Assembly: GCF_000174435.1 (NCBI RefSeq)
Contig: NZ_ACJN02000001.1
Span: forward strand, 919,658-983,657
Direction of reading: 5' to 3'
Length of the DNA stretch: 64,000 nucleotides
Origin: Desulfonatronospira thiodismutans ASO3-1
Lineage (GTDB): Bacteria > Desulfobacterota > Desulfovibrionia > Desulfovibrionales > Desulfonatronovibrionaceae
Numbering within the stretch: the first letter of the stretch is position 1; every line of letters begins with the position of its first letter. Positions 1-64,000 of the stretch are shown in pieces. Under the pieces are notes generated by a model that saw only the letters and a list, made by a program, of their open reading frames with translations, did not search any database and was not told where the DNA came from. The position numbers and the translations under genes were made by a program.

Positions 1-2
1 AC

Positions 3-779
3 ACCCTGGAAAACTGTCGCAAGGCCCTGGAACACGCCAGGCTTACCACTCCCCCCAGGATGGCCTGCTTTGACTCCCTGACCCTGACCGTGAGCGCGGA
101 CTCCCTGTTCAGCCAGGGGGACACCTTTGCCGCACTGGAGGAATACAAGCAGGCCCTGGCCGCAGATGAAAACAATCTTCTGGCCCGCAACTCCCTGGCC
201 ATATGCTATGCCCGCCTGGGCAGGCTGGAGCTGGCCAGGCAGCATTTTCAGGAAATCACTGACAAAGACAGCGAAAACCTCATGGCCTGGTACAATTTGG
301 GCTGCGTCTGTCTCAAGCAGGGTGATTCCCTTGAGGCTGCAAACCTTTTTGCAAAGTGCCTTGAAATCGATTCCTCCCACGCATTCAGCCTGCTAAGACT
401 TGGCCAGCTGGCTGAAAACAGCGCGGATTTTGAAAAGGCAGCCCGGTGCTACCAGGAGGCGGGACAAACCAGGGATGGAGCCGGCCTTGCCCCCAGGCAC
501 CTGGCCAGGCTTGCCTGGAAGCAGGACCAGAAGGAACAGAGCAGGGAATTTCTGCACCAGGCCCTGCTGCAGGATCCCAGGGACGCTTTTTCCCTGAACC
601 TCATGGCCAGGATGTACCTGCAAAGCGGGGATGATCCGGAAATAGCCGAATCCCTGGCCAGGCAGAGCGTGGCCCTTAGACCCGATGTGAGTGAATTCTG
701 GCTGGATCTGGCTGATATTTTCAAGGCCAGAGACAAGTCAGAGCAGGAGGCCCAAGCCAGGGCCAGGGCTCATGGATGA
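3..779 (+). CDS. TPR protein, C-terminal part (gene cut by window edge)
   Basis: The reading frame is open from base 3, so the gene starts outside the window and the ATG at 60 is probably internal. From about residue 34 the visible protein consists of 34-residue helical repeats with TPR spacing (EYKQAL..., NSLAICYARLG, AWYNLGCVCLKQGD, SLLRLGQLA). The stretch before the repeats (CRKALEHARL...FDSLTLTVSADSLFSQGD) resembles the junction seen in Desulfovibrio proteins that join a GGDEF-type domain to TPRs. That assignment is from memory and the catalytic part is not in view. It is likely a cytoplasmic scaffold or signalling protein; its partner is unknown. It converges with the M20 gene, 8 bp away. 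Confidence 0.6.
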   Translation, partial: TLENCRKALEHARLTTPPRMACFDSLTLTVSADSLFSQGDTFAALEEYKQALAADENNLLARNSLAICYARLGRLELARQHFQEITDKDSENLMAWYNLGCVCLKQGDSLEAANLFAKCLEIDSSHAFSLLRLGQLAENSADFEKAARCYQEAGQTRDGAGLAPRHLARLAWKQDQKEQSREFLHQALLQDPRDAFSLNLMARMYLQSGDDPEIAESLARQSVALRPDVSEFWLDLADIFKARDKSEQEAQARARAHG

Positions 780-787
780 GTGATATT

Positions 788-1948
788 TCAGGTGCCTTTG
801 TCCTGATGCAGCGCCTTTAAAATACAGGCCGCAGTGAGAGCGCATCTCTGGGTCAGGCTGTTTTTTAAAATGTATTCCGAGGGGCTGTGATCATGATCCC
901 CCAACGGCCCCAGGCCGTCCAGCACCGGCAGTCCCATGGCGGCGATAAAATTGGCATCGGACACTCCTCCGCGCACCTCCTGGCCAATGGCGATCCCGAG
1001 TTCCTCTGCAGCCTCCCGGGCAAGACCATACAGTGCTTCACCCTGTTTTCCCCGGGGCATTGGGGGACGTGAAGAAACCACTTCCCAGGTACAGCTTGTT
1101 CCCGGGACTTGAGAAGTCTTTAGTATACTTTGTATTCTGTCCTGCAGCACTTTTTCCTCTCCTGTGTCCTGGTATCGAATATCCACTTCCAGCAATGCTT
1201 TTTCCGGGATGCAGTTGGGCCTTGTTCCGCCCTGGACCCTGCCCACATTGACCTGGATGCGTGGTGGACTGTTCAACTCTTCCAGGGACAGCACCTTGTG
1301 CGCGGCCTCCACAACAGCACTTGGCTTAGAACTTCCGGAAAAATTCCCTGCATGGCCTCCCTGTCCCCATACCTGCACCTGCAGGCCGATTTTTCCTTTG
1401 CGGCCCACGACAAGCTCCCCGTCAAGACCGCCTCCTTCCAGGACCAGGGCCATTTTGTTCTTTTGGCTTAATTCTCCTATCAATCCCCGGGAATAAGGCG
1501 AGCCCACCTCCTCGTCGGAGTTGCACAAAAAAGTCACTGCCAGATCCTGGAGCATGCCGAACCTGGCCAGGGCCTTGAGGGCAAACACCCCCACAACCAG
1601 ACCGCCCTTCATGTCCAGGACCCCGGGGCCGTAGGCGCATGTCTCGTCCTCCTGGAACCAGTCGAATGAAGTATCTGCAGCAAATACCGTGTCCATGTGC
1701 CCCACCAGGAGCAGGCCCTTTTGTTCCCCGGCTTTGGGGGTCCGGGCAATGACCATGTTGCCGCAGTGAGTAAAAGGAACAACCCGGCTGTCCATCCCTG
1801 TACCGGCCAGAATTCCGGCCATGGTTTCAGCCATGCGGTCCAGGCCCTCTTTGTTGTGACTGCCGCTCTGGATGAGCACCAGCTGCCTCAAAAGGTCCAG
1901 CATTTCCTGCTGCCTGGAATATATATCCTCTGCAATTTTTTGTATCAT
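788..1948 (-). CDS. M20 family metallo-hydrolase (carboxypeptidase/deacylase)
   Basis: Zinc-dependent amidohydrolase of the M20 family (glutamate carboxypeptidase/ArgE/DapE/YodQ type), predicted cytosolic. Visible motifs are GHMDTV (about residues 83-88), the bridging Asp in VLDMKGG (about 112), the general-base pair in SDEEVG (about 146) and a C-terminal metal His in DHDHSPSEY. The dimerisation domain sits between them. An in-frame GTG at 1981 would add 11 residues, but that stretch lies in a dispersed repeat, so I prefer the ATG at 1948. No good Shine-Dalgarno is visible for either. The substrate is unknown. It lies next to a lysine-2,3-aminomutase homologue, which recalls the Bacillus subtilis yodQ-yodP-kamA cluster, where an M20 enzyme also accompanies KamA. 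Confidence 0.8.
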   Translation of the reverse strand: MIQKIAEDIYSRQQEMLDLLRQLVLIQSGSHNKEGLDRMAETMAGILAGTGMDSRVVPFTHCGNMVIARTPKAGEQKGLLLVGHMDTVFAADTSFDWFQEDETCAYGPGVLDMKGGLVVGVFALKALARFGMLQDLAVTFLCNSDEEVGSPYSRGLIGELSQKNKMALVLEGGGLDGELVVGRKGKIGLQVQVWGQGGHAGNFSGSSKPSAVVEAAHKVLSLEELNSPPRIQVNVGRVQGGTRPNCIPEKALLEVDIRYQDTGEEKVLQDRIQSILKTSQVPGTSCTWEVVSSRPPMPRGKQGEALYGLAREAAEELGIAIGQEVRGGVSDANFIAAMGLPVLDGLGPLGDHDHSPSEYILKNSLTQRCALTAACILKALHQDKGT

Positions 1949-1955
1949 GGGCTTG

Positions 1956-2340
1956 GTTTTTTTATTGTGTTGCGGGTGCACTTCGCTTTAGCGACTTACT
2001 GCTAAAAGCCTGTCAGAAAAAACAAGAAACTTAGACAGGATTAACAGGATTGACAGGATAAGCAATCAGCGGCCGGAAGCCGCAGATTGCATTAACCATC
2101 CAGCACTCACTTTCTTCTGGGATTCATGAGAGCCGGAAAAAAGTGAGTGCTGGAGTGATAACCTTTTGGCCTGGCTTCCGGCTTGTCCTGTTGAATAGCT
2201 CGAAGAGCTAGCCCGCAGGGCATTCAACCGGGGCCAGGACAAAATGATTTTTTTCTTTATCCATCTCTTAATCCTGTTAATCCTGTCAAATAGCTCTTTT
2301 CTTTATTGGGTTGCGGGCGTAGCCCGCCTTAGATTCATGT
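1956..2340. repeat. Modular palindromic repeat, copy A
   Basis: Gene-free stretch between the M20 gene and kamA1. Its framework matches 57183-57437: CTTACTGCT near 1996, TTAGACAGGATTAACAGG near 2031, CCTTTTGGCCTGGCTTCCGG near 2163, CTTAATCCTGTTAATCCTG near 2266, and TTGCGGGC...GCCCGCCTTAGA at the end. The GACAGGATTAACAGGATTG arm is an inverted copy of the ATCCTGTTAATCCTGTCAA arm. This copy holds three extra hairpins: GCAATC...GATTGC (about 2061-2091), CCAGCACTCACTTT...AAAGTGAGTGCTGG (about 2100-2155) and GTTGAAT...ATTCAAC (about 2192-2230). No protein-coding content is evident. Confidence 0.75.
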
Positions 2341-2341
2341 A

Positions 2342-3910
2342 TCATTTCGCTTCATACCTCTTCAGTCCCCACCGGGAATCTGAATACACCTCAGGGTCTG
2401 CATCAGGATACCTGACCTGCTCACCGCTCCATGGCTTCTGCAGGATGATATCACCCTGCTCCCGGTCCAGGACATTGCTGCGGTGAAGGGGAATCTTGCC
2501 CCCGGCGGTGGCTATGTACCTGGGTATGGCATCCCCGGATATGTTTCCGTACATGCCCTCCACTATATCCCGGCCCTTTTCCACCGGCACCCGCAAGTGA
2601 CTGAACTGGGGATTGCGGTAACTGCAGTTAAAAATGTAATAGGGCCGGACATAAGCTTCCTGGATGGTTTCACACAGGTGAGCCATCTTGACGAAGCTGT
2701 CGTTTATGCCTTTCAACAGCACCGCCTGGTTGAGCACTGCAGAAACAGCCTTGGAGATCCGCCTGAAAGCCTCCCTGGACACTGGAGTGATCTCCTGGGC
2801 GGTATTGATCTGGGTCACCACGCGCACCGGCTTTTTGTCGTTGCTTTCCTCCAAAATATCCAGAAGCTCCTGATCCACCCGCTGGGGAGTAGTCACCGGG
2901 ATCCTGGTGCCCAGGCGCTTTATCCGCACATGTTCCATGCCGTCCAGTTCAGAAAGCATGTACCGCAACACCTTGTCGGGCAGCATAAAAGCATCCCCGC
3001 CCGTTATCAAGACATCCCTGATGCGCCTGTCCCTCCGGATGTAATCCAGGGCCTCGGAGTAGGCCTGCTCGGGGTAGATGCGGTCCTTTTTGCCGATATG
3101 GGCTATGCGCAGGCAATGGGTGCAGTACATGGCGCACATGTTTGTGGCCTTGATGGTTACCACCCTGGGGTAAAACTGGTCAATAAGCCTGGCCGGGGAA
3201 TGATCCGCCGCCACCGGGGGCATCTCCACCCCTGCATTGTCCACCATTTCTCCTGTAGGTACAGATTGCAGCAGAACTGGATCGTCCAGGCTTTCCGGCA
3301 TTATCAGGCCTGCATAATAAGGAGTAAGCCGCATGCGGTAATCTTTGGTCACCCTACCCACTTCTTCCAGTGCCCCGGCGGGAAGATTCAAAATGGATTC
3401 CAGGGTCCGGGGGGACTCAATGGCATATCTGAGCTGTCCGGAAAAAGAATTCCACTCCTGCATGGACATGTCCAGAACCTCTCTGATGCGGGCGTGATTT
3501 TCCTGGATGCGCTCCCAGAGCATGATCCCGCTTGGTGCCTCCCTGTCACGGTCCTCCAGGTAACTATCTACCCTGCCCCCTGCCTGCTGCACAATGAAAG
3601 CAGCCTGATTCACCCGGCCGCCCAGGCTTACCCTGTGCTCGTCCAGGTCCTGGTGCTTGATGGCCAGCCCCACGGCATCGCTTCGCGCCAGCCCCAGACA
3701 GTCGGGGCTCAGGCCGCTGTCCATCCTGGCCTGCTTCAAATAAAGAAAAAGATCCACAATATCCTGAACAGAGCTGCCTGAACGGGCCTTTACCAGCATC
3801 TCCTGCACAGCGGGGCCGTATCCTGATTCGTCCTCCTTATCTTTTCCTGTGTAGAGAAAATCCAGCAATTCTTCAGTATATTCATCGAGATCTTCTTTGA
3901 AGTTCATCAC
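2342..3910 (-). CDS. KamA family radical SAM aminomutase homologue with long N-terminal extension (kamA1)
   Basis: Homologue of lysine/glutamate 2,3-aminomutases, which move an alpha-amino group to the beta carbon using a 4Fe-4S cluster, SAM and PLP. The cluster motif is CAMYCTHC (C259, C263, C266). LITGGD follows at 301-306, and the probable PLP lysine is K472 in TAGGKIP. About 200 residues precede the core, so at 522 residues it is longer than clostridial KAM (about 416). By eye, one substrate-binding Asp of KAM (the GxND motif, here GIND at 401-404) is kept. The second, just before the PLP loop, is Thr with two residues deleted. The substrate may therefore not be free lysine. Its start abuts the stop of the upstream ATP-grasp gene, so the two form one operon. 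Confidence 0.8.
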   Translation of the reverse strand: MMNFKEDLDEYTEELLDFLYTGKDKEDESGYGPAVQEMLVKARSGSSVQDIVDLFLYLKQARMDSGLSPDCLGLARSDAVGLAIKHQDLDEHRVSLGGRVNQAAFIVQQAGGRVDSYLEDRDREAPSGIMLWERIQENHARIREVLDMSMQEWNSFSGQLRYAIESPRTLESILNLPAGALEEVGRVTKDYRMRLTPYYAGLIMPESLDDPVLLQSVPTGEMVDNAGVEMPPVAADHSPARLIDQFYPRVVTIKATNMCAMYCTHCLRIAHIGKKDRIYPEQAYSEALDYIRRDRRIRDVLITGGDAFMLPDKVLRYMLSELDGMEHVRIKRLGTRIPVTTPQRVDQELLDILEESNDKKPVRVVTQINTAQEITPVSREAFRRISKAVSAVLNQAVLLKGINDSFVKMAHLCETIQEAYVRPYYIFNCSYRNPQFSHLRVPVEKGRDIVEGMYGNISGDAIPRYIATAGGKIPLHRSNVLDREQGDIILQKPWSGEQVRYPDADPEVYSDSRWGLKRYEAK

Positions 3911-5305
3911 TTATTCCCTTATGGTTATAGATTCTTCCAGCATGAATTTGCCCAGGCTTATATCCCTGTCCAGATCTTCCCGGTTGGTGGCCACCGCCAC
4001 TATCCGGCCCAGGAAAGAACCGGGCATAACACATCGCTTATGCCCGGGATGCTCCACAATGATCATCCTGTGCTCAAGACCTTTCTGACGGACCTGCCTG
4101 AAGAGCTCCCTCTCGTCTTCGTCCATGGGCAGAAAGTAATTTGTCACCACCTCACGCTCCACCTTGAAATTATAGGTGCGCCAGAAAAGCCCCTGTATGG
4201 CTTCCTTGATCTCCTGCCTTCCCGGGGGCAGCCTGTTGTGCACCACGGCATGATACTCCATCTCCATAAGGGAGGGAGCACCCGGGGGCAGGGCATTTTC
4301 CAGGGTACAGCACATCTCCATGGTGGTTCCCTGTTTGCGGGCGTTAACTTCCACAAAAAAAATCCGGCCCTGATTATCAACTATAAAATCACACCCGAAA
4401 ATGCCCCTGTACCCGCTCCTTCCCAGTACACGCCCCACCATGCGGGCATGTTCCCTGACCTCTGCCTGCTCTTTATGGGACAGGGAAGAAGGAAAAGCCG
4501 AACCGCGGAAACTGTTTTTATTTTCAATCTCCTGGTCGGCGATGGCCGCTATGAATACGTCGTCCTCGTTGCCCACAACTCCCAGGACCGTAGGATCAAG
4601 TTCATGCGGTACGTAACGGCTGATGAAGTAAGTATCCCGGCTCAAGGGCTCCTGGTCCTCAAGTTCTGGTGCGGAGCGGATTATAAAACTGTTGGCACCG
4701 GCAGCGGAATAAGGCCTGCTGACAAAAATCCCCTCTGACCATTCCTGGGCCACGCTTTCCACGCCCGCGTACAGCTCCCGGACATTTTTACAGATGCGGT
4801 AATCCATGAGCGGTACCTGCCCGCTCAACATCTGCAGCTGATAAAGCTTGTTGTTCCAGATGGAGGAAATACTCCCCTCCGGGCCAAGAAGAACGGTTCC
4901 AGGCAGCTGACAGAGTTCCAGCTGGGGCAGTGATTCATAAACATGAATGTAAAGTCTGCCCTGCCTGGCGATGAGCATTTCCGCCAGTCTTCGCACCGCG
5001 GCAGAGCGGGACACCTCGCAGGCAAACTCCTTAGCCCCCATGCGGCAGCTGTATTTCCTGCTGGTCTGATTATAAAGATTCTTGGCCAGGGGATTAATGA
5101 CCATTATATTCCTGTGGGGATAGGACTCCATTATATCCGGGACAATGGAAATGCACTCGAATTTGCGTCCATGTATCTTGCCCAGAGTCTCGGCAACAAA
5201 CTGGTTAAGGCAGTCAGCCTTGATCTCGCCTACGTAAAAAAAATACAGGACATCCTCTTTCAGATGCAAATCAGAAAAAAGGACATCCTCCTGGTCTGAA
5301 AACAT
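3911..5305 (-). CDS. ATP-grasp ligase, operon partner of kamA1
   Basis: The second half has an ATP-grasp fold. The signature GIFGCDFIVDNQGRIFFVEV runs over residues 301-320, followed by NARKQGTT; D306, E319 and N321 are the likely Mg-ATP ligands. The first 150 residues look like a pre-ATP-grasp Rossmann-like domain (LPGTVLLGPEGS). Known family members activate a carboxylate as acyl-phosphate and join it to an amine or thiol, so I infer amino-acid or peptide ligation; the substrates are unknown. The gene ends exactly where kamA1 begins, and a divergent kamA-like gene lies 484 bp upstream. A GGTGGA stretch about 9 bases before the ATG at 5305 is a plausible ribosome site. Confidence 0.7.
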   Translation of the reverse strand: MFSDQEDVLFSDLHLKEDVLYFFYVGEIKADCLNQFVAETLGKIHGRKFECISIVPDIMESYPHRNIMVINPLAKNLYNQTSRKYSCRMGAKEFACEVSRSAAVRRLAEMLIARQGRLYIHVYESLPQLELCQLPGTVLLGPEGSISSIWNNKLYQLQMLSGQVPLMDYRICKNVRELYAGVESVAQEWSEGIFVSRPYSAAGANSFIIRSAPELEDQEPLSRDTYFISRYVPHELDPTVLGVVGNEDDVFIAAIADQEIENKNSFRGSAFPSSLSHKEQAEVREHARMVGRVLGRSGYRGIFGCDFIVDNQGRIFFVEVNARKQGTTMEMCCTLENALPPGAPSLMEMEYHAVVHNRLPPGRQEIKEAIQGLFWRTYNFKVEREVVTNYFLPMDEDERELFRQVRQKGLEHRMIIVEHPGHKRCVMPGSFLGRIVAVATNREDLDRDISLGKFMLEESITIRE

Positions 5306-5789
5306 GCGTTTTTTCCACCTGACTTTTTACAATTTGATGAAAAAACCAGAGCCTGTCTTACAAATATGTAAACATGGCACTGGATTATTTGTCTTAACCC
5401 CAAAAAAATACCCGTACCAGCATTCTAAATACCTTGGAAACAGCCTGGCAAAGGGAAAATCACAGGATACAAAAACGAATATTCAAGAAACAACCCTGCA
5501 AAAAAATTCAAAAATATTTGACACAAAGCCATATTAAGTTAAATTTGAATTTTACATAGACCTGCATCAACACTGATTCGTGCCTGTGCCTGATTTTACA
5601 AGTCACCCATTTTCCAAGTGTCGCTGCAGGACAGAGATCATTAAAACCTTGCCTGCCGGCCCCTCCTTTCAATTCAATCATTTACCGGCTGAATATCTGC
5701 CCCCTGATTTCAAGGCCACAAGCGACGGCCGGCAAAAGCAGGTTTTAGTATTTCATGCATTTTTCAAACCAGTTTTAAATGGAGGCAGT
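5306..5789. promoter_or_regulatory. Divergent regulatory region with structured leader of kamA2
   Basis: 484-bp AT-rich gap between the divergent ATP-grasp and kamA2 genes. A candidate sigma70 promoter toward kamA2 is TTGACA at 5518-5523 and TAAATT at 5540-5545 (16-base spacer). It would give a leader of about 240 nt. Within that leader, 5642-5661 and 5727-5747 are near-perfect reverse complements (TAAAACCTTGCCTGCCGGCC against the complement of GGCCGGCAAAAGCAGGTTTTA), forming a long stem ending about 35 bases before the GGAGG ribosome site. It does not match any riboswitch consensus I can recall. The promoter call is by eye only. Confidence 0.4.
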
Positions 5790-6902
5790 ATGCACACACC
5801 GCAATACATAAACGACATAAATAAAGTCCCCGGTCTCACCGGCCGGGACCTGGAGCAACTTGCCCCGGTAATGGATACCTTTGAATTCAGATCCAACGAG
5901 TACTACCTGTCCTTAGTGAACTGGGACGACCCGGATGATCCCATCCGCAGGATCATCATACCTTCTGTGCAGGAACTGGACCAGTGGGGGCGTCTGGATG
6001 CATCCAACGAACAAAGCTATTCCGTCCTGCCCGGGCTTCAGCACAAGTATGTCAGCACGGCCGTATTCTTAGCCAGTGATGCCTGCGGGGGATTCTGCAG
6101 GTATTGCTTCCGCAAGAGGCTTTTCATCCATCCGGAGCAGCGCGAGGTCCTCACAGATCTGGACGCCGCCTGCGATTATGTTCGCAATCATCCGGAGATA
6201 AACAATGTCCTCATAACCGGCGGCGACGGGCTCATGCTTTCCACCTCAAGGCTGGAGAAAATCATTTCCAGACTTCGCGGAATTGATCACGTAAAAATCA
6301 TCCGCATAGGCACCAAGCTTTTGTCCTATAGTCCATACCGGGTCCTCAACGACCAGGAACTGTTGGAAATGGTCAAAAAATACAGCCTGCCGGATAAAAG
6401 GATCTACTTTATGACTCATTACACCCACCCCAGGGAAATGACCGATGTCAGCCTGGAGGCATGCGACAGGCTCATCAAGGCCGGCGGCATACTCTGCAAC
6501 CAGACCCCGATGCTCAGAGGCGTCAACGATGACCCGCAGGTCCTGGGAGAACTTTTCAACAGGCTTTCCTACATGGGGGTGGCCCCTTACTACATCTTTA
6601 TCTGCAGACCCACGGTGGGCAATAAGCCTTATGCTGTTCCCGTGGAAGAAGCCTTCAATGTTTACCAGAATGCCAGGAGCATGTGCTCCGGCCTGGGAAA
6701 ACGGGCCAAACTGGCCATGTCCCATGCCTCGGGCAAAATAGAGGCGCTGGCCATGACCGATGAAAACATCATTTTCCGCTATCACCGGGCGGCTGACCCG
6801 GACGAAAGCGGAAAGGTGCACATATGCACGCGCAATCCCAGAGCCTACTGGTTTGACGACTACAAGGAGATCGTAGAGACGTACGAGCAGCAGGAAGGTT
6901 AA
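5790..6902 (+). CDS. KamA family radical SAM protein (kamA2)
   Basis: Second radical SAM aminomutase homologue in the window, 370 residues. Cluster motif CGGFCRYC (C99, C103, C106), then VLITGGDGLM, LRGVNDD and a likely PLP lysine in SHASGKIEA near residue 315. As in kamA1, the GVND Asp is present, but no Asp is visible at the second lysine-binding site before the PLP lysine. The reading frame is open back to 5580, but the ATG at 5790 with GGAGG seven bases upstream is the clear start. It is divergently transcribed from the ATP-grasp/kamA1 operon. The product is probably a beta-amino acid or a related rearranged metabolite; a role as EpmB of EF-P modification is not supported, since no epmA or efp is nearby. 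Confidence 0.8.
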   Translation: MHTPQYINDINKVPGLTGRDLEQLAPVMDTFEFRSNEYYLSLVNWDDPDDPIRRIIIPSVQELDQWGRLDASNEQSYSVLPGLQHKYVSTAVFLASDACGGFCRYCFRKRLFIHPEQREVLTDLDAACDYVRNHPEINNVLITGGDGLMLSTSRLEKIISRLRGIDHVKIIRIGTKLLSYSPYRVLNDQELLEMVKKYSLPDKRIYFMTHYTHPREMTDVSLEACDRLIKAGGILCNQTPMLRGVNDDPQVLGELFNRLSYMGVAPYYIFICRPTVGNKPYAVPVEEAFNVYQNARSMCSGLGKRAKLAMSHASGKIEALAMTDENIIFRYHRAADPDESGKVHICTRNPRAYWFDDYKEIVETYEQQEG

Positions 6903-7444
6903 GCCCCAAGGTCAAAACGCCATCTGCAATATAGTTCAGGGGGATGATCATCAGGAGGTGCAAAGATACAGTGGACCCTGATGCGGGGATCTATTTCCCC
7001 GGCAAAGGCTGTAAACTCCCTCAGGTGCATCTCCTTGCAGCTGTACTCACCCAGCCCGTGTTTTTTACGTCCCTCCTGGGCCGGGCATACAGGGACGCTT
7101 AATATCATCTCTTTGTCCCCGGACTGAACATCATAGTCCAGCATCAGCCCCCAGGAAAAATATTTAAGGGCCTGCAGCAGACCCTGCAGGCCCTTTTCCT
7201 TTATGGCGAAGCGCCCGATGATGTCCCTGGCCGCCAGCCGGCCCACCTGCTCCCAGACCAGGGCGTTGACTTCTTCCGCCCCTTCCAGTCCCATCCGCTT
7301 TTCAATATTTATGAACCAGAAGGCATCTGCAAGCCTCAACTGCCAAAGCAGACTTCCGGCCAGCTTCCTCAGCTCCTCCCTGTCCATAATATCCAGGTCT
7401 TTTTCCGGCATTTTTGCCTCCCTGCCCTGATTTTTGCTTTCCAT
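6899..7444 (-). CDS. Conserved hypothetical protein, possibly DUF6125-like
   Basis: Predicted soluble cytoplasmic protein of 181 residues (170 if translation begins at the second Met, MPEKDLDIMDREEL). The segment LADAFWFINIEKRMGLEGAE followed by VNALVWEQVG resembles bacterial proteins annotated DUF6125, which share a W-x-x-x-E-x-x-x-G-x-E/D pattern. The match is from memory and weak. It is convergent with kamA2: the two stop regions overlap by 4 bp. Cysteines occur near the C-terminus (VPVCPAQ, YSCKEMH, VHCIFA, LYCRWRF), but there is no clean metal motif. I do not assign a function. Confidence 0.5.
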   Translation of the reverse strand: MESKNQGREAKMPEKDLDIMDREELRKLAGSLLWQLRLADAFWFINIEKRMGLEGAEEVNALVWEQVGRLAARDIIGRFAIKEKGLQGLLQALKYFSWGLMLDYDVQSGDKEMILSVPVCPAQEGRKKHGLGEYSCKEMHLREFTAFAGEIDPRIRVHCIFAPPDDHPPELYCRWRFDLGA

Positions 7445-7566
7445 ATGCTTTACATACTGTTAAGGTAGAAAAGTCATTTACGGGATATATTGCCTTCCCC
7501 ATCAATGAATACTCTTGCGGCCCGGTCTCAACCCTATCTGCAACAAACACAAAGGACAATACATAT

Positions 7567-7881
7567 ATGGAAGAACTGAAAAAATTCAAAAATCTGCCCA
7601 TAGACTGGGACGTGGAGCCTGCAGACGCAGTGGCCATGCACCTGGAATGGGGCAATACCGGATATTCCGGCAAACACCATGACTCAGACTCGGAAACATA
7701 CTTTTTCTGTATAGATTCCTGGCAGGAGCCCTATATCCTGCGTCTGCAGAAAATGACCAAGGACGGGTCCGAGTCCTTATATGAAATGGAACTGCCCAGG
7801 GAATTCTGGGACTGCTGCAGGGCCAGGGGAGTGCATGGACTTCCGCCGGAAGTCAAGGAATGGCTGCAGAAATGGTTTTAG
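7567..7881 (+). CDS. Small DVU0772-family-like protein
   Basis: 104-residue acidic, tryptophan-rich protein beginning MEELKKFKNLPIDWDVEPAD. The IDWD...P..AV.M.LEWGN opening resembles the Desulfovibrio small-protein family named after DVU0772 (recalled, not searched). The frame is open back to 7414, but the upstream part overlaps the divergent neighbour. The ATG at 7567 has AAAGGA about eight bases before it and yields the conserved-looking start. The C-terminal region ends EVKEWLQKWF. There is no signal peptide or membrane segment. Function unknown; family members appear mainly in sulfate-reducing Deltaproteobacteria, which supports the taxonomic guess. Confidence 0.55.
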   Translation: MEELKKFKNLPIDWDVEPADAVAMHLEWGNTGYSGKHHDSDSETYFFCIDSWQEPYILRLQKMTKDGSESLYEMELPREFWDCCRARGVHGLPPEVKEWLQKWF

Positions 7882-7962
7882 TTTCTGCCGGACACATTAC
7901 CAGGAATACACCTGATACAGGGCAGGTTCTTCTTATAACCGACCGTAAGAAGGACTGGTCTT

Positions 7963-8214
7963 TCATCCGGGAGCAACCCTGACAATTTCGGCCTTTTTGT
8001 TGTACACCTCGTGTACTTCGGCATAGGTTTTCCCGATGCCGGACACGGCAGACTTTTCCCTTTTTTTTCGTCCATATTCAGACTTTTGTTTCTGCCCAAG
8101 GCCTTCCCGGCGGTCATCCGAATCAATCCTGATCTCCCGGCCGGCCTTTTGCAGTTGTGTCTGAATCTCGTGGCGACTTTTAGGGGAAATCTGGAAATAA
8201 CTGGGTACCAGCAT
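7963..8214 (-). CDS. Small basic hypothetical protein with strong ribosome site
   Basis: 83-residue lysine/arginine-rich protein (MLVPSYFQISPKSRHEIQTQ...). An excellent Shine-Dalgarno, AAGGAGGTG, sits six bases before the ATG at 8214, which is the main reason to accept it. The middle is highly charged (DSDDRREGLGQKQKSEYGRK), followed by VYNKKAEIVRVAPG. This composition would suit a small nucleic-acid-binding or regulatory protein, but I recognise no family. It is divergent from the GNAT-like gene at 8282. A competing antisense frame at 8011-8256 is less convincing. Confidence 0.5.
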   Translation of the reverse strand: MLVPSYFQISPKSRHEIQTQLQKAGREIRIDSDDRREGLGQKQKSEYGRKKREKSAVSGIGKTYAEVHEVYNKKAEIVRVAPG

Positions 8215-8281
8215 ATTGCACCTCCTTGTTTATTTCCTTATACACCTTATCGGTAGTTTCCCCAGTAACCTTTAGCCTGTT

Positions 8282-9139
8282 ATGCTGATTAATATGCTAA
8301 ATTCATGCCAGAAAAGACTGATATACAACCTGGCATACATTCCCGAACATCTCCCTTCTTACCTGTGCCCTTTCTCCGACAGCGAACCCTGCATGGACGG
8401 GGGGCTTCTGTATTACCAGGCAAAGGAAAAAATAAGTCTCATGGCCTGCCCCCTGCCTCTGAACACAAAAGGCCCTGAGCTCTACTCCCATGTTAATTCC
8501 CTGGTCAGGGAACTGAAACCTGCCGAACTTGGCTGTATAAGCCCGGTCCCCCTGGATGTGCATGGATACAAACCCGTCAGGACTGAATATGATCTTTACT
8601 ATTGCCTGGATCTGAACAACATCCTGAGCGGCCCCAAGCTTCGCAATATGCTCAAAAGGGCCTCCAGTGAGGTGCATATTTCTGTTGGACGGGATTTTAC
8701 CCGCGACCACCTGGAACTGTTGAGAAAATTTATTGAATTTAAAGGCCTGGACCAGGAAAAAGCCCTTTTCTTTCACCGCATTCCAGAGTATCTAAGCCAT
8801 TCTGATACGGCCCTTGTTATAGAGGCCAGGACAATTCGGGACAACAGCCTGGTGGCTTACGACATCCTGGAAACAGGCTCCAGGCTCTTTGCATTTTACC
8901 TGTTCAACATAACCGGAAAAAAATCCAGGGACATCCCGGGAGTCAACGATCTGCTGCTTCAGGAGGCAATAAATCAGGCCCGGAAACTGGACAAAAAGTA
9001 TATCAATATGGGACTGGGGATTAACCCTGGAATCGTGTCCTTCAAAGCCAAGTGGGGAGCATATCCCTTTCTGGCCTACTATTTCCAGCAGTTCCAGCCT
9101 GCATTCAGCTGGAAACGCTTTTTCGGCCTCAAGGGATAA
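8282..9139 (+). CDS. GNAT-like acyltransferase, DUF2156/FemAB-like C-terminal half
   Basis: 285-residue cytoplasmic protein. The second half has the look of a GNAT or FemAB/DUF2156 fold: VAYDILETGSRLFAFYLFNITG, DLLLQEAINQARKLDKKYIN, then GLGINPGIVSFKAKWGA. The terminal FKxKWG motif is common in this superfamily. These enzymes transfer acyl or aminoacyl groups to an amine, and FemX-type members use aminoacyl-tRNA. The N-terminal half (with a CPFSDSEPC pair of cysteines) is not recognised. No strong ribosome site precedes 8282; an alternative ATG lies at 8294. Its place between two kamA homologues and a peptidase makes it a candidate acyltransferase for a beta-amino acid, by analogy with AblB/YodP. 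That link is inference. Confidence 0.5.
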   Translation: MLINMLNSCQKRLIYNLAYIPEHLPSYLCPFSDSEPCMDGGLLYYQAKEKISLMACPLPLNTKGPELYSHVNSLVRELKPAELGCISPVPLDVHGYKPVRTEYDLYYCLDLNNILSGPKLRNMLKRASSEVHISVGRDFTRDHLELLRKFIEFKGLDQEKALFFHRIPEYLSHSDTALVIEARTIRDNSLVAYDILETGSRLFAFYLFNITGKKSRDIPGVNDLLLQEAINQARKLDKKYINMGLGINPGIVSFKAKWGAYPFLAYYFQQFQPAFSWKRFFGLKG

Positions 9140-9290
9140 GCATCCCTTCATTGCCTGGCCAAACGAGCAAGCTTTAATTACTTGATTTATCTGGTAGCCA
9201 TCTGTTTCAACTGGATATACTAAGCGTCTGTATGTGGACTCAGGTGAATAATTACACACACAATTTGTAACTCTTAATTCTCAAAATAAT

Positions 9291-10532
9291 ATGAACAAGC
9301 CCAAAATAATGACCGGCTGGAAAAGAATCCTGAGCCTGCAGCAAAGAGCACAGGAAATGTACTTGACAGGAGTATTCATCCACAAGCCGGAAAACATCTA
9401 CTACTTCACTTCCGTCTACCCCCACGAGCCCTCTTTCGTCCTGGTTCCCACCGAGGGCGAACCAGAGCTGGTGGCTGCAAGATCAGTACTGGAAGAGGCA
9501 AAAAGAGACAGCCTCATCCCGGTTACAGCCGGGGATATGGACATAGCCAGGAGCGCTTATGAGCGCATGGTGGATAAAAAAATGCTGCGCCCTCCTCCAA
9601 ATACTTTTTTAAAGGGCATGATGCGCAAGGTCAGCGAATCGCCCATAGGCATAGAAGTGGACTATCTTAGCCTTTTTTTGTTCAAGTATTTCCAGATCCG
9701 CAATCACATGAACATAACCCATGAAATAAACGCCCTGAGGGAAATAAAGGACAGTTTCGAGGTACAGCGCATTGAAGAGGCCTGCAGTATCGCGGATCAG
9801 GCCATGGAGCACCTTAGACAGAAAATCAGGGTTGGCGTATCTGAAAAGGAACTCTCCGGCATATTCGACGCCAGGGCCAAGGCCCTGGGCGCGGAAGAAT
9901 CCAAGTGCCGCATCAAGAGCGGCCCAGGCACAGCCCTGGCCTTTTCCAGGTGGATGGACCAGGAACTGGAAAATGGCCCACTGCTCATTGATTACGGGGT
10001 AAGAATCAAGGGCTACTGGTCGGATATCACCAGGATGTTTTATCTCGGGAGCCAGCCGGACAGCTCTTTTCTGGAACACTACAACCTGGTGCTGCAGGCC
10101 CGCCAGGCTGCACTGGAAAAAATGCACCCCGGGCAGAGCATTTACGGACCTGAAGAGGCCATCAGAGAACTGTTCCGCCGGAAGGACCTGGAGCAGCACA
10201 TGATTTATGCCGCCGGACACGGCATCGGCCTTGAGGTTCACGAAGAACCACTGCTGGGATCCGCCCCTGATGCCACCCGGGAGGAGGAAGAGGACAAGGA
10301 GGCCTCTTTGCTGGCCCAATCCGGACTGGGCAGCTCATTCATGAGCCTGACCAGGGAAATGGAGCACCATATTGAACCGGCTTTTGCCAGGGGTCACGTG
10401 GTGGCCCTGGAACCGGGTCTTTATTTCCAGGAGCTTGGGGTCAGAGTGGAGGATGTGGTGCATATAAGCGACAAACCCAGGGTTTTGTCCTCTCTTTCCA
10501 CAGATCCACGGGATATGGTTATACCTGCCTGA
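9291..10532 (+). CDS. M24 family metallopeptidase (Xaa-Pro dipeptidase-like)
   Basis: Pita-bread metalloenzyme of the aminopeptidase P/prolidase/creatinase type. All five metal ligands are visible: D234 (LLIDYG), D245 (SDITRMF), H310 (GHGIGLEVHEEP), E374 (LEPGLYF) and E387 (GVRVEDV). An N-terminal creatinase-like domain spans about residues 15-140. The segment between HEEP and LEPG is some 35 residues longer than usual and very acidic (REEEEDKEA at 330-338). The gene follows the GNAT-like gene by 150 bp. Substrate unknown; an intracellular dipeptidase or a hydrolase of a beta-amino-acid amide are both possible. Confidence 0.8.
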   Translation: MNKPKIMTGWKRILSLQQRAQEMYLTGVFIHKPENIYYFTSVYPHEPSFVLVPTEGEPELVAARSVLEEAKRDSLIPVTAGDMDIARSAYERMVDKKMLRPPPNTFLKGMMRKVSESPIGIEVDYLSLFLFKYFQIRNHMNITHEINALREIKDSFEVQRIEEACSIADQAMEHLRQKIRVGVSEKELSGIFDARAKALGAEESKCRIKSGPGTALAFSRWMDQELENGPLLIDYGVRIKGYWSDITRMFYLGSQPDSSFLEHYNLVLQARQAALEKMHPGQSIYGPEEAIRELFRRKDLEQHMIYAAGHGIGLEVHEEPLLGSAPDATREEEEDKEASLLAQSGLGSSFMSLTREMEHHIEPAFARGHVVALEPGLYFQELGVRVEDVVHISDKPRVLSSLSTDPRDMVIPA

Positions 10533-10557
10533 TCTCTGCAGATGCGAAGAGGGCAAT

Positions 10558-10727
10558 GTAAGCATTCAGGGGGTGCTCGTGACTGGGGACAGTCCCCGCG
10601 ACACCTTTCCTGCACAATTAAAATATGACTAACGCCAAGTTGTGTGAACCTGCAATGATAGTACATAGCGGGGACAGTCCCCAGGTCCTGTTGCCAGTAA
10701 TCACCATCGAGAACCCTGGATGCTTAC
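10558..10727. repeat. Inverted-repeat element family 1, copy 1 (divergent)
   Basis: About 170 bp ending in GTAAGCATTCAGGG on the left and CCCTGGATGCTTAC on the right, with internal GGGGACAGTCCCC blocks near both ends (10582, 10671). The same architecture occurs at 29939, 34007 and 42201. No coding capacity. It separates the M24 gene from the convergent cardiolipin synthase gene. Confidence 0.7.
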
Positions 10728-10797
10728 GAGACAATCCAGGCATCTGCATGGTGCGCCTGCAAAGAGTCAGTTGTGTCCCTGAAGGCGGGCGATATTC

Positions 10798-12243
10798 TTA
10801 CAGATAAGGACTGAAAAGCCAGCAGAAGGAATCCCTGGTACGCACAGGCAGGGGCCGGTTGTCCACTTCATGCAGGGTGGTCTCGTGGGATTCACGTATT
10901 CTGGAACGGATGTGCCTGGCCAGCTTACCTGCCAGCCTTTTTTCGTAGACTTCGACCACCAGTTCAAAATTGAGCCTCAGACTACGGGGGTCCATATTTG
11001 CCGAGCCTATGAGAGCATAGGAGTCATCAGCTACAAAGAGCTTTGAATGCGCAAAAGGCGGGGGCTGATAAAACACCTTTACCCCGCTTTGAAGAATCTC
11101 CCAAAGCATGTTTCTGGTGGCCCAGTGCACGTAGGGCAGATTGTTTTTTTCAGGAAGAACCACGCTGACCTCCAGGCCCTTGAGGGCCGCTGTCTGCAGG
11201 GCCACTATAAGCTCCTGTGAGGGCAGAAAATATGGGGTCATGATCAGGATTCTTTTCCTGGCCTGGGAAACGATCCCTGTAAGAAGAATACGCAGCTTGT
11301 CCAGGTCCTGGTTGGGACCAACAGTAATGGTCCTGCAGACGGCCTCCCCCTGGTGCGCCCTGGCCACCTTCTGCCTGGGGCTTTTGCTGTAATCACCGGT
11401 GCAAAAACCCCAGTCCTCCATAAACACCTCTTCCATCTGGTTCACCACAGCACCGGAAAACTTAAAATGCACATCCTGTTTTCGCTTGCGGTTGTTGAGC
11501 TTTGTCACTAAGTGCCTGTCCCCGAGATTCATGCCCCCGGTAAAACCGAACTCACTGTCCACAATGAGCATTTTCCGGTGATATCTAAGGTTGATGAACG
11601 GGGAAGGAGGATAAAGCCTGGGGGGCAGAAAACGGACAAAAGGAACGCCTTTATCCTTGAGGGTTTTTCCTATTCTGGGCCAGGAGTAATACTCCCCGAT
11701 TCCGTCCACCAGCACGCGCACATCCACACCCCGCTGTACGGCTTTAGACAGAGCATTTGCAAACTGCTGGCCGGTATCGTTGCTTTCGAAAATAAAGGTC
11801 ACCAGGTAAATACTTTTCTGCGCCCTGTTGATGGCAGCCAGCATTTCTGGATAAGCCTGCTCTCCGTTGTATAAGGGAGTCACCCGGTTGCCCTGAAGAA
11901 GAGGCCTTCTGGAAATCGCCTCTGAAAGCTGGGCCAGTTGATGAAAGTCAGGGGAAATTTCAAAGTCGCGAACTTTTTTTTCTGCAGGGGCCAGTTTCTG
12001 AGTAGAAGGATAAATATCCGTGTCCCAGTGCGGCCAGTACCATTTCAGTTTCTTGGCCCTGGTCTTCACCCTGTTGATACCTAAAAGAAAATATAGAACC
12101 GGCCCCAGGGTGGGCACCAGCAGACAGGTTACTATCCATGCCCAGGCCCCCTTGGGATCTCTTTTGTAAAGAAGGGCGTGACCTGCAGCCAGGAAATTGA
12201 AAAAAAGAATTATACCTACAACAACCCATTCAACTGCTTGCAT
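10798..12243 (-). CDS. cls: Cardiolipin synthase (phospholipase D superfamily)
   Basis: Membrane enzyme that condenses phosphatidylglycerol to cardiolipin. Two N-terminal transmembrane helices (VEWVVVGIILFFNFLAAG and AWAWIVTCLLVPTLGPVLYF) are followed by two PLD domains, each with the HxKxxxxD catalytic motif: HRKMLIVD (about 222) with GGMNLGD, and HSKLFVAD (about 401) with GSANMDPRS. At 481 residues it has the usual ClsA length. It is monocistronic and divergent from the PFK-2 gene. Cardiolipin content often rises in salt-stressed bacteria, which would fit the sucrose genes in the window; this is only a contextual remark. Confidence 0.9.
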   Translation of the reverse strand: MQAVEWVVVGIILFFNFLAAGHALLYKRDPKGAWAWIVTCLLVPTLGPVLYFLLGINRVKTRAKKLKWYWPHWDTDIYPSTQKLAPAEKKVRDFEISPDFHQLAQLSEAISRRPLLQGNRVTPLYNGEQAYPEMLAAINRAQKSIYLVTFIFESNDTGQQFANALSKAVQRGVDVRVLVDGIGEYYSWPRIGKTLKDKGVPFVRFLPPRLYPPSPFINLRYHRKMLIVDSEFGFTGGMNLGDRHLVTKLNNRKRKQDVHFKFSGAVVNQMEEVFMEDWGFCTGDYSKSPRQKVARAHQGEAVCRTITVGPNQDLDKLRILLTGIVSQARKRILIMTPYFLPSQELIVALQTAALKGLEVSVVLPEKNNLPYVHWATRNMLWEILQSGVKVFYQPPPFAHSKLFVADDSYALIGSANMDPRSLRLNFELVVEVYEKRLAGKLARHIRSRIRESHETTLHEVDNRPLPVRTRDSFCWLFSPYL

Positions 12244-12328
12244 TTTAATAACTTTTTAAACCGGTTGCCTGAATCCTGAAAATGTGTTTATCTGTTTTTT
12301 TATCAATGAAGACTGAACGGGTATTTAT

Positions 12329-13627
12329 ATGCCCTTTAACCTTAAGGATCAAGCCTTTGAACATCTCAAGGGTACAGAAACAGAAAGAAAGGGTTTGTTT
12401 GTGCTTATGAATAACGGTTACCTGAACAAGCTGTACATTGCCATGGTGGGATTGCCAGCCCGCGGCAAATCCACCGTGGCCGCCAAACTCAAGGAAGGCC
12501 TGAAAAAAGAAAACATCAAAGTCCGCATCTTTAATAACGGGGACTTAAGGCGCAAGCTTTTGAGCGAAAATTCCTCCAGACCGGACTTTTACAACCCTGA
12601 AAACAAAACCAATGCCGAGCAAAGAGAGCAGATCGCCCTGACCAATATCAAAAACGCCAGCAGGTATCTCCAGGGAGACGGACAGGTGGCCATACTGGAT
12701 GCCACCAATGTCAGCCTCAAACGCCGCAGGACCATTCAAAACATGCTCACCGACCATCCGGTTTTGTTTGTGGAGTGCATCAACAATGACGACGAAATAC
12801 TCAAGGCCAGCATCACCAAAAAAACAGAGCAGCCGGAATTCTCAAGGATGGACTTTCAGGAGGCATTTGAAAGCTTCAAAAAAAGAATCCAGTATTACGA
12901 GCATATCGCCCAGCCCCTCCAGGAAGAGCGCAACTACTATGTACTGGACTCACTGAACAACCAGATCCTGGGTGAAAGGATGACTGACAACATCTTCTGC
13001 AATGTTCAGATACGGGATCTTCTGGTTTCGGACTGGGTCAAAAACCTTTTCCTGGTAAGACACGGTGAGAGCTATTTCAACCTGGAGAACAGGATCGGGG
13101 GGGATTCAGAACTTACACCCAACGGCTGGGCCCAGGCCCAGGCCCTGGCGGCTCACTTCAAACAGACCAACATCCCAAATATCTATACCAGCACCAAGAA
13201 ACGCACCGTCCAGACCGCCCGTCCCATAAGTGAAATGCAGAAAAACGCCCAGGTCATGCAGCTCAAGGAATTTAATGAAATCAACGCCGGTACCTGCGAA
13301 TACATGAGCTACGATGAGATTCGACGCGAGAAACCGGAAGTATTCTACAGCCGGACCAAGGACAAATACAATTATATCTACCCCGAGGGTGAGGGCTACG
13401 TGACCCTGAAGCACAGGGTGGACCGGGGTCTGAAAAAAGCCATATATTTGAGCGGAAATGCCACTTACATAATGATAATCGGGCACCAGGCGGTCAACCG
13501 CATGATTCTGGCTCACTTTCTATACCGCCGGAAGGAAGATGTGCCCTACATATATACCCCCCAGGACAGATACTTTCATATAGTGTCTACTCAGTCCAAG
13601 AAACTTTTTGAGCTTAAGCGGTACTAG
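12329..13627 (+). CDS. Bifunctional 6-phosphofructo-2-kinase / fructose-2,6-bisphosphatase homologue
   Basis: Two-domain protein arranged like eukaryotic PFKFB. The N-terminal kinase has Walker A GLPARGKST at 41-49 and the GDLRR...FYNPEN region. The C-terminal histidine-phosphatase has LVRHGES (catalytic His about 245), EINAGTCEYMSYDEI (acidic acid/base region) and GHQAV (second His about 388). Such proteins make and degrade fructose-2,6-bisphosphate, which controls glycolysis and gluconeogenesis in eukaryotes; bacterial examples are scattered. With all catalytic landmarks present both activities are plausible. An in-frame ATG at 12407 would remove 26 residues; neither start has a good ribosome site. 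It shares the window with sucrose-synthesis genes, a pathway F2,6BP regulates in plants. Confidence 0.85.
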   Translation: MPFNLKDQAFEHLKGTETERKGLFVLMNNGYLNKLYIAMVGLPARGKSTVAAKLKEGLKKENIKVRIFNNGDLRRKLLSENSSRPDFYNPENKTNAEQREQIALTNIKNASRYLQGDGQVAILDATNVSLKRRRTIQNMLTDHPVLFVECINNDDEILKASITKKTEQPEFSRMDFQEAFESFKKRIQYYEHIAQPLQEERNYYVLDSLNNQILGERMTDNIFCNVQIRDLLVSDWVKNLFLVRHGESYFNLENRIGGDSELTPNGWAQAQALAAHFKQTNIPNIYTSTKKRTVQTARPISEMQKNAQVMQLKEFNEINAGTCEYMSYDEIRREKPEVFYSRTKDKYNYIYPEGEGYVTLKHRVDRGLKKAIYLSGNATYIMIIGHQAVNRMILAHFLYRRKEDVPYIYTPQDRYFHIVSTQSKKLFELKRY

Positions 13628-13848
13628 TACACCCTGTTTTACAAATCCGCCCGGTTTATATATACAGCATTCACATGCCCCGTAAAACCGGTGACAGAAT
13701 AGAGGTTGCCCGATTCATATACTTTTGAGATGATAGCTGTTGTTCTGGATTATCTGTTCAGCTTTTTACGTACCGGAGTTTTTTCCTGGAAAAACCAGCT
13801 GCCTTATCAACAAACTGCTCATAAACATGGACCATGGAGGGAATAGGG

Positions 13849-14928
13849 ATGAAGGGGAGACTTTATTACTGGATATGGCTGTTATTAATACTTTTTTTTC
13901 CGGTGGTATTCGGGTGTGCTGCAGATGAAGAAATGGATGACGCTGAAAAACCCGAAGAGACCTTCAGCCTCTCCCTGGCCACTTTCTGGCCTGCCACCGA
14001 TTTTATGGTTGCTGATGCCCATAAACGCTGGATAGAGGAGGTGGAAAAACGTACAGACGGACGCGTCAGCATTAACCTGCATGCAGGCGAAGCCCTGCTC
14101 GGCGCCCGGGAAATCTACAACGGCGTGGCCGGGGGAGTGGCGGATATAGGCACGACCTGCCCCTCCTATACTCCGGGAATGTTTCCCCTGATGGAGGCCT
14201 TTGAACTGCCCGGCTACCAGAATGTCAATGCTGTATCCGCCTCCATGACCGCCCATGAAGGCTACAAAAGAATAAAGCAGGATCTGGGGATCGACGAGTT
14301 TGAAGACGTCAAGGTCCTCTTTTTCTGGGCCACCGGACCAGGGGACATCATGAGCCAGAAGCCCGCCAGAAACCTTGATGAACTGGCCGGAATGGAAATC
14401 CGGGCCGTAGGGGGAACTGTTCCGCCCCTGGAAAAACTGGGAGCGGTCACTCATTCCATGCCCATGTCCGAATCCTATCTGGCCCTGGACCAGGGACTTG
14501 TGGACGGCATTGTGGCCCCCAACGACACATTGAAAGGATTCAGGCTGGCTGAAGTGGTTGATTATGTCACTCATACTCCTTTTCTCTACAATGTAGTCTT
14601 TATGAAAATCATGAACAAGGGCACCTGGAATTCCCTGCCTCCTGATATTCAGGACGTATTCCGGGAAATGAACGATGAATTCGCCTATGAATACGGAAAA
14701 TCCAGGGCCGACCACAGGCAGGAAGGCCTTGAGTACGGCATGCAGGAGCACGGCATAGAATTCTTTGAACTGGATGCAGACGAAGAGCAGAAATGGTTAG
14801 ATCGTATTCAGCCCGTGGTGGAAGACTGGATAAAGAAGCAGGAAAACAGGGGGCTGCCGGCTGAAAAAACCGTCGAGCTTATCAGGGAACTGGACGAAAA
14901 ATTCTCGGCAGAATATCCGGAGTACTAA
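13849..14928 (+). CDS. dctP: TRAP transporter solute-binding lipoprotein (DctP family)
   Basis: Periplasmic receptor of a tripartite ATP-independent transporter. The N-terminus is a lipoprotein signal (LLLILFFPVVFGC), so the receptor is membrane-tethered rather than free, as expected after Lgt processing. DctP landmarks include SLATFWPATDFM, an AGEALLGAREIYNGV loop, GMEIRAVGG and DGIVAPNDTLKGFRLAEV. The ATG at 13849 is favoured over 13834 because GGAGGGAATAGGG precedes it. The ligand is probably a carboxylate. The membrane subunits follow after an unusual 384-bp gap. Confidence 0.9.
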   Translation: MKGRLYYWIWLLLILFFPVVFGCAADEEMDDAEKPEETFSLSLATFWPATDFMVADAHKRWIEEVEKRTDGRVSINLHAGEALLGAREIYNGVAGGVADIGTTCPSYTPGMFPLMEAFELPGYQNVNAVSASMTAHEGYKRIKQDLGIDEFEDVKVLFFWATGPGDIMSQKPARNLDELAGMEIRAVGGTVPPLEKLGAVTHSMPMSESYLALDQGLVDGIVAPNDTLKGFRLAEVVDYVTHTPFLYNVVFMKIMNKGTWNSLPPDIQDVFREMNDEFAYEYGKSRADHRQEGLEYGMQEHGIEFFELDADEEQKWLDRIQPVVEDWIKKQENRGLPAEKTVELIRELDEKFSAEYPEY

Positions 14929-14941
14929 AGTCAATTATAAA

Positions 14942-14957
14942 GGCATGTTAACATGCC
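14942..14957. promoter_or_regulatory. Perfect 16-bp palindrome after dctP
   Basis: GGCATGTTAACATGCC is a perfect palindrome starting 13 bp after the dctP stop. It has no T-tract immediately after it, so it may be a regulator-binding site or an attenuating hairpin between receptor and permease genes. Confidence 0.35.
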
Positions 14958-14959
14958 CT

Positions 14960-15092
14960 TGCCTGTTTTCTAACATTATGGCATGGGGACTTTCCCGCAC
15001 CCGTTCCAGGCGCTCGCTGAACAAAGCCTGGATATACTGCCGGCAGGGTGCTGGAAGGTCCCCTGTTTTTCTTAAAAGCCTGACGAGAAAAA
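14960..15092. repeat. Degenerate copy of the 151-bp inverted-repeat element (family 2)
   Basis: Within the dctP-dctQ gap, TGGCATGGGGACT (about 14979) and GTCCCCTG...TTCTTAAAAGC (about 15059-15079) match the conserved ends of the element at 34587 and 56979. The interior differs and the terminal repeats are eroded. The rest of the gap to 15312 shows nothing recognisable. Confidence 0.4.
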
Positions 15093-15312
15093 CGAAACCA
15101 GGAACTGCAGAATTGCGGCAATAACAGACAACCTTAACACTTGAGATGAATATCACCGTATATATGACCAGCTTTTGCCCTGCCATGCCTTCCGAGGATT
15201 CGGCTTCCATAATAAAGCAACCCTGTGAATTGATGCCCGGCCCGTCAACTGAGGGAAGTTTTTTTTCGCCCTTCACGGCCGGGTCTTTTCCAAAGCCAGG
15301 GGGCTTGTAGCA

Positions 15313-15810
15313 ATGGAGCTCCTGGAAAAAATCGTACACAACCTGGCCCTGCGCATTTCCCAGATTGCCCAGCTGGCCCTTGTCCTGGTCATGCTGGTCA
15401 TAGTGTCCAACATTTTCATGCGCGCCTGGTGGAAACCCCTTACCGGCAGCTATGAACTGGTGGAAATCCTTGGCGCTGTCATCCTGTCCATGGGTGTGGC
15501 CTACTGTGCAGTCAACAGGGGGCATGTGACTGTCAGTCTGCTTGTAGACAGTCTGCCTCCAAAAATTCAGAATATTGTCGAGATTATCACCAACGCCATC
15601 TCACTGACTTTTATCTCCCTTATATCATGGGGGCTTTTGCAGTACGCGTCCAACGTGCACAGAAGAAACCTGTCCACCTCTTCCTTAGATCTACCCCTTT
15701 ACCCGGTTTATTACCTGGTTGCCTGCGGCATGATCATGCTTGCCATGATTATAGTTTTGGAACTGATTAAAAATACCCTGGCCCTGATCAGGGGGAGGAA
15801 ACAGGATTGA
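15313..15810 (+). CDS. dctQ: TRAP transporter small permease subunit (DctQ family)
   Basis: Membrane protein of 165 residues with four predicted helices (about 15-40, 48-70, 90-112, 132-155). WWKPLTGSYELVEILGAV and YCAVNRGHVTVSLLVD resemble conserved DctQ segments. It bridges the receptor and the large permease in sodium- or proton-driven uptake. Its stop overlaps the start of dctM by four bases, so the two are translationally coupled. The start at 15313 follows GTAGCA rather than a strong ribosome site. Confidence 0.88.
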   Translation: MELLEKIVHNLALRISQIAQLALVLVMLVIVSNIFMRAWWKPLTGSYELVEILGAVILSMGVAYCAVNRGHVTVSLLVDSLPPKIQNIVEIITNAISLTFISLISWGLLQYASNVHRRNLSTSSLDLPLYPVYYLVACGMIMLAMIIVLELIKNTLALIRGRKQD

Positions 15811-17114
15811 GCCCTTTTGAACTGGGTATCGCAGCTATTCTGCTCGTTTTTGTACTCATTGCCGCCCGCATGCCGGTGGCTTTTGTCATGCTGGTGGTGG
15901 GAGTAGGGGGATATGCTTATCTAATTTCCCTGGATGCTGCACTTTCCATTGCTTCCTCTTCCATCTACAACACCTTTGCCTCGTACTCTCTCATCGTGGT
16001 CCCCCTCTTCGTCTGGATGGGCTATATCGCCTACCATGCCGGCATAAGCCGCAGGATATACGATGCCACTTACAAGGTTGTGGGCAGGCTGCCCGCAGGC
16101 CTGGCCCTGGCCACCATAGGCGCAAGCACTGCGTTTGGAGCCATATGCGGCTCCACCACGGCTACGGCTGCCACCATGAGCGCTGTGGCAGTGCCGGAAA
16201 TGAAAAGGTACAGGTATGATCGCTCCCTGGCCACTTCAGTAGTGGCCTCCTCGGCCATCCTGGGGGTAATGATCCCTCCCAGCGTCATTTTTATCATCTA
16301 TGGAATCGCCACAGGGGAATCCATTGCCAAGCTGTTTCTGGCGGGAATCATTCCCGGAGTTCTCCTTATGGGCCTGTTCATGCTGGTTACATGGATAAGG
16401 GCCGTCAGAAATCCGGATCTGGCCCCAGCCGGACCGGAAGTGGATCTCAAAGGCAAGATAAGGGCTGTTGCAAAGGGCGGAGTTGAAGTTGTCATCATAT
16501 TTATAGTGGTCATCGGCGGGCTTTTTTTGGGCTACTTCACGCCCACCGAGGCAGGGGGGGTCGGAGCTGCCGCCACCCTGGCCGTAGCTATTATCCGCAG
16601 GCAGATCAACTGGACCGGATTTAAAAATTCCCTGCGCGACACCATTCGCATCTCGGCCATGATCATGTTTCTGGTGGCGGCGGCCACGGTTTTCGGCCGC
16701 TTTCTGGCAGTGACCAACATACCAACCACCATGGCTGTATGGGCCGGAGACCTGCCCATCCATCCCGTGGCTGTCCTGGCCATCATTCTGCTCATATATC
16801 TGTTGCTTGGATGCTTTATTGATGCCCTGGCCCTGATTCTGCTGACTATACCCATCTTCTATCCCGTGGCCGTTCACCTTGGATTCGACCCCATCTGGTT
16901 CGGGGTTATAATCGTACTGGTTGTGGGCATGGGCGTAATAACGCCTCCTGTGGGGGCCAACGTCTACGTGGTGGCCGGCATAGTCAAGGATACGCCGGTG
17001 GTGACTATTTTCAGAGGGGTATGGCCTTACCTGTTGAGTATAATACTCTGCATCGCCATCCTGACTCTTTTTCCACAGCTGGCCCTTTTTCTGCCCGACC
17101 TGGTCCAGAGATGA
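15807..17114 (+). CDS. dctM: TRAP transporter large permease (DctM family)
   Basis: 435-residue inner-membrane permease with about twelve hydrophobic segments. Family landmarks are GASTAFGAICGSTTATAATM, SAILGVMIPPSVIFIIYGIA, the tandem LAGIIPG motif and the second-half repeat GVITPPVGANVYVVAGI. It translocates the ligand captured by the upstream lipoprotein. The start lies inside the dctQ stop region. The gene is convergent with tpx, 92 bp away; no hairpin terminator is obvious in that gap. Confidence 0.92.
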   Translation: MSPFELGIAAILLVFVLIAARMPVAFVMLVVGVGGYAYLISLDAALSIASSSIYNTFASYSLIVVPLFVWMGYIAYHAGISRRIYDATYKVVGRLPAGLALATIGASTAFGAICGSTTATAATMSAVAVPEMKRYRYDRSLATSVVASSAILGVMIPPSVIFIIYGIATGESIAKLFLAGIIPGVLLMGLFMLVTWIRAVRNPDLAPAGPEVDLKGKIRAVAKGGVEVVIIFIVVIGGLFLGYFTPTEAGGVGAAATLAVAIIRRQINWTGFKNSLRDTIRISAMIMFLVAAATVFGRFLAVTNIPTTMAVWAGDLPIHPVAVLAIILLIYLLLGCFIDALALILLTIPIFYPVAVHLGFDPIWFGVIIVLVVGMGVITPPVGANVYVVAGIVKDTPVVTIFRGVWPYLLSIILCIAILTLFPQLALFLPDLVQR

Positions 17115-17206
17115 TCATGCACAGCCCCGTATAGATTTGACTGCATCCGTAGAGGGGCATAAGTGTTTTCTCCAGCAGGGTCCAGGCCGGGACGTCTGCC
17201 ATCAGG

Positions 17207-17722
17207 CTATACCAGTTCTGAAGCTGCATCCAGCACTGCCTTGTAATTGGGCTCTCCTGACACTTCGGGCACAACCTGTATATATTTGAGGACACCTTCC
17301 CTATCCACGACAAACATGGCCCTGGCCAGCAGACGCAGTTCTTTTATGAGTACTCCGTAAGCCTTTCCAAACGAGGCATCCCTGTGGTCGGACAGGGTCT
17401 GAACCTTGTCCACTCCGGCTGCGGCGCACCAGCGTTTTTGCGCGAAAGGCAGATCCATGCTGATGGTCAGGATGGATATGTCATCGTGCAGGGATGCTGC
17501 TTCCTGGTTGAAACGCCTGACCTCCATGTCGCACACGGGAGTATCCAGGGACGGTACCGAGGCGATTATGACCACCCGGCCCTTGATGCTGGAAGACTTA
17601 AACGGGTTTAAATCATTGTCCACCACTTCAAAATCCGGAGCCATTCTGTCTTTTACCGGTTCTTCACCCACCAGCGTCATGGGGTTCTGATGCAGGGTCA
17701 CGATTCCTTGCCTTTCATTCAT
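17207..17722 (-). CDS. tpx: Thiol peroxidase (Tpx, atypical 2-Cys peroxiredoxin)
   Basis: Thioredoxin-fold peroxidase that reduces H2O2 and lipid hydroperoxides. The peroxidatic Cys is in PSLDTPVCDMEVRRFN and the resolving Cys in FAQKRWCAAAGV, with the spacing typical of Tpx. Full length is 171 residues. The start at 17722 (MNERQGIVTLHQNP) has GGAGA eight bases upstream; the longer frame to 17803 runs into the preceding fur gene. It follows that regulator by 28 bp on the same strand, so they are probably co-transcribed and peroxide defence may be tied to metal sensing. Confidence 0.93.
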   Translation of the reverse strand: MNERQGIVTLHQNPMTLVGEEPVKDRMAPDFEVVDNDLNPFKSSSIKGRVVIIASVPSLDTPVCDMEVRRFNQEAASLHDDISILTISMDLPFAQKRWCAAAGVDKVQTLSDHRDASFGKAYGVLIKELRLLARAMFVVDREGVLKYIQVVPEVSGEPNYKAVLDAASELV

Positions 17723-17750
17723 GACAATCTCCTTTTTTAAATCACTAAAG

Positions 17751-18128
17751 TTATTGAGTGCATTCAGAACAACGTCCATACAGAAAGATCTCATGCCCAT
17801 CAAGCTTAAAACCTTCAGGCGCCAGGGATGTTATCCCCGGCGGGCAGCCTGGTATGCAAAAAAGCTGCTTGCAGTTACGGCATTGGAAATGATGGTGGTG
17901 ATCCATGTCCGCCGGTTCATAATATGAACCCTGCCCCGGGACCTGCAGTTCGGCAACAAACCCTTCCTCTACCAGCAGCTTCAGGTTGCGGTATACCGTG
18001 GCAATACCCAGAGAAGGAACTTTCTCCCGGGAAAACCATAAAATTTCTGCAGGGCTCAATGGCCCTCGGGCTTCATGTAAACACTCCATCAAGGCCTTTC
18101 TTTGCTGAGTCTTGTGTTTCATATACAA
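17751..18128 (-). CDS. Fur family metalloregulator (Zur, PerR or Fur type)
   Basis: 125-residue regulator. The winged helix carries the recognition segment GIATVYRNLKLLVEEGF (about 41-57). The metal-binding half has DMDHHHHFQCRNC and a C-terminal CSEC, giving the two CxxC pairs of a structural zinc site. The family blocks transcription when its metal is bound. Upstream of tpx and divergent from znuACB, it could be Zur (zinc) or PerR (peroxide); sequence alone does not decide. A candidate operator is at 18358-18380 in front of znuA. Confidence 0.88.
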   Translation of the reverse strand: MYMKHKTQQRKALMECLHEARGPLSPAEILWFSREKVPSLGIATVYRNLKLLVEEGFVAELQVPGQGSYYEPADMDHHHHFQCRNCKQLFCIPGCPPGITSLAPEGFKLDGHEIFLYGRCSECTQ

Positions 18129-18195
18129 ACTCCCTGGACTTAAGCTGATTTATATGGCCATTTAAAGCAAAATGCAACTTCAAGTTATGCAAATT

Positions 18196-18330
18196 GTACC
18201 TGTTTAGCTTTGCATGTGGCACGGGGACTGGCTCTACCTCGCATTTATTTTTCTAAAGGATGACTGACACATTTAAAAATAAGTGCGGGGGGGGGCTGTG
18301 CCCTGCTTTCCTTAAAAGTTAGACAGATAC
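18196..18330. repeat. Family 2 inverted-repeat element, degenerate copy
   Basis: 135 bp beginning GTACCTGTTTAGC and ending AGACAGATAC, with the internal ends GCATGTGGCACGGGGACTGG and CCCTGCTTTCCTTAAAAG shared with the intact copies at 34587 and 56979. The flanks TGCAAATT and TGTAAAAT match at six of eight bases, consistent with an eroded target duplication. It lies between the divergent fur and znuA genes. Confidence 0.65.
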
Positions 18331-18357
18331 TGTAAAATTTACTTGACCAGTTAAAAA

Positions 18358-18380
18358 TGATAATAGTATATCAATTATCA
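18358..18380. promoter_or_regulatory. Candidate Fur/Zur-family operator upstream of znuA
   Basis: AT-rich inverted repeat TGATAAT-N9-ATTATCA, 43 bp before the znuA ATG. Length, AT content and the GATAAT half-site resemble Fur-superfamily boxes. The divergent fur-family gene is the obvious candidate regulator; binding is inferred. Confidence 0.45.
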
Positions 18381-18423
18381 GGTAAATCATGAAACACAAT
18401 CAAAGCACCAAGGAGGAACTTTT

Positions 18424-19428
18424 ATGCCTGAAAAAAAATCACCCGTAAAAGCCGGGCTGTCAGCCTGGGCTTTAATCACCACAGTGTTTCTCATGCTGCT
18501 CTGGCCGGCAATGGCCCCGGCCTCGGACAAGGACAGCCTGGATATAATGGTCAGCATAGCCCCGCAAAAATACTTTGTGGACAGAATCGGTGGGGAGTTG
18601 ACAGATACCACCGTACTTCTTCCTGCAGGTGCCAGTCCGCATACCTTTGAACCCAAACCTTCCCAGATCAGAAAACTGGGCCGGGCTGACCTGTACATGG
18701 CCATAGGAGTTGAATATGAAAATGCTCTTTTGCCCAGGATCAAATCCACACATCCGGACCTGGAAATAGTCCGCCTGGACCGGGGCATTGAGAAAATCTC
18801 CATGCTGCAGGACTGCGATCACGACCATGACCACGGGCATGATCACGATCATGAACATAATCACAACCATGACCATGGGCATGATCACGGGCACGATAAT
18901 GGGCATGATCACCATCATGATCACAACGGACATGATGGCCTGGACCCGCACGTATGGCTCTCACCGGATCTGGCCATGATAATCGCAGACAACGTCTACC
19001 GGGCCCTGTCCGAGGCCATGCCCGGGGCAGAGGCTGAGTTCAGGGATAATTACCTTGCCTTTATTCGTGAACTTCTTGAGCTGGACCAGGAAATCAAGTC
19101 TGTCTTCAATGATGTCCCGCCCGGCAGCAGATTCATGGTCTTTCATCCGGCCTGGGGATACTTTGCCCGGGCGTATGGTCTTGTCCAGGTTCCTGTGGAA
19201 GTGGAGGGACGCGAGCCCAGGTCGGCTGATTTAAAGGAGCTTATTGACACAGCCAGGGATGAAGGCATAAAAGTCGTATTCGTATCTCCGCAGTTTTCCA
19301 AACGAAGCGCTGAAACCATAGCCGACTCCATAAACGGAGAGACTGTTTCCATTGACCCCCTGGCAGAGAACTGGAAAGAAAACATGCTCACCGTGGCCGA
19401 AAAATTCAGAAAGGCCATGGAGCACTGA
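18424..19428 (+). CDS. znuA: Zinc ABC transporter substrate-binding protein
   Basis: Cluster A-I periplasmic metal-binding protein, 334 residues. Signal peptide at 1-37 (ALITTVFLMLLWPAMAPASD). The first metal His is in GASPHTFEPKPSQ and others are in DPHVWLSPD and VFHPAWGYFARAYG. A histidine/aspartate-rich loop fills about residues 128-178 (repeats of HDHDH, HGHDH, HNHDH), the hallmark of zinc-specific ZnuA; it is thought to act as a metal reservoir. AAGGAGG sits eight bases before the ATG. The permease genes follow downstream on the same strand. Confidence 0.93.
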   Translation: MPEKKSPVKAGLSAWALITTVFLMLLWPAMAPASDKDSLDIMVSIAPQKYFVDRIGGELTDTTVLLPAGASPHTFEPKPSQIRKLGRADLYMAIGVEYENALLPRIKSTHPDLEIVRLDRGIEKISMLQDCDHDHDHGHDHDHEHNHNHDHGHDHGHDNGHDHHHDHNGHDGLDPHVWLSPDLAMIIADNVYRALSEAMPGAEAEFRDNYLAFIRELLELDQEIKSVFNDVPPGSRFMVFHPAWGYFARAYGLVQVPVEVEGREPRSADLKELIDTARDEGIKVVFVSPQFSKRSAETIADSINGETVSIDPLAENWKENMLTVAEKFRKAMEH

Positions 19429-19460
19429 TAATCAGGCAGCAAATGCTTCCTGCCCGGGTT

Positions 19461-19513
19461 GCCGTTCAGGGGATAACATCCAGATATGGCCAGTTATGTC
19501 CCCTGAACGGCTG
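19461..19513 (+). terminator. Hairpin between znuA and znuC
   Basis: Inverted repeat GCCGTTCAGGGGATAAC...GTTATGTCCCCTGAACGGC, with a 12-bp perfect stem plus a bulged extension. There is no T-tract, so it is more likely an intercistronic hairpin tuning znuA against znuCB than a full terminator. Confidence 0.4.
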
Positions 19514-19583
19514 TTCCCGGACATGCCGGATACTTTTACAAAAAAACATCCAGGCCGGTTAATCCGGCCCACACATATGACAG

Positions 19584-20342
19584 ATGAATGAAAACGCCAT
19601 AGAAATTCAGGACCTCAGCTTTGCCTACAACCACCACCCGGTCCTGGAAGACGTGAACATGCAGGTAAAACAGGCAGAATTCCTGGCAGTACTGGGTCCC
19701 AACGGCGGAGGCAAGACCACTCTTATGCGCATCCTGCTGGGCATCCTGCAGCCTTCCCGGGGAATTATCCGTGTACTGGGAAAACCCCCCGGTGCCCTGC
19801 CCCACCTTGTGGGTTACGTTCCCCAGAGCCAGAGCGGCGCAGACAAATTTCCCATCACCGTGCACGAGACTGTCCTTGTAGGACGTCTGGGACATCTTGG
19901 CCGTTGGAGACGCTTTACTGCCCGGGACTCAGATCTGGCCCGCCAGGCCCTGGAGCAGGTCGGCATGCAGGACTTTTCCGGGCGCAACATAGGCAGCCTC
20001 TCCGGCGGGCAGAGACAAAGGGTGCTTATAGCCCGGGCACTGGTGGCCAGGCCGCAGATACTTTTCCTGGACGAACCCACCGCTGCTGTGGACCAGGCCT
20101 TTCACACCAGGTTTTACGATCTTCTCAAAGAACTGAATGACCGGGGAACCACCATCCTGGTCATAAGTCACGACCTTTCGGTACTTTCCAGTCACGTCAA
20201 GGCCGTGGCCTGCGTAAACCGCAGTCTCTACTACCATGATGCAGCAGAAATCAGTAAGGAAATGCTGGAAAAGGTATACCACTGCCCGGTGGAACTGATC
20301 ACTCACGGCGACGTCCCCCACAGGGTACTGAGGCACCACTGA
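19584..20342 (+). CDS. znuC: Zinc ABC transporter ATP-binding protein
   Basis: ABC ATPase, 252 residues. Walker A GPNGGGKTT (about 37-45), Q-loop YVPQ, signature LSGGQRQR (about 138), Walker B ILFLDEPT and switch His in VISHD. It powers import through the ZnuB channel. The C-terminal tail HCPVELITHGDVPHRVLRHH is histidine-rich, as is common in ZnuC proteins. The stop is separated from znuB by only a few bases. Confidence 0.92.
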   Translation: MNENAIEIQDLSFAYNHHPVLEDVNMQVKQAEFLAVLGPNGGGKTTLMRILLGILQPSRGIIRVLGKPPGALPHLVGYVPQSQSGADKFPITVHETVLVGRLGHLGRWRRFTARDSDLARQALEQVGMQDFSGRNIGSLSGGQRQRVLIARALVARPQILFLDEPTAAVDQAFHTRFYDLLKELNDRGTTILVISHDLSVLSSHVKAVACVNRSLYYHDAAEISKEMLEKVYHCPVELITHGDVPHRVLRHH

Positions 20343-20346
20343 GATC

Positions 20347-21174
20347 ATGCTGGAAATCCTGCAGTACGACTTCATGCGCAATGCCCTGCTGGCGGGCTTT
20401 TTAGTAAGCATCGCCTGCGGCATCATCGGGGCCATGGTAGTGGTCAACAGGCTGGTGTTCATTTCCGGGGGTATTGCCCACGCCTCTTACGGCGGCATCG
20501 GACTGGCCTTTTTTGCCGGCTTCCCCCCTTCCCTGGGCGCAGGACTGGCTGCACTTATCTCTGCCTTGACCATGGGCCTGGTGAGCCACAGCCGCAAGCA
20601 CCGGGCGGACACGGTCATAGGCGTCATCTGGGCCGTGGGCATGTCCATAGGCATAATCCTGCTGGATCTGACCCCGGGGTACAGGGTGGACCTCATGAGC
20701 TATCTCTTCGGCAGCATCCTCATGGTCCCCGCAAGCGCCCTGTGGACCATGGCAGGCCTCAGCCTGGCCATCACTGTGCTGGTGCTGATATTCTACAAGG
20801 ACTTCCTGGCCATGTCCCACGACGAAGAATTCGCCAGGGCCGTGGGAGTCCCGGTTACCGCGCTTTATTTTCTGCTCCTGGTCATGGTGGCCATGACCGT
20901 GGTCATGACCATCCAGGTGGTGGGGCTTATCCTGGTTATTGCCCTTTTAACCATTCCCTCTTATATTGCAGAGAAATACTCCAGTTCTCTCAAGCAGATG
21001 ATGCTTCTTGCGGTTATCATAAGCGTCATCTTTACCCAGACCGGAATCTGGCTTGCCTACTACCTGGATCTGACCACCGGTGCCACAGTAGTTCTGGTGG
21101 CCGCAGCAGCCTTCATCATATCCGGCCTGCTGCCTGGAAGGAGTATTAAAGACAAAGCAGAGCATAAGAACTAA
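20347..21174 (+). CDS. znuB: Zinc ABC transporter permease
   Basis: 275-residue membrane protein of the ABC-3 family with about eight helices. Conserved segments are GFLVSIACGIIGAMVVVNRLVFISGGIAHASYGGIG near the N-terminus (which includes the ABC-3 signature) and AVGVPVTALYFLLLVMVAMTVV in the second half. It starts five bases after znuC ends. It forms the channel for zinc, or possibly manganese; the His-rich receptor favours zinc. Confidence 0.92.
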   Translation: MLEILQYDFMRNALLAGFLVSIACGIIGAMVVVNRLVFISGGIAHASYGGIGLAFFAGFPPSLGAGLAALISALTMGLVSHSRKHRADTVIGVIWAVGMSIGIILLDLTPGYRVDLMSYLFGSILMVPASALWTMAGLSLAITVLVLIFYKDFLAMSHDEEFARAVGVPVTALYFLLLVMVAMTVVMTIQVVGLILVIALLTIPSYIAEKYSSSLKQMMLLAVIISVIFTQTGIWLAYYLDLTTGATVVLVAAAAFIISGLLPGRSIKDKAEHKN

Positions 21175-21225
21175 AAAAACTTGGTAAAATTCACCATCAG
21201 ATAAAATTGGTCAATCTAAACGCCC

Positions 21226-21273
21226 CGCGGAGTGAGTTTTTACGTCCTGTTTGCGAAGTCCCCGGACCCTGGA
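21226..21273. repeat. Half-copy of the 34342-34542 inverted-repeat element
   Basis: GGAGTGAGTTTTTACGTCCTG and the following TTTGCGAAGTCCCCGGACCCTGGAGA match the right arm of the element at 34496-34545. No matching left arm is present here. It lies in the 133-bp gap before lgt and may include part of its leader. Confidence 0.5.
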
Positions 21274-21307
21274 GAGTAGTTAAACATGAACCCCACAATC
21301 ATAAATC

Positions 21308-22099
21308 ATGCTGCAACATCCCAACTTTGACCCTGTAGCCATAGCCATCGGCCCCTTGGAAATCCGCTGGTACGGACTTATGTACCTGGCCGGATTCACC
21401 CTGGCCTGGCTTTTGGCCCGCCACAGGGCAAAAAAGCCCGGCTCAGGCTGGGACGTCAAAGAACTGCCGGACATGGTGGTCTTTGGAGCCCTGGGCATAA
21501 TACTCGGGGCCAGGCTCGGCTACATGCTATTTTATGATTTTTTCGGGCTTATTTCACAGCCCTGGACCGCAGTCATGATCTGGCAGGGAGGAATGTCTTT
21601 TCACGGCGGGTTAATAGGCGGGATCATAGCCATGTACTGGTATGCCCGCAAAACAGGCAGAGGCTTTTTCACGGTTACCGACTTCGTGGCCCCAATGGGG
21701 GCTTTGGGAGTAATGTGCGGGCGTATCGGCAACTTTATCAATGCCGAACTCTGGGGACGACCCACGGATGTGCCCTGGGCCATGGTTTTTCCCGGCTCGG
21801 ATATGGTCCCCAGGCACCCATCCCAGATCTACCAGGCCCTGCTGGAAGGCCTTCTCCTGTTTATCATCCTGTGGATATTCTCCTCACGTCCAAGACCCAC
21901 CATGGCCGTATCCGGGCTGTTCTGTCTGGGCTACGGGGTGCTGCGCTTTCTGGTGGAATTTTTCCGGGAGCCCGATGCCCACCTGGGTTTTGTGCTCCTG
22001 GACTGGATGACCATGGGCCAGATCTTGTCCGTACCCATGATAATTTTAGGGGCGGTGCTTCTTTACCTGGCTTACGGATTCAGGGGTGAAACCAGGTAG
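21308..22099 (+). CDS. lgt: Prolipoprotein diacylglyceryl transferase
   Basis: Inner-membrane enzyme that moves a diacylglyceryl group from phosphatidylglycerol to the lipobox Cys of prolipoproteins, the first step of lipoprotein maturation. 263 residues, seven predicted helices. The signature is GRIGNFINAELWGRPTD (about 138-154); the essential His motif is GGMSFHGGLIGG (about 96-107), and RHPSQIYQALLEG follows. Likely clients in this window are DctP (13849) and the LppC-like protein (46799). It is convergent with the sucrose synthase gene. Confidence 0.95.
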   Translation: MLQHPNFDPVAIAIGPLEIRWYGLMYLAGFTLAWLLARHRAKKPGSGWDVKELPDMVVFGALGIILGARLGYMLFYDFFGLISQPWTAVMIWQGGMSFHGGLIGGIIAMYWYARKTGRGFFTVTDFVAPMGALGVMCGRIGNFINAELWGRPTDVPWAMVFPGSDMVPRHPSQIYQALLEGLLLFIILWIFSSRPRPTMAVSGLFCLGYGVLRFLVEFFREPDAHLGFVLLDWMTMGQILSVPMIILGAVLLYLAYGFRGETR

Positions 22100-22150
22100 T
22101 TTCCCTGGATGATACTTGAGTGCTAAAAATTTGTAACTGCTCATTGTTTT

Positions 22151-22260
22151 TGTCGGGGTCGGTATCGGAATCGGGATCGGTATCGAAGCTGTTGGGGAAT
22201 GCTCCACGCAACTCTGGTTTTCGGTTTTCTATCGACCCCGATACCGACGCCGACACCGAC
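22151..22260. repeat. Inverted array of TCGG(N)2 hexamers
   Basis: The left arm is built of TCGGNN-type hexamers (TCGGGG, TCGGTA, TCGGAA, TCGGGA, TCGGTA) at 22153-22186; a complementary CCGATA/CCGACG/CCGACA array lies at 22231-22260. The arms can pair across a 45-base loop. It sits between the convergent lgt and sucrose synthase genes and could serve as a bidirectional transcription barrier. Confidence 0.55.
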
Positions 22261-22321
22261 TGCCAGAACAAGAGTATACACAAAAAGTGCTGAACAGTTA
22301 CGAAAATTTTTCGATCCAGCC

Positions 22322-24703
22322 TTAGTGTGACAGGCTGCGCATTTTTAGAGAATAGAACATGTCCAGGTAACGCCTGGTCTCATCGCGCTCCAGGTTGGAC
22401 ACATACTTCCAGAAGCCGTAAATCCGGGAAAAGGACAACAGTCTCTGGGCATAAAGCCTCCAGTTGTATTTCTCCTCCACCCGCTTTATGCTGTTGTTTG
22501 AAATGGTGTCCCAGTAGCTTGCATCAGCCCGGCAGCGGGAGAAAAAGTTCGCCATGAGTCCTGCAGCCTCGTCCCCGTGGGTGGGGTCTATATGAAACCC
22601 GCTTTTGCCGTCCTCGATTATTTCCAGAGGTCCTCCGAAAATGGTGGCAAAAGTAGGAAGCCCTGAATTCATGGCCTCCACAACAGTCAGTCCAAAGGCC
22701 TCGAAAAGCGCCGGCTGCACAAAGGCCCCTCTGGAATCGGCAATAAAACGGTACAGCTCTCCGCTCATGTTCTTGTCCAGGCGCGTGCCCAGCCAGCGCA
22801 CCTGTTCATGCAGGTCAAACTCTTCAAAAAGCCTGTGCATCTCCTGAATACATGCCTTTTCCTCCTCGTCCTGAGAATCCCTGACATCCAGGCTGCCGGC
22901 AACCAGCACCAGATTGGCTTCCTGCCTCAGTTCCGGATTTTCCCCGTACCAGCGTACCAGACTGGTGAGGTTTTTTATCCTGTCCAGACGGGCCATGGTA
23001 AACAGAATGGGTTTTGTCCGGTCCTGCAGTTCTCCCTTGGCCCAGTCCCCGGGAGGGCCGTAAATATAGTCGCTCAATTCATCGTGCAGCTCCGTGAGGC
23101 GGCGATCCTTTTCATAATACGGAAAGTAAACGTTTTCATCCGCACCCGGGGAAACCACGTTGAACTTGGGATCAAACACGTCGATACCGCTTACCACCCG
23201 GTAAAGATCCGGCATGGTAAAGGCATTGTAGGTTTCGTACTGGCCGACGCTTTCCTCGGTGCCTGCAATCTCCTGGTAAGTGCTGGTGATTATGAAGTCA
23301 GCGGTGTTCATGGCGATAAGATCAGCAGTGAACTGACTGGAAAACCTGTACTGGGCCTCGTTGTCCTTCCAATACTGGGAAGAAAAGAGATACTTGGACT
23401 TTTCCAGGGCGTGGGCGATGTTGCACTGGGTGATATTCATCTTTTTGGACATAAGTGAGGCCACCAGGTTGCCGTCGGAATAGTTTCCAATGATCAGGTC
23501 CGGACGGCCCTTGAGCTCACTGTGCACCTCCTGGGTTGAATCCAGGGCGAATCGCTCCAGGAAGGGCCAGACATGGAATCTGGAGATCCAGTGCGGCACG
23601 ATCTCGCCGCTGGGATAGCGGAAAGGCACCCGCAGGATCCTGGCATTACTGGTACCCACTATATCTTCCTGGCGCTGATTGCAGGTGGTATCCCCGGCCT
23701 CGGGAATCTGACGGGTCAAAACAACAATCTCCGGTTCGATCTCCAGCCCCTGCTCCTTTATCTGCCTGCGCATTTCCTTTTCCAGGGCGCGTACCTGGTC
23801 CAGAATATACACTATCTGCCCCCCGGTATCCGGCCTGCCCAGCACGTTGGACTGCCCGAAATATCCGTGAGGCGAGACTATCACCAGTTTGAATATCATG
23901 GGTATACGGCTTAAAAACGAGGCCAGGATATTGGGGGTTGGAGCCTCGAGTATCTCGCGCAGCAGCTCAAGATTTTCCCGGACCCGCTCCACATCCTTGC
24001 CCCACCCGGGCTGAAAGCCCAGTGTCTGCATATGCCTGGAAATCCCGGACCATTTCTGGGAGGGATCCTGCTTCTTAAGAAAGGTCAGGGCCTTGCGCAG
24101 GGCCGAACGAAGCCCGGAAACAGTTTCAATGTGGCCGTTGAGCATGAGCTGTTTGCCCTCAATCTGGTGCAGGCGCAGGAACTCAAACAGTTTTTCATGT
24201 CCCCGCTTCTTGTCCTGGAAAAACTGCCCGGACAGATGACGGTTGAGAAAATCAACCCCCTTGCCGATGTAGGTGTATTCATTGAGCTTTGGAAACTCCC
24301 TGTTGAAGGGCTCCAGGTCTATTTCCAGCAGAAATTCGTCCACCTGGGTGCTGTTGTTCACCTGCATTTCATCAAACTTGAGGTAGTCGCTGGCCCCGAT
24401 CTCATCAAAAAGCACATCTTCCACGTGAAAACGAAAGTACTGCCATTTGGCTATTTCCGGGCGCACAGCCAGGTAAACCCATGGATTTCGTATTGTGGCC
24501 ACCTGGGTATACCTGAAGACTTCAAATACCAGGGCAGATTCGTGCCTGCCGTGTTCTTCGTCCTCAAAAAAATCCGCCAGCATGTCCTGCAGTTCGGAAC
24601 GCAGCAGAAAAGGCTTCTCTTTTCTGATCATTTCCCGCAAAAAAAGATACAACGACTTTCTAAGTTCGGGATCAAGTCCGTCCAGTTCCTCTACATCAAT
24701 CAT
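22322..24703 (-). CDS. Sucrose synthase
   Basis: GT4 glycosyltransferase catalysing the reversible reaction UDP(ADP)-glucose + fructose = sucrose + UDP(ADP). At 793 residues it matches the plant and cyanobacterial length. It has an N-terminal regulatory domain (about 1-260), then the GT-B core starting [31 protein letters not shown] and [10 protein letters not shown] follow, and the nucleotide-sugar E-x7-E motif [10 protein letters not shown] is near 669. The start overlaps the stop of the sucrose-phosphate synthase gene as TAATG, showing translational coupling. It can cleave sucrose to recover activated glucose or act in synthesis, so the operon can both make and recycle sucrose. Confidence 0.93.
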
Positions 24704-26847
24704 TATCCTTCCTCCAGAAATCCGAAATACTGCATGCCCTCGATTATGCCCCGGGCATAATAGTCAGATGCAAAATAAACATTCGAAGTCACGGGCATAT
24801 TCTTGAGCTCCTGGCTGTAGTTGCCCACAATCACTCCCAGCATGCTGCCCAGAAGCATTTCCCGGTCATTGCCGGAATCTCCGGCCACCAGGACCTTTTT
24901 CATATCCACGCCCCATTTCATGCACAGATACCGGATGGCCAGGCCTTTGGAGGCCCTTACCGGCAGAAAATCCAGAAACTGGTTATGGGAGTGAATCATT
25001 TTTGCATGCAGGTCTTTCTGGCGCAGGAGCCTGCGTACGTATCTGATCCCCGGGTACTTTCCAGGGGTGTAGTTGTAGCTCAGCTTGAATTCTCTTTGAT
25101 TCTCCTGGGCCTGCATCTGCACTCCCGGCACTTCCTTCATGACCTCTGCAATGGCCCCGGGCTTCCAGCGGTAGGCGATATGCCTGCTCCAGGCATGATC
25201 CTTGAGTATGTTCGGCCCGTAATATATTTCGCTGCCAACCGAGGTGATGAGAATATCCGGGACAGGTACGTTTTCTTTGGCCAGGATATTCAGGGTACTC
25301 TCCAGGCTCCTGCCCGTGGCCACTCCGAAAACCAGCTCTTCCTGCATACTGCTCAGGATATCCAGAAGATCCTTGACCCCTTCGTGGTCACCGAGAAGGG
25401 TATTGTCTATGTCAGTGATCAGAACTTTTTCCGCCACAGGCAGCTTGCTCTTGATTATGGGCAGCCTGGGCTCTTCTTCCTTCCTGCGGGGACGCAGCTT
25501 CTGGATCTCGCGCAGATAGGTCTTTGTATGAGCATCCCATGAAAAATATTTTTTAACCCCTTTAATGCCTGCCCTGGAGTGCTTCTTCCAGTTTTCCCTG
25601 TCCCTCACCAGGGCCAGAAGGGCGTTGACCATGGCCTCCTTGTCCAGGGGATCGATGAGTGTGCCGTTGGCGCATTTGCCTATTATCTCCCTGGGCCCTC
25701 CATCATCGGTGGCCACCAGGGGCAGGCCGGTAGCACCTGCTTCAATAAGCGTCAAGCCGAAAGGTTCGGTCATGGCTGGATTGATAAATACCCCGCGCCG
25801 TTGAGCAGCGTAGCGGTACAGCTCAGGCACATCGTCAGCTGCATGCTTCTTGGGATATGCTGCCTGACCGTAAAGATCATACTTGTCCACCAGCATCAGA
25901 ATCCTGGTCAGTACTCTTTTGGGGCCCTTGTCCATTCTAACTATATCTTCACGGTTTCCCGCGATAATCACCAGGTTGGCCGCTTCTCGCAGTTCCGGGC
26001 TCTCTCCGAAGGCTTCCACCAGGGTGGTGATATTCTTGCGCTCGTCGGGACGGGAAAGGGCCAGAACCATGGGCTTATTGGACTTCTGCAGAAACCTGTC
26101 CAGCTCGTGGGCGATCCGGGGCTTCTTCTGATCCGATTTGTAGGGATAGAAGCGATCAAGGTCTATCCCTGGAGGTATGATGCGCATCCTCCTGGGGTGA
26201 TAATTCTCGTATTCTTTATATTGTTCGTCACGTTCCTGGGCTGTGCTGGTGATTACCAGGGAAGCATTACCCAGGGCTACTTCCTCGGCCTCGATCCTGG
26301 TGGACATGTTGTATCTGGATTCTATGGTGGCCTCGTTGCGGCCATGTTCCAGCAGGCTCTGCTTTTTTATGCGCCCCAGTGAATGCCCGGTAAAGATAAG
26401 AGGCACCCCCAGGTGCTGGGCCAGTTTTGACCCTGCCAGGCCGGCATCGGCGTAGTGTCCGTGGATTATATCCGGCACCATGCCCACCCGCCTGAAGTAC
26501 TGCAGGGCCTTGTCCGTGAACTCATCCAGATAGGGCCAGAGCACTTCCTTGCGCAGGTACCTCTTGGGACCGCACTCTATGCGCACGATATTGGCCTTAT
26601 CCCCCAGCTTCTCGATGGTTTTGCCGTAGCTGTTGTCCACCTTGGAATCCAGGACCTTTCTGGTAAGCAGATCCATCCTGGCCACCCTGGGATTTTTACC
26701 CAGGGCCCTGGCCAGTTCCACAACATACTTGACCTGGCCGCCAGTGTCCGAATCCCGGCCCAGTTCCATGTCAAAACCCCGCACCAGGCCGTGAATGCTC
26801 AGGTGCACCAGGTACAGACCGTCTTTGCGGCGTCTGATGTTGGTCAT
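24703..26847 (-). CDS. Sucrose-phosphate synthase fused to sucrose-phosphatase
   Basis: Two-domain enzyme of 714 residues. The N-terminal GT4 part (1-460) makes sucrose-6-phosphate from a sugar nucleotide and fructose-6-phosphate: [40 protein letters not shown], then [14 protein letters not shown]. The HAD phosphatase part (about 466-714) begins [13 protein letters not shown] and carries [15 protein letters not shown]; it would release free sucrose. The pattern matches the cyanobacterial SPS-SPP fusion, with an active-looking HAD nucleophile (DID). It lies between fructokinase and sucrose synthase genes on the same strand. Sucrose is a known compatible solute in halotolerant bacteria. Confidence 0.92.
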
Positions 26848-26956
26848 ATCTGCCTCCGGATAAAAATTAAATTATAACAAAAGCTTGTCAATTTAATGAA
26901 GAATATGTTTCTTGTTCTTGCCCTGGCAGACGCAGGTCTGCAGGGACGGGCCTGGT

Positions 26957-27874
26957 TCAAGGGCCGTCATGCATCACGGACCGGGCAAACCTGCTGTAAA
27001 AGTCCTTTTCCTCCGGCACCGCCCCCTTGATGGAGCATACTTCCGCAGCAATGCGCACCGCTCTTTGCAGGATACTTTCCCATGACCAGCCCCTGCAAAG
27101 GCCCATCAGAAATATGGCGCTGAATGAATCTCCGGCTCCAACTGCATCCTCGAAAGAACTTACTTTCGGTGCGGCAGCAAAAAGATGCTCCCGGTCTCCG
27201 GGAAAAAGCATGGCCCCATCACCACCCATGGTCAGTACCAGGCATTTTAGCCCGCAGACCTTCTGCACCATCCTGGCCCTGGCCTGGAGACCCTCTTCCC
27301 TGATTTCCAGGATTGAGGCCACCTCTTCAAGCTCATCCAGATTGACCTTCAAGTAGCTACACCAGGACAGGATATCCCTGACCAGCTCCCTGCTCCACCA
27401 GGGATCACGCAGGTTGATATCGCAGAACACTTCCTGGTCTTTTTTTTGAGCCAGGGCATAAAGAGTGCTGGCTGAAATGCTGCTGCGGGCCGCCAGAGTT
27501 CCGTGGTAGAAAAGCGTTCTTCCCTCAAAAGAACTCTGCTCCTGGTCTTGTTCAATATAATCGAAAGCAACCTCTTCTTTAATCTCATAATAAGGCTCGT
27601 CACCTTTAAACCTGACCAACACCATACCGGTGGGCCTGTCCTGGTCCACCTGCAGGCCCTGCCGGTTCATCCCCCACAGCTGCATCTGCTCCCGGACCTC
27701 CTCTCCTGGAGCATCCCTGCCCACTCTGCTCACAAAAAAAGGATCCAGCCCCAGACCCTGCAGGTGACGGGCTGCATTAAAGGGGGCACCCCCGATTACC
27801 CTGGACTGGTCCGGGAAGATATCAAAAAGGACCTCCCCGAAAACCAGGACCCTGTCAAAAGCATTTTCATGCAT
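26957..27874 (-). CDS. PfkB-family sugar kinase, likely fructokinase
   Basis: 305-residue ribokinase-fold kinase. GGAPFNAARHLQGLG near residue 28 is the fructokinase-like N-terminal signature, and DAVGAGDSFSAIFLMGL (about 242-258) holds the catalytic Asp and anion hole. It phosphorylates fructose to fructose-6-phosphate, which would recapture fructose released by sucrose synthase and supply sucrose-phosphate synthase. It sits 109 bp upstream of that gene on the same strand. Methylotrophic halophiles have a comparable fruK-sps cluster. Confidence 0.88.
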   Translation of the reverse strand: MHENAFDRVLVFGEVLFDIFPDQSRVIGGAPFNAARHLQGLGLDPFFVSRVGRDAPGEEVREQMQLWGMNRQGLQVDQDRPTGMVLVRFKGDEPYYEIKEEVAFDYIEQDQEQSSFEGRTLFYHGTLAARSSISASTLYALAQKKDQEVFCDINLRDPWWSRELVRDILSWCSYLKVNLDELEEVASILEIREEGLQARARMVQKVCGLKCLVLTMGGDGAMLFPGDREHLFAAAPKVSSFEDAVGAGDSFSAIFLMGLCRGWSWESILQRAVRIAAEVCSIKGAVPEEKDFYSRFARSVMHDGP

Positions 27875-27962
27875 ATCCCTTCAACTCCATTAATATCAGT
27901 GACTTCAGCTCACCCCCGGATCCATAATCTCTGGACCTAGCTCATCGGCTCCCTCCGAGCAC

Positions 27963-28106
27963 TCAGATATCCCGGACACCTCGGACATATCAGACCCGTC
28001 GGACCTGTCGGACCAGTCGGACCTGTCGGACCTGTCAGACCCGTCGGACCTGTCAGATCAGTCAAACCAGTCGGACCAGTCAGACCAGTCAGACCAGTCA
28101 GACCAC
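27963..28106. repeat. 9-bp tandem array, 16 units
   Basis: Sixteen contiguous 9-bp units, consensus TCGGACC(T/A)G or TCAGACCAG, exactly 144 bp. Units toward 27963 are eroded and those toward 28106 more uniform. The array begins three bases beyond the stop codon of the 28109 gene. Translated it would give a Gly-Leu-Thr/Gly-Pro-Thr collagen-like peptide, but only in a frame not connected to any convincing gene. It separates that gene from fructokinase. Confidence 0.85.
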
Positions 28107-28108
28107 CA

Positions 28109-28633
28109 TCAATCCTGATAAATCCACTCCCTGATCCTCTGGCACTCCTGATTCCATTCTGAAGACATCCTCTTGCCGAGAAACATGGAGTACACCTCAT
28201 CGGTATAGTATATGGCCCTCTCCAGCAGGTACATTTTCTCCAGGAAAGCACCGTCGGGGTCCTCTCCTTCCTGGAGCTGGGTATCCACTTTCGGCGGCTT
28301 TAGCCCGTTGAAGGAAAACATCCCTGCATCCAGCTGCATGCTCCAGGAGTTGCTGTCTTCTTCCAGGGTCACCCTGGCCTGGACCACCTTCTTGCCGGTG
28401 CCAAGACCCAGCTTGGCCTCCTGCAGCCTGGACATCATGCCAGTACAGACCGCCTTTTCCAGGCTCTCACCTTCTCCGCCCTCCACCACGATCTTCTGCC
28501 CCATCCACAGGGCGAAATCCTCACCCTCTCTGGTCTTGAACACGTGATTCTGCTCTTCGCTTTTAAACCAGAGCCAGGTCAAAAAATCCTTTCCCAGTAC
28601 AGCGTCCTTTTCCTGTGCCAGTTGTAAATCCAT
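28109..28633 (-). CDS. Hypothetical protein, possibly RdgC-related
   Basis: 174-residue soluble protein. [40 protein letters not shown] and LKPPKVD recall the C-terminal part of RdgC-type recombination-associated proteins found in Deltaproteobacteria. This is from memory and low confidence; canonical RdgC is longer. I chose the ATG at 28633 because GGAAG precedes it; a start at 28660 would overlap tilS. It is the distal gene of the tilS pair: tilS ends two bases before it starts. Its stop directly abuts the 9-bp tandem array. Confidence 0.5.
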
Positions 28634-28634
28634 C

Positions 28635-29669
28635 TTAACTTCCTTTTTTTTCAGTCCCATGGGATATATGTCTGAACTCTATCCCTTCCCTGCTGATTAA
28701 AGCCTCCTTGTCCCCGGGAAACTGCACCCTGGCCCCGGTCTTCCGGCTCTGCCACAGCTCATCCAGCTTGAATATATTCTCCACCAGGGCCTGTCCCGGC
28801 CCCAGAGAGTCCAGTGTTTTTTTGTACAAGCGCATCCTGGCAGCCTGGTGCATACCGGAAAGCAAATCCCCGGGCACTAAATCTTCTTCTTGAACATCCT
28901 GCCGGGCTTCTTCAAGGATATGATCCCAGTAATCTGCATCCACCCGGCCCAGCCTCCAGATATTGGCAATGGATTTCAGAAAACCGGGATTTATTGCTTC
29001 AAACTCCGGAACCAGAGACATCCTTACCCTGTTGCGCAGGAAGGTTTTGTCTTTGTTGGTGGCATCAAGCACATAACCCTGGCCCGCAGTCTCCAGAAAA
29101 TCCATGATGCACTTCCTGGGAATCATTAAAAGGGGCCTTAAAATCCTTCTTTCCGGCACATAAGCCCGCATCCCTGACAGCCCCGGCCAACCTGTACCTC
29201 TTTGCAGACGCATGAGAATGTCCTCGGCCAGATCATTTAAGTGGTGCCCCGTAAGGACATAATCAGCTCCGGTCTTCCTGGCCACACCATGCAGGTACCT
29301 GTAGCGCAGTCTGCGGGCGGTCTCTTCAATGCCCCCCCTTCCCCTGCCCGCCAGCCTGGATACATTGCTTCGGCCCAGGTGCAATTTCATGCTCAGTTGA
29401 GAACAGGTATCCTGCACCAGGGCCAGATCTTCCCCGGCTTCCCTGCGCAGACCATGGTCCAGATAAGCTGCCTCCAGCTTCATGTTCAGGCTGGGAGCCA
29501 GATAATGCATAGCCAGGACAAGGGCTGCCGAATCCGGCCCTCCGGAGAAACCGGCCAGGACTTTTTTGCCTTTAAGACTCACACCGGCTTGCCTGTGCAC
29601 GAAAGAGGAGATGTTCAGACAGAAATGCGCCCACTTTGTGGGCAGGTCCTGAATTTTTGAGTAGCGCAT
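28635..29669 (-). CDS. tilS: tRNA(Ile)-lysidine synthase
   Basis: Essential enzyme that ligates lysine to C34 of the CAU-anticodon tRNA-Ile using ATP, converting its reading from AUG to AUA. The PP-loop is FSGGPDSAALV; the adenylation domain continues LDHGLRREAGED, LTGHHLNDLAEDILMRLQRGTG and IRPLLMIPR-type sequence (ILRPLLMIPRKCIMDFL). The C-terminal lid is shorter than in E. coli. An ATG at 29747 gives 26 extra residues, but those codons span a perfect CRP-type palindrome (29699-29720). I prefer 29669 (MRYSKIQDLP); neither start has a good ribosome site. Confidence 0.92.
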   Translation of the reverse strand: MRYSKIQDLPTKWAHFCLNISSFVHRQAGVSLKGKKVLAGFSGGPDSAALVLAMHYLAPSLNMKLEAAYLDHGLRREAGEDLALVQDTCSQLSMKLHLGRSNVSRLAGRGRGGIEETARRLRYRYLHGVARKTGADYVLTGHHLNDLAEDILMRLQRGTGWPGLSGMRAYVPERRILRPLLMIPRKCIMDFLETAGQGYVLDATNKDKTFLRNRVRMSLVPEFEAINPGFLKSIANIWRLGRVDADYWDHILEEARQDVQEEDLVPGDLLSGMHQAARMRLYKKTLDSLGPGQALVENIFKLDELWQSRKTGARVQFPGDKEALISREGIEFRHISHGTEKKGS

Positions 29670-29698
29670 GCAGGATTTTAAAATATTTTTCAGTTTAC

Positions 29699-29720
29699 GT
29701 TTGTGACTATTGTCACAAAC
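29699..29720 (-). promoter_or_regulatory. Perfect CRP/FNR-family palindrome upstream of tilS
   Basis: GTTTGTGAC-TATT-GTCACAAAC, a perfect 9-bp inverted repeat that contains TGTGA-N6-TCACA, the CRP-type operator. HcpR regulators of sulfate reducers recognise a similar TTGTGA-N6-TCACAA site. It lies 30 bp before the preferred tilS start, where it could act as an operator. Which regulator binds is unknown. Confidence 0.5.
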
Positions 29721-29938
29721 CTCTTTCAATGATATGGGTCCAGGCATTCAGACGAAAAAAGATGCTGGAACCTTCCGGCTTGCACCCGGAAAAATAATGG
29801 GACTCTACCAGAGTGTATCAGCACTATGGAAAACTTCAAAAGCTTTTGCAGCACATTTCAGTAAATATTTTCGTTGTCAGTGATGGCGTAACATACCTTT
29901 TTTTAAAAAGAAAAAAAACCCTTAAAGCCCAAAAAAAA

Positions 29939-30041
29939 GTAACCATTCAGGGGGTTCTCGGTATTGATTGCTGGTACTCACGCCTCTGGCGTGACTTGGG
30001 GACTGTTCCCGGGCCGGTTCCGGCGCCACCTGAATGGTTGC
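29939..30041. repeat. Inverted-repeat element family 1, short copy
   Basis: 103 bp starting GTAACCATTCAGGGGG and ending CCACCTGAATGGTTGC; internal TTGGGGACTGTTCCC. It is an internally deleted relative of the copies at 34007 and 42201. It lies in the 650-bp gap between the divergent tilS and SNF2 genes. The remainder of that gap is AT-rich, with a TATAAT-like hexamer at 30270-30275 before the helicase but no matching -35. Confidence 0.7.
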
Positions 30042-30321
30042 AAAAAATATCTATTCAAAGTTTTGATAAACGCCCCGACAATCGTTTCCCTGACGTCGGG
30101 ATCTGCAGCCCAGATTCCGTCAACCGAAAACCTGACATGATTGATATAAAACAAAAAACCATGCCGGACAAACAGTAGTGATAACCATTTTTCAGAAATG
30201 TAAAAAAATTCTTTTTTTGCTTGAAAAAAGGTTGGACTTTGTTTAAATGATGTAAGTTTGTCTTTGCTTTATAATTTCAGAAAGGCAAACACCCAAGAAA
30301 TTTGAGGAGAAACTAAAGCCC

Positions 30322-33300
30322 ATGCTCAGTCCCGAAGAACAAAAAGCACAGGATATCATTCAAAAATTTATTCACGACAACATACCTGAATATATTCTGG
30401 AAAACGCCCAGGAACTCTACTCCGAAAACGGCATCCACAAGATTAATGTCAATCAGAGGGATCAGTACCTTGATCTGGAAGGCAGGATCCAGGGAGAGGA
30501 TTTTCAGGTATACAACTCCGAAATCGGTCTCAACCTGGACAGTGAAACCATAAACTTTCACTGCAACTGCCCGGAGTCTTTTACCGGAATCTGCAAACAT
30601 ATTGGTGCCACCGCCCTGAAGTTTCTTGCCGGACTAAGAGAAGAAACAGGTGAAGACACACCTGTCACCAGGACTGAATGGCGGCACACCTTTCGCATAT
30701 ACTTTGCCACCGAGCTGGAGCCCGAGCCGGGTCAACATTACCTGGTTTACAGGTTTTTTCCGGAACCCGGACGACTGCAGGTGGAATTCTACCGGGCCAG
30801 GCAGAACAAAAACGGGCTTTCATCGGTACTCAATCCCGTTACCCTGGAGCAGATCATCCGCAACCCCAACTGGTGCGAAATATCCCCCCAGCTTCCGGAT
30901 GTAGTAACCCAGATAGGCTATTCCCTGGACTATTTCGGACACCGGGTGGAAATACCTCCCGGCCTTTTGACCTGGTTTTTCTGGAGCATCAGAAACGAGT
31001 ATTATCTGTTCTGGGAAGACACAGAGCAGCCGGTACGCGTGGAAACCACATCCATGCGCCTGCAGCTTAGCCCCAGGCTTACAGATGAAGGCCTGGGGTT
31101 TGATATCATGCTTGGACGCGAAGGCAAGCTGCCTTTTTCCATCTCAGGAGAAAAAGCATTCTTTTACGGCCAGCTGCCCTTGTGGGTCTGCTGGAAAAAC
31201 AGCTTCTATCCAGTGCAGACGGGTCTCAACCCCGCCCTGGTGCAGGAACTGGTCTCAGAACAGCCTGTTATTCCCCATAGTGAAATTTCTGAATTTCTGG
31301 ACAGAGTCTGGACCAGGATTCACACTTCCGACCTATACGGCCATGAAGAGTTTCTGGAGCGCATGTCCCCCATTTTTGTACCAGCCGTGTTCAATCCCAA
31401 GCTCTACCTGGACGAGGAGGGCAGCCTGCTTACGCTTCAGATCCAGAATGTATATGAAACAGAGCACGGAGAAATCACCCTTCCCGGTCCCAACCAGGAC
31501 CTGCAGACCGGGAGTTATCAGTTCGAGGGCAAGTCATTTCTGGTGCGCAGAGAACAGGCCAAAGAAGAAGAACTTCTGTCCAACCTGCAGAACATCGGTT
31601 TCCAATCCAGAAACAACAACATGTGGTTTCTGGAGCCTGAAGAGGCCATAACCTTCCTGCTGGATTCCTATCCCAGACTTGTGGAACAGTACCGGGTATA
31701 CGGGGAAAAGAACCTTACCCGGTACCGGGTGAGGCTGAGCCCCCCCAATGTTGTGGCCAAAGTGGACACCTCCAAAGACGACAAGTGGTTCAACCTGGAC
31801 ATCAAAGTCGAATACGACGATATACGGGTACCCATAGAGAAGATATGGAAGGCCTGGATCCAGGGCAAGCGCTATATCCAGCTCAAGGATGGCTCCTACA
31901 CCAGTCTGCCCGAATCCTGGATTAAAAAGCTGGAACACAAGCTGCAGACCATGGGGCTTGACCCGCAGAAAGCCCCCAAAAAGAAATTTCAGAATCACGA
32001 AGTGCCTGTACTGGAAAACATTCTGGATGACATTGACAATGTTCAGGCCGACTCCTTCTGGAACGAACTGCGGGAAAAAATCCATTCCTTCAAAGAAGTC
32101 AGGCAGATTGATCCCCCTCAGGGTCTTAACGCAGAACTGCGCCCTTATCAGCAGCAGGGACTGAGCTACCTGAATTTTCTTTATGAATACCGTTTCGGGG
32201 GAATACTGGCCGATGAAATGGGCCTGGGCAAAACCATCCAGACCCTGGCCTTTTTACAGAAACTAAAGGAGCAAGGCAAAAAAGGCCCCTCCATGATAGT
32301 GGTCCCCACTTCGGTTCTGACCAACTGGGAACGTGAGGCGCAGAAATTCGTACCCTCCATGCAGCGTCTGCTCATTTATGGATCCAGAAGATCGGGCATG
32401 TTCAAAAAAATTAAACAATCCGATCTGATCATTACTACTTACGCCCTGCTGCGCCGTGACCTGGAAGAACTCCAGGAACATGAATACAATGCCATTATCC
32501 TGGACGAAGCCCAGAACATCAAAAACCCCAATACAATAACCGCACGCTCTGTGCGCAAGCTCCAGGCGGATTTCAAGCTTTGCCTGTCCGGGACACCCAT
32601 AGAAAACAACCTGCTGGAACTCTGGTCACTTTTCGAATTTCTCATGCCCGGTTTCCTTGGATCGCAGCACGCCTTTCAGAAAGGCTTTGTAAAGCCCATA
32701 AAGGACGGGGACGAAGAAAGCCTTGCTTACCTGCGCAACCGGGTAAAACCCTTTATAATGCGCCGGACCAAGATCGAGGTGGCCCAGGAACTGCCGCCCA
32801 AGGTGGAAAACGTATACTACAGCGCCCTGATGGATGATCAGCTTGACCTCTACTCCGCCCTGGCCAAAAAGCTCAAGGAGCAGGTCCTGCAAAGGGTGGA
32901 CGAAAAGGGAATATCCGCCAGCCAGATGTCCATACTGGACGCCTTGCTCAAGCTGCGCCAGATATGCTGCCACCCCAGGCTTCTGCGGCTGAATATGCCC
33001 GGGCTGAACAACAACATTCCTTCAGGGAAGTTTGAAGCCTTCAAAGACCTTACCACCAACATAATCGAGGACGGACACAAGGTCCTGGTATTCTCCCAGT
33101 TTGTCCAGATGCTGCATATCATCCGTTCCTGGCTGAATATGAACGAGATCCCCCATGCCTACCTGGACGGTTCCAGTAAGGACCGCCTGGAGCAGGTGGA
33201 TCTGTTCAACAACAACCCGGACATCCCTGTTTTCCTCATATCCCTCAAGGCGGGGGGTACAGGGCTGAACCTGACAGCTGCCGACTATGTCATCCACTAT

Positions 33301-33528
33301 GATCCCTGGTGGAACCCGGCGGTGGAAAACCAGGCCACAGACAGGACGCACCGTATAGGCCAGACCAAGCAGGTGTTCTCCTACAAGATGATCTGTGAAA
33401 ACACCGTTGAAGAAAAGATCCTCAAGCTCCAGGAACAGAAAAAGGGAGTTGCCGAAGCCGTCATTCCCGGTCAGAACGCCTGGAAATCCCTGACCCGGGA
33501 CGACCTGGAAATGCTTTTTGAAGTATAA
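30322..33528 (+). CDS. SNF2-family helicase with SWIM zinc finger
   Basis: 1068-residue DNA translocase of the bacterial SNF2/RapA-like group. N-terminal SWIM finger CNCPESFTGICKH (about 80-92); a long middle region (about 100-590, an SNF2-associated domain); then the helicase core with Walker A ADEMGLGKT (about 632-640), DEAQ (726-729), SGTPIENN, and C-terminal motifs DGSSKDR, KAGGTGLNLTAADYVIHYDPWWNPAVENQA and DRTHRIGQT. These are motifs I to VI in order, so it looks active. It probably remodels protein-DNA or stalled transcription complexes. Its stop overlaps trmL as TAATG. The ATG at 30322 follows GAGGAG. Confidence 0.92.
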   Translation: MLSPEEQKAQDIIQKFIHDNIPEYILENAQELYSENGIHKINVNQRDQYLDLEGRIQGEDFQVYNSEIGLNLDSETINFHCNCPESFTGICKHIGATALKFLAGLREETGEDTPVTRTEWRHTFRIYFATELEPEPGQHYLVYRFFPEPGRLQVEFYRARQNKNGLSSVLNPVTLEQIIRNPNWCEISPQLPDVVTQIGYSLDYFGHRVEIPPGLLTWFFWSIRNEYYLFWEDTEQPVRVETTSMRLQLSPRLTDEGLGFDIMLGREGKLPFSISGEKAFFYGQLPLWVCWKNSFYPVQTGLNPALVQELVSEQPVIPHSEISEFLDRVWTRIHTSDLYGHEEFLERMSPIFVPAVFNPKLYLDEEGSLLTLQIQNVYETEHGEITLPGPNQDLQTGSYQFEGKSFLVRREQAKEEELLSNLQNIGFQSRNNNMWFLEPEEAITFLLDSYPRLVEQYRVYGEKNLTRYRVRLSPPNVVAKVDTSKDDKWFNLDIKVEYDDIRVPIEKIWKAWIQGKRYIQLKDGSYTSLPESWIKKLEHKLQTMGLDPQKAPKKKFQNHEVPVLENILDDIDNVQADSFWNELREKIHSFKEVRQIDPPQGLNAELRPYQQQGLSYLNFLYEYRFGGILADEMGLGKTIQTLAFLQKLKEQGKKGPSMIVVPTSVLTNWEREAQKFVPSMQRLLIYGSRRSGMFKKIKQSDLIITTYALLRRDLEELQEHEYNAIILDEAQNIKNPNTITARSVRKLQADFKLCLSGTPIENNLLELWSLFEFLMPGFLGSQHAFQKGFVKPIKDGDEESLAYLRNRVKPFIMRRTKIEVAQELPPKVENVYYSALMDDQLDLYSALAKKLKEQVLQRVDEKGISASQMSILDALLKLRQICCHPRLLRLNMPGLNNNIPSGKFEAFKDLTTNIIEDGHKVLVFSQFVQMLHIIRSWLNMNEIPHAYLDGSSKDRLEQVDLFNNNPDIPVFLISLKAGGTGLNLTAADYVIHYDPWWNPAVENQATDRTHRIGQTKQVFSYKMICENTVEEKILKLQEQKKGVAEAVIPGQNAWKSLTRDDLEMLFEV

Positions 33529-33989
33529 TGCACATCGTACTCTATCAGCCCCGGATACCGCCAAACACCGGGGCTATAGCCAGGTTATGCGCCGCCACCC
33601 GGACTCCGCTTCACCTGGTGGGGCCACTGGGATTCAGCCTGGATGACAAGTATCTCAAAAGGGCCGGGCTTGATTACTGGGAACACGTTGAGCTGACCTT
33701 GTGGAAAAACTGGGAAGAATACCGGCAGAACTTAGATAAAAGCCACAGGCTGATAATGACCAGTGCCAGGCAGGGTGCAGACTATACCCGGCACTCCTAC
33801 TCCTTCCAGGACCACCTGATTCTGGGTCCCGAGACCTGGGGTCTACCCGAAAAGATAACCTCCCAGGCTGACCACCTCATAAGAATACCCATCTGGGGAG
33901 AAGTAAGAAGCCTTAATCTCTCCAATGCCGCCGGAATAATTCTCTACGAGGGCTACAGGCAACTGGGAATGCCCCCTGCTCATTTCTGA
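33528..33989 (+). CDS. trmL: tRNA (cytidine/uridine-2'-O-)-methyltransferase TrmL
   Basis: SPOUT methyltransferase that 2'-O-methylates the wobble base of tRNA-Leu isoacceptors with SAM. 153 residues, the normal length. The knot motifs are ILGPETWGLPEKI and IPIWGEVRSLNLSNAAGIILYEGYRQ; the N-terminus IVLYQPRIPPNTGAIARLCAAT is characteristic. It is translationally coupled to the SNF2 gene (TAATG overlap), an arrangement without obvious functional logic. Confidence 0.92.
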   Translation: MHIVLYQPRIPPNTGAIARLCAATRTPLHLVGPLGFSLDDKYLKRAGLDYWEHVELTLWKNWEEYRQNLDKSHRLIMTSARQGADYTRHSYSFQDHLILGPETWGLPEKITSQADHLIRIPIWGEVRSLNLSNAAGIILYEGYRQLGMPPAHF

Positions 33990-34006
33990 TGCAGCCTCAA
34001 ATGAAG

Positions 34007-34184
34007 GTAACCATTCAGGGGGTTCCTCGGTGGTGATTACTTGCACAAGGCCCTGGGGACTGTCCCCCGCTAAGTACTAACTGTGCAATCTCACAAAACT
34101 TCGCGCATGTACTTTTTGTGTGTGCTGAAAAAGGTGTCGCGGGGACTGTCCCCGGGCCGTTTGAGGCATCCCCTGAATGGTTAC
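34007..34184. repeat. Inverted-repeat element family 1, copy 3
   Basis: 178 bp starting GTAACCATTCAGGGGGTTCC and ending CCCCTGAATGGTTAC. Inside are CTGGGGACTGTCCCCCGC and GCGGGGACTGTCCCCGGG, placed near the two ends. Very similar to 42201-42366. Located 18 bp after the trmL stop. Confidence 0.8.
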
Positions 34185-34341
34185 AAATGAAGCTGTCCCC
34201 TGGACGTAAAAGGGCCTGCCCTGAATCTTTAACGCCTGGTCAGAATTTGACAGACTTAAAGCAGATCTATTATCAAGTGCTGGTTTTATCATTTTTAAAG
34301 TAGAAAAACAGTGTAGCTATTCACCACCTGCGGACGAAAAG

Positions 34342-34542
34342 CCAGGGGCCGGGGGTTCGGCAAACTGGACGTAAACTGTCTGAACGACATAGGAAGCGTT
34401 AATCAAAACCGTTAAACACCAAGTTTGATTCAAAGCATAATATAATTGAAGCTTTTCTGGTTGAAAAACTTGAAGAGGTTTTGATTTACGCTTCCTTGGA
34501 GCGAGTTTTTACGTCCTGTTTGCCGAATTTCCGGACCACTGG
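34342..34542. repeat. Inverted-repeat element with ~65-bp imperfect arms
   Basis: The left arm (CCAGGGGCCGGGGGTTCGGC...AACTGGACGTAAA...GGAAGCGTTAATCAAAACC) pairs imperfectly with the right arm (GGTTTTGATTTACGCTTCC...TTTTTACGTCCTGTTTGCCG...CCACTGG), separated by an AT-rich centre. A lone right arm is at 21226. No protein frame is evident. It lies in the 817-bp gap between trmL and the second grpE, which is otherwise made of other repeat copies. Confidence 0.65.
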
Positions 34543-34586
34543 AGATCATATTATTAAAGTGAACAGTTACCAAACATTTTTGATTT

Positions 34587-34737
34587 GTATCTGTTTAGCG
34601 CTTTTAAGGAAAGCAGGGGACAGGCACTCCGGGACCCACTTGAGCATCATTTTGTGCTTAAAACATCTCATTTTTTGGGACAAGTGGGTCCCGGAAGAGC
34701 CAGTCCCCATGCCACATGCAAAGCGCTAAACAGATAC
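34587..34737. repeat. Inverted-repeat element family 2, intact copy with target duplication
   Basis: 151 bp with perfect 16-bp terminal inverted repeats (GTATCTGTTTAGCGCT/AGCGCTAAACAGATAC). The flanks TTTGATTT (34579-34586 and 34738-34745) are a perfect 8-bp direct repeat. The interior is nearly palindromic (CGGGACCCACTTG...CAAGTGGGTCCCG). It is inverted relative to the copy at 56979. No coding capacity, so a MITE-like non-autonomous element. It ends 69 bp before the start of the second grpE and may affect its promoter. Confidence 0.9.
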
Positions 34738-34806
34738 TTTGATTTCATCATGCATTCCCTGTGTGCAGCTATCAACCAAACCCCGGCCCAAAGCCAAGGA
34801 AAACTC

Positions 34807-35373
34807 ATGTCAATCTGGTCAAAGCTTGCAGGACTGTTCAAAACCAGCCCTGACCGGCAGGAGGATACAGAAGAACAGGAAGAACAAAACGATCTGCAGG
34901 TCATCCAGGAAATGATCCGCAACCTGCAGAAACGCGAGCGCAGGCAGGCCCAGAATATCGAACGTATGCTCCATGAACTAGGAGCCAGAATGGACAGGCT
35001 GCAGGCCCAGATGAATGCCGGGCTTCCCATGCAGGCCATAACCAGCTTTACGGACAGCCTCTCCATTTATTATCTGCGCAACCATGAATCGGACCAGGCC
35101 TTGAACCAGGTATGGTCCAGGTACACGGCCCTTTTGCAGGAGATGGGCATTGAGCCCATCCTGGATCTGAAAGAAAAATTCGACGATACAAGGCATCATG
35201 CCTGCGACACCCGGCAGCATCCGGATTACCCGGAAAACACCATCCTGGAAGTTGTCCGCCCTGGACTTATGGTGTCAGGCCGGGTAACCCGGCCGGCTGT
35301 GGTGGTTATAAACAAGCCGGGCAACGGTGAACCCGGACATCCGGAACCCAGCCTGCATCGCGAGCAGGTATGA
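34807..35373 (+). CDS. Divergent GrpE-like nucleotide exchange factor
   Basis: 188-residue GrpE relative. A long coiled-coil helix spans about residues 20-72 (EMIRNLQKRERRQAQNIERM...). The C-terminal beta-wing is recognisable: LQEMGIEPILDLKEKFDDTRHHA, then LEVVRPGLMVSGRVTRPAVVVINKPG, which parallels the GrpE pattern G.e.FDp..HeAv ... GY...g.vlRpA.V.V. It would release ADP from the adjacent Hsp70. AAGGA six bases before the ATG at 34807 fixes the start; longer readings begin inside the 151-bp repeat and are not credible. It is much diverged from the canonical GrpE at 43575. Confidence 0.8.
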   Translation: MSIWSKLAGLFKTSPDRQEDTEEQEEQNDLQVIQEMIRNLQKRERRQAQNIERMLHELGARMDRLQAQMNAGLPMQAITSFTDSLSIYYLRNHESDQALNQVWSRYTALLQEMGIEPILDLKEKFDDTRHHACDTRQHPDYPENTILEVVRPGLMVSGRVTRPAVVVINKPGNGEPGHPEPSLHREQV

Positions 35374-35443
35374 TCAGTGATCCTTCCAGGATTCTTCCCG
35401 GCAGGTAAAAGTAAGCACCCATCAAGCTCTTCAGGAGATATTT

Positions 35444-37171
35444 ATGAAGACAATTTTCGGTATTGACCTCGGCACCACCAACTCCTGCATTTCACGTCTA
35501 AGCCAGGGAGTGCCCGAAGTGATTTCCATCAACGGCTCGCCTCTGGTGCCCTCGGTAGTCAGCTTTGATCAAGGTGAAACCATTGTCGGGACCAGGGCCA
35601 AAAACCGGGAAGTCCTGTACCCGGAAACCACTGTCAGTTCAGTCAAGCGCATCATGGGCACCAGACAAACGATCCCGGTACAGGACAGTGAATACACCCC
35701 GGAAAACATATCCACCTTCATTCTCACGTACCTCAAGGAGCAGGCCCGGGAAATCTGCCAGGAGGAAGTAGAAAACGTGGTCATCACGGTCCCGGCTTAT
35801 TTTTCCGATGCCCAGCGCCGGGCAACCCAGCAAGCCGGCGAAGCAGCCGGACTTAATGTAGAACGGATTATAAACGAACCTACAGCAGCCTCCCTTTTCT
35901 ACAACCACGTGGATACCCCCGGCAAACAGGACAGGCCCGAAAGCCGGGTTCTGGTCTATGACCTGGGTGGCGGGACCTTTGATGTCTCTGTACTGCGCAT
36001 GGGCGAACTGAGCGAGGTCCTGGCAAGCACAGGCAACACCAGTCTGGGGGGAGACGATTTTGACCAGGCCATTGTCAATCTCTGCCTGGAGCAGATCATG
36101 TCCACTTACGGCACAGACCTGCGCGGACACCGTCCAGCCCTGGCCCGGCTCAAGGATGCTGCGGAAAAGGCCAAAATAGCCCTGTCTGCACATCCATTCA
36201 CCTTTATAGAGGAGTCCCTGATCCCCAGCCCATCCAGTGAGGACATCAATCTGTCCCTGGAAATCACCCGGGAAGAATTTGAGTCCATGATCTCACCCTA
36301 TCTGGAAACAACCAGGCAGGAGATGCAAAAAGCCCTGCAGGAAGCCTCCCTTGCAGCCGGGGATATCGACAGTGTGCTTCTGGTTGGCGGATCCACCCGC
36401 ATCCCGGCGGTTATCTCCCTGCTGGAGGAGTATTTCGGGCCTTCCTGCCTGCCCCCTGTGGACCCCGACCTGAGCGTGGCCAAGGGTGCCGCCATTCAGG
36501 GAGGCATCATAAGCGGCTCTCATATTCACCAGGTACTCATAGACGTCAATCCACACACCCTGAGTACCGAGGTCCTGGAAGATCCCGTGAGCATGAAACT
36601 CAAATGCGTCCCCATTATCCCCCGTAATACCCAGATTCCGGTTACCCGCTCCGAGCTTTTCTATACAGTGTTCGACTCCCAGCCCCTGGTCAGGGTAAGC
36701 GTCTACCAGGGCGAATCCACCCAGTCCGGGGAAAATACGCATATAGGCTCCATTGATCTGCAGCTTTCCCCTGCACCGTCTGGCACACCCATAAACATTG
36801 AATACAGCTACGACTTAAACGGAATCATCCGGGTCCGGGTGGAGCAGAAAGGCTACAGCGTCAAGCGCGAGGTGGATCTGGACAGTTCCAGGCAGGACCA
36901 GATGTTTTTAAAGGTGGACCTGGACTCAGATCCGGATATGGATGACCAGCCTGATGAAAGTCCCCGGGGCAGCCAGCAGACCACAAACTATATACTGCAC
37001 AAGGCCCGCGGTATGCTTGACGAACTGTCCGGGGATGCCTCCAGAAACACCCTCAAGTCCCTGATAAAGGATTATGAAGACGCATTGCAGGGAGACGACG
37101 AAGACGCTGTGGACGAGGCCGAAGAAACTCTGGTGGACTACATGGACGAACTGCAGGAAAGAGAAGAGTAA
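35444..37171 (+). CDS. Second Hsp70 (short DnaK paralogue)
   Basis: 575-residue Hsp70. The ATPase domain (1-375) is complete: [20 protein letters not shown] (catalytic Lys), [37 protein letters not shown] and [12 protein letters not shown]. The linker reads [12 protein letters not shown] instead of the [12 protein letters not shown] of the canonical DnaK in this window. The substrate-binding beta domain runs to about 490, and the lid is shortened to one acidic helical segment (about 510-575). Where canonical DnaK has EVKRIINEP at the J-protein contact, this one has NVERIINEP. It overlaps the next gene by one base (TAATG). It is not HscA, since no isc genes are near. Confidence 0.92.
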
Positions 37172-39321
37172 TGGCCAGAAAAGGCAAGCGCTCCAAAAAA
37201 GGCAAACCAGCCAGGTCCCCTTCAAAAAAGCTTGAAGCAAGGCTTCTGGGCTACTGGAAAAAAGAGGCCTGGGAAGAATTCATCACCCTTTACCAGCGGC
37301 ACCGGGATACTGCATCCAAAACCAGTGCGGCTTCCTGCTGGAACCCGGCCATTTACAACCTGCTGCTCAAGACCCTTGTTCACCACCAGAAAATCGAAAC
37401 CCTGGAGAATGTGCATAAAGGTCTGAAGCAGGCACCGGACCTGAACTCTGAAAACACGCAGTGCCTGAATGTGGTGCAGGCCTTGATTGATGTTTATCAC
37501 GGCCGGGGATATCCGGGCATGGCCGACAGCCTGCCCCGGGATCTGCCTGATCCTTTTGCAGAACTGGCCCAGGGGCTAAGAGAAATCCTCTGCGGGAATA
37601 TGTCGGCCCTGCACCTGTACGTCCAAGGCGGGCTCACCCGGGCCAGGAAGAATGAAAAGCACCTTTCCCTGGCCGCCCGGGCGGCCAGGGAGTTCAACAA
37701 TCTTGCCGCTATTAATTTTCAAACACCTTCAGTCAAACCCCTGACCAGGATTAGAAAACATTTCCAGGAGCTTCATGACTACTTTACCACGAATTTCCAG
37801 GAAAAATCCGTGGAGCTCAAAAACCTGCGCGTCCTGGCAGAGGCCATGCACCTTTTGTACTCCAGGCCGGGCCACTTCATGGATCCCCATTCAGTCCAGG
37901 GCTACCTGCACCGTTCAGGGTTCAGTCAAAGCAGCCATCCGGCGGTAACCGCCATGTACCAGGCCTTTTTGACCCTGGGAGGCAATATCATGGGCCGGAA
38001 CTGGAAAGATACTGCCTCTTACGGTCTGCAGAGTTATGCTCCTGAAGCACAGTCTGACCTGCCATCCCATGTACAGGGTCAGCTTGCGGCTCTGTCCAGA
38101 ATCAGAAAAAAAGATACTGATTCACTTTATATCCTCCAGGAACTGCTGGACTTTGATGTGTGGTCCGAAAGGGAAAGAATGATCCTGTTGCAGGCCCGGA
38201 TGCAACAGATGGTTGAACGGTTTGAGGAGTTTTTTGACTATCTGCATGACCTGGCCATGGAAGATGGAGAAAAACAGGCCAGAAAGGCCCTCAAGGATCA
38301 TATGCAGCAGTCCTGCTCTGATCTCCAGGAAATTGCTGAGTTGTACCAAAAGCTGGGGCTCAGCAATGAATCCATTATATCCACGCCTTTTAAGTACTGG
38401 TTTGATTTTTATCAGGAACTGGCATTCCTGGACAACTACATGCTCTTAGACAGGTTGATAAAGAATTTATGCGACTTGCCTGTCCCTGATTCTGTCTTTC
38501 TGGGGCTGATATATAAACGGTCTGAACAGTCTCCTGCCCCTGAAGCACTGGAGTCCTTAAAAAAGATACAGCAGAAAAGAGCGCCCTTGAAAATCAGCCA
38601 CCAGGAAATAAAAGATTATGTCCTGGTCCTGCCTGGTTGGATGTACACAGAAAAAATACTCCGGGGCTGGAAAGCATGCCTGAGCCGGGAAGATTACCGT
38701 TTTGCCATTGAAACTTTGCTGGTTTCCATCCTGGATCACGAATTTCAAAGCCTGTACAGCCCGTCCTACAGAGAGACCGACTGGTTCCTATGGGAAGAGA
38801 TTCCGCAGCATTTACTGGAAGCCTTTCTCAAGGAACTGGGACCGGAATCGCCAGTGTTCGGCCTGTTGAACTTGAGCGCAAATACATCCGGGAGGACGAT
38901 GCCCGCAAACGCAAAAGAGGCAGATTTTTTTACCAAGTATATGCCTCCGCCCGATACTCTGCACAAGATTATCCTCTGGATGCTTACCTGGCCGTCTTCT
39001 CCATACAAAAATAAATTTATGGCCCAGCTTATAAAACACAACCTGGAACATTTTAACCGCATCGAAGCCTGGGATCATCTGGTCAAGGTGATCGCCTATA
39101 AAAAAATGAAAGTCCTGGCCGGCATGGTCCGGGATATCTGGGCGGAAAAAGATCTGTTCACCACCCTGGCCTCGCACCAGGATTTTCAGAATGCAGTGAA
39201 CACAATGAATGCAAAATTCCCTCAGAAGCAGGCCAAAGGTGGAAAAAAAGGGAAGAAGCAGGCCCTGAAACAAAACAGTATGCTGGATCTGATGCAGGAT
39301 CAGGAAAAAAAGTCCAGTTAA
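37171..39321 (+). CDS. Large helical protein of unknown family in the second Hsp70 operon
   Basis: 716 residues, predicted soluble and almost entirely alpha-helical. Basic tails lie at both ends ([36 protein letters not shown]). Helical hairpin-like segments such as YNLLLKTLVHHQKIETLENVHKG and WLDLA-type repeats suggest a TPR- or solenoid-like scaffold, but I recognise no family. It starts on the last base of the Hsp70 stop (TAATG) and is followed after 12 bp by the J-domain gene, so it should be made stoichiometrically with the chaperones. It may be their dedicated client, adaptor or substrate-delivery factor; that is inference from position only. Confidence 0.75.
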   Translation: MARKGKRSKKGKPARSPSKKLEARLLGYWKKEAWEEFITLYQRHRDTASKTSAASCWNPAIYNLLLKTLVHHQKIETLENVHKGLKQAPDLNSENTQCLNVVQALIDVYHGRGYPGMADSLPRDLPDPFAELAQGLREILCGNMSALHLYVQGGLTRARKNEKHLSLAARAAREFNNLAAINFQTPSVKPLTRIRKHFQELHDYFTTNFQEKSVELKNLRVLAEAMHLLYSRPGHFMDPHSVQGYLHRSGFSQSSHPAVTAMYQAFLTLGGNIMGRNWKDTASYGLQSYAPEAQSDLPSHVQGQLAALSRIRKKDTDSLYILQELLDFDVWSERERMILLQARMQQMVERFEEFFDYLHDLAMEDGEKQARKALKDHMQQSCSDLQEIAELYQKLGLSNESIISTPFKYWFDFYQELAFLDNYMLLDRLIKNLCDLPVPDSVFLGLIYKRSEQSPAPEALESLKKIQQKRAPLKISHQEIKDYVLVLPGWMYTEKILRGWKACLSREDYRFAIETLLVSILDHEFQSLYSPSYRETDWFLWEEIPQHLLEAFLKELGPESPVFGLLNLSANTSGRTMPANAKEADFFTKYMPPPDTLHKIILWMLTWPSSPYKNKFMAQLIKHNLEHFNRIEAWDHLVKVIAYKKMKVLAGMVRDIWAEKDLFTTLASHQDFQNAVNTMNAKFPQKQAKGGKKGKKQALKQNSMLDLMQDQEKKSS

Positions 39322-39333
39322 GGAGAACAGCAA

Positions 39334-39759
39334 ATGCTGGAGCAAGACCACCGGATTTTGAGGGTTGATCGCGACGCAGACCAGGAAAGTATCCGCAAAT
39401 CATACATAAAGTTGTCCCGCAGATATCATCCGGAGCATTTTCCGGAAAAATTCCGGAGAATTAAATGTGCCTACGAAAGACTGAGCCTGGACCCCTCAAC
39501 TCTTGCGGACATCACCAGAGAATTAGCCCGCGCCGAAAGCACGGACCAGATTACCAGCCTGATAATCAAGCAGGCCGGAACGGAGGCGACAGAAAAAAAG
39601 AAGAAAGAGGAGTTGCTTATGGACCCTATGACCCTGGAACCTGTTTTGAATGTCAGGACAGTAAGGCAGAAAATAAGCGGACTGCTTCAGGATATTGAAA
39701 AAAAGGGAATTAAGTATAAAACTGCCGAAGAAACCGGCCGGAATGAAGGGGCAGGATAA
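39334..39759 (+). CDS. J-domain protein with HPE in place of HPD
   Basis: 141 residues. The first 55 form a compact J-domain: DHRILRVDRDADQESIRKSYIKLSRRY, then HPEHFPEKFRRIKCAYERLS. The universally conserved HPD, needed to stimulate Hsp70 ATPase, reads HPE (CAT CCG GAG at 39427-39435). The remaining 80 residues are helical and charged (EKKKKEELL, VRQKISGLLQDIEKK), with none of the Gly/Phe region, zinc fingers or client domains of DnaJ. Last gene of the grpE-like/Hsp70/unknown/J operon; AAGGAG precedes the ATG. It is probably the dedicated cochaperone, or a deliberately weak one. Confidence 0.8.
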   Translation: MLEQDHRILRVDRDADQESIRKSYIKLSRRYHPEHFPEKFRRIKCAYERLSLDPSTLADITRELARAESTDQITSLIIKQAGTEATEKKKKEELLMDPMTLEPVLNVRTVRQKISGLLQDIEKKGIKYKTAEETGRNEGAG

Positions 39760-39852
39760 TAAATACGACATAGGACATGTGCCGCAGTGTTTGCAGCTGA
39801 TAAAAAAAGGCGCAACAGGGTAAAAATTATGGCGCTGTTTTAAAGTCAGGGG

Positions 39853-39928
39853 TGGTGGGCGGTCGGAGATTTGAACTCCGGACTTCCACCGTGTGAAGAT
39901 GGCACTCTCACCGCTGAGTTAACCGCCC
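39853..39928 (-). tRNA. tRNA-Val(CAC)
   Basis: Full cloverleaf on the minus strand: acceptor GGGCGGT/ACCGCCC, D stem ACTC/GAGT, anticodon stem CCATC/GGTGG with loop TTCACAC (anticodon CAC, reading GUG), T arm CGGAG-TTCAAAT-CTCCG. The CCA end is encoded (39853-39855). The flanking 498-bp gap (39760-40257) otherwise holds only a 14-bp tandem duplication (ACTTCTGATCTCTG twice, about 40172-40199) and AT-rich DNA. Confidence 0.93.
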
Positions 39929-40257
39929 ATAAAAATTATATAAACCATACCCGGGCAAAGGGCAACAGTTTTTTACATAAACTCACCGGATTATCCTTGA
40001 ACAGCCGGTATTTTTTCCAATATAAGACGTGACTGCAGAACATCGAAAACCTGGCTGTCCCGCACTTGCTTTTGAAATTTACTCCTGCTCTTGAGAATGA
40101 CAATAGCCGGCAAAAGTAATTTCGGAACTAATTCCTGACATAATAACTATCTGATTTTTTAATAACTTCCAACTTCTGATCTCTGACTTCTGATCTCTGA
40201 TTCCTACAAGGCATCCTGGTCAGACTAAAACAAGTTTAAAATACTTCCGGAGGAATA

Positions 40258-41277
40258 ATGAACATTTTAGTTACCGGTGGATGCGGATTCATCGGCACCA
40301 ATTTTATCTACTTCATGCTCAATGAAAGCCAGCATACTCTCATCAACCTGGACAAGCTCACTTATGCAGGCAACCTGGAAAACCTCAGATCCGTGGAGGA
40401 AAGGTATGCCGGAACCCGCTACTTTTTTGAACATGGTGATATCTGTGACGCGGAACTGGTGCCGGACCTGCTGAAAAAATACAGCATCGACGTTATTGTC
40501 AATTTTGCAGCGGAATCCCATGTTGATCGATCCATTAATGAGCCGGGAATGTTTATCCAGTCCAACACCCAGGGGACATACAACCTCCTGGAAGCTTCCC
40601 GCCAGGCGGGCATCAAAAAATTCATCCAGGTCTCCACCGACGAGGTATACGGCAGCCTCGGCCCCCAGGGCAGCTTCAAGGAAGACTCCCCTCTGGCCCC
40701 CAACAGCCCTTATGCAGCCTCCAAGGCCTCGGCAGACCTTCTGTGCCGGGCCTTTTTCAAGACCTATCATTTCCCGGTGACCATAACCCGCTGTTCCAAC
40801 AATTACGGACCGTTCCAGTTTCCGGAAAAACTTGTACCCCTTACCTTTCTCCGGGCAAGGGATAACGAGAGCATCCCGGTTTACGGACAGGGTGAAAACA
40901 TAAGGGACTGGATCTATGTCTCGGATCATTGCCGGGGCATCAAGCTCTGCATTGAAAAGGCCGGCCCTGGCTCCATCTACAACTTCGGGGGCAACGCCGA
41001 GTACAAAAACCTGGATGTGATCAAAAAAATTCTGGACATCATGGGCAAGTCCCACAAGCTCATCAGGTTTGTCCAGGACAGGCCCGGGCATGATCTGCGC
41101 TACGCCATGGATTTCACCCTGGCCAAAAAAGACCTGGGATTCGAGCCCAGCGTAAAGTTCACTGAAGGCTTAGAATTGACCATCAACTGGTACCTGAACA
41201 ACAATAAATGGGTGGACTCCATCAAATCGGGGGATTATATCCGCTTTATGGACAAATGGTACAAGGAGCGGGAATGA
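40258..41277 (+). CDS. rfbB: dTDP-glucose 4,6-dehydratase
   Basis: Extended short-chain dehydrogenase that converts dTDP-glucose to dTDP-4-keto-6-deoxyglucose, the second step of dTDP-rhamnose synthesis. 339 residues. NAD-binding GGCGFIGTNFI at 7-17, FAAESHVDRSI, the catalytic triad around STDEVYG and SPYAASKASADLL (Tyr-xxx-Lys), then NNYGPFQFPEKL and RPGHDLRYA are all typical of RfbB. GGAGG precedes the ATG. The stop overlaps the next gene as ATGA. rfbA and rfbC are not in the window. Confidence 0.93.
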   Translation: MNILVTGGCGFIGTNFIYFMLNESQHTLINLDKLTYAGNLENLRSVEERYAGTRYFFEHGDICDAELVPDLLKKYSIDVIVNFAAESHVDRSINEPGMFIQSNTQGTYNLLEASRQAGIKKFIQVSTDEVYGSLGPQGSFKEDSPLAPNSPYAASKASADLLCRAFFKTYHFPVTITRCSNNYGPFQFPEKLVPLTFLRARDNESIPVYGQGENIRDWIYVSDHCRGIKLCIEKAGPGSIYNFGGNAEYKNLDVIKKILDIMGKSHKLIRFVQDRPGHDLRYAMDFTLAKKDLGFEPSVKFTEGLELTINWYLNNNKWVDSIKSGDYIRFMDKWYKERE

Positions 41278-42134
41278 ATTCACCCACAGTTCTCATAGCC
41301 GGCGGCCGCACAGGCCTTCTGGGGCAGGCCCTTGTGCAGGTAATGCAGGGTGAGGGATTAAAGGCCCTGGCCCCCGGGCGTAAGGAGCTGGACCTGTTTG
41401 ATGCCCGGCAGGTTGAAGACACCATCCGGAAAAATAATATTGACCTGGTGGCCAATGCAGTTGCCTATACCGGTGTGGACCAGGCTGAAGAAGACCAGGA
41501 TGAGGCCTATCGCCTCAACAGGGACCTTCCCGGTATCCTGGGGCAGGTGTGCCGGGAAAACAATGTGGGCCTTGTGCACTACAGCACGGACTATGTTTTC
41601 GATGGCAAAAAAAACACCCCTTACAGCACCGACGATACCCCCCGCCCCCTTTGTGTTTACGGCAGAAGCAAGCTGGCCGGAGAAGAGCTCTTGATGCAGA
41701 GCCCCTGGGACGGGCTGCTTATTCTTCGCTCAGCATGGCTCTTTGGGCCCTTCAAGACCAATTTCGTAAGCAAAATGATCCAGATGGCTGAATCAGGCCG
41801 GCCTTTAAGCGTCATCCACGATCAGACCGGCTCACCGACCTGCACCCTGGACCTGGCCAGGTACTCCCTGGAACTGGTGAAAAAACAGACCAGCGGTCTT
41901 TTTCACGTGGTCAACAAGGGCCAGGCATCCTGGTGTGAGCTTGCCTCGGAAGCCCTTATGTGCGCAGGTCTGAGCTCCAGGGTGAATCCAGTTTCATCAG
42001 GGGAATATCCCCAAAAGGCCAGACGCCCGTCCTATTCCGTGCTGGACACTTCCAAATTCTCCATGGTCACAGGTATCACCCCGCGTCCCTGGGTACACGC
42101 CCTGCGCGAATATGTCTTCCAGGTACACGAATAA
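41274..42134 (+). CDS. rfbD: dTDP-4-dehydrorhamnose reductase
   Basis: 286-residue NADPH-dependent reductase completing dTDP-L-rhamnose. GGRTGLLGQALV is the nucleotide-binding loop, then AVAYTGVDQAEED, the STDYVFDG motif with YSTDDTPRPLCVYGRSKLAGE (Tyr-xxx-Lys), and WLFGPFKTNFV. The ATG at 41274, with AAGGAG seven bases upstream, overlaps the rfbB stop; the frame continues back to 41208 but inside rfbB. Rhamnose is probably used in the surface polysaccharide. Confidence 0.92.
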   Translation: MNSPTVLIAGGRTGLLGQALVQVMQGEGLKALAPGRKELDLFDARQVEDTIRKNNIDLVANAVAYTGVDQAEEDQDEAYRLNRDLPGILGQVCRENNVGLVHYSTDYVFDGKKNTPYSTDDTPRPLCVYGRSKLAGEELLMQSPWDGLLILRSAWLFGPFKTNFVSKMIQMAESGRPLSVIHDQTGSPTCTLDLARYSLELVKKQTSGLFHVVNKGQASWCELASEALMCAGLSSRVNPVSSGEYPQKARRPSYSVLDTSKFSMVTGITPRPWVHALREYVFQVHE

Positions 42135-42200
42135 AGCCCGGCACCAATGAGGCCGTACGGTTTTACAACCACTCTGCAGATCTTTGCGTGCACTTTTTCC

Positions 42201-42366
42201 GTAACCATTCAGGGGGTTCTCGGTGTTGATTGCTGGTACAAGGCCTGGGGACTGTCCCTCGCTGTGTAGGTCTGTGCAGGATCACAGAATTTTGCGCTTG
42301 TAACTTTGGTGATTGTGAGGGCAAGGTGTCGCGGGGACTGTCCCCAGTCACGCCCTCAATGGTTAC
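42201..42366. repeat. Inverted-repeat element family 1, copy 4
   Basis: 166 bp starting GTAACCATTCAGGGGGTTCT and ending CCTCAATGGTTAC, with CTGGGGACTGTCCCTCGC and GCGGGGACTGTCCCC inside. It lies between rfbD and the hrcA promoter. The element ends 28 bp before the presumed -35 hexamer. Confidence 0.8.
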
Positions 42367-42393
42367 CTTTTGCCAGGGTCCGGTCCTGCCGTC

Positions 42394-42450
42394 TTGACAG
42401 AAAGGGGTGGCGTTGTTACTTGATTAGCACTCTCAACACAAGAGTGCTAA
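42394..42450 (+). promoter_or_regulatory. hrcA heat-shock promoter with CIRCE operator
   Basis: TTGACA at 42394-42399 and a weak -10 near 42416-42421 (TTACTT, 16-base spacer) lead into a perfect CIRCE element: TTAGCACTC-N9-GAGTGCTAA at 42424-42450. HrcA binds CIRCE and represses the operon in the absence of heat stress. The operator is 13 bp before the hrcA ATG, so the gene is autoregulated. No CIRCE is seen before the second Hsp70 operon. Confidence 0.9.
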
Positions 42451-42463
42451 CGAGGTGCACATT

Positions 42464-43525
42464 ATGACCCTGGATCAAAGACAAGCAGATGTCCTGTTCA
42501 CCATAGTCAGAAACTATATACAAAGCGGCCAGCCCGTGGGCTCCAGGACCGTGGCCAGGCAGTCCAGCCTGAACCTGAGCCCGGCATCCATTAGAAATAT
42601 CATGGCTGACCTGGCCGAGGAAAAGTATATTGAACAGCCGCACACATCCGCAGGAAGAATACCCTCCACCAAGGGAATCAGATATTACTTAGATTCTAAA
42701 CTGGACCTGGAACTTTTGCCTGGGGGGCTTGAAGAGACCATCAAGTCTTCCCTTTCAGAGGTGGGGCCTGATCTGACCAATACCCTGAGCCAGGCATCCA
42801 AGGTTCTGTCCTCGCTATCCAACCAGATCAGCCTGGTCGTAACTCCCAGCCAGAAAAACATCCGCTGGAAGCATATAGATTTTATCCTGCTGCGCCCCGG
42901 CCTGGTCATGTCCATTCTGGTCATGGAAGGAGGCATGATGCAGAACAAGGTGGTAAATGTGGACTCCGACATTTCTGCTGACGACCTGGTCAAGTTCAGC
43001 AACTACTTAAACGACCATTACCAGGGAAAGACCCTGCAGCAGGTCCGTACCAGCATAGTCAGCCAGATGGAAAAAGCCCGCAGACAGTTTGACCACCTGT
43101 ACCAGAACGCCCTGAAACTGGCCCGGGAATCCTTCGATCCCGGAAACAACCGCCAGGTTTACGTTGACGGCACGCATTACCTTTTTCAGGACACCGACTT
43201 TACCGACCTGTCCAAGATGCGCGAAGTCTTCAGGCTTCTGGAAGAAAGGTCCAAGCTGCTTAAACTCTTAGACAACACCCTGGAAAGCGACGGACTGAGC
43301 ATTCTCATGGGGCAGGAGCAGGACTGGGAAGAACTCAGCGACTACGCGGTTATCTCCTCTCCATACAGCCTGCAGGACGACTCCGTGGGTCACGTGAGTA
43401 TTATCGGCCCCACCCGTATGAATTACTCCAGGATAATCCCGACTGTTGACTTGACCGCCAGAATTCTTAGTCAGATATTTCGCGAACTTTATGAAAACAA
43501 CAAGGATTCAAGCATTAACACTTGA
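42464..43525 (+). CDS. hrcA: Heat-inducible transcription repressor HrcA
   Basis: 353-residue repressor. The N-terminal winged helix is in QADVLFTIVRNYIQSGQPVG and SPASIRNIMADLAEEKYIEQPHTSAGRIPS, the HrcA signature; the GAF-like and dimerisation parts follow, ending GPTRMNYSRIIPTVDLTARIL. I use the ATG at 42464 because GAGGTG is five bases before it; a GTG at 42455 overlaps that site. First gene of hrcA-grpE-dnaK. Confidence 0.95.
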   Translation: MTLDQRQADVLFTIVRNYIQSGQPVGSRTVARQSSLNLSPASIRNIMADLAEEKYIEQPHTSAGRIPSTKGIRYYLDSKLDLELLPGGLEETIKSSLSEVGPDLTNTLSQASKVLSSLSNQISLVVTPSQKNIRWKHIDFILLRPGLVMSILVMEGGMMQNKVVNVDSDISADDLVKFSNYLNDHYQGKTLQQVRTSIVSQMEKARRQFDHLYQNALKLARESFDPGNNRQVYVDGTHYLFQDTDFTDLSKMREVFRLLEERSKLLKLLDNTLESDGLSILMGQEQDWEELSDYAVISSPYSLQDDSVGHVSIIGPTRMNYSRIIPTVDLTARILSQIFRELYENNKDSSINT

Positions 43526-43574
43526 ACTGAAAAAAATCATACTCAGGGAAAAGATCAAATACGGAGGTTGATAC

Positions 43575-44228
43575 ATGTCCAGGGAAGATTACAACAAGGA
43601 ACAAAAACCAAAAGAAAACGAAACCCGGGACAAATCCCGGGAAGAATATCCCAGGCAGGAAGAAGACTCCTGGGAACAGGAGGGGGAGTACCTCGACTTT
43701 TCCGGAGAGGAAGCAGGCTCACACATCTCGGAGCAGGAAATGAAAGATCTTTGCAGGCAGAATATCTGCCCCGACTGCGAACTTCTGCGTGAACAGAAGA
43801 ACCAGGCCCTCAAGGCCATAGCAGACTCGGAGAATTACAAAAAACGCCTGGCCCGAGAGAAGGAGGAATACTGCAAATATGCCGTATCTTCCTTTATCGA
43901 GGAAGTCATTCCGGTTATAGACAATCTGGAACTGGCTCTGGAACACGGGCGCAAGAATGAAGCCTGCAAAGACCTGGCCCAGGGAGTGGAAATGACCCTC
44001 AACCTGTTCTACCAGGTACTGGAAAAGAACAACCTGAAGCAGGTTGGCAGCGAGGGGGAAGACTTTGACCCCAACTTTCACGAGGCAATGGCCCAGCAGG
44101 AGCGCGAGGACATGGACGAAGGCAAGATATGCCAGGTCATGCAGAAAGGCTACCTGCTGGGAGACAGGCTGGTAAGACCGGCCAAAGTCCTTGTCAGCAA
44201 ACAGTGTTCTCCTGAAAAAAATGAATAA
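43575..44228 (+). CDS. grpE: GrpE, nucleotide exchange factor of DnaK
   Basis: 217 residues. A charged, disordered N-terminus (1-55) precedes the long dimerising helix (EQKNQALKAIADSENYKKRLAREKEE), then the four-helix bundle VIDNLELALEHGRKN and the beta domain DFDPNFHEAMAQQ...MQKGYLLGDRLVRPAKVLVSK. CPDC and a second Cys are present near residues 67-70, which is uncommon but not diagnostic. GGAGG precedes the start. It lies between hrcA and dnaK. Confidence 0.95.
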   Translation: MSREDYNKEQKPKENETRDKSREEYPRQEEDSWEQEGEYLDFSGEEAGSHISEQEMKDLCRQNICPDCELLREQKNQALKAIADSENYKKRLAREKEEYCKYAVSSFIEEVIPVIDNLELALEHGRKNEACKDLAQGVEMTLNLFYQVLEKNNLKQVGSEGEDFDPNFHEAMAQQEREDMDEGKICQVMQKGYLLGDRLVRPAKVLVSKQCSPEKNE

Positions 44229-44304
44229 CATCGTCTTTACAACTTTTTCAGGAGACTTATGAATTCAAACAACTTCAAAGACTATTTCAAGGAGGCTTGT
44301 TAAT

Positions 44305-46227
44305 ATGGGCAAGATAATCGGAATCGACCTGGGAACCACCAACAGTTGCGTATATGTGATGGAAGGCAAGGAAGCCAAGTGCATAAGCAACCCTGAAGGC
44401 GGACGCACAACCCCATCCATTGTAGCTTTTACAGATAAAGAACGTCTGGTCGGGGAAATCGCCAAAAGGCAATCCGTGACCAATCCGGAAAAGACTGTTT
44501 ATTCAGTCAAGCGGCTCATGGGCCGTCAGTACGACGACCCGGTGCTCAAGAACTGGATCGAGAGGTGCTCCTACAAAATTGTAAAAGGCAAAAACGACGA
44601 CGCCTACGTGCAGGTGGGCGACAACACTTACAGCCCGCCGGAAATATCGGCCATGATCCTGCAGAAGCTCAAAAGCGACGCAGAATCATACCTCGGGGAA
44701 ACTGTTTCCGAGGCGGTCATAACCGTTCCGGCCTATTTCAACGACAGCCAGCGCCAGGCCACCAAGGATGCCGGCCGCGTTGCCGGACTTGAGGTAAAAC
44801 GCATAATCAACGAACCTACTGCCGCATCCCTGGCTTATGGTGCCGACAAGAATGTCAACGAAAAGATAGCTGTCTTTGACCTGGGTGGTGGAACATTCGA
44901 CATATCCATCCTGGAAGTGGGCGACAACCTGGTGGAAGTGCGCTCAACCCACGGCGACACCTTCCTGGGCGGAGAGGACTTTGACCAGCGTATCATTAAT
45001 CACTTGGTGGATGAATTCAAAAAGGAGAACGGCATCGACCTCTCCCAGGACCGCATGGCTCTGCAGAGGCTCAGGGAAGCTGCTGAAAAGGCCAAGAAAG
45101 AACTTTCCACCACCATGGAAACAGATATCAATCTGCCCTTTATCACTGCGGATCAAAACGGCCCCAAGCACATGAACATGAAGCTTACCAGGAGCAAACT
45201 GGAGAGCCTGGTGGAAGACCTGGTGCAAAGGACCATCGGACCCTGCGAAAAGGCCTTGAGCGATGCGGATCTCAAGGCCAACGACATCAACCAGGTACTC
45301 CTTGTGGGCGGCCAGACCAGGATGCCCCTGGTACAGAAAAAGGTATCCGAATTCTTTGGCAAAGACCCCAACAAGAGCGTCAACCCCGACGAGGTCGTGG
45401 CCATGGGCGCAGCCATCCAGGGCGGCATCTTTGCTGGAGATGTCAAGGATGTCCTGCTTCTGGACGTAACTCCCTTGTCCCTGGGTATTGAAACCATGGG
45501 CGGCGTGTTCACCAAGCTCATCGAGCGCAACACCACCATCCCCACCCGCAAGAGCCAGATATTCACCACGGCTGCGGACAATCAGCCCTCGGTTTCCATC
45601 CATGTACTCCAGGGAGAGCGCCCCATGGCAGCAGACAACATGACTCTGGGCCGCTTTGAGCTCACCGGTATCCCCCCGGCACCCCGCGGCGTACCTCAGA
45701 TCGAGGTCACCTTTGATATCGACGCCAACGGTCTGGTCAACGTCTCGGCCAAGGATACCGGCACCGGCAAGGAGCAGTCCATCCAGATCACTGCTTCCAG
45801 CGGTCTGTCCGAAGAAGAGATAAACAATCTCGTCAAGGAAGCCGAAAGCCATGCCGAGGAAGACAAGAAAAAACAAAGACTCATCGAAGCCAGAAACCAT
45901 GCCGACACCCTGATCTACACCACTGAAAAGTCCATCCGGGACCTGGGCGAAAACCTGGATGCCGAACTCAAGGCGGACATAGAAAACAAGATTCAGGAAC
46001 TAAAAAACGTCATGGAAGGCGAAGACGAGGAAGCCATCCGCAAGGCTACAGAAGACCTGTCCCAGGCTTCGCACAAACTGGCTGAAAAGCTTTACGCCCA
46101 GAAGACCCAGTCCGGCGAAGCAGGGCAGCAGGACCAGGGCGAGGCCCAGACCGGACAGCAGGGTGCTCAAAGCGCCGAAGAAGATGTGGTGGATGCAGAT
46201 TACACCGAGGTCAACGACAAGAAATAA
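44305..46227 (+). CDS. dnaK: Chaperone DnaK (Hsp70)
   Basis: 640 residues, full canonical length. [85 protein letters not shown], the linker [16 protein letters not shown], the beta domain and a full helical lid ending in a Gln/Gly-rich tail with VVDADYTEV. It folds and disaggregates proteins with DnaJ (not in the window) and GrpE. AAGGAGG precedes the ATG. It is regulated through CIRCE at 42424. Confidence 0.97.
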
Positions 46228-46263
46228 ATTGTCTTGACAGCAGGTTGAACCAGTTCCTATTCT

Positions 46264-46295
46264 AGCCCGGGCAACTAAAGGCCCGGGCTTTTTTT
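46264..46295 (+). terminator. Intrinsic terminator after dnaK
   Basis: GC-rich stem AGCCCGGGC...GCCCGGGCT with an 8-base loop, followed by seven T residues, 37 bp after the dnaK stop. This is a textbook rho-independent terminator for hrcA-grpE-dnaK. Confidence 0.92.
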
Positions 46296-46440
46296 ATCTT
46301 AAGTAACGATCCACTATATTTTTTACCGGAATAGGCTCAGGCCCAAAGTGTGCTCAATAGACAATAGTACAAATTTCAAACAAACATGTAGGTAACTTTA
46401 TCTGACACCCTGCCCCGCTGGATTACGTGCACGGCGTAAA

Positions 46441-46670
46441 CTCCCCTCCTTAGCCAAGGAGGGGCCGGGGGTGGTTGTATGAAGACCACTTCCACTAAAC
46501 TCCCCTCCTTGGACAAGGAGGGGCCGGGGGTGGTTGTATGAAGACCACTTCCACTAAACTCCCCTCCTTGGACAAGGAGGGGCCGGGGGTGATTGTATGA
46601 GACCACTTCCACTAAACTCCCCTCCTTGGACAAGGAGGGGCCGGGGGTGGTTGTATGAGATCCCTTCCTT
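46441..46670. repeat. 59-bp tandem repeat, four units
   Basis: Four near-identical units at 46441, 46500, 46559 and 46617 (59, 59, 58 and a partial unit). Each contains the palindrome CCCCTCCTTGGACAAGGAGGGG followed by CCGGGGGTGGTTGTATGA. The first unit has TTAGCCAA in the loop. The array ends about 130 bp before the LppC-like gene and follows the dnaK terminator. All units have the same spacer, so it is not a CRISPR. Nothing else is evident in the 571-bp gap. Confidence 0.85.
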
Positions 46671-46798
46671 TTTCGGATGTTGTCCCGAAGGGGCCTCTTT
46701 TTTTGCGCAGGGTCGCAGAAAAAACCCAATACCTGTTTTCTAAACAAACACCGAGTTTTTCCAAGTATATCTACCTGTACCTGTCAGGCTTAATAACC

Positions 46799-48739
46799 AT
46801 GCATAAAACACGATTTATTATAGCTTTACTCCTTCTGTTCTTCATTGCCGCATGCGCGGAAAAAAAAGTGGTCACCGACCCTCCCAGACCGGACCTGCAG
46901 CAAAGGGCTGCCCAGGCCTGGGAGGCCGAGGATCATCCCGCTGCCCAGGACCTCTATTCTCAGCTCCTGGAAGAATTTGAACTGGAAGAGGACCATGAAA
47001 TCATGGCCTGGAAAAGGCTGGCTGTAAGCGCAGGGGAAAACCGCGACTACCGGCAATCCATGCAGGCCCTTGAGAAGTGGGCCCAAATGGATCCAGAGGC
47101 CGCGGACAAGTGGAAATGGCATCACTACTACTCTATGGCCCTGAAAGAAACTGAAACCGAGCAGAAATACGTCCGCTACCTCCAAAACCTCTACAGGGAT
47201 GAATCCAGACCTGTAGAGCTGCGGCTCAAGACGGCCCTGACCCTGGCAGAACATCACCTGGAAAGCCAGAGATACCCTGAAGGAATGGATGTTTTAAGAG
47301 ATATCCGCCAGTTTGCTTATACAGATGAGCAAAAGGTATGGATTGAAGAAGCCGGCAGCAGACTTTTTCTAAAGATGGACCTTGAAGAACTCGAAAAAGC
47401 TGCTGAATTTATGGACAGGGAAAAGAAACTCCATTTCCCGGACAACCTTTTCTGGTGGTCCTATTTTCACGCCCGTCTCCAGGACGATAATGACCAGTGG
47501 GAATCCCTCAGGCCCGGAATGATTGAGATCGCCAGGCAGAGTGAGCTGGTTTACCGGACTCCCTTCAACAAGGTCCTGGAGAAGTGGGAGGAGAAGCTGG
47601 GCAAGCCCACTCCTGTCATGGCTCTGCTGTTGCCTCTAAGCGACAGTTATTCCTCTGTGGGCTGGAAAGTCATGCGCGGAGCAGGCCAGGCCCACTGGGA
47701 CCTTTTAAGTAACGGCCTGGATGTCAGAGTCAAGACCATAAACACCAACAATCCCGGCTGGATTGAAGAGTTGAAAAAGCTTCAGAACGTTTCCCTGGCG
47801 GGTGGCCCCCTGTCCGGAGAAGCATGGGAAAAAATACGTGAGGCGGATCTGCACAGGGAAATGGTCTTTCTGACCTTTCTGCCGACCATGGAAGAGGAGG
47901 GCAGCCAGGGATGGCGTTTTTTCTCCAGTGCCGGGGATCAGGTCAGGGCTCTTCTTAAGATCGGCACTCAGGAAATGGACATTGAGAATTTTGCAGTGAT
48001 GTATCCCGAGGAGGATTTCGGACGCTCATATGCTGAAACTTTCTGGGAAAAAGCCCGGGACATGGATGCCCAGGTCCAGGGTATCCAGAGTTATCCCACT
48101 GATGATCACGCCAGCTGGAACCGCATCGTGTCCTCATTTCTGGACATAACCGACCCCAATGACCCTTTTTTGGACCCTGACCCCGGTTTTGAGGCGGTAT
48201 TCATTCCGGACACTTTGTCCAGGGCCCAGGGGCTTATACCCCAGTTTTTCTACTTCAATGTGGATCACTTAGTATTTATGGGCCCCATGCTCTGGTACCA
48301 GGGGTACTCTCCCGGGACCCTGGAACAGCAGTTCTTCTCCCTGGCTTTAAGCTGCGGGGCATGGAACAGTCACAATCCCTCACCCCCTGCCAGACAGCTC
48401 AGTGAAGGCCTGGAAGACAGTCTTCAGGGAGAAGCGGATTTCTGGGTGGCCCTGGGCTACGACTTTGTAAGATTCGCCTCCAGGCTGGGAAATATGCCTT
48501 CACCTGAAAACAATGATGAAGTCAACCGCATTTTGTCCGGAAACGAGTTCGACTCCTGGAGCATGGCCCCTATAAACTGGGACGATGAGGGCAAAGCATC
48601 ACAGGACCTCTTCGTGTTCCGGATGGATCGCCATGAGCTTCAGCCAGTGGAGCCCGAAGCCATGAAATGGACCATAGAATCCAGGAAACAAAGAAGAGCC
48701 ATGTGGCTGGAGCGTTTAAGGGAACAGGAAAGAGAGTAA
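46799..48739 (+). CDS. LppC/LpoA-like outer-membrane or periplasmic lipoprotein
   Basis: 646 residues with a clear lipoprotein signal (MHKTRFIIALLLLFFIAAC). The N-terminal half (30-250) is helical and TPR-like (AQAWEAEDHPAAQDLYSQLL...). From about 260, VMALLLPLSDSYSSVGWKVMRGA opens a periplasmic-binding-protein type I fold, as in the LpoA/LppC family that activates penicillin-binding proteins. That role is inferred; in Deltaproteobacteria the client is not established. The frame extends to 46655, but the ATG at 46799 begins the signal peptide. It should be processed by the Lgt encoded at 21308. Confidence 0.8.
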   Translation: MHKTRFIIALLLLFFIAACAEKKVVTDPPRPDLQQRAAQAWEAEDHPAAQDLYSQLLEEFELEEDHEIMAWKRLAVSAGENRDYRQSMQALEKWAQMDPEAADKWKWHHYYSMALKETETEQKYVRYLQNLYRDESRPVELRLKTALTLAEHHLESQRYPEGMDVLRDIRQFAYTDEQKVWIEEAGSRLFLKMDLEELEKAAEFMDREKKLHFPDNLFWWSYFHARLQDDNDQWESLRPGMIEIARQSELVYRTPFNKVLEKWEEKLGKPTPVMALLLPLSDSYSSVGWKVMRGAGQAHWDLLSNGLDVRVKTINTNNPGWIEELKKLQNVSLAGGPLSGEAWEKIREADLHREMVFLTFLPTMEEEGSQGWRFFSSAGDQVRALLKIGTQEMDIENFAVMYPEEDFGRSYAETFWEKARDMDAQVQGIQSYPTDDHASWNRIVSSFLDITDPNDPFLDPDPGFEAVFIPDTLSRAQGLIPQFFYFNVDHLVFMGPMLWYQGYSPGTLEQQFFSLALSCGAWNSHNPSPPARQLSEGLEDSLQGEADFWVALGYDFVRFASRLGNMPSPENNDEVNRILSGNEFDSWSMAPINWDDEGKASQDLFVFRMDRHELQPVEPEAMKWTIESRKQRRAMWLERLREQERE

Positions 48740-48854
48740 CGGTCTCAGCAGATTCAGTAAATTTCTGAAAACTGTTTCGCAGACAGCAAAGAGCAGCACA
48801 TGCTTGCCTGGATAATCCATAACACGTAATCCGTTATATCAGGAGAACAGAAGA

Positions 48855-49139
48855 GTGAATATTGATAAAGAATACGTAAGCAGGATAGCTGCACTGGCCA
48901 GGCTGGAAACATCCCCGGAGCAGGCCGAAAAATTCGCTGTCCAGTTCCGGGACATCATCGGATACATGGACAGCCTCAACCAGGTGGACACTTCCGGGGT
49001 GGAGCCTTTTTATTCACCTTCGGAAAACATTTCTGTTCTGCGCGAGGATGAAACCCGCAAAACCTGCCGGCGCAGCGACATACTGGCCAGTGCCCCGCAC
49101 CATGACGGAGAATACTTTATTGTCCCCAGGATAATCTAG
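48855..49139 (+). CDS. gatC: Aspartyl/glutamyl-tRNA amidotransferase subunit C
   Basis: 94 residues. Small structural subunit of GatCAB, which converts misacylated Glu-tRNA(Gln) or Asp-tRNA(Asn) to the amidated form. It has the family pattern VSRIAALARLETSPEQAEKFAVQFRDIIGYMDSLNQVDTSGVEPFYSPSE. The start is GTG with AGGAG upstream. gatA follows in 16 bp; gatB is not in the window. Confidence 0.92.
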   Translation: MNIDKEYVSRIAALARLETSPEQAEKFAVQFRDIIGYMDSLNQVDTSGVEPFYSPSENISVLREDETRKTCRRSDILASAPHHDGEYFIVPRII

Positions 49140-49155
49140 CAAAAGGTGAGCACAA

Positions 49156-50625
49156 GTGTACCAAGACACCAGAACCCTCTGCACAACCAGGCTGCTGCTG
49201 CAGAAAAAAGAAATCAAGGCCTCTGAAGTGGTTGAGGAATACCTGGACAACATTCGCCAGACTGAACCAGGCATCAGGGCCATGCTGCATATCCGGGAAG
49301 AAGAGGCCCTGGAAGAGGCCAGAGAGATGGACCGGCAGGGTCCGGACAATGAAAAGCCATTGTGGGGCGTGCCCATGACCATCAAGGATGTCATCTGCAC
49401 CCGGGGCACTCCCACTACCTGCGGTTCCAGAATCCTGGAAAACTTCACCCCGGGTTATGATGCCACTCTGGTACAGCGGCTGAGGCAGGCCGGGGCCATA
49501 ATCCTGGGGAAAACCAACATGGACGAGTTTGCCATGGGTTCATCCACTGAAAACTCGGCCCTGCAGACAACGTCCAACCCTTGGGATCTGTCCCGTGTAC
49601 CCGGGGGCTCCAGCGGAGGGTCGGCTGCATCCATGGCCGCAGGACAGTCCCTGGGCTCCATTGGAACCGATACCGGCGGCTCCATTCGTCAGCCGGCCTC
49701 ATTTTGCGGGGTGGTGGGCATGAAGCCCACTTATGGCCGGGTTTCCAGATACGGGCTTGTGGCTTTTGGTTCTTCACTGGACCAGGCTGGACCCATGACC
49801 TTGAGTGTTCCTGACAGCGCAGCAGTTTTAAATGTCATATCCGGTCATGACCCCCTGGATTCCACCTCTTCCAGCGCCCCTGTTCCGGATTACCTGGACG
49901 CCCTGGAAAAAAGAAAAGATCTTCATGGCCTGCGCATAGGACTTCCCCGGCAGTACTGGGAAGAAAAAATGAGCCCTGAAGTGGATTCAGCCTGTAAAAA
50001 GGTTCTGGAAACCATCCGGGAGGCCGGAGCCCGGACCGTTCCGGTGGACCTTCCCCACGTACAGCACGGAGTTGCTGCATATTATATCATAGCCATGGCC
50101 GAGGCCTCTTCCAACCTGGCCCGCTACGACGGGGTCAGGTACGGCTACAGGGATCAGGAGGCCCGGGAACTACTGGACATGTACCGCCGCACCAGGTCCA
50201 GGGCCCTGGGAGAAGAAGTCCAGCGCAGGATCATGATCGGCACTTATGTCCTTTCCGCTGGATATTATGATGCCTATTATAAAAAGGCAGCCCAGATACG
50301 CAGGCTCATTCACCGTGACTTCATGCAGGCCTTTGAAGACTGTGACCTGCTCTGCTCCCCGGTTGTTCCCTCTACCGCCTTTCGCCTGGGAGAAAACGTG
50401 GACGACCCCCTGCAGATGTATCTTACGGACATATTTACCACCTCCCTGAACCTGGCCGGCCTTCCCGGAATAAGTATACCTGCGGGCCTGGGCCATGAAA
50501 CCGGCCTTCCCGTGGGCATTCAGTTTATGGGTCCGGCATTCGGGGAAGAGCTTCTGTTGCAGGCAGCCGGCATCCTGGAGCAGAGTCTGCCGGCACTGCC
50601 CTTTCCCGCCGCCCTGAAAGAATGA
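49156..50625 (+). CDS. gatA: Glutamyl-tRNA(Gln) amidotransferase subunit A
   Basis: 489-residue amidase that hydrolyses glutamine to supply ammonia for tRNA transamidation. The Ser-cisSer-Lys triad is visible: Lys in [11 protein letters not shown] (about 77), cis-Ser in [11 protein letters not shown] and the nucleophile Ser in [25 protein letters not shown] ends the fold. GTG start at 49156 with AAAGGTGAG upstream. It ends overlapping the mnmA-like gene by four bases (ATGA), so tRNA charging and tRNA modification genes form one operon. Confidence 0.95.
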
Positions 50626-51656
50626 GAATAGCTGTCGCTGTAAGCGGGGGCCTGGACAGCCTGGCCTCCCTGGTAATGCTCCGGGAAGAAGGCCATGACG
50701 TTCTGGCGCTTCATGCCCGGTTTTTCCCCCGCCTGGATGAACACCTGGAGAAAAGACTCAAGGGCATCTGCACCAGCCTGGGCGTGGAGATGCATGTCAC
50801 CCTGCTGCAGGATGAATTTGCCGCCCGGGTGATTGATCCCTTTGTCCAGGATTACCTGGATGGTCTGACCCCAAACCCCTGCGCCCGCTGCAACATGCGC
50901 ATAAAATTCGGGCTGTTGCTGGACCGGGCCCTGGAGCTTGGAGCCTCGGCCCTGGCCACCGGCCATTATGCGGGAATTAAAAAAAACAGTTCAGGCCCGG
51001 TTTTGATGCGGGCCCTGGACCAGGCCAAGGACCAGAGCTACTTTCTGTGCCTTGTCCCTCCCCGGAGGCTTGCCCGGGCAAAATTTCCCATGTATCATCA
51101 TTTCAAGTCCAGCATGCAGGAGTTTTTGCAGAACAGAAACATCACTGTCCCCGCCAGGGAGGAAAGCAATGAGATATGTTTCATTCCCGGGGATTATCGG
51201 GATTTTATAGCCGGCAGGCTTGAAAAAAGCCATGAGCCCCTGCCCGGCCCCATAGTTGATTCTTCGGGCCGCACCCTGGGACGGCACCAGGGGCTGTGGC
51301 GCTACACCCCGGGCCAGAGACGCGGGCTGGGCATCGCTTTTAAGCACCCTTTATACGTGCTGCGCAAGGACCTTGCCAGCAACACCCTGGTGGTAGGAGC
51401 CAGGGAGGAACTGGGAGCCGGGGAATTCCAAGCCCGGGATGTGAATATCCTGGAAGAGCCCCGGAAATGGCCCCTGGACCTTCTGGTCCAGACCAGGTAC
51501 CGTCAGAAAGCCCGCCCTGCTGAAGTAGAACTATGGGGGCAGCGGATGCGTGTACGCTACAAGGGCGAGCCGGGCCTGCCGGTTCCAGGACAGGTGGCAG
51601 CGGTTTATTCCCCAAAGGGACAGGTCCTGGCCGGGGGCATAATTCAACAGGAATAG
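50622..51656 (+). CDS. tRNA-specific 2-thiouridylase (MnmA family)
   Basis: 344 residues. The PP-loop [10 protein letters not shown] at 8-17 adenylates U34 of tRNA. The two catalytic cysteines are in NPCARCN (about 86) and EICFIPGDY (about 185), and the C-terminal beta domain follows ([20 protein letters not shown]). This installs 2-thiouridine at the wobble position of Lys, Glu and Gln tRNAs. It differs in detail from E. coli MnmA (N-terminal VSGGLDSL rather than SGGVDSS), so a paralogous role cannot be excluded. ATGA overlap with gatA. Confidence 0.85.
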
Positions 51657-51667
51657 TCGGTAAAGCC

Positions 51668-52957
51668 ATGTCTTCAGCTTATTTTTTCATGACCACCCTT
51701 GGATGCAGGGTAAACCAGTACGAATCCCAGGCCATTTCCGAGGCCCTGCAGCGACAGGGTCTGGTCCCTGCAGACGGCCCTGAACAGGCCGGATATATTT
51801 ATGTCAACTCCTGTGCTGTCACCGCCAGGGCCGTAAAGGACCTGAAAAAAACCCTGCGGCGTCTGCGCGTCCAGGCCCCGCAGGCCCGCATCATTGTTAC
51901 CGGCTGCGCCGCACAGATCTTTGAAGAAGAACTGGGGGCCCTGGAAGAAGTAGACCTGGTGGTTCCCCAGTCCCGCAAGACCTCTATTCTTGCGTCCCCG
52001 TTTCCAGACCCGCATGCCGGTGATCCCGGCCTGGATTACTGGATCACCAGCTATTTCCGGGCCAGACCTGTGGTCAAGGTTCAGGACGGCTGCTCCAGGG
52101 GCTGTTCCTATTGCATAGTTCCTGCCTCCCGCGGTGCACCCGTCAGCCGCCCCCCGGAAGTTGTGCTCAGAGAAATCCAGGGGCTTTTGAACCGGGGCTA
52201 CAGGGAGATAGTCATAAGCGGAATCAATCTGGGCATGTACGGGGTGGATCTGGATGCCAGGGAAGATTTCTGGGATCTCATCTGCTACCTGGAAAAAAAC
52301 CTGGCCTCTGAGTGGGAAGACAGGATGCGCCTGCGCCTGAGCTCCCTGGATCCGGCCATGCTTGATTCCCGGGGCATAGACATCATTTCCTCCTCCGTCC
52401 TGATCTGCCCTCATTTCCACCTGTCCCTGCAAAGCGGCTGCACTTGGGTTTTAACCCGCATGGGGCGCGATCACTACCATCCAGCCAAGGCCATCTTTTT
52501 TGTTGAACGTCTGGAAAGAACCATACCTTTTTATTCCATGGGAGCAGATTTTCTGGTGGGATTTCCCGGGGAAAAACCGGATTACTTTGAACGAACTCTC
52601 AAACTGACAGAGGCCCTGCCTCTGTCCTACGGCCATGTGTTCACCTATTCCCCCAGGCCCGGAACCCGTGCAGCCCGATGGCCGGACCAGATCGCCCAGC
52701 ACGTCAAGGAAAAAAGAGCGCGTGAACTAAAAGAGGTCTTAAAGCACAAGCGCCAACGTTTTACCAGCAAGCTTCTGCGGGAAGACAAGTTGCGCCTGAT
52801 CATGGAAACCCCATATAAAGGCATGAGCGAATACTACATGGATTGCTTTATAGAGGACCAGAATCTGGGATTAAAGCCGGGAGACACCGTCAGCGCAGCT
52901 CCCTATAAAATCCAGGACTCCAAGCTTATGGTTGAAGTGTTCTCGCAATACTGGTAA
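51668..52957 (+). CDS. mtaB: MiaB/MtaB-like tRNA methylthiotransferase
   Basis: Radical SAM methylthiotransferase, 429 residues. The N-terminal cluster domain has Cys in TLGCRVNQYES, VNSCAVT and VTGCAAQ; the radical SAM motif is CSRGCSYCIVPASRG (about 141-155). FHLSLQSGCTWVLTRMGRDH and a C-terminal TRAM-like domain follow. It resembles MtaB, which makes 2-methylthio-t6A37 in ANN-decoding tRNAs; MiaB is a less likely alternative. The frame continues back to 51533 inside the mnmA-like gene; the ATG at 51668 starts the conserved domain. Confidence 0.85.
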   Translation: MSSAYFFMTTLGCRVNQYESQAISEALQRQGLVPADGPEQAGYIYVNSCAVTARAVKDLKKTLRRLRVQAPQARIIVTGCAAQIFEEELGALEEVDLVVPQSRKTSILASPFPDPHAGDPGLDYWITSYFRARPVVKVQDGCSRGCSYCIVPASRGAPVSRPPEVVLREIQGLLNRGYREIVISGINLGMYGVDLDAREDFWDLICYLEKNLASEWEDRMRLRLSSLDPAMLDSRGIDIISSSVLICPHFHLSLQSGCTWVLTRMGRDHYHPAKAIFFVERLERTIPFYSMGADFLVGFPGEKPDYFERTLKLTEALPLSYGHVFTYSPRPGTRAARWPDQIAQHVKEKRARELKEVLKHKRQRFTSKLLREDKLRLIMETPYKGMSEYYMDCFIEDQNLGLKPGDTVSAAPYKIQDSKLMVEVFSQYW

Positions 52958-53064
52958 TATTTTTTTACATTACAGATTCAAATCCTGTCCAGTTCATTGC
53001 GCCATATTATAATTTTAAGACCAAACATCCTGTCCACCCCGGGTGTGACAGGTGTACCTGTATT

Positions 53065-53607
53065 ATGAGTCACCCGGAAATACCCGGGCCGGGCAAACTG
53101 TTTCTGTCCATCCTGAGTTCCAGATGGGAACTCTTTGAGGAAGAACTTCTGCCTGCCCTGAGCCTGCGGTTCGGCCGTGTGGATTTCGAAAGTCCCTATA
53201 TTCCTCTAACGGAAACAGATTACTACAACCAGGAACTGGGGACGCCCATTTTCAGGCGCATATATACCTTTTATCCCCTGGTGGAACTTAACAGGCTGCC
53301 GGAAATAAAGCTTGTCACCAACAGCCTGGAGCAGGACTGGCTGCGTGACGATAAGCGCCTTTTCAACCTGGATCCGGGGCTTTTGACCCTGGAGCGTCTG
53401 GTCCTGGCAACCGGCAAGAATTTTACCCATCGCATCTACCTGGATCAGGGCATCTGGGCTGATCTGACCCTGATCTTTACCAGGGGGGACTGGGTGGATC
53501 TGCCCTGGACCTTTCCGGATTATGCCTCGGAGAAAATCAAGACACACCTGCGTGAAATCAGGACCAGTTACCGCAAACAATTACAAAAGGCATCCCAGAC
53601 AAAATGA
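53065..53607 (+). CDS. DUF4416 family protein
   Basis: 180-residue soluble protein with PLTETDYYNQELGTPIFRRIYTFYPLVE and TNSLEQDW, then FNLDPGLLTLERLVLATGKNF and HRIYLDQGIWADLTLIF. This pattern fits DUF4416 proteins of sulfate reducers and other anaerobes (recalled). Function unknown; members are sometimes labelled GTP-binding without clear motifs, and none is visible here. The stop overlaps the start of yicC by four bases, so it belongs to the yicC-remA-gmk-pyrF operon. Confidence 0.75.
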   Translation: MSHPEIPGPGKLFLSILSSRWELFEEELLPALSLRFGRVDFESPYIPLTETDYYNQELGTPIFRRIYTFYPLVELNRLPEIKLVTNSLEQDWLRDDKRLFNLDPGLLTLERLVLATGKNFTHRIYLDQGIWADLTLIFTRGDWVDLPWTFPDYASEKIKTHLREIRTSYRKQLQKASQTK

Positions 53608-54485
53608 CACACAGCATGACCGGCTATGGCTCCGCCTCTATGGAAAAGGCCCAGTGGAACCTGAACTGGGAAATAAAAAGCGTCAACAGCCGCCACCTGG
53701 ATATAAAGTGGAAGATCCCCCCTGCCCTTTTTTACAGGCAGACCGGGTGGGAAAAAATCCTCAGGAAATACGCCTCCAGGGGCCGTGTGGAAATATATCT
53801 TGACATGCGCATTCTGGACCCTGACAAGCTGGGCCTGGAATTTGACCACCCTCAAGCCATGGCCATGATAGAAGAGCTCAAAAAATTCGCCTCCAGCACC
53901 GGTTATGAATTCAAGCCGGATCTAAATGTTTTGCTGCGCATGCAGTCCATGTGGCAGGAAAAATCATCCAGCATGGATGAAGAGCTTCTGTCTGACCTGG
54001 AAACCTGCCTGGAAAAAGCCCTGCAGAAGTGGAATGATTCCAGGAAATCTGAAGGTGAACAGCTTTTAATGGACCTGCAGGAACGTATCACAAGGCTCAA
54101 GTCGAGCCTTGCTCAGCTTGAGGACCTGGCGGCCGGCAACACAGACCAGCGTTTTCAGGAACTGCGCTCCAGGGTGGACAGGATTCTGGGGGAAATAAAT
54201 GTGGAGGCCGACCAGAACAGGCTTCTTCAGGAACTGAGCCTTATGGCGGACAGGCTTGATGTCTCCGAGGAAATAACCAGGCTCAGGGCTCACTTGGACT
54301 CCATGCACGGGCTTGTGGCAACAAGCGGCGAGATGGGCCGCAAACTGGATTTTTTTCTCCAGGAGGCCTTCAGGGAGATAAATACCTGTGCCAACAAATG
54401 CCAGAACACTCAAATGAGCAAAATAGCCGTGGATTTCAAAACCGAACTGGAAAAATGCCGGGAACAGGCCCAGAACCTGGAGTAG
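53604..54485 (+). CDS. yicC: YicC family protein (endoribonuclease-related)
   Basis: 293 residues, the normal YicC length. The start MTHSMTGYGSASMEKAQWNLNWEIKSVNSRHLDIKWKIP and the C-terminus REINTCANKCQNTQMSKIAVDFKTELEKCREQAQNLE are diagnostic. E. coli YicC is reported to affect small RNA stability and has RNase activity. The middle is a long helical coiled coil. It begins inside the DUF4416 stop and is followed by remA and gmk, an order common in anaerobes. Confidence 0.93.
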   Translation: MTHSMTGYGSASMEKAQWNLNWEIKSVNSRHLDIKWKIPPALFYRQTGWEKILRKYASRGRVEIYLDMRILDPDKLGLEFDHPQAMAMIEELKKFASSTGYEFKPDLNVLLRMQSMWQEKSSSMDEELLSDLETCLEKALQKWNDSRKSEGEQLLMDLQERITRLKSSLAQLEDLAAGNTDQRFQELRSRVDRILGEINVEADQNRLLQELSLMADRLDVSEEITRLRAHLDSMHGLVATSGEMGRKLDFFLQEAFREINTCANKCQNTQMSKIAVDFKTELEKCREQAQNLE

Positions 54486-54491
54486 CTATTC

Positions 54492-54773
54492 ATGGACAGC
54501 AATATCTACAAGACCAGGTTCAGGCTTTTGAACATAGGTTACGGCAACAGCGTCATCATTTCCAGAGTGGTGTCCATTGTCAATCCGGGTTCATCGCCCA
54601 TGCGCAGGCTCCGGGAGGATGCCAGGGAGCGCAACATGCTCATCGATGCCACCCAGGGCCGCAAGACCAGGTCCATCCTGGTCATGGATTCGGGACATGT
54701 TATTCTCTCGGCTGTACAGCCGGAGACAATGGCCCAGCGGATAAAACAACTGGAGGCCAGAGATGAATCCTAA
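54492..54773 (+). CDS. remA: RemA/DUF370 family regulator
   Basis: 93 residues. [34 protein letters not shown] and [31 protein letters not shown] are the DUF370/RemA signature. In Bacillus RemA activates matrix and osmoprotection genes by DNA binding; the role in Deltaproteobacteria is untested. Its end overlaps the start of gmk by 11 bp. Reading through yicC-remA-gmk is likely. Confidence 0.92.
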
Positions 54774-55386
54774 GGGTATACTCCTGGTTATAAGCGCTCC
54801 CTCGGGTGCTGGCAAAAGCACGCTGATCCGCATGCTGTGCCGCGATTATCCCGGATTCGGCTTTTCTGTTTCCTACACCACCAGGAAGCCCAGGGAAAAT
54901 GAAGTGCACGGCAAAGACTACTTCTTTGTACAAAAGGATGAGTTCCAGGGGCTGATAGCAAAAAATTTTTTCGCTGAATGGGCCGAGGTGCACGGCAACT
55001 TCTACGGCACACCCGCCCGGCAGGTCTTGGAAAGCATCCAGGAAGGCCGCAGCCTGATCATGGATGTGGATATCCAGGGGGCCAGGCAGATTAAAAACAA
55101 CCTGCAGCAGGGAGCTTATATCTTTATATTTCCTCCCTCCCTGGATGACCTCAGGCAAAGGCTCATGCATCGGGGAAGCGATACTGCCGGGGCAGTGGAA
55201 AAACGCCTTCAAAACGCTGCCGGCGAAATGCTCAAAAGCGACTTTTTTGATTACTGGCTTGTTAATGACGATTTAGACTCCTCCTATGCCCGGTTAAAGG
55301 CCATAGTCCTGGCTGAAATGCAAAGACCCTTTATACGCCCGGATCTTGCCCGGAAAATCGCCTCTGGAGTACACTATGACTCATGA
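54763..55386 (+). CDS. gmk: Guanylate kinase
   Basis: 207 residues. ATP + GMP to ADP + GDP. P-loop [10 protein letters not shown] (about 11-20), then the GMP-binding region [31 protein letters not shown] and [13 protein letters not shown], and the lid [17 protein letters not shown]. All match the family at normal length. It overlaps remA at its start and pyrF at its end. Confidence 0.95.
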
Positions 55387-56125
55387 ACCCCGGGTTGTCG
55401 TCGCCCTGGATGTCAGCAGCCGTGAGCAGGCCCTGGACCTGGCCCGCACCCTGAGGCCGGCTACTGACTGGGTGAAAATAGGCCTGGAGCTGTTTACTTC
55501 CTGCGGACCGCGAATCGTTCAGGAAATCAAAGATCTCGACTACAATGTCTTCCTGGACTTGAAGCTTATGGACATCCCCAATACTGTCCGGAAATCCGTA
55601 AACAACTGCATTGACCTGGGCGTGGATATGCTTACCCTGCATCTCCTCGGGGGAGAGAAAATGATAAACGCCGCCATTGACGCCAGAGACGGCAGAGATT
55701 TCCAGGCACGCTCCCGCCCGGCTCTTGTGGGGGTTACGCTGCTCACCAGCCTGGACAGGTCAGACCTGCCCTGGCCGGAATCCAGAAGCCTTTATGATGT
55801 GGTGCTGGACCTGGCCTCCAGGGCAGGAAGATGGGGGCTGGACGGAGTTGTCTGTTCCGGTGGCGAAGCTGCCGGTATCAAAAAGAGTGCCATGGAAGGC
55901 TTCTGCCTGGTCACACCGGGAATCAGGCCTGGTGAAAACCTGGAAGATCAAAAAAGAGCGGTCACGCCCTCCATGGCTATGGAGGCCGGGGCCACGCACC
56001 TGGTTATAGGCCGCCCGGTGACTGCATCCCGGGACCCATTGGATTCCCTGATGCAGATCAGACGAGAACTGTCAGCGAACTTGCAAGGAGCAGCTTATGG
56101 CGGACACGGAAAAGAAAGTGCCTGA
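55376..56125 (+). CDS. pyrF: Orotidine 5'-phosphate decarboxylase
   Basis: 249 residues, class I OMP decarboxylase of pyrimidine synthesis (OMP to UMP). VALDVSSREQALDLA, the catalytic DLKLMDIPNTVRK (Asp-Lys-Asp), LVTPGIRPGENLEDQKRAVTPSMAMEAGATHLVIGRPVTAS are in order. The ATG at 55376 overlaps gmk by 11 bp; an upstream ATG at 55346 lies inside gmk. Its end overlaps the following TPR gene by 29 bp. Confidence 0.94.
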   Translation: MTHEPRVVVALDVSSREQALDLARTLRPATDWVKIGLELFTSCGPRIVQEIKDLDYNVFLDLKLMDIPNTVRKSVNNCIDLGVDMLTLHLLGGEKMINAAIDARDGRDFQARSRPALVGVTLLTSLDRSDLPWPESRSLYDVVLDLASRAGRWGLDGVVCSGGEAAGIKKSAMEGFCLVTPGIRPGENLEDQKRAVTPSMAMEAGATHLVIGRPVTASRDPLDSLMQIRRELSANLQGAAYGGHGKESA

Positions 56126-56957
56126 TAACGGCCGGGCCGGGGCACCAGAAGAAGAAAAATCCAGGATCCAGGGAGTATTTTCCACTCAGAACCTGGTCAA
56201 AGTGGGTACCGGGAGCACTCAGAAAAAGACCGTCCAGAAGATGTACTGGTACGTAAACCAGTTGGACGATGAAAACGTGGAGATACAGCCTCTAAACGTA
56301 AACTATGTCCCATCAGGGCCCAAAAAGATAGTGCCCAGGGATGAAATCCTGGAGAAATTTTCACCTGAGCCCGAGTTCTACACCTACACAGTATTCCCCA
56401 AGATGCGCGAGCTCAACAAGACCATCGCCCGCGGAGACAGGCACCGCAAAAAAGGCGAGAGCTACAGCGCCGAATTCGAGTACAACAATGCCCTGAAAGT
56501 AGACATTGAAAACATCCGGGCCAATTTCGGGCTGGGACTGACCTACCTGGAGCGGGGAGAAAAGGAAAAGGCCCAGGATATATTCGAGCGACTGGTCAAG
56601 CTGGACGCAGCTTTCGAGGATGAACATAAGCATCTGTTCAATGAGTTCGGCATCAACCTGCGCAAGCAGAAAATGTATCAGCAGGCCCTGGAATACTACA
56701 CCAAGGCCTTAGACATGGTGGAAAATGATGAAAATCTGCACTACAATGTAGCCAGGGCCTACTTTGAATTCAAGAAATACGACAAGACATTTGAACATTT
56801 ACTGGAAACGCTCAAACTGAACCCGGAGATGGAGCACGCCAAAAAATTTATAATGTACATGAAAAAGCACAACATGCTCCCCCAGGACGCAGACGCGAAA
56901 ATAAAGCAGGCTCTCGGCAAAAAAAGCAGGCAGGAACCAGCTGAAAAATCAAATTGA
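56097..56957 (+). CDS. TPR protein, last gene of the yicC-pyrF operon
   Basis: 286 residues. The N-terminus (1-110) is not repetitive: VFSTQNLVKVGTGSTQKKTVQKMYWYVNQ, then a FSPEPEFYTYTVFP segment. Four TPR motifs span about 115-260 (SYSAEFEYNNALKVD, IRANFGLGLTYLERGE, NEFGINLRKQKMYQQALEYY, LHYNVARAYFEFKKYD). It has no signal peptide, so is probably a cytoplasmic adaptor; related Desulfovibrio proteins occur near gmk and pyrF. Function not known. It is followed by repeats. Confidence 0.75.
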   Translation: MADTEKKVPDNGRAGAPEEEKSRIQGVFSTQNLVKVGTGSTQKKTVQKMYWYVNQLDDENVEIQPLNVNYVPSGPKKIVPRDEILEKFSPEPEFYTYTVFPKMRELNKTIARGDRHRKKGESYSAEFEYNNALKVDIENIRANFGLGLTYLERGEKEKAQDIFERLVKLDAAFEDEHKHLFNEFGINLRKQKMYQQALEYYTKALDMVENDENLHYNVARAYFEFKKYDKTFEHLLETLKLNPEMEHAKKFIMYMKKHNMLPQDADAKIKQALGKKSRQEPAEKSN

Positions 56958-56978
56958 ATGGTTACTGTTTGGTTAAGG

Positions 56979-57129
56979 GTATCTGTTTAGCGCTATGCAT
57001 GTGGCATGGGGACTGGCTCTTCCGGGACCCACTTGTCCCAAAAAATGAGATATTTTAAGCACAAAATGATGCTCAAGTGGGTCCCGGAGTGCCTGTCCCC
57101 TGCTTTCCTTAAAAGCGCTAAACAGATAC
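56979..57129. repeat. Inverted-repeat element family 2, intact copy with target duplication
   Basis: 151 bp with the same perfect 16-bp ends as at 34587, but in the opposite orientation. The flanks GGTTAAGG (56971-56978 and 57130-57137) are a perfect 8-bp direct duplication, so the element was inserted here by transposition. Internal stem CGGGACCCACTTG...CAAGTGGGTCCCG. No coding capacity. Confidence 0.93.
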
Positions 57130-57182
57130 GGTTAAGGAGGGTCTGAGGTGTATCGTTCCAATTAAAGAACCGATACTTAGTG

Positions 57183-57437
57183 GCTTACTGCTGAAACCTT
57201 GTCATAAAAAACAATAACCACGCGAACCACGCTAAGAAGCGTGGCAGGACGCGTGGCAGGCCTTAGACAGGATTAACCACGCCAAAGAAGCGTGGCGGGC
57301 ATTGATTGACAGGATAACCTTTTGGCCTGGCTTCCGGCCAGGACAAAGATGATTTTCTCTTCATCAATCTCTTAATCCTGTTAATCCTGTCAAAAAAGTT
57401 CTTTTCTTTATTGGATTGCGGGCAAAGCCCGCTTTAG
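57183..57437. repeat. Modular palindromic repeat, copy B
   Basis: Shares its framework with 1956-2340 but carries different inserts: two GCGTGG hairpins (CCACGCTAAGAAGCGTGG about 57223-57240, and CCACGCCAAAGAAGCGTGG about 57277-57295). Framework blocks are CTTACTGCT, TTAGACAGGATTAAC, CCTTTTGGCCTGGCTTCCGG, CTTAATCCTGTTAATCCTG and GCGGGCAAAGCCCGC. Together with the preceding element it fills the 525-bp gap before the HDOD gene. Confidence 0.75.
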
Positions 57438-57482
57438 AGTTTTACTTCTCCGCTTACAACTTACAAAGAGTTACTACCTTTT

Positions 57483-58340
57483 ATGAACCAGGAACAGGGC
57501 CAGAATTTTCTACACAGCCTGACCAGGGTCAAGGATGATCTCCCGGTATCACCGGCCATATTGCGGGAGATATTTTACAAGACTGAGCATAGCTCCAGCT
57601 TTTCCCTGGACAGCATCAGCCGTACAGTGGCCTCGGATCAGTCCCTGACCACGAAAGTGCTCAGCAGGGCCAATTCCGCATATTACGGCTTTGAGGCCAG
57701 AATCTCGTCTGTATCCAGGGCAGTGGCTCTGCTGGGCCTTTCCGATCTGCGCAGAATAATCCTGAGTATCAGTGTGGGTGCCCTTTCCAGGAAGGTTCGG
57801 CACCAGGATCTGGACCTTCAGGTCTACTGGGAACACCAGAGCTTTACAGCCCTTATGGCCAGAGAGGCAGCCATCATGCTCGGACGCCGCGATGCAGAGG
57901 ACCTCATGACCTGCGGGCTTCTGCATGACCTGGGCAAAATTATTACAGCCCTATACGCCCCCCGTGTCTGGGCAGAAATCGATGCACAGGCCAGACAGGA
58001 ACAAAGAGCTCATTATTTGGTGGAGACGCAGTACTGGGGCATCGACCACGCCCTCATCGGGGCCATGGTGCTTCAACTGTGGCACCTGCCTGAATCCCTG
58101 ACTGAGCCAGTCAACTGGCATCACCGGCCCGAATTTGCTCCCAGTGAATTCAGGGACAAGGCCAGGATTCTCTGCCTGGCCAACAATATGGAACACTCTA
58201 TCCGTGCGGATTCACTTCATGATATTGACCAGGACCTGCACCAGGTTCTGGGGCTGAACCCCGGTGACACCCGGAATACGGCCATGGACATCATTGCCGG
58301 AAACACCATGCAGGAACTAAAAGAGATGTTTGCCGCATGA
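57483..58340 (+). CDS. HDOD domain signalling protein
   Basis: 285 residues, a stand-alone HDOD domain (about 15-215): LPVSPAILREIFYKTEH, ISRTVASDQSLTTKVLSRANSAYYG, SSVSRAVALLGLSDLRRIILSISVG, and a DLMTCGLLHDLGKIITA loop in which HD residues are partly kept. Such proteins act in stress and second-messenger signalling without clear catalysis. No receiver or output domain is attached. The stop overlaps recJ by four bases (ATGA), an uncommon pairing that may tie it to DNA repair. Confidence 0.88.
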   Translation: MNQEQGQNFLHSLTRVKDDLPVSPAILREIFYKTEHSSSFSLDSISRTVASDQSLTTKVLSRANSAYYGFEARISSVSRAVALLGLSDLRRIILSISVGALSRKVRHQDLDLQVYWEHQSFTALMAREAAIMLGRRDAEDLMTCGLLHDLGKIITALYAPRVWAEIDAQARQEQRAHYLVETQYWGIDHALIGAMVLQLWHLPESLTEPVNWHHRPEFAPSEFRDKARILCLANNMEHSIRADSLHDIDQDLHQVLGLNPGDTRNTAMDIIAGNTMQELKEMFAA

Positions 58341-60079
58341 AAAGGACCTCTCCGGTTATGAACAACACCTGGAACTCCCGCGTCAACTGGAAGCTCATCC
58401 AGACCAGCGCTTCCCCTGCACACATTGCCAGACTGGCGGAAGATCTGGAAATCTCCCCTGCCCTGTGCAGCATACTGCATCAAAGAGGCATGACCAGCCT
58501 GGAGGAAATGCAGTTTTTTTTAAGCCCCGGTCTTCGCTACCTGCAGCCCCTGGAGGACTGGCCCCAGCTGCAGCAGGCAGCAGATCTCATAGCCTCTTCT
58601 CACGACTCTGGAAACAGGATCGCTGTCTGGGGCGACTACGATGTGGACGGCATCACTTCGGCAGCTCTGCTCAAGGATTTTTTCCAGTCAAAAGGAATAG
58701 ATATCCGCTGCTATCTGCCTCACAGAGTACAGGATGGTTATGGCCTGAACATGGCCGGCATGGAAAAACTGGCTGGAGAAGGTATCAAAACCCTGATCAC
58801 CGTGGACTGCGGCATATCTCACCACAGCGAGATTTCCAGGGCCAGGGAACTGGGTATGCATGTGATCCTCACGGATCACCACCTTCCCGGAAGCGAGCTG
58901 CCTCCTGCAAACGTCATAGTAAACCCCCAGTGCAGCCCGTGCCCCTATCCAGGCCTGGCCGGTGTAGGCTCTGCGTTTTTCCTGGCTGCAGCCCTGAACA
59001 GAACCCTCCCCGGGCCACAAATGGACATCCGGGATCTGTTGGATCTGGTGGCCCTGGGCACCATAGCCGACCTGGTCCCTCTGGACAGGGCCAACCGCAT
59101 CCTGGTCAAAAACGGTCTTTTGCTTCTCAGTGAAGGTCGAAGACCCGGGATCTATGCCCTGAAAGAAGCATCCGGTCTGGGCGGGACGGATAGTATCGGC
59201 GCCGGTCAGGTGGGCTTTGCCCTGGGCCCCAGGATAAATGCCGCTGGCAGGCTGGATGATCCCTGCCAGGCTCTGGAACTGCTTTTATGCCGTGACCTGC
59301 AGCAGGCCCGCACTATTGCCGCAAGACTCAACACCCTGAACAACGAAAGGAAAAAGACCGAGGAAACCATCCTGGATATGGCCAGGCAGCAGGCAAATAA
59401 TTATAAAGATGATTCAGGACTCATACTTTTCGATCCTGACTGGCATCCGGGGGTGCTGGGGATAGTAGCCTCCCGGCTGGTGGAGGAGTTTTACAGGCCA
59501 TGCCTGGTTTTGACCCGGGAAAACGGCCTTATCAAGGGCTCCGGCAGGAGCATCTCCGGTTTTAATTTATACCAGGGCCTCTGCAGCCTGAAAAGCCACC
59601 TGACCGGATTCGGGGGACACAGCCAGGCAGCCGGCCTCAGCCTGGAACCAGAAAATCTGGAGGAGCTGCGCACCGGCTTCAGCCGTGTCATAAGTGAATG
59701 CATAGGTCCGGGGCCGCATCAAAAAGAAATTGTCCTGGATGCCTTATTGGGACTGGACGAGCTCTCCCCGGACTTTCTCCAGGAGCTCGAACTCCTGCAG
59801 CCCTTCGGGCCGGAAAATCCCAGGCCTGTCTTTCTGTCTCCTCCTCTCAAGGTATTGGATCAAAGCCTTTTTGGAAAAGACAAGCATGTAAGGTTCGACC
59901 TCAAGGACCCGGAATCCGGGGTAAAACTTCGCGGACAGTTCTGGAGGCAGGGACGCAACCTCAAGGAAACAAGCCTCAAGGGCAAAAACCTTACACTGGC
60001 CTATACCCCGGGGATAAACGTTTACCAGGGCCTGGTGAGCATCAGGCTGAACATAAGGGAAATTCTGGAAGTGTCCTGA
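58337..60079 (+). CDS. recJ: Single-stranded-DNA exonuclease RecJ
   Basis: 580 residues. 5'-3' ssDNA exonuclease acting in RecF repair and mismatch repair. DHH motifs in order: WGDYDVDGITSAAL (about 98), TVDCGIS, VILTDHHLPG, GVGSAFFLAAAL, ALGTIADLVPL; DHHA1 part LGPRINAAGRLDDP, the metal/DNA GGHSQAAG and OB-fold C-terminus. ATGA overlap with the HDOD gene means coupled translation. Confidence 0.94.
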   Translation: MKRTSPVMNNTWNSRVNWKLIQTSASPAHIARLAEDLEISPALCSILHQRGMTSLEEMQFFLSPGLRYLQPLEDWPQLQQAADLIASSHDSGNRIAVWGDYDVDGITSAALLKDFFQSKGIDIRCYLPHRVQDGYGLNMAGMEKLAGEGIKTLITVDCGISHHSEISRARELGMHVILTDHHLPGSELPPANVIVNPQCSPCPYPGLAGVGSAFFLAAALNRTLPGPQMDIRDLLDLVALGTIADLVPLDRANRILVKNGLLLLSEGRRPGIYALKEASGLGGTDSIGAGQVGFALGPRINAAGRLDDPCQALELLLCRDLQQARTIAARLNTLNNERKKTEETILDMARQQANNYKDDSGLILFDPDWHPGVLGIVASRLVEEFYRPCLVLTRENGLIKGSGRSISGFNLYQGLCSLKSHLTGFGGHSQAAGLSLEPENLEELRTGFSRVISECIGPGPHQKEIVLDALLGLDELSPDFLQELELLQPFGPENPRPVFLSPPLKVLDQSLFGKDKHVRFDLKDPESGVKLRGQFWRQGRNLKETSLKGKNLTLAYTPGINVYQGLVSIRLNIREILEVS

Positions 60080-60109
60080 TAAGGGATTCTCACTCAGATA
60101 AAGCAACCA

Positions 60110-60772
60110 ATGTACTCTAAAAGCAGTTTAAAAGTACTTATCCTGGCCATTATTCTTTTAGCCGGCCTGTACCTGCAGCAAAGCGGGATAATCGATCTCA
60201 GCCGGGAGATCGCCAGGGCTGAAAGCCTGGCAGAACTTTGGTGGGCCCCTGTGGTGTTCATTTTCGCCATGGGCTCTCTGTACACCATTGCCATGCCGGC
60301 GGCATTCTTCATCTGGATTCTGGGAGTAATCTATCACCCGTGGCCTGCGACTTTGATGGTCATAGCCGGAGGAGCACTGGGCAGTATCGGTGCTTACTAT
60401 TTTACCGGATACCTGTCCACTGCCGTACGGGAAAAATTCGCCCGCACCCAGGCCTTTTCCCTGCTGCGTAAAAATTCAGGCTTTTTCCAGCTGCTGGCCA
60501 TGCGCTCCCTGCCGGGCTTTCCCCATGTGCTGATAAATTTCAGCTGCGGAATCCTGCAGATTCCCCTGGCCGCCTATATTTACAGCACCATCCTGGGTTT
60601 TGCCTTCAAGGGCTACATATATACCACGGCAGTTCATAACGCCACACACCATGTGCATGAGTCGGGCAACAACATAGTCTCTTTCCAGACCGTCTGGCCC
60701 CTGCTGCTGCTGGTTGTCTTCTCCCTGGGAGGTATATTTATCCAGAAAAAAATTTTAAAAAACACTTGCTAA
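60110..60772 (+). CDS. TVP38/TMEM64 (DedA-like) membrane protein
   Basis: 220 residues, about five hydrophobic segments (10-30, 45-75, 83-105, 140-165, 193-213). LYTIAMPAAFFIWILGVIYHP and GGALGSIGAYYFTGYL match the VTT/SNARE-associated domain, with the LLAMRSLPGFPHVLINFSCGILQIP motif near 125-150. Family members are linked to lipid scrambling or undecaprenyl-phosphate recycling. The specific substrate here is unknown. It ends 45 bp before tmRNA. Confidence 0.82.
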   Translation: MYSKSSLKVLILAIILLAGLYLQQSGIIDLSREIARAESLAELWWAPVVFIFAMGSLYTIAMPAAFFIWILGVIYHPWPATLMVIAGGALGSIGAYYFTGYLSTAVREKFARTQAFSLLRKNSGFFQLLAMRSLPGFPHVLINFSCGILQIPLAAYIYSTILGFAFKGYIYTTAVHNATHHVHESGNNIVSFQTVWPLLLLVVFSLGGIFIQKKILKNTC

Positions 60773-60793
60773 GTGCTCACCTGATATTATATT
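60766..60793 (+). promoter_or_regulatory. Candidate sigma70 promoter of ssrA
   Basis: TTGCTA at 60766-60771 and TATATT at 60788-60793 are separated by 16 bases, giving a start near 60800, about 18 bases before the mature tmRNA 5' end. The -35 falls in the last codons of the TVP38-like gene. Confidence 0.4.
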
Positions 60794-60817
60794 AGTTATT
60801 GATGACCTGACAGATCA

Positions 60818-61180
60818 GGGGGCGACATGGCTTCGACGGGGATGATAGAGGCCAGGGTTGCAGGCCGAGGTGCCGCGGGGACCTCGTTAAACACGCGGCA
60901 AAAAATTAGTTGCCAAGAACAACGAATACGCAATGGCCGCTTAGAGCGGTCACGTTTCCACTCGCTGACGCCTGATAAGCGAAACGGAAGCGCCAAACCC
61001 CCATCAGGCTGGCTCTTCATGCTCTGTTCCGGGGCTTGAAGGGCGAGACCTCACCGGAACTTGTTTTCAGGGGCCTGTCCGGAGGCAACCCTGAAAACGA
61101 GAATTAAATCCGGACTAAGCCTGTAGAAACCTTGTGCTGAACATTCTCGGACGCGGGTTCGATTCCCGCCGCCTCCACCA
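60818..61180 (+). ncRNA. ssrA: Transfer-messenger RNA (tmRNA)
   Basis: 363 nt. The 5' end GGGGGCGACATGGCTTCGACGG and the 3' end GGGTTCGATTCCCGCCGCCTCCACCA form the alanine-tRNA-like domain with an encoded CCA. The tag frame at 60912-60944 reads AKNNEYAMAA followed by TAG. It rescues stalled ribosomes with SmpB and marks the nascent chain for proteolysis. Tags usually end in ALAA; here the third residue from the end changes the motif to AMAA. Genomic islands often integrate at its 3' end, and the DNA downstream looks degraded and foreign. Confidence 0.95.
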
Positions 61181-61290
61181 GGGTATAAAAAAAACAAGCT
61201 ATTTTTTAAATAACCAATTGAAATTCAAGAGATTGTTAGTTTAAAGAGATTTAAGTAAGTTTAATAAAAATTAATGACGTCCAGAAAAGA

Positions 61291-61351
61291 GAGGGGTAAG
61301 TGAAGGGGTAAGTTTTCAATAAAGAAAACTTGCTTTTTTTGCTTACCCCTC
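61291..61351. repeat. Nested inverted repeat beyond tmRNA, possible att arm region or terminator
   Basis: GAGGGGTAAG (61291-61300) is inverted at CTTACCCCTC (61342-61351). A direct GGGGTAAG copy is at 61305-61312 and an inner hairpin AGTTTTC...GAAAACT at 61311-61330. Direct and inverted GGGGTAAG sites resemble integrase arm sites; a terminator role for ssrA is an alternative. Confidence 0.4.
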
Positions 61352-61446
61352 TTTTATTTTTAAGGTCAGATTATGGCTACCAACCTTACTTACAACCAGA
61401 TCAAGCTCCAGCACAGCCTGGCCCTCATCGCTGATGAGTTCGCCAG

Positions 61447-61860
61447 TTACCCAGGGTATTGGCCACCAATAGCCAGGGCCTGCTTCAGCTCTTCGATGCC
61501 CTTCTCAGCCAAACGCCGCTGATTCAGGGTATAGCCCCGCACCAGGTGCTCCTTCAAAATCTGCGTGGCCCAGATGCGGAACTGGGTGCCGCGCAGGGAT
61601 TTCACCCTGTAGCCAACCGAAATCACAACGTCGAGGTTATAGTAATTTGTCTGGCATATCTTACCATCAACGGCAGTTGTCCGGGATTTCCGGACAACTG
61701 CCTGCTCGCTCAACTCGCCCTCCTTGAATACATTTCGGACGTGTTCGGAAATTGTACGATTGTCCCTCTGGAATAACTCCACCATCTGCGCCTGGGTAAG
61801 CCAGACTGTTTCATCCTTGAGAGAAACATCAGAATCTGTCGTATGGTCATGATTAACATG
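61447..61860 (-). pseudogene. RhuM-family protein remnant
   Basis: DETVWLTQAQMVELFQRDNRTISEHVRNVFKEGELSEQAVVRKSRTTAVDG and NYYNLDVVISVGYRVKSLRGTQFRIWATQILKEHLVRGYTLNQRRLAEKGIEELKQAL match the conserved core of the RhuM virulence family. There is no convincing start (the frame runs back to a stop near 61968), and it ends after QALAIGGQYPG, well short of the usual length of about 330 residues. So it is a truncated copy. The neighbouring 61181-62071 DNA has only a short unrelated frame beginning MATNLTYNQIKLQHS at 61374. Confidence 0.7.
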
Positions 61861-62071
61861 AAAGAGATGATGCCCGGCAATCCTGTCATAATCTGCCCGG
61901 CCGTCAATATAGACTGACCCGTCGTGATTCCTGCCGCTTCTTTTATCCTGCTCAAAAAATCAGCTTTCATTTCAGTTGTTGCTTTCAGCGGCATATTAAT
62001 CTATGCATACGATCAGAAAAAACGCATAGTCTTTCCCTTCATGATAATCTTTTTTCTTTTACGAGTTGATT

Positions 62072-64000
62072 ATGACCCGACCTTCCAAGAAACAAGATCA
62101 TCCCGGCCCGGCCAGTTTCCAAAATTCCCACGACATCCTCATGAACGCCCCCATAGGAATTTACACTTCTACGCCGGAGGGCAGGTTACTCTCTGTCAAT
62201 CCCGCCCTGGCCAGAATGTTCGGGTACGATTCACCGCAGGACATGATGGAGTCGGTTACGGACATTGCGTCACAATTATATGCCGATGCTGATGACCGAG
62301 AAAAGTTCAAACGTCTTTTGAGCGAAAAGGAGGAACTGGTAAATTATAAATGTCGGATGCGCCGCAGAGACGGAACCATTTTCTGGACATCCAAGAATGC
62401 CAAGGCGGTACGGGACAAGGATGGAAATGTCGGCAATTATCAGGTCTTTGTTACAGATATATCAGATCGCAAGCAGGCCGAGGAGGAGCTTAAGAAAAAA
62501 GAAAGAAAGTATCGCCAGCTTTTTGAGGCCTCTCCCATATCTTTGTGGGAGCAGGATTTTTCTCAAGTCAAGAAGCGAATTGATTCCCTCAAGGCCCAGG
62601 GCATACCTGATCTCCGGGCTTACTTGCGAGAAAACCCGGATCTGGTGAAGGAGCTGGCCAACCTGGTAAAAGTTGTGGATGTCAACCAGGTCACACTAAG
62701 AAGGTATCACGCCAGCTCCAAAGAGGAGTTTTTCTCCGGAATCACCACGGTATTTTCAGAGGCGTCCATTGAAGGCTTTTTAGAAGCCCCGATAGCCATA
62801 GCCGAGGGCAGACAAGAGCTGTTTGTGGAAAATAAGCACCTCACCCTGGATGGGAAGCCCCTGGAGGTACAAGTGCACTGGTCGGTAGCCCCGGGGCATG
62901 AAGAGACCTATTCCAGTGTGTTGGTCTGTATCGTGGACACTACCGAACTTAAGGAGGCAGAGGCCACCCTGAAAGAGAGCGAAGAGAAGTATCGCCTGCT
63001 GGTTGAAAACCTTAATGAAGGCGTATGGCAGATTGACAAGGATGGCTACACCACATTTGTAAATAACAGCATGGCCGAGATGTTGGGATACAGCGTGCAA
63101 GAGATGCTGGACAGGCACCTGTTTGATTTCATGGACGAACAGGCCGTCAGCATCGCCCGGAAAAATCTGGAACGCTGTCGTCATGGGGTCAGGGAGCAGC
63201 TTGAATTTGAGTTTATACACAAGGACGGCAGGCGTATATATACTCTTTTAGCATCCTCGCCCATTTTTGATCAGGATGGAAATTTTACAGGGTATCTGGC
63301 TGGAGTGCAGGACATTACTAAACGGAAACAAGCCGAAAAAGAGCTGATGTTTCAAAACATCTTAATGAAGACTCAGTTAGAAGCTTCACCGGACGGGATT
63401 ATGGTTGTTGATGAGAATGATAAGATCATATCTTTCAACCAGCGCTTTGCTGAACTCTGGGAACTGCCTGACAGTATTATGTCCTCGCAATCAGCAGATA
63501 AAGCTTTAAAGCACGTCCTTTCCAAACTGGCCTATCCTGATGAATTTGTCAGGCGGATTCATGAACTTTGCAACAACAAAACGGAGGAGAGTTGTGAAGA
63601 AATTGTCCTGGCAGACGGAAAAATATTTGAGCGCTACTCCTCCCCCATATCCGGTCCAAGTGGTGATTATTACGGCAGAGTCTGGTATTACAGGGATATC
63701 ACAGACAGAAAAAAAGCTGAAAGCGCACTTCGGGAAAACCAGTACCTGCTGTCCACAATTTTTGACAATGCACCTATAGGTATCTGGGTGATGGATCATG
63801 ATCAGAAGCCCTTGCTGGTCAACAGTTATTTCAAGGAAAACACCGGGCTCGGCACTGATTCTGTAAGCCTGACATCTGATGAACTGGCTGCATGTAAAAA
63901 AAGCGATGATATGGTGCTAAATGGACACGATCCCTGTCATTTTGAAGAGGGAGTTACCTTTAAAGATGGCCGGAAGCATATGCTCCAGACTATAAAAACC
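62072..64000 (+). CDS. Multi-PAS sensor protein, C-terminus outside window
   Basis: An uninterrupted frame runs from the ATG at 62072 to the window end (643 residues so far). At least four PAS domains with PAC motifs are seen. The first (about 20-130) starts ILMNAPIGIYTSTPEGRLLSVN and ends FVTDISDRKQAEEELKKKE. Another (about 310-425) contains NEGVWQIDKDGYTTFVNNSMAEMLGY and ends GVQDITKRKQAEKEL. The third (430-550) has EASPDGIMVVDENDKIISFN, and the last (from 553) begins LLSTIFDNAPIGIWVMDHDQK. No transmembrane segment is seen, so it is probably cytosolic. It most likely ends in a histidine kinase or GGDEF domain, which is not visible. Confidence 0.85.
   Translation, partial: MTRPSKKQDHPGPASFQNSHDILMNAPIGIYTSTPEGRLLSVNPALARMFGYDSPQDMMESVTDIASQLYADADDREKFKRLLSEKEELVNYKCRMRRRDGTIFWTSKNAKAVRDKDGNVGNYQVFVTDISDRKQAEEELKKKERKYRQLFEASPISLWEQDFSQVKKRIDSLKAQGIPDLRAYLRENPDLVKELANLVKVVDVNQVTLRRYHASSKEEFFSGITTVFSEASIEGFLEAPIAIAEGRQELFVENKHLTLDGKPLEVQVHWSVAPGHEETYSSVLVCIVDTTELKEAEATLKESEEKYRLLVENLNEGVWQIDKDGYTTFVNNSMAEMLGYSVQEMLDRHLFDFMDEQAVSIARKNLERCRHGVREQLEFEFIHKDGRRIYTLLASSPIFDQDGNFTGYLAGVQDITKRKQAEKELMFQNILMKTQLEASPDGIMVVDENDKIISFNQRFAELWELPDSIMSSQSADKALKHVLSKLAYPDEFVRRIHELCNNKTEESCEEIVLADGKIFERYSSPISGPSGDYYGRVWYYRDITDRKKAESALRENQYLLSTIFDNAPIGIWVMDHDQKPLLVNSYFKENTGLGTDSVSLTSDELAACKKSDDMVLNGHDPCHFEEGVTFKDGRKHMLQTIKT

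Follow-up and report, generated by a model that had tools for sequence, protein, structure and literature searches.

We found that Desulfonatronospira thiodismutans, a sulfate-reducer-type bacterium, carries a self-contained second Hsp70 chaperone set whose J-domain protein reads HPE in place of HPD, the textbook signature carried by almost all J-proteins. The DNA analysed was a stretch of 64,000 nucleotides, referred to here as the window. We document the anatomy of the set, its linkage, the loop class and motif spectrum of its J-domains, and the position of its Hsp70 in the family tree. We consider it probable that the GrpE-like factor, an Hsp70 from the HscC side of the tree, an alpha-solenoid protein and a short-loop J-protein together form a dedicated Hsp70 machine separate from the CIRCE-controlled DnaK, and that HPE is a tolerated state in this machine.

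The second Hsp70 set is encoded by a tight run of genes, all on the forward strand. It begins with a gene for a GrpE-like nucleotide exchange factor (34807..35373, 188 amino acids; Pfam GrpE, 55.6 bits against a cut-off of 25.8), whose ATG start at 34807 was chosen by homology to relatives. The specialised Hsp70 follows (35444..37171, 575 amino acids; Pfam HSP70, 449 bits), assigned also by alignment and tree, and its stop is overlapped by the start of a gene for a 716-amino-acid, all-helical protein that is conserved in the operon and predicted by AlphaFold2 to be an alpha-solenoid (37171..39321). The gene for the J-domain protein (39334..39759, 141 amino acids) comes last, with AAGGAG shortly 5´ of its ATG. 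The hrcA-grpE-dnaK operon lies approximately 2.7 kb downstream of the J gene. It is preceded by a perfect CIRCE element (42424..42450, forward strand; an exact match, with 0 expected in shuffles) and encodes the canonical DnaK used for comparison (44305..46227, forward strand; NCBIfam prok_dnaK, 985 bits against a cut-off of 822.55). No CIRCE element was found before the operon of the second Hsp70, and CIRCE control of that operon was rejected for this reason. We found neither a client nor a conserved neighbour outside the operon. A tRNA-Val(CAC) gene on the minus strand (39853-39928) is located directly downstream of the J gene and is a possible insertion point for the module. Upstream of the operon is a SNF2-type helicase-like ORF (30322-33528), a close homologue of which also adjoins the operon in another genome (G022, locus L026).

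The J-domain occupies residues 7-51 of the 141-amino-acid ORF (Pfam PF00226 DnaJ, 41 bits against a gathering cut-off of 27.8), and the protein as a whole is laid out as a short-loop J-domain (residues 1-52) and a variable helical C-terminal part. The predicted model has a pLDDT of at least 87 over residues 1-50, contains the helix II - loop - helix III hairpin fold, and matches the J-domain of DnaJ (5nro_B; Z 7.9, rmsd 3.3, 57 residues). The HPD signature of PF00226 is replaced by HPE in the window protein and by PPE in most relatives. The initial annotation had drawn attention to this motif and its GAG codon, and we confirmed it: the codons CAT CCG GAG (39427..39435, forward strand) encode H32-P33-E34, equivalent to H33-P34-D35 of E. 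coli DnaJ, within the domain matched by Pfam. The same codons are present in a near relative (L057/L027) that was assembled independently, so HPE is not a sequencing error. HPE itself has precedent, since it is carried by DjlB and DjlC, the partners of HscC (PMC13254874, PMC8215388), and it has been described from these proteins with HscC as the only tolerated replacement of HPD (PMC13254874).

What sets this J-protein and its relatives apart is the helix II-III loop. We compared 45 J-domains, those of HscC partners among them, that are linked to HscC-side Hsp70s. In every one (45/45) the loop, counted from motif position 3 to the helix III Phe, is exactly five residues long, as against 10-12 residues in 8/8 HPD controls. 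None of the 45 reads HPD; the motifs are PPE (31), HPE (4), PPD (4), PPQ (2), RPD (2), DIE (1) and PAH (1). Within this set, which was gathered via the Hsp70 and covers no short-loop J-domains elsewhere, the short loop is seen only where the partner is an HscC-side Hsp70. HscC partners on plasmids (L105-L108) carry RPD in Pseudomonas, Rahnella and Rhizobium and DIE in Paracoccus, with the same short loop. The four HPE carriers are the window protein, its counterpart in genome G017, DjlC and the Erwinia partner. The Hsp70s of the window and of G017 group together (99/99) within those of PPE relatives, and a single base separates the two codons at motif position 1 (CCT to CAT). Given this nesting of the window HPE in a PPE clade, its His looks like a reversion, regained from PPE. 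We suggest that, in the five-residue-loop class, positions 1 and 3 of HPD may be free to vary, and that HPE would be one tolerated state rather than a lesion matched by K166E.

Current models route the activating signal via the HPD His to the interdomain linker. In simulation work H33 relays this signal to L391 (PMC13012618), and DnaJ does not tolerate changes of H33 (PMC13012618, PMC13254874). The PPE members, if active, would contradict a requirement for the H33 relay. PPE is puzzling, since a working PPE is not expected from current models of Hsp70 activation. Our literature search, which covered few subscription papers, returned no account of PPE J-domains and no biochemistry for the PPE/HPE short-loop J-protein family. 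A tentative reading, which we put forward as a possibility that may well prove wrong, is that the PPE short-loop class of several phyla fully activates its dedicated Hsp70, that the His-to-linker relay is bypassed, and that the window lineage has regained the His. The conserved PPE/HPE short-loop family provides natural pairs for asking which HPD contacts are needed, and the same pairs bear on how a second Hsp70 stays apart from DnaK in one cell.

The main rival to a dedicated machine is that the window protein is a type IV (pseudo) J-protein without ATPase-stimulating activity, which would act as a Pam16-like scaffold or regulator docked to either the Hsp70 or the alpha-solenoid, while a normal J-protein of the cell stimulates the Hsp70. 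Most relatives do lack both the His and the Asp, and substitutions of H33 and D35 are usually inactive in DnaJ (PMC13254874), but almost every member retains the Pro at P34, the acid and the Hsp70 R167, the pattern expected for a working contact. HPE has also been reported to be functional with HscC (PMC13254874). A normal J-protein could come from elsewhere in the genome, where the window protein is the only non-HPD member among ten J-domains and the other nine are all HPD; the operon itself holds no second J-protein. The highest structural row for the J model is the Pam16-like Tim16 (2guz_B, Z 8.7), though it is tied with ordinary J-domains. While the window family resembles type IV J-domain proteins such as Pam16 in having a recognisable J fold with an altered HPD, it differs from them in conserving the acid and the Pro and in having its gene alone with its Hsp70, and we regard a pseudo-J role as unlikely.

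The Hsp70 of the set belongs to a clade of its own. It scores under the NCBIfam cut-offs for both DnaK (TIGR02350, 471.5 against 822.55) and HscA (TIGR01991, 358.2 against 708.55), and it is without the segment matching DnaK 76-101, leaving a 24-residue gap in the alignment. Gram-positive-type DnaKs (2v7y) likewise align with it without the 24-residue gap, so the missing segment is not diagnostic alone. In a bootstrapped tree, HscC and the window Hsp70 family split from DnaK and HscA at 98/99, and the window family joins relatives from Acetobacteraceae, a Planctomycete and Nostoc with support of 100/98. The HscC sequences, which came from E. coli and plasmids, form a 100/100 group that excludes the window Hsp70 and stands on a long branch (1.04), and this branch length means that the sister placement of HscC could be partly an artefact.

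A search with the substrate-binding part of the Hsp70, which is blind to the J motif, yielded 47 loci in named genomes. The operon is sporadic: of 199 genomes from the order, 8 have it. Searches with the Hsp70 and by order and phylum located it in Desulfonatronospira, other Desulfovibrionales, Adiutrix, other deltaproteobacterial bins and many Synergistaceae, with more distant operons in Acetobacteraceae, Planctomycetaceae and cyanobacterial plasmids. Gene order varies between grpE-hsp70-solenoid-J and grpE-J-hsp70-solenoid, and the set is kept together. Two bins named Desulfovibrio (L082, L102) have Hsp70s nested with those of Adiutrix and Synergistaceae, a position that suggests either transfer of the module or misbinning. 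A phage origin was rejected, with only three weak J-domain matches in phages.

These data bear on whether the HPE J-protein might instead work with the canonical DnaK and merely happen to be encoded next to the second Hsp70. The hrcA-grpE-dnaK operon is indeed close by, but the J gene is linked to the second Hsp70 across Desulfobacterota and Synergistota wherever dnaK lies, and the loop class occurs only with HscC-side Hsp70 partners in the set examined; we judge service to DnaK to be improbable. The initial annotation had also raised the idea of a pair insulated from DnaK. A dedicated J-Hsp70 pair, kept separate from DnaK, is plausible in light of this linkage across phyla, the presence of only two Hsp70s in the genome (the canonical DnaK and the one at 35444-37171), and the precedent of HscC/DjlC, a known case of a pair separated from DnaK (PMC8215388).

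On DnaK, the HPD contacts described are those of the Asp with R167 and Q378, of the Pro (by packing) with P419 and of the His (by a bond) with the L391 backbone (PMC8215388). By alignment, the window Hsp70 keeps R167, N170, Q378, L391, D393 and P419 (DnaK numbering), as well as the catalytic residues. Among PPE/HPE members R167, N170, Q378, D393 and P419 of the Hsp70 are kept, with the exception of the Q378D pair L082/L102. In the model that we propose, the J-domain would dock on its own Hsp70 like DnaJ on DnaK, with Pro33 packing on the Hsp70 Pro at 419 and Glu34 bridging to the retained Arg141 (R167), and the His-to-linker contact would be dispensable or replaced in the short-loop class. The alpha-solenoid and the C-terminal part of the J-protein may bring the client, and the GrpE-like factor would then reset the cycle.

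Around this Arg, the window Hsp70 reads NVERIINEP and the canonical DnaK of the window EVKRIINEP, as had been noted in the initial annotation, which took the Hsp70 to be changed at the contact. The Lys-to-Glu change at E140 is real, but the contacting Arg, R141, is unchanged (E140-R141, 35861..35866, forward strand, equivalent to K166-R167 in an alignment to E. coli DnaK). We found the further proposal, that Glu beside the contact Arg compensates for the Asp-to-Glu change in a coevolved pair, to be very improbable. Of the 35 rows whose J motif ends in Glu, 31 have an acid at Hsp70 position 166, but nearly all of these 31 belong to one clade. Phylogenetically independent pairs on the Hsp70 tree showed no association between the J motif and position 166 in a comparison of low power (n=3; trait b the same way 1.0, the other way 1.3), and it is explicit counterexamples that carry the point. 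In Listeria and Streptococcus, canonical operons (hrcA-grpE-dnaK-dnaJ) pair EVERI with HPD, and Synechococcus, which lies on the DnaK side and not in the family, pairs VERI with HPD. Among DnaK chains in the PDB, 2v7y has EVERIINEP and 5obu has NVERIINEP, exactly the sequence of the window Hsp70. Conversely, HscC of E. coli and Erwinia reads AVRL, with Val at 166, and has an HPE partner, and locus L091 combines PPE with VVRI. PPQ is found with VLRL (L077/L078), and PPD with VVRI in Acetobacteraceae members. In addition, two like charges at the site would have no obvious compensating effect.

Other candidate matched positions were also rejected. For the published coevolving Hsp70-J pairs 187-23 and 189-19 (PMC5519331), there was no consistent charge match across relatives, as judged by eye only for 189-19. 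J position 26 is hydrophobic in most short-loop members and Hsp70 position 206 is Arg in the window Hsp70 clade, but position 206 is still acidic in the HscC partners, and the covariation is not clean. In cyanobacterial plasmids (L111, L112, L117, L118), TPR-J-grpE-Hsp70 operons encode a J-domain with PAH and an Hsp70 with Gln at the R167 position; at the level of sequence, this single lineage shows a matched loss of both residues of the Asp-Arg contact. The Pseudomonas HscC of a plasmid locus has Lys at the R167 position. Finally, the occurrence of several motifs (PPE, PPD, PPQ, RPD, DIE, PAH) might be read as decay under relaxed selection, but we regard this as very improbable, as RR-Y-PPE-x-FPE-K/R-F is the best conserved stretch of the J-protein (P33 41/41, P37 40/41, F40 39/41, E34 35/41) and both the J gene (dN/dS 0.24-0.39) and the Hsp70 (0.10-0.14) are under purifying selection, with values well below 1.

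The dedicated machine that we favor shares features with several known systems. Like E. coli HscC with DjlB/DjlC, it combines an HscC-side Hsp70, without the DnaK 76-101 segment, with a linked J partner that carries HPE and an identical five-residue loop. In contrast, the window Hsp70 belongs to a sister clade and not inside HscC, and its operon is headed by its own GrpE-like gene and includes an alpha-solenoid, whereas HscC works without GrpE; because of this GrpE-like gene we did not file the window Hsp70 as HscC. Unlike DjlB/DjlC, the J-protein is also short and its sequence shows no tail anchor, and its relatives are mostly PPE. With the canonical DnaK-DnaJ-GrpE system it has in common the combination of Hsp70, GrpE and J-domain, together with the catalytic residues and R167, N170, Q378 and P419. 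It departs from canonical DnaK in the short C-terminal tail of the Hsp70, the lack of CIRCE, the score under the NCBIfam cut-off and the J motif. The TPR-J-GrpE-Hsp70 operons of cyanobacterial plasmids and Acetobacteraceae have the same four gene kinds, the same loop length and the nearest Hsp70 clade, but they encode a TPR protein where the window has an alpha-solenoid, and their motifs are PAH or PPD.

For the 716-amino-acid protein, neither Pfam nor NCBIfam gave a match over cut-off, and a comparison of its sequence with the PDB gave nothing convincing. The AlphaFold2 model is confident and consists entirely of helices arranged as a solenoid (mean pLDDT 85.6), for which Foldseek against the PDB returned nothing at E < 0.001 and only middling helical-repeat matches. 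The operons with PPD or PAH motifs include a TPR protein among their genes, which by analogy suggests an adaptor or client-binding role for the solenoid. At one locus (L087:7669-12054), the Hsp70 is followed by the alpha-solenoid gene in two tandem copies.
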